Source: Bacillota bacterium
GTDB lineage: Bacteria; Bacillota_A; Clostridia; Clostridiales; Clostridiaceae
Assembly (NCBI GenBank): GCA_021780795.1
Contig: JAJXYA010000158.1
Span: 1-9,995 of the forward strand
Length of the DNA stretch: 9,995 nt
Reading direction: 5' to 3'
Positions 1-9,995 of this stretch are shown here, piece after piece. Both the position numbers and the translations under genes were made by a program. Numbering within the stretch: position 1 is the stretch's first letter; each line of letters begins with the position of its first letter. The notes beneath the pieces were generated by a model. It saw nothing but the letters and a program-made list of their open reading frames with translations, searched no databases and had not been told where the DNA came from.

Positions 1-771
1 ATTGTGATGTAATCCAAAGCATAATTTACTATTTGTAATTAAACTATAAGCTTTCTCACCATATATATCATCAATGTTAATTATTGAATTTTTACTTGAT
101 TTAAATAACTTTAATTTTGCATTAAAGTAATTTTCAAAGGTTTTATGAAAATCTAAATGATCTTGAGTTAAGTTTGTAAAAATACTTTCGCAAAACTCTA
201 TTCCATATACCCGGTCTAAACTTAAAGAATGGGAAGACACCTCCATAACACAATAATCCACTCTAGAATCCACCATTTGCTTAAAAAGTTCATGTAATTC
301 AAGTGATTCTGGAGTAGTTCTCTCTGTGTGAATTTTCTTATCTCCAATATAATTTGCTATAGTTCCAATAAGGCCAACCTTATATCCCTGCTCTTCTAAA
401 ATAGCTTTAATCATAAAAGCTGAAGTTGTTTTTCCATTAGTACCTGTAATCCCTATTATTTTCATACTTTCACTTGGATTATTATAGAAATTAGCTGCAC
501 TTACTGCTAGTGCCTTTCTGCTATCTTCAACTTTAATAACCGTGCAATTTAAATATTCCTCTATATTTTTTTGACATACAATTGCAACAGCTCCATTGTT
601 AATTGCATTTTGTATGTATTTATGACCATCAAGATTATATCCCTCTATGCAGAAAAATATATCTCCTTCTTTAATTTTTCTTGAATCATATTGAATTGAC
701 TTTATGTCTATATCAATATTACCACTAACTAATTCCAAATTAATCTTCTCCATAACGCTTCTTAACTTCAA
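1..771 (-). CDS. murE: UDP-N-acetylmuramoyl-tripeptide synthetase/ligase MurE, N-terminal part (cut by window edge)
   Basis: This cytoplasmic Mur ligase adds the third amino acid to UDP-MurNAc-L-Ala-D-Glu using ATP; in clostridia that is usually meso-diaminopimelate, but the specificity-determining C-terminal region lies outside the window. 257 codons are present of about 480 usual for the family. The frame is open throughout. Visible landmarks are the N-terminal UDP-binding region with [11 protein letters not shown] (about residues 29-39), the ATP-binding loop [11 protein letters not shown] (107-117), TTPESL (152-157), EVSSHSL (177-183) and [12 protein letters not shown] (198-209), all characteristic of MurE. 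The start is TTG at 771: AAGGGAG lies 7 bases upstream, and the resulting [10 protein letters not shown] fits the family's N-terminus. An ATG six codons later has no good ribosome binding site. It is the fifth gene of the dcw cluster, but a 303-base gap separates it from spoVD, so it may have its own promoter. Confidence 0.95.
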
Positions 772-914
772 ATTATCACTCCCTTAAATCATCACCTAAA
801 GTGTTGTCCAGATAAATTGCACTTACACTTTGTCTAAGCTTATAAAAATTTAATTTTCTTTTTATTACTAACCTCTTTTGAAAATAATATACAAGATAAG
901 TTGATTTTATAGTA

Positions 915-942
915 ATATTACTTATCCCCTTTTACATGGCAA
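915..942 (-). promoter_or_regulatory. Possible sigma-A promoter for murE
   Basis: On the minus strand TTGCCA (942-937) is followed after 16 bases by TAATAT (920-915). The -35 matches the consensus at five of six positions, the -10 at four. It lies immediately downstream of the 945-975 hairpin, as a terminator-then-promoter arrangement would. Transcription would begin near 908, giving a leader of about 135 bases before the murE start. Alternative pairs nearer the gene were worse. AT-rich DNA throws up such pairs by chance, so this is weak. Confidence 0.3.
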
Positions 943-944
943 AT

Positions 945-975
945 CCGACAGTTCAGCAGTGCTGAATCCTGTCGG
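945..975. terminator. Strong hairpin between spoVD and murE, possible terminator or attenuator
   Basis: Outer arms CCGACAG (945-951) and CTGTCGG (969-975) pair perfectly. Inner arms TTCAGC (952-957) and GCTGAA (961-966) pair with a 3-base loop, and two bases (967-968) bulge. It is the most G+C-rich structure in the gap. Read on the plus strand it is followed by TTTTTATT, a terminator-like tract, but no plus-strand gene precedes it. In the direction of the dcw genes the stem is followed only by ATTTGCC, a poor U-tract. It may therefore be partial termination or RNA stabilisation after spoVD, or a block to antisense transcription into spoVD. Confidence 0.4.
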
Positions 976-1074
976 TTTTTATTGTCTTTAAGGTCCATAA
1001 AAATAAATACCAAATCAAAGATTTTAATATATTTATTTAAATATGCCTAATATATAGTTATACACTATATTTAA

Positions 1075-3264
1075 TTAATCAGCAATAAGATCTAGATGTA
1101 CTGTGATTGTAGTTCCCTTTTTCACCTCTGTGCCTTCTATGCTTTGTTCCGAGGCAATTCCATCACCAATAAATTGAACTTTTAGACCAAGGCTATTTAA
1201 AAGTGCACTAACTGCTTCTGGGCTATTGCCTTTAATATTAGGAACCATTACCATATTGTTATATTGTATTTTTGTATCAGTGTGTAAAATAATTTCGGTT
1301 CCTTCTTTAACTGTATATCCTGGCTTAGGGGTCATATCAGTAATAACTTCTCCTTCTGAACTTAATTTTAGCTTTAGATTGTTATCTTTTAATAATTTTT
1401 GAGCATCAGCTCTTTTAAGCCCTCTTACCTCAGGCACAATAACATCCTTCAATAAACTCTTCGAAACTTCCTCACTAGAAGCATCAGATTTAAAAGATAA
1501 GTAATTGAAAATATCATTAAAAACTTGTTTAGCTACTACAGTTGCAATTTGCCCACCATAATAATTAGATGGATCTGGTTCATCAATATTAATTATTATG
1601 GATATTTGAGGATCATTTGCAGGTGCCATCCCAGCAAATGATGAAACATATTTTTGAGGTGCATAAACACCATTTATAACCTTTTGAGCAGTTCCTGTTT
1701 TTCCTGCAATATGGTATCCTGCAATATACGCCTTCTTACCCCCACCACTTTCTATAACCTGTTCAAGGTCACTTCGTAGCTGTTTTGCAATTCCCTCATC
1801 TATTATTTTTCTTTCATTATAATTTGAATATGTTTGTAGAACACTTTTCTTGTTTAAATCATCATAAGCTACTATTTCTTTCATAACATGAGGCGTTATA
1901 AGTTTTCCACCATTTGCAATAGCATTAAAAGCTGTTAAATATTGTACAACAGATAATGTATTGCTTTGACCAAAGGATGTTGTTGCTAGATCAACAGGAG
2001 TCATATCTTTAGTTTTTCTAATTATCCCCAAAGCCTCTCCATTTAAATCAATACCAGTTTTTTTACCAAATCCAAATAAATCAATGTACTTATTTAGTTT
2101 TTCCGGACCCAATCTTCTACCTAGTTCCATAAATCCCACGTTGCAAGAATTCTTTAAAATATCCACAAAACTTTGAGTTCCATGTCCTGTGGTTTTCCAA
2201 CACTTTATTGTTCTACCTCCAACGACAGTGCTACCATTACATACAAATCTATCACTATCACTTACTAGATGTTGTTCCATGGCTGCAGTAGCTGTTACCA
2301 CTTTAAAAATAGAACCTGGTTCAAAAGTATCACTTACCGCTCTGTTTCTCCACGCCTTTTGATTTTCATCATAACTTTTGCTAAGGTCCCAAGGATCATT
2401 GGGATTATAGTCTGGTTTATTAACCATACCCAATATTTCCCCATTTTTAGGATTCATTGCAACTATAGTAACTGCAGCTGCCTTATTATCAATCATAGCC
2501 TGCTGCGCTGCTTTTTCACAAAAATATTGAATCATCTCGTCAATAGTTAGAACTAAATCCTTACCATCTACAGGCTTTGTATAATCTGATATTGTATAAG
2601 GTAATTCCTCACTTTTTCTATCCGTTTCTGAAATTTTTATTCCGGGTATTCCCGATAGGTATTTATCGTAATACAGTTCAACACCAGTTAGTCCATTTCC
2701 ATCTGAATTAGTATGTCCTAAAACATTTGCTAAGAAATTATTATTGGGATAGTATCTTTTTGTATCACCAGTAATTACAATTCCCCGAAGGTTATGTGCC
2801 TTAGAAAAATCACTAATTTTATCCGCCTTATCCTTATCTATTCTTCTCTTCAAAATGGCTGCTCCAATAGGTTTTCCCTTTGAATTAGTCTTAGTTAAAA
2901 TAGATAAAACCTCATTAGATTCCATTCCTAGTATTTCAGATAATCCTGGTGCAATATCTTGCATAGATAGATTGTTTTTCTTTGTAGTTTCTCGTAATGA
3001 ATTAAGATCCAAGTCTACCCTAAAAACATTTGCACTTATAGCTAATTCTTTTTCATTTCTGTCTAAAATTCTTCCCCTCTTCGGTGCAATACGAACATCA
3101 CTTGTCCACTGTAAAATTGCTTTTTCTTTATAATCCTTTCCTTTAACTATCATTACGTAGCTTAACCTACTAACTAATAGAAAAAACAAAAGAAAAAGTA
3201 TGAAAAAGACAATCAACATTCTACGTTTAACTAAAACCTTGTCTCTATACTCTCCTCTTGCCAA
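1075..3264 (-). CDS. spoVD: Class B penicillin-binding protein, SpoVD/FtsI family, with two PASTA domains
   Basis: This is a membrane-anchored D,D-transpeptidase that cross-links peptidoglycan, for the division septum and/or spore cortex. 729 residues. A short basic N-terminus is followed by one membrane segment (about 15-40), then the dimerisation/pedestal region beginning at the conserved RGRILDRN (63-70). The transpeptidase domain carries all three active-site motifs: SIFK (Ser318, Lys321), SCN (373-375) and KTG (522-524). Two C-terminal PASTA repeats follow at about 606-663 and 671-726. The start is TTG at 3264 with AAGGAGGA 6 bases upstream. It lies between ftsL and murE, the place of both ftsI/pbpB and spoVD in Firmicutes. 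B. subtilis SpoVD has one PASTA repeat and PBP2B has two, so domain count does not decide which role it has. With a single class B gene here it may serve vegetative division, sporulation or both. Confidence 0.93.
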   Translation of the reverse strand: MARGEYRDKVLVKRRMLIVFFILFLLFFLLVSRLSYVMIVKGKDYKEKAILQWTSDVRIAPKRGRILDRNEKELAISANVFRVDLDLNSLRETTKKNNLSMQDIAPGLSEILGMESNEVLSILTKTNSKGKPIGAAILKRRIDKDKADKISDFSKAHNLRGIVITGDTKRYYPNNNFLANVLGHTNSDGNGLTGVELYYDKYLSGIPGIKISETDRKSEELPYTISDYTKPVDGKDLVLTIDEMIQYFCEKAAQQAMIDNKAAAVTIVAMNPKNGEILGMVNKPDYNPNDPWDLSKSYDENQKAWRNRAVSDTFEPGSIFKVVTATAAMEQHLVSDSDRFVCNGSTVVGGRTIKCWKTTGHGTQSFVDILKNSCNVGFMELGRRLGPEKLNKYIDLFGFGKKTGIDLNGEALGIIRKTKDMTPVDLATTSFGQSNTLSVVQYLTAFNAIANGGKLITPHVMKEIVAYDDLNKKSVLQTYSNYNERKIIDEGIAKQLRSDLEQVIESGGGKKAYIAGYHIAGKTGTAQKVINGVYAPQKYVSSFAGMAPANDPQISIIINIDEPDPSNYYGGQIATVVAKQVFNDIFNYLSFKSDASSEEVSKSLLKDVIVPEVRGLKRADAQKLLKDNNLKLKLSSEGEVITDMTPKPGYTVKEGTEIILHTDTKIQYNNMVMVPNIKGNSPEAVSALLNSLGLKVQFIGDGIASEQSIEGTEVKKGTTITVHLDLIAD

Positions 3265-3292
3265 TTTTTTTCCTCCTTACTGATCTCTATGG

Positions 3293-3321
3293 GGAGATAA
3301 CAATTAAAATCGTTATTCTCC
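3293..3321 (-). promoter_or_regulatory. Hairpin in the spoVD leader, just upstream of the ribosome binding site
   Basis: In the minus-strand transcript GGAG-A-ATAAC (3321-3312) pairs with GTTATCTCC (3301-3293), giving nine pairs with one bulged A and a 10-base AT loop. The 3' arm ends 14 bases before the AAGGAGGA ribosome binding site (3278-3271). Its CTCC could pair instead with that GGAGG, while the GGAG of its 5' arm could pair with an upstream CTCC (3338-3335). These are mutually exclusive pairings of the kind that gate translation. The pairing is seen in the sequence; a regulatory role is inference. Confidence 0.4.
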
Positions 3322-3338
3322 TTGCTGGTTCTCTGGAG

Positions 3339-3365
3339 TAGATATCAATTATTAATTGCTATCTA
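3339..3365 (-). repeat. Near-perfect palindrome at the ftsL stop codon
   Basis: TAGATA (3339-3344) and CAATTA (3346-3351) are mirrored by TAATTG (3353-3358) and TATCTA (3360-3365), with one mismatched pair (3345/3359) and a single central base. The ftsL stop codon is the outermost base triplet. As RNA it would form a stem of about ten pairs with one mismatch and a five-base loop. There is no T-tract after it in the direction of transcription, so it is not an ordinary terminator. It may mark RNA processing or a mild block between ftsL and spoVD, or be chance in AT-rich DNA. Confidence 0.45.
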
Positions 3366-3857
3366 AAAAATAATATTTTTTAACTTATTTATTATATTGT
3401 TACTTATTTTCACTTCTGAATTTTCCTTGGTTTCTAAATTATTTTTACTCAAGTTGCAGTATTGTATGTCACTAATTCTCGGTTTAACCATATGAAGTTT
3501 CGTTGTCGCTATTTCTTCAATATAACTTATATTTCTAAACTTAATTAGTTCTACTTTATACGAATCATTTTCTTTGCTCAACATTTCTATTTCAGCTTTA
3601 GATTTAGAAATCGTATCTTGGTAGTTGTAAATCATACAATATCTCGCAATAATAGCCACCCCAATGACAAAACCTAAAAGGATATTTGTAAGAACACTTT
3701 TTTTCTTTCTCATATCCTTCAATCTTTTCCTGTACTCTGTCTGTTTTCGTGATTTTTCTAAATCTTCATATTTTCGTTTACTAAAGGATTCATCTGGTGC
3801 TAATACCGTATTTCCATTGATTTCAAACTTGTTTTTTTCTACTATCACTTTATTCAC
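3363..3857 (-). CDS. ftsL: FtsL/DivIC-family cell division protein
   Basis: This is a small bitopic divisome protein; FtsL forms a complex with DivIB/FtsQ and DivIC/FtsB and links early and late division proteins at the septum. 164 residues: a charged cytoplasmic N-terminus (1-53, many Lys/Arg), one membrane segment (about 54-76), then an extracytoplasmic helix with coiled-coil character (about 78-109). The segment IEEIATTKLHMVKP (113-126) resembles the end of the FtsL/DivIC domain. The C-terminal 35 residues are low-complexity and rich in Asn/Lys. FtsL diverges quickly, so the assignment rests on topology, this motif and position between rsmH and the class B PBP. The start is GTG at 3857, preceded by a G-rich GGGGATGG stretch; no in-frame ATG occurs before the lysine-rich region near residue 49. 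Only 18 bases separate it from rsmH, implying co-transcription. Confidence 0.85.
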   Translation of the reverse strand: MNKVIVEKNKFEINGNTVLAPDESFSKRKYEDLEKSRKQTEYRKRLKDMRKKKSVLTNILLGFVIGVAIIARYCMIYNYQDTISKSKAEIEMLSKENDSYKVELIKFRNISYIEEIATTKLHMVKPRISDIQYCNLSKNNLETKENSEVKISNNIINKLKNIIF

Positions 3858-3875
3858 CCCATCCCCAATTTAGAA

Positions 3876-4808
3876 CTAAATTTTTTCAGCCACTCTTAGC
3901 TTTGCACTTCTGCTTCTTGAATTCATTTCTAATTCTTCTTCAGTTGCCTCTATAGGTTTTTTGCTTATAAGTTTTATACTTGGTGTTTTACCGCACACAC
4001 AATAAGGTAGATTTTTTGGGCATCCACACGGATCTTGCAAGTTTTTAAATTTGGTTTTAACTATTCTATCTTCAAGTGAGTGGAATGTAATAATTGCCAT
4101 TCTTCCACTACAATTAAGTCTATTTATTCCATCTTCTATTGCTTTATTTAATATTTTTAATTCTCCGTTAACTTCAATTCTTATACCCTGGAAGGTTCTT
4201 TTAGCTGGATGGCCACCTTCTCTCTTAAACTTACCTGGAATAGCTGCATCTATAACATTTACTAGTTCTAAAGTAGTATCAATTGGTTTGTCTTTTCTTC
4301 TATCTACTATAAAATTAGCTATTCTTTTTGAAAATTTTTCTTCTCCATAATTTCTTAAAACCTCTGCTATCTGTTCCTCACTATAAGTATTAACCACGTC
4401 ATGAGCCGATATCCCCTTACTTCTATCCATTCTCATGTCGAGAGTTGCATCCCTCATGTAGCTAAATCCACGTTCTGTCTCATCTAATTGAAAAGAAGAA
4501 ACTCCTAAATCCATAAGAATACCATCTACTTTTTCTACTCCCAATTTTTCTAATATAGCTTCAATATTATAAAAATTATCGTGTACATATGTAACATTAT
4601 TAAATTCTTTAAGCTTTTCCCTTGCTGCTTTTAGTGCATCTTCATCTTGATCAATTCCAATTAATCGTCCATTTTTTGATAATCTTTTTAAAATTTCTAA
4701 AGAGTGTCCAGCACCTCCCAATGTACAATCAACATAAATTCCATCTTCTTTAATATTTAGCGCCTCAAGGCACTCATTTAATAAAACTGATATGTGCTTA
4801 AATTCCAT
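3876..4808 (-). CDS. rsmH: 16S rRNA (cytosine(1402)-N(4))-methyltransferase RsmH (MraW)
   Basis: This enzyme transfers a methyl group from S-adenosylmethionine to N4 of C1402 (E. coli numbering) in the decoding centre of 16S rRNA. 310 residues, the usual family length. Visible motifs are [13 protein letters not shown] (5-17), the SAM-binding loop [11 protein letters not shown] (26-36), the acidic GIDQDEDAL (51-59), [19 protein letters not shown] (99-117), the DMRMD block (124-128), [18 protein letters not shown] (200-217) and [11 protein letters not shown] (241-251). A compact CGC...CVC cluster (Cys261, 263, 270, 272) sits before the C-terminal [12 protein letters not shown] tail (297-308); it recalls a metal site but I cannot tell if it binds metal. 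The ATG at 4808 has AAGGAGA 6 bases upstream, overlapping the mraZ stop region, so the two are probably translated from one transcript. Confidence 0.97.
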
Positions 4809-4821
4809 ACTTTATCTCCTT

Positions 4822-5250
4822 CTATATACCTAATTCAATCATCTTTTCTGCAATCTCATCAAAATTCATATCCGAGTCATTGTATTCATCCCATTTATCC
4901 TTAGCCCATATTTCTATTCTAGTTGATACTCCTATACTTACTATTTCCTTTTGTATTGAAGCATATTCGCATAAATTTTGTGGTATTAAAGCTCTTCCTT
5001 GCTTGTCTATAGTTATTTCATTGGCACCTGAGAAGAAAAAGCGTACAAACGCTCTAGCATCCTTACTAGTTAACGGAAGCTTTTTCAGTTTTTCTTCCAT
5101 GACTTTCCATTCACTGATTGTGTATATGTACAAACATCCATCTAGACCCTTAGTCAATATAAATTCACTATCCAGTCCATCTCGAAATTTAGTGGGAATA
5201 ATCATTCTGTTTTTATTATCAATAGCATGTTGATATTCTCCAATAAACAT
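4822..5250 (-). CDS. mraZ: Transcriptional regulator MraZ
   Basis: This DNA-binding protein is the first gene of the dcw cluster; in E. coli and mollicutes it binds short repeats in its own leader and controls the cluster. 142 residues, the normal length, with two MraZ (AbrB-like fold) modules. The first module opens [19 protein letters not shown] (1-19), the second has [15 protein letters not shown] (76-90). The family signature D-x-K-G-R is changed to DNKNR (11-15) in the first half and DKQGR (82-86) in the second. The start is ATG at 5250, with GGGGGAG 4 bases upstream; that site itself overlaps a copy of the operator box. rsmH follows after 13 bases. The operator repeats at 5260-5314 point to autoregulation. 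Confidence 0.96.
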
Positions 5251-5259
5251 TTTACTCCC

Positions 5260-5314
5260 CCACTTTGTAACATAACTCCACTTTAAACCACTTTACACCA
5301 TTTTAAACCACTTT
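5260..5314 (-). promoter_or_regulatory. MraZ operator: tandem AAAGTGG boxes
   Basis: Read toward mraZ the leader contains AAAGTGG (5314-5308), AAAATGG (5304-5298), AAAGTGG (5294-5288) and AAAGTGG (5284-5278), each starting exactly 10 bases after the previous one. A fifth AAAGTGG (5266-5260) is offset by 18 and runs into the ribosome binding site. Repeats of this sequence and period are the known target of MraZ in mollicutes, and TGGG-type repeats with the same period in E. coli. The four phased boxes would let several MraZ subunits bind one face of the helix over the likely transcription start. Confidence 0.88.
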
Positions 5315-5322
5315 TAAGTATT

Positions 5323-5352
5323 ATTCTATAGAAAAATGAAAATTCCTTCTAA
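5323..5352 (-). promoter_or_regulatory. Possible promoter of the mraZ-dcw operon
   Basis: On the minus strand TTAGAA (5352-5347) and TAGAAT (5328-5323) are 18 bases apart. The -10 matches five of six consensus positions, but the -35 is poor. Transcription would start near 5316, at the edge of the first MraZ box, which fits repression by occupancy. Another -10 reading (TATAGA, spacing 16) overlaps it. Confidence 0.4.
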
Positions 5353-5419
5353 TTTTACTGAACTATTATCATTTTTTAAAAATAATTAAACTTTTTTATT
5401 GTTTTACTTGGATATATTA

Positions 5420-5457
5420 ACTAAAAATACATCATTAGTATTTATTGCATTTTTAGT
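5420..5457. repeat. 9-bp inverted repeat in the mraZ-ychF divergent region
   Basis: ACTAAAAAT (5420-5428) and ATTTTTAGT (5449-5457) are perfect inverted copies with a 20-base spacer. They lie about 28 bases upstream of the ychF -35 and about 70 bases upstream of the mraZ -35. They could be an operator, but the arms are almost pure A/T and may be chance. The rest of the 5315-5484 stretch is AT-rich with nothing further that I recognise. Confidence 0.3.
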
Positions 5458-5484
5458 AATAACCCACTACTATAATTTACTTTC

Positions 5485-5513
5485 TTGAAATGCCCTGAGA
5501 TGTAGAGTATAAT
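5485..5513 (+). promoter_or_regulatory. Sigma-A promoter of ychF
   Basis: TTGAAA (5485-5490) and a perfect TATAAT (5508-5513) are separated by 17 bases. Transcription should begin near 5520, giving a leader of about 40 bases. This is the clearest vegetative promoter in the window and suits a housekeeping gene. Confidence 0.85.
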
Positions 5514-5561
5514 TTATAAGGAATTAATAATCTTAAGCGCAAGAAAGGAATGTACATATAT

Positions 5562-6659
5562 ATGAAGCTAGGAATCGTAGGTTTACCAAATGTAGGAAAA
5601 AGCACATTATTTAATGCAATAACAAAGGCAGGAGCAGAATCTGCTAACTACCCATTTTGTACTATAGAACCAAATGTAGGAGTTGTTAGTGTACCTGACA
5701 AAAGATTGGATGTACTACAAACTATTTATAATAGTAAAAAGAAAATTCATACTGCAATTGAATTTTATGATATAGCAGGCCTTGTAAAAGGAGCGAGTAA
5801 AGGAGAAGGTCTAGGTAATAAGTTTTTATCTCACATCAGAGAAGTGGAATCTATAGTTCATGTGGTAAGATGTTTTCATGATGAAAATATCGTACACGTA
5901 GATGGTACTGTGGATCCTACGCGTGATATAGATACTATTAATTTAGAACTTATTTTTGCTGATCTTGACGTATTAGAAAGAAGAATGGAAAAATCATTAA
6001 AACTTGTTCGTTCTGGTGACAAAACAGCTAAAATGGAATATGAACTTATGGAAAGAATAAAAAATCATCTTGAAGCAAACTTTCCAGTAAGAACATTAGA
6101 GTTTAGTGAAGAGGAAGCTGCTTTTGCAAACAGTCTTTTCCTAATTACTTCAAAACCAGTATTATATGCTGCAAACATTAGTGAAGATGATCTAATGTCT
6201 GGTAATACAGAAAATGATATGGTTAAAAAAGTTAAAGAATTTGCTGCAAATGAGAATTCAGAAGTAATTGTAGTTTGTGCAAGATTAGAAGAAGAATTAT
6301 CCACTCTAGACGATGAAGAGAAAATGCAACTTTTAGAAGAATATGGCCTTAATGAATCAGGTCTAGATAAACTTATACATGCAAGTTATAAGCTATTAGG
6401 ATTAATGAGCTATCTAACCGCTGGACCTCAAGAAATAAGAGCTTGGACTATAATCAATGGAACTAAAGCTCCTGCTGCCGCAGGGAAAATCCATTCAGAT
6501 ATCGAAAGAGGTTTTATAAGGGCAGAAATAGTTTCCTTTGACAAGTTAGTTGAATGTGGTTCCGAAGCAGCGGCTAAGGAAAAAGGACTATTTAGACTCG
6601 AGGGAAAAGAATATATTATGCAAGATGGTGATGTAGTTAACTTCAGATTTAACGTATAG
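5562..6659 (+). CDS. ychF: Redox-regulated ATPase YchF (Obg-like ATPase 1 family)
   Basis: This is a universally conserved P-loop NTPase of the Obg/TRAFAC class that, unlike its relatives, prefers ATP; it associates with ribosomes and is linked to translation and stress responses. 365 residues, matching the family. Motifs are the P-loop GLPNVGKS (7-14), NYPFCTIEPNVG (29-40), DIAGLVKGASKGEGLGNKFL (70-89), the altered G4 motif NISE (205-208) typical of ATP-specific YchF, and a C-terminal TGS-like domain from about 278 (LTAGPQEIRAWTI at 285-297, ending DVVNFRFNV). His112 occupies the place of the catalytic histidine. An ATG at 5550 would add MYIY but abuts the AAAGGA site with no spacing; the ATG at 5562 gives the conserved MKLGIVGLPN start, with a somewhat long 12-base spacing. 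It is transcribed alone, divergent from mraZ, and ends at a strong terminator. Confidence 0.97.
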   Translation: MKLGIVGLPNVGKSTLFNAITKAGAESANYPFCTIEPNVGVVSVPDKRLDVLQTIYNSKKKIHTAIEFYDIAGLVKGASKGEGLGNKFLSHIREVESIVHVVRCFHDENIVHVDGTVDPTRDIDTINLELIFADLDVLERRMEKSLKLVRSGDKTAKMEYELMERIKNHLEANFPVRTLEFSEEEAAFANSLFLITSKPVLYAANISEDDLMSGNTENDMVKKVKEFAANENSEVIVVCARLEEELSTLDDEEKMQLLEEYGLNESGLDKLIHASYKLLGLMSYLTAGPQEIRAWTIINGTKAPAAAGKIHSDIERGFIRAEIVSFDKLVECGSEAAAKEKGLFRLEGKEYIMQDGDVVNFRFNV

Positions 6660-6670
6660 AAAAGATGTAA

Positions 6671-6712
6671 ATTTAAAAAGCAGGACAACTTAAAATGTCC
6701 TGCTTTTTAAAT
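6671..6712. terminator. Bidirectional terminator between ychF and the Lon-like gene
   Basis: Seventeen bases (6671-6687) are perfectly inverted at 6696-6712 around an 8-base loop. The core is AAAAAGCAGGACA/TGTCCTGCTTTTT, with A-tracts becoming T-tracts on both strands. It begins 11 bases after the ychF stop and ends 13 bases before the stop of the convergent gene, so it can serve both. Confidence 0.92.
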
Positions 6713-6725
6713 CTCTATCAGTTAA

Positions 6726-9020
6726 TTATTTTTTACCACTATATTTCTTTAATTCCTTGTTAATTGCAGTCATTATCTGTTCGAAGTTCGTATCAGAAGT
6801 TCCCATTAGTATCCCGATTGCATCTTCTATAGTGGTCATAGTGTATATATGAAAGTTCCCATTTTTAATTTCTCTCTCAACTTCTTCATTTAAAACCAAG
6901 TCTTCTGCATTAGACAACGGTATGGCTACGCCTTTGTCTTTTACTGTATCTAAAGCTTTGCATATTCCAAAAAAGCCTTCTATTTTCTCATTTACTCCTC
7001 CTATAGGTTGAACATCACCAAATTGATTTACCGAACCTGTGACGGCTATATTCTGCTTTATAGGTATTTTACTTAGAGCTGAAAGCATACATATTATTTC
7101 AGCAACTGAAGCACTATCTCCATCTATTTTGCCGTAAATTTGTTCAAAACTTAAGTGGAAATCTACTGGTAGTTTATTAAATCCCCCATTAATAGTACTT
7201 ATATATCCCTTTAAAATGTTAATAGATTTACTGTGGATATTTCCACTTAGATTGCTTTCTTGTTGAACATCTATAATATTCCCTTCACCCCTATAACAAC
7301 AGCAAGTAATCTTTATTGGCTTGCCAAAGCTAAAATATCCTGTATCAATTACTGATAATCCATTTACTTGCCCAATTCTACTATTTGAAACGTCAATAAG
7401 CATTTTCTTCTCAATATAATTATTTAGAATCTCCTTTTCCATAATGTCTTTTTTATAACCTATCTCAATTACATCTGCTTCACTAATCTCTTCTTTACGT
7501 TCTTCTTTAACCTTATTGTTTGATAAGGTTAATAACTTATTTATTTCATATTTGTCATAGTATATTTTTTTTCTACTCTGAGATTTTCGTGATAAAATCT
7601 TTGCTACTTCTCTTATAGCTCCTTTCGTAGGGAACTTAAAATTATTTTCACTACAAATTTTATTTATCTCATATACAAAAGAGGTCTTTAAAGCATTGTC
7701 TATATTCTGTATTGGATTGCATTCTGCTTTTATGGTGAAAATTTTTCTAAAGTCTTCATCATAATTATAAAGTAAGTCGTAAGTCTCATAATCCCCAATA
7801 AGAATTATCTTCACTTTAATTGGTATGGGTTCTGGTTTTAAGGTACTTAAGGAAACGAGTTCATAAAGGTTTCTGTTATAAGACACATCAACCTCTTCTG
7901 TTAACAATGATTTTTTTAAATAATAGTAAGCTGAAGGATTGCTTAGCAAATTATTTATTCTAATTAACAAACACCCTTCATTTGCTCTTAACATGCTACC
8001 ACTTTTTATAAATCCTATATCTGTAGAATAAACTCCATTGTGATTTTCATATTCTATATTACCTAGTAAGTTTATTAAATTAGGATCTTGTTCAAATATT
8101 ACTGGTGGAATTTGATTTTTACTGTTATCTACAATTACATTTACAACATATTTATATATAATTTCATTTATTTTTTCCTCATCCTCATCATAGCTTAAAG
8201 AGTAATTTTCTATAAGTTTTTTTTCAATATCATTGCATACTATATCAAAATAATTTTGTACAGCTTCATCTTCAGTAAACATATTTTTATATTCTTCTTT
8301 TAAATCATTCATTTCATCTTTATAATATACTTCCATTATTTGTCTAATTTTATCTAAGTCCTTTGCTTCAATATCTTTTAATTCCTCTAATATTTCTTTA
8401 GCTTTATCTTTTAAAATACCTACTGTATCTAAAATCGTTTCTTTTCTCTCTTTATCTAAGGTGTCATATTCGCTTTCAGTCATTTCTTTCCCGCTACTTA
8501 AAGGTATGAATGTAAATCCATTATTAGTGGATTTTATATCAAAGCCTTTTTCTTTTGCCATATCTATCAGTTTAGCTATTAACTCATTTCTTTTCTTTTG
8601 AATGTTTTCCTGAATTTCTTCTTTTTCTTTATTTGTAGAATTATTATAAAATTGAAATGTGCACTCTAAATACTCATTCTGCAACTCTTCAATTGTCTCT
8701 TTTAGCTTATTGCCTCCCCCATTACTGACAAAAATGGGTTTAGGTATTTTTTCATCTTCATATAACACATAACAAATATCTTTTGGTTTGCTCCTGTTTT
8801 GGAAGTTTTTATTTACATATTTCATAATATCTTTAAGGGTTTCTTTTGAAAAATCGTCTATTAAATAAATATTAAAACCCTCTTTATCTATACTGAGGGC
8901 AGTTTTAATATTTTCTATTACATCAAAATATTGCGGCATAGTATCTAATGTTTCTCTTGCGCTTGTATCTTCAATATCGAATTCATAAATAATATCCTTT
9001 GGAGTTAATTCCCTATTCAT
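6726..9020 (-). CDS. Lon-type protease with degenerate AAA+ motifs (LonB/LonC-like)
   Basis: The C-terminal Lon (S16) protease domain (about 540-745) has the catalytic Ser in DGDSAS (Ser636) and Lys in GGVNEK (Lys679), 43 residues apart as in E. coli Lon. The N-terminal 500 residues align by pattern with the LonB/YcbZ-type AAA+ region, including a long Lys/Glu-rich helical insertion (about 105-250) and the block PPVIFEQDPNLINLLGNIEY (305-324). No Walker A GxxxxGK[ST] is present: the expected place reads GFNIYLIDDFSKE (48-60). The Walker B place reads GCLLIRINNLL (349-359), without the acidic residue. This resembles LonC-type ATP-independent proteases; substrate unknown. It could instead be a regulatory homologue like E. 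coli YcbZ. The ATG at 9020 follows a strong AAAGGAGGAGG. A TATAAT (9049-9044) lies close upstream but without a good -35. Single gene, divergent from the small gene at 9271. Confidence 0.88.
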   Translation of the reverse strand: MNRELTPKDIIYEFDIEDTSARETLDTMPQYFDVIENIKTALSIDKEGFNIYLIDDFSKETLKDIMKYVNKNFQNRSKPKDICYVLYEDEKIPKPIFVSNGGGNKLKETIEELQNEYLECTFQFYNNSTNKEKEEIQENIQKKRNELIAKLIDMAKEKGFDIKSTNNGFTFIPLSSGKEMTESEYDTLDKERKETILDTVGILKDKAKEILEELKDIEAKDLDKIRQIMEVYYKDEMNDLKEEYKNMFTEDEAVQNYFDIVCNDIEKKLIENYSLSYDEDEEKINEIIYKYVVNVIVDNSKNQIPPVIFEQDPNLINLLGNIEYENHNGVYSTDIGFIKSGSMLRANEGCLLIRINNLLSNPSAYYYLKKSLLTEEVDVSYNRNLYELVSLSTLKPEPIPIKVKIILIGDYETYDLLYNYDEDFRKIFTIKAECNPIQNIDNALKTSFVYEINKICSENNFKFPTKGAIREVAKILSRKSQSRKKIYYDKYEINKLLTLSNNKVKEERKEEISEADVIEIGYKKDIMEKEILNNYIEKKMLIDVSNSRIGQVNGLSVIDTGYFSFGKPIKITCCCYRGEGNIIDVQQESNLSGNIHSKSINILKGYISTINGGFNKLPVDFHLSFEQIYGKIDGDSASVAEIICMLSALSKIPIKQNIAVTGSVNQFGDVQPIGGVNEKIEGFFGICKALDTVKDKGVAIPLSNAEDLVLNEEVEREIKNGNFHIYTMTTIEDAIGILMGTSDTNFEQIMTAINKELKKYSGKK

Positions 9021-9186
9021 ATTCCTCCTCCTTTCAATCCTTTATTATATTAATATTCTTAAATTATGAATTTAGGAACAAATATTATCATTAAGAAATA
9101 ATAATATTTTCTAAATTTATGCATATATATATTTTTTTCTCATGAAGTTTTTATTATAAATATTAAAAATAGACTTTTTTTAATAC

Positions 9187-9215
9187 TTGAGTTAAATTCA
9201 AACATAAGATATAAT
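9187..9215 (+). promoter_or_regulatory. Sigma-A promoter of the small basic-protein gene
   Basis: TTGAGT (9187-9192) and a perfect TATAAT (9210-9215) are 17 bases apart. Transcription should start near 9222, leaving about 49 bases of leader. The -10 overlaps an in-frame ATG at 9214, which therefore cannot be the translation start of this transcript. Confidence 0.8.
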
Positions 9216-9270
9216 GAGTTTATTGAATTTTTATATTTTTTATAATTTTTATTGTGAAGGAGTAATACTG

Positions 9271-9684
9271 ATGGGATTTAAAGACAAATTGACTAATAGC
9301 TATACACAAGCTTATTTAAAAAGATATGGTGATAGACTTACTCAAGCACAAGGTAGGGTTCTATCAGTCAAAGTAGAAGAAAAAAGTTATCTAAAAATAC
9401 TTTATAAATTAACAGTAACTATCTTAGTAAAGGCCGACGGAAGTAAATCTATTGCTAAGTGTGTGTTTAAGAAAAGACGTTGGTTCAAAAAAATCAACTT
9501 TATTTCAGTACTTCAAGGACATTCTGTTATAATTCAAGGAATGAAGGGCAAAAAAGGAAAAGAGCACAGAGAGCAAATCCAAATTGTAAACATTAGAAAT
9601 ATGACTACAAAGAAGGACTTGGTTCCAGTGCAAGGAAATGCACCAAAAGTGCAAAGAGTAAGATCTGATAGACGTTTTAAATAA
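9271..9684 (+). CDS. Uncharacterised small, highly basic protein, possible OB-like fold
   Basis: I do not recognise a named family. The protein is 137 residues with about 33 Lys/Arg against 9 Asp/Glu by my count, no membrane segment and no signal peptide, so it is cytoplasmic and could bind RNA, DNA or ribosomes. After a short helical start (MGFKDKLTNSYTQAYLKRYG) the pattern is beta-rich: GRVLSV (28-33), YKLTVTILVK (45-54), a basic hairpin with FKKRRWFKK (66-74), SVIIQG (85-90), a Lys/Gly turn (91-97) and IQIVNIRNM (103-111). That succession resembles an OB fold, which is inference. The tail (120-137) is basic and probably disordered. The start is ATG at 9271, with AAGGAG 8 bases upstream; an in-frame ATG at 9214 lies inside the promoter's -10. 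It is a single-gene unit ending at the 9685-9717 terminator. Confidence 0.75.
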   Translation: MGFKDKLTNSYTQAYLKRYGDRLTQAQGRVLSVKVEEKSYLKILYKLTVTILVKADGSKSIAKCVFKKRRWFKKINFISVLQGHSVIIQGMKGKKGKEHREQIQIVNIRNMTTKKDLVPVQGNAPKVQRVRSDRRFK

Positions 9685-9717
9685 AAAAAGCTATATGACT
9701 TTGTCATATAGCTTTTT
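9685..9717. terminator. Bidirectional terminator after the small basic-protein gene
   Basis: AAAAAGCTATATGAC (9685-9699) and its exact inverse (9703-9717) form a 15-bp stem with a 3-base loop directly after the stop codon. The plus strand ends in five T. The minus strand ends in seven T followed by ATTT, an even better tract, so it also suits the minus-strand gene arriving from the right. Confidence 0.93.
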
Positions 9718-9728
9718 AAATCTATAAT
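9701..9728 (+). promoter_or_regulatory. Possible promoter for the candidate structured RNA
   Basis: TTGTCA (9701-9706, five of six matches) and a perfect TATAAT (9723-9728) are 16 bases apart. The -35 lies in the loop and 3' arm of the preceding terminator. Predicted transcription would begin near 9735, right at the base of the hairpin block. The match is good, but AT-rich DNA yields TATAAT often. Confidence 0.4.
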
Positions 9729-9735
9729 ATAAGTA

Positions 9736-9842
9736 AATATTTAACGGGATTTCTGTAGGAAAACGGCCTTCAGAAGTCGTTAATATTGCAGAACCATAGG
9801 TACTGAACAGTTGCGTAGGTGATAGTAGCTAAGGTGGTTATG
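9736..9842 (+). ncRNA. Candidate structured RNA of unknown class
   Basis: A block of about 107 bases without a credible reading frame. G+C is about 45% by my count over 9745-9837, well above the AT-rich flanks. A long imperfect hairpin spans 9736-9787: AATATT-(T)-AACG pairs with CGTTAATATT, then after an internal loop TTCTG pairs with CAGAA and AGG with CCT, capped by AAAACGG. A second CAGAA at 9790-9794 could compete for the same TTCTG. Further right AACCAT (9792-9797) can pair with GTGGTT (9834-9839), enclosing ACT-GAAC-AGT (9802-9811). Single-stranded parts are purine-rich on the plus strand, which favours that strand. It could equally be the 3' untranslated region of the minus-strand ATPase gene or a dispersed repeat. 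I cannot match it to a known RNA family. Confidence 0.5.
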
Positions 9843-9864
9843 ATTTAATGCTTGTGCATTAAAT
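9843..9864. repeat. Perfect hairpin over the stop codon of the right-edge gene
   Basis: ATTTAATGC (9843-9851) and GCATTAAAT (9856-9864) are perfectly inverted around the four-base loop TTGT. It includes the stop codon (9847-9845) and last codons of the minus-strand gene. No T-tract follows on either strand, so it is not a terminator alone. It may close the candidate RNA on its 3' side or protect the end of the ATPase transcript. Confidence 0.5.
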
Positions 9865-9995
9865 ATAAGTACAAACTATTTATAAAGGAAATAATACCAG
9901 AGAAAAATAAAATAATTGACCATTGACCGAAATTAAGTGGTATTGTATGAAATACTCTTTGAAATAATGGAATATACACTATGCTTATTAACATA
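9845..9995 (-). CDS. P-type cation-transporting ATPase, C-terminal end (cut by window edge)
   Basis: The last 49 codons of a minus-strand gene that enters from the right, ending in TAA at 9847-9845. The visible sequence MLISIVYIPLFQRVFHTIPL continues NFGQWSIILFFSGI and ends LYLYLMHKH. It matches the end of the cation-ATPase C-terminal membrane domain: a helix ending in YIP, then a short loop with F at the family position and L..W before the last membrane helix. Calcium pumps of the PMR1/YloB/SERCA type end this way; they move cations across the membrane by ATP-driven phosphorylation of an aspartate, which is outside the window. The Met at 9994 is an internal residue, not a start. Transcription would run through the candidate RNA block to the terminator at 9717-9685. 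The ion cannot be told from this piece. Confidence 0.72.
   Translation of the reverse strand, partial: MLISIVYIPLFQRVFHTIPLNFGQWSIILFFSGIISFINSLYLYLMHKH

Follow-up and report, generated by a model that had tools for sequence, protein, structure and literature searches.

The stretch of DNA analyzed here, hereafter the window, comprises 9,995 nucleotides from a Clostridium of the C. estertheticum/tagluense/algoriphilum group, and near its end lies a hairpin-rich intergenic block that a preliminary description of the sequence had proposed to be a regulatory RNA gene with a promoter of its own. The question raised by this locus is therefore whether the block is indeed a separate RNA gene or something else. 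It is bordered upstream by a 137-aa gene with relatives in 21 loci, the best of which is found in an uncultured Clostridiaceae MAG (97%, L001) and the next in Clostridium sp. CS001 (93%, L002). Downstream, on the opposite strand, is the 3′ end of a convergent gene for a cation-transporting P-type ATPase, the translation of which ends in YLMHKH directly before the stop; the related gene in L003, in which the Pfam domain Cation_ATPase_C was found, also ends in YLYLMHKH. Based on the data presented below, the segment at 9745-9848 is most likely a worn copy of a small mobile hairpin element, rather than a separate RNA gene (Table 1).

Table 1. Positions of features in and around the hairpin block, with the proposed parts of the element copy, and loci of transposase genes carrying another palindrome
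Feature	Position or loci	Strand	Remarks and basis
137-aa gene	9271-9684		Directly upstream of the hairpin block
Intrinsic terminator hairpin	9685-9717		Separates the 137-aa gene from the element and is not part of the latter; terminator scan
Putative target pentanucleotide TTTAA	9740-9744	+	Left flank of the insertion; comparison with L001, pentamer statistics
Main hairpin, left arm TTAACGGGATTTCTGTAGG	9741-9759	+	Sequence and fold
Probable degenerate element copy, 104 nt	9745-9848	+	Match to family consensus
Main hairpin, right arm CCTTCAGAAGTCGTTAA	9767-9783	+	Best-matching core of the family
Right-end tail	9784-9848	+	Roughly three hairpin units as judged by eye; most copies have one
Right end ATGATTTAA	9840-9848	+	Recreates TTTAA
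Perfect hairpin	9843-9864		Straddles the element end and the 3′ coding end of the ATPase gene
ATPase stop codon TAA	9845-9847	-	Inside the TTTAA recreated by the element's right end
~305-aa Y1_Tnp (RAYT-like) genes with their own palindrome	L060-L063, L066-L071, L074, L077-L081		

Much of the structure attributed to this block could be verified. The terminator behind the 137-aa gene is a 15-bp hairpin (terminator-like sites, 2 vs 0.1 in shuffles), and similar hairpins occupy the same position in many of the 21 upstream-gene loci, as judged by eye. The terminator scan calls it on the minus strand alone; the proposal that it is bidirectional fits a palindrome flanked by A and T runs, again by eye. 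Both the long imperfect hairpin at 9736-9787 (-14.2 kcal/mol) and the closing perfect hairpin (9 bp) are present, the latter being a junction feature, half element end (ATTTAA) and half ATPase coding end, that is not part of the mobile unit. Consistent with a structured block, the region 9719-9870 folds better than its shuffles (z -2.9, 1 of 200 shuffles as good), and its reverse strand gives a z of -2.6 (3 of 200 as good). Other attributes fared less well. The G+C content of 9719-9844, put at about 45%, is in fact 35.7%, and 43.8% is reached only in 9763-9842; the whole window stands at 30.2%, and 14% of all 126-nt stretches within it have a G+C content equal to or above that of 9719-9844. 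The promoter-like pair TTGTCA-16-TATAAT does exist at 9701-9728, but such pairs are no more frequent than expected by chance (2 vs 2.3 ± 1.6 in shuffles); the pair lies outside the element, and its TTGTCA hexamer sits in the 3′ arm of the terminator hairpin. Finally, while the hairpin block is real, the bounds of 9719-9844 do not delimit its natural unit, which begins directly after the TTTAA target and ends four nucleotides further downstream.

Homology searches linked the block to a dispersed, non-coding, modular hairpin repeat family of the cold-loving C. estertheticum/tagluense group. BLAST with 9719-9850 as query produced matches at E <= 0.1 in 14 of the 19 genomes reached via the upstream-gene loci, with up to 42 matches per genome, although in two of the 14 (G013 and G014) only the AT-rich flank was matched. 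When a cleaner 93-nt copy from L024 was used, matches were found in 17 of 17 genus genomes, and a full 137-nt copy matched 22 of 206 genomes of the bacterial family at 1e-4. Five of these 22 lie outside the genus (G091, G107, G153, G155, and G180), with the matches in G107 and G153 being short and weak. The left-arm pattern (<=3 mismatches) occurs 60, 40, 172, and 34 times in G020, G021, G022, and G023, respectively, compared to 0, 3, 3, and 1 for the reversed control, and the right-arm pattern occurs 19, 18, 46, and 11 times in the same genomes, compared to 0 for its reversed control. The patterns employed to collect copies required a right end within 1-2 substitutions of GATGATTTAA and under-count strongly decayed ends. 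The dispersed clostridial repeat that the preliminary description had entertained as an alternative is thus supported by copies across the genus, and these are numerous and behave as a transposable repeat, the very pattern it had named as evidence against an RNA gene. BLAST searches of plasmids and phages with the window copy and with the full copy returned no match, nor did three exact patterns searched against viral contigs. Several copies were observed on a second contig of G022 (L224, 79.6 kb), which is possibly a plasmid. More distant relatives with a CTTCAGTGGGAGTAAAAACTCCTTCTGAAG arm were also seen in G107 (L184 and L185), which suggests a wider superfamily of clostridial repeats.

Family copies share the layout TTTAA-CGACATTTCAG...hairpin...ATGATTTAA. 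The 99 full copies range from 69 to 183 nt, too short for a transposase gene, and the commonest form, at 137 nt (42 of 99), reads TTTAA-CGACATTTCAGAAGGA...hairpin CTCCCACTTCTATAAGTGGGAG...TCCTTCTGAAGTCGTTAA-TATTGCAG-CTCC-GCA-GGAG-ATGATTTAA, while in the other full forms, of 69-101 nt or up to 183 nt, middle hairpins have been dropped or added. The smallest complete form seen, TTTAA-CGACATTTCAG-CNNC-GCA-GNNG-ATGATTTAA, measures 36 nt; it gave 49 matches (<=3 mismatches), spread over 12 of 17 genomes, whereas its reversed control gave none. Ahead of the right-end hairpin, 72 of 111 long copies have the tetramer GCAG and 4 have GTAG, while among 34 minimal copies 26 have TCAG, 2 have GCAG, and 1 has GTAG. 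In a subfamily present in G002 and G007, the main stem is compensated to TTTTGGAAGC/GCTTCCAAA (L188, L190, L191, L195, and L196).

Compared with the short family consensus, the window copy displays 79% identity over 67 nt (E 1.8e-11). By eye, the CAG/CTG step of the consensus main stem reads CTG/CAG in the window, both sides having changed. The 64-nt tail is unique in length when set against the 111 long copies, in which the tail measures 24-27 nt in 99 and 43-46 nt in 11; another triple right-end hairpin unit was noticed by eye in L222. The family consensus found no match in any of the 21 loci holding relatives of the upstream gene, and in BLAST comparisons 17 of the 21 match the downstream flank of the window, with the element included in none. 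In L001, the equivalent stretch reads TAAATATTTAATGCTT, where the window reads TAAATATTTAA, followed by CGGG...ATGATTTAA and then TGCTT. Because the stop codon of the ATPase gene falls in the TTTAA recreated at the right end, the insertion kept the stop codon.

The rule governing insertion could be read from the family copies. Of the 99 full copies, 86 have TTTAA as their left pentamer, 7 have GTTAA, and 3 have CTTAA; on the right, 84 have TTTAA and 6 have TTTGA. When 144 copies were considered, the first base of the left pentamer was T in 131, G in 7, C in 5, and A in 1, and no wider flank was common to them, except for a pyrimidine following the right TTTAA in 128. An exact empty site was found in G002, which reads GAAGTTCTTTAA followed by GGAAGG, whereas G005 reads GAAGTTCTTTAA, 71 nt, and GGAGAG, placing the insertion exactly 3′ of TTTAA, although this one pair fits duplication and non-duplication models alike. 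At the same place, decayed inserts are present in G020, G008, and G023, and something else of ~75 nt in G004, implying that a copy may also be passed on by descent and decay where it stands. Tandem arrangements occur as well, with 13 of 145 copies directly followed by another left end, and in L059 a solo right end lies at TTTAA, with CC next, inside a broken tnpB gene. In 75 of 99 copies both pentamers read TTTAA, which might be taken to indicate a classical MITE of a DDE transposon, with TTTAA duplicated upon insertion, and the long form does hold inverted arms. However, 7 of the 10 copies with GTTAA or CTTAA on the left retain TTTAA on the right, which simple duplication would not give, the pentamers vary chiefly at their first position on the left and at their fourth on the right, and the 36-nt form is without clear terminal inverted repeats. 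Given this minimal form and the unequal pentamers, the combination of terminal inverted repeats and target duplication that defines DDE-type MITEs does not describe the family, and we consider such an origin quite unlikely. Mutation of old copies may explain some of the inequality between left and right pentamers (e.g., the right TTTGA in 6 of 99), and with this caveat the pentamers point to a fixed short left target without target duplication.

The fold of the element family is under constraint, as is evident from an alignment of 53 of the 62 copies of 134-138 nt, nine having been omitted by eye as shorter variants or near-duplicates. In the 31-pair structure, which was taken from the consensus of those very 53 copies, standard pairs make up 94.3%, compared to 90.7% in shuffles. 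Cells in which both sides have changed number 62, compared to 20.3 ± 3.1 in shuffles and at most 25 in slid versions, and the covariation score is 0.162, compared to 0.098 in shuffles and at most 0.054 in slid versions; further pair types are no higher than in shuffles (28 vs 27.5). The middle hairpin is looser, at 85% paired, and one pair of the right-end hairpin is U-A in 27 copies and A-U in 23. Cells with G.T exceed those with A.C, by 18 to 4 in helices 1, 2, and 4 and by 39 to 21 in helix 3, indicating that the top strand is the folding strand, as DNA or RNA. The description of the block as an unrecognised, non-coding, structured unit agrees with this conserved, covarying fold and with the outcome of covariance-model searches. 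No Rfam family was identified at gathering score, the matches touching the element being at chance level (best E 0.12) and well short of that score, and relaxed E-values applied to the window, to 9600-9995, and to five loci with full copies produced chance-level or unrelated matches only. A sub-threshold match to RF03531, a C. difficile sRNA whose annotation lies within a helicase gene, was observed on the minus strand of L139 at 5337-5435 (47.9 bits vs a gathering score of 65.2, E 3e-5).

A conserved, covarying fold with G.T tolerated on one strand would also be expected of a functional regulatory or 3′-UTR RNA, spread and maintained by selection on mRNA stability, termination, or gene control. 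The placement of the copies is compatible with such a role. All 142 usable copies (of 145, three being too close to locus ends) are intergenic, with 0 of 142 inside an ORF of at least 100 aa as defined by a simple caller; 98 of 135 lie behind a co-directional gene, and in 33 of 142 the stop codon of the upstream gene falls within the first 40 nt of the copy. Yet folding of single-stranded DNA accounts for the covariation equally well, the place occupied in the window is empty in 21 loci, insertion at TTTAA is exact, and decayed copies are found at one site. Given also that no Rfam family was identified and that the window promoter is at chance level, we regard an RNA function of this kind as highly improbable. 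The dispersed transposable-type copies, the absence from 21 loci, and the chance-level hexamers all argue against the more specific proposal of a regulatory RNA gene driven by its own promoter. Replication-strand bias was tried as a further test and rejected: 100 of 143 copies are oriented with replication (60 from G020 and 40 from G021, both complete, and the 43 of 172 in G022 that are exact main-contig matches, with the 34 of G023 left out), a share similar to that of co-directional upstream genes, and it is uninformative because gene orientation explains it equally.

The marks of IS200/IS605 single-strand transposition are a fixed short left target, no target duplication, hairpins on one strand, and tandem insertion. 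Passages of PMC8266576 and PMC3119063 relate to these marks. The target, the apparent lack of duplication, the one-strand hairpins, and the tandem copies, along with a likeness to resident IS605-type elements, favor a reading akin to that of the palindrome-associated transposable elements (PATEs) discussed below, in which the window segment is probably an old copy of a non-autonomous palindromic element mobilised by an IS200/IS605-family TnpA. The top strand of the element, when single-stranded, would fold into hairpins, and a Y1 (HUH) TnpA of this family would cut and paste the element in trans without target duplication, the probable source of the enzyme being TTTAA-targeting IS605-type transposons of the same genus. 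Since TTTAA includes a stop codon and is restored at the right end, insertions at gene ends, as at the ATPase gene, would be tolerated. The window copy is worn, and its right-end hairpin comprises about three units.

The likeness to IS605-type elements is found at more than one point. In elements of the genus encoding both TnpA and TnpB, five of the six distinct left ends read follow TTTAA and one follows TTGTAA, with C as the next base in each. Several of the right ends carry CCACTTCTATAAGTGG, which corresponds to the middle hairpin of the repeat, stem and loop included. This 16-nt sequence occurs 23 times in 1.43 Mb of fetched loci, which overlap and were chosen for the repeat or a transposase gene, and the counts do not represent a genome-wide rate: 13 occurrences are in the family (9 catalogued copies and 4 further visible copies or left halves), 9 are at right ends of TnpB elements (7 distinct places), and 1 more is ~1.2 kb upstream of a TnpB domain. 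Other findings weigh against the TnpA reading. The outer ends differ, the right end of the repeat being TTTAA and that of the IS605-type elements TTCAC, and the left-end hairpins differ too. Of the Y1_Tnp and TnpB loci examined, none yielded an autonomous copy bearing both ends. A family piece was present in 1 of 30 Y1_Tnp loci (L059), and L062 has a left-arm-like stretch upstream by eye; 2 of a further 12 Y1_Tnp loci (L237-L239 left out) held a left-arm-like match, and 3 of the 21 TnpB loci examined, out of 30, held a family match somewhere. Furthermore, just 4 of 17 genomes encode a close TnpA that is intact; the TnpA of the TTTAA-targeting element at G002:C2 is intact (match 65271-65642). 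According to passages of PMC11043419 and PMC10640517, Sulfolobus IS605 elements use TTTAA; one TnpB accepts NTTAA (PMC11043419), whereas for another, changing the first base from T to C or G mattered (PMC10640517).

The shared 16-nt hairpin also lends itself to a more elaborate, and in our estimation very unlikely, idea. In this view, the long form would be a selfish hairpin into which the hairpin from the right end of a TnpB transposon, belonging to the guide RNA region of that nuclease, has been taken up. Transcripts of the long form could then engage a resident TnpB with the same TTTAA as its target motif, making the family a parasite of both the TnpA and the TnpB halves of the IS605 system. 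If this were true, each insertion would leave a usable TTTAA for renewed cutting or tandem insertion, because the right end recreates TTTAA beside the old flank.

Since the 36-nt minimal form is a single hairpin, and in this respect REP-like, a REP/REPIN-type repeat moved by a resident RAYT-like transposase (Y1_Tnp, ~305 aa or ~190 aa), instead of an IS605 TnpA, must also be considered. All 12 genomes searched have Y1_Tnp genes, and 11 have the ~305-aa class. In addition, 76 of 111 long copies have GCAG or GTAG ahead of the right-end hairpin, which resembles the GTAG/GYAG tag of REPs, for which GYAG variants of GTAG are reported in passages of PMC3733652. On the other hand, 26 of 34 minimal copies have TCAG, and in the passages of PMC8266576 consulted the only REP transposase assayed on GCAG cleaved it very poorly. 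Moreover, the ~305-aa genes carry a different palindrome, with GGACGGTTAA lying upstream of 15 of the 16 genes and TTAACCGTCC downstream of 14 of them, and the ~190-aa genes have no adjoining copy except for a left-arm half 175 nt upstream of one (L236). We met no family palindrome flanking the RAYT-like genes examined, the nearest exceptions being this left half in L236 and the left-arm-like stretch in L062. Mobilisation by a RAYT-like enzyme therefore appears unlikely, and the IS200/IS605 TnpA remains the favored candidate. Two smaller Y1_Tnp genes (185 aa in L226 and 181 aa in L230) are surrounded by CACCCCAGGGGTG hairpin copies, which are possibly a third REP-like system.

Several known systems invite comparison. 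BOX elements of Streptococcus pneumoniae are intergenic repeats built of modules, in which the ends are fixed while the middle modules vary and can be repeated, and relative to this general description of BOX the Clostridium element has a similar modularity with fixed ends. With TTTAA-targeting members of the IS200/IS605 family (G002:C2 and G010:C163, as well as IS605 of Sulfolobus islandicus) it shares insertion 3′ of TTTAA, and with the local IS605-type elements a left end starting with C and the 16-nt hairpin common to several of them, but it has neither tnpA nor tnpB, its right end is TTTAA and not TTCAC, and its left-end hairpin is another. The PATEs of Haloquadratum walsbyi are relatives of IS605-type transposons, and as portrayed in passages of PMC3119063 they resemble the element in their non-coding length, near-end palindromes, lack of target duplication, many copies, absence of a transposase of their own, and hairpins akin to IS605 ends. 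The Clostridium element differs from PATEs in being bacterial and strongly modular, in its 36-nt minimum, in a right end that recreates the target, and in that its match to resident IS605-type elements lies in an inner hairpin instead of at the ends. Repeats of the REP/REPIN/BIME type and GTAG/CGTC palindromes, as presented in parts of PMC3733652 and PMC8266576, are likewise short intergenic single-hairpin units that form tandem groups, with variable complementary stems and high copy number. In contrast to these, the element has TCAG in most minimal copies and fixed TTTAA ends, and the palindrome of the ~305-aa genes is different.

The Clostridium hairpin repeat family seems to be undescribed so far. 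The two arm sequences are absent from the main text of the literature searched, and among the matches listed, judged by titles and the starts of abstracts, none describes such a clostridial repeat. The passages of the C. estertheticum DSM 8809 genome paper on repeats, transposases, and insertion sequences contain no such repeat (PMC5104964), and the main text of PMC3733652 contains no word beginning with Firmicutes or Clostridi. In place of the guess at a new RNA gene there is now a defined repeat family with up to 172 left-arm matches per Clostridium genome. It provides a bacterial example of a hairpin element as small as 36 nt for which the target is known, an exact empty site has been found, and candidate transposases are encoded in the genomes that carry it. 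The family makes trans-mobilisation of tiny palindromes by IS200/IS605-type or RAYT enzymes testable. It also calls for caution, as copies of this kind may account for G+C-rich hairpin blocks seen in the AT-rich intergenic regions of clostridia.

While comparing the loci that hold relatives of the upstream gene, we also noticed other hairpins in the equivalent intergenic gap. In L001 (~1360-1450), the gap contains a different hairpin repeat (GTTGAGAGTTA...AACTCTCCACTCTCAAC), and in several other relatives small hairpins of other kinds sit there, as judged by eye. Following the 137-aa gene in L009 and L011 (~4412-4700) is a second element of ~170 bp that ends near GCATTATACGTAATATATAC and by eye appears to be inserted within the terminator hairpin, the corresponding hairpin of L012 being uninterrupted. 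A sequence like this ~170-bp element adjoins a TnpB gene in L302.
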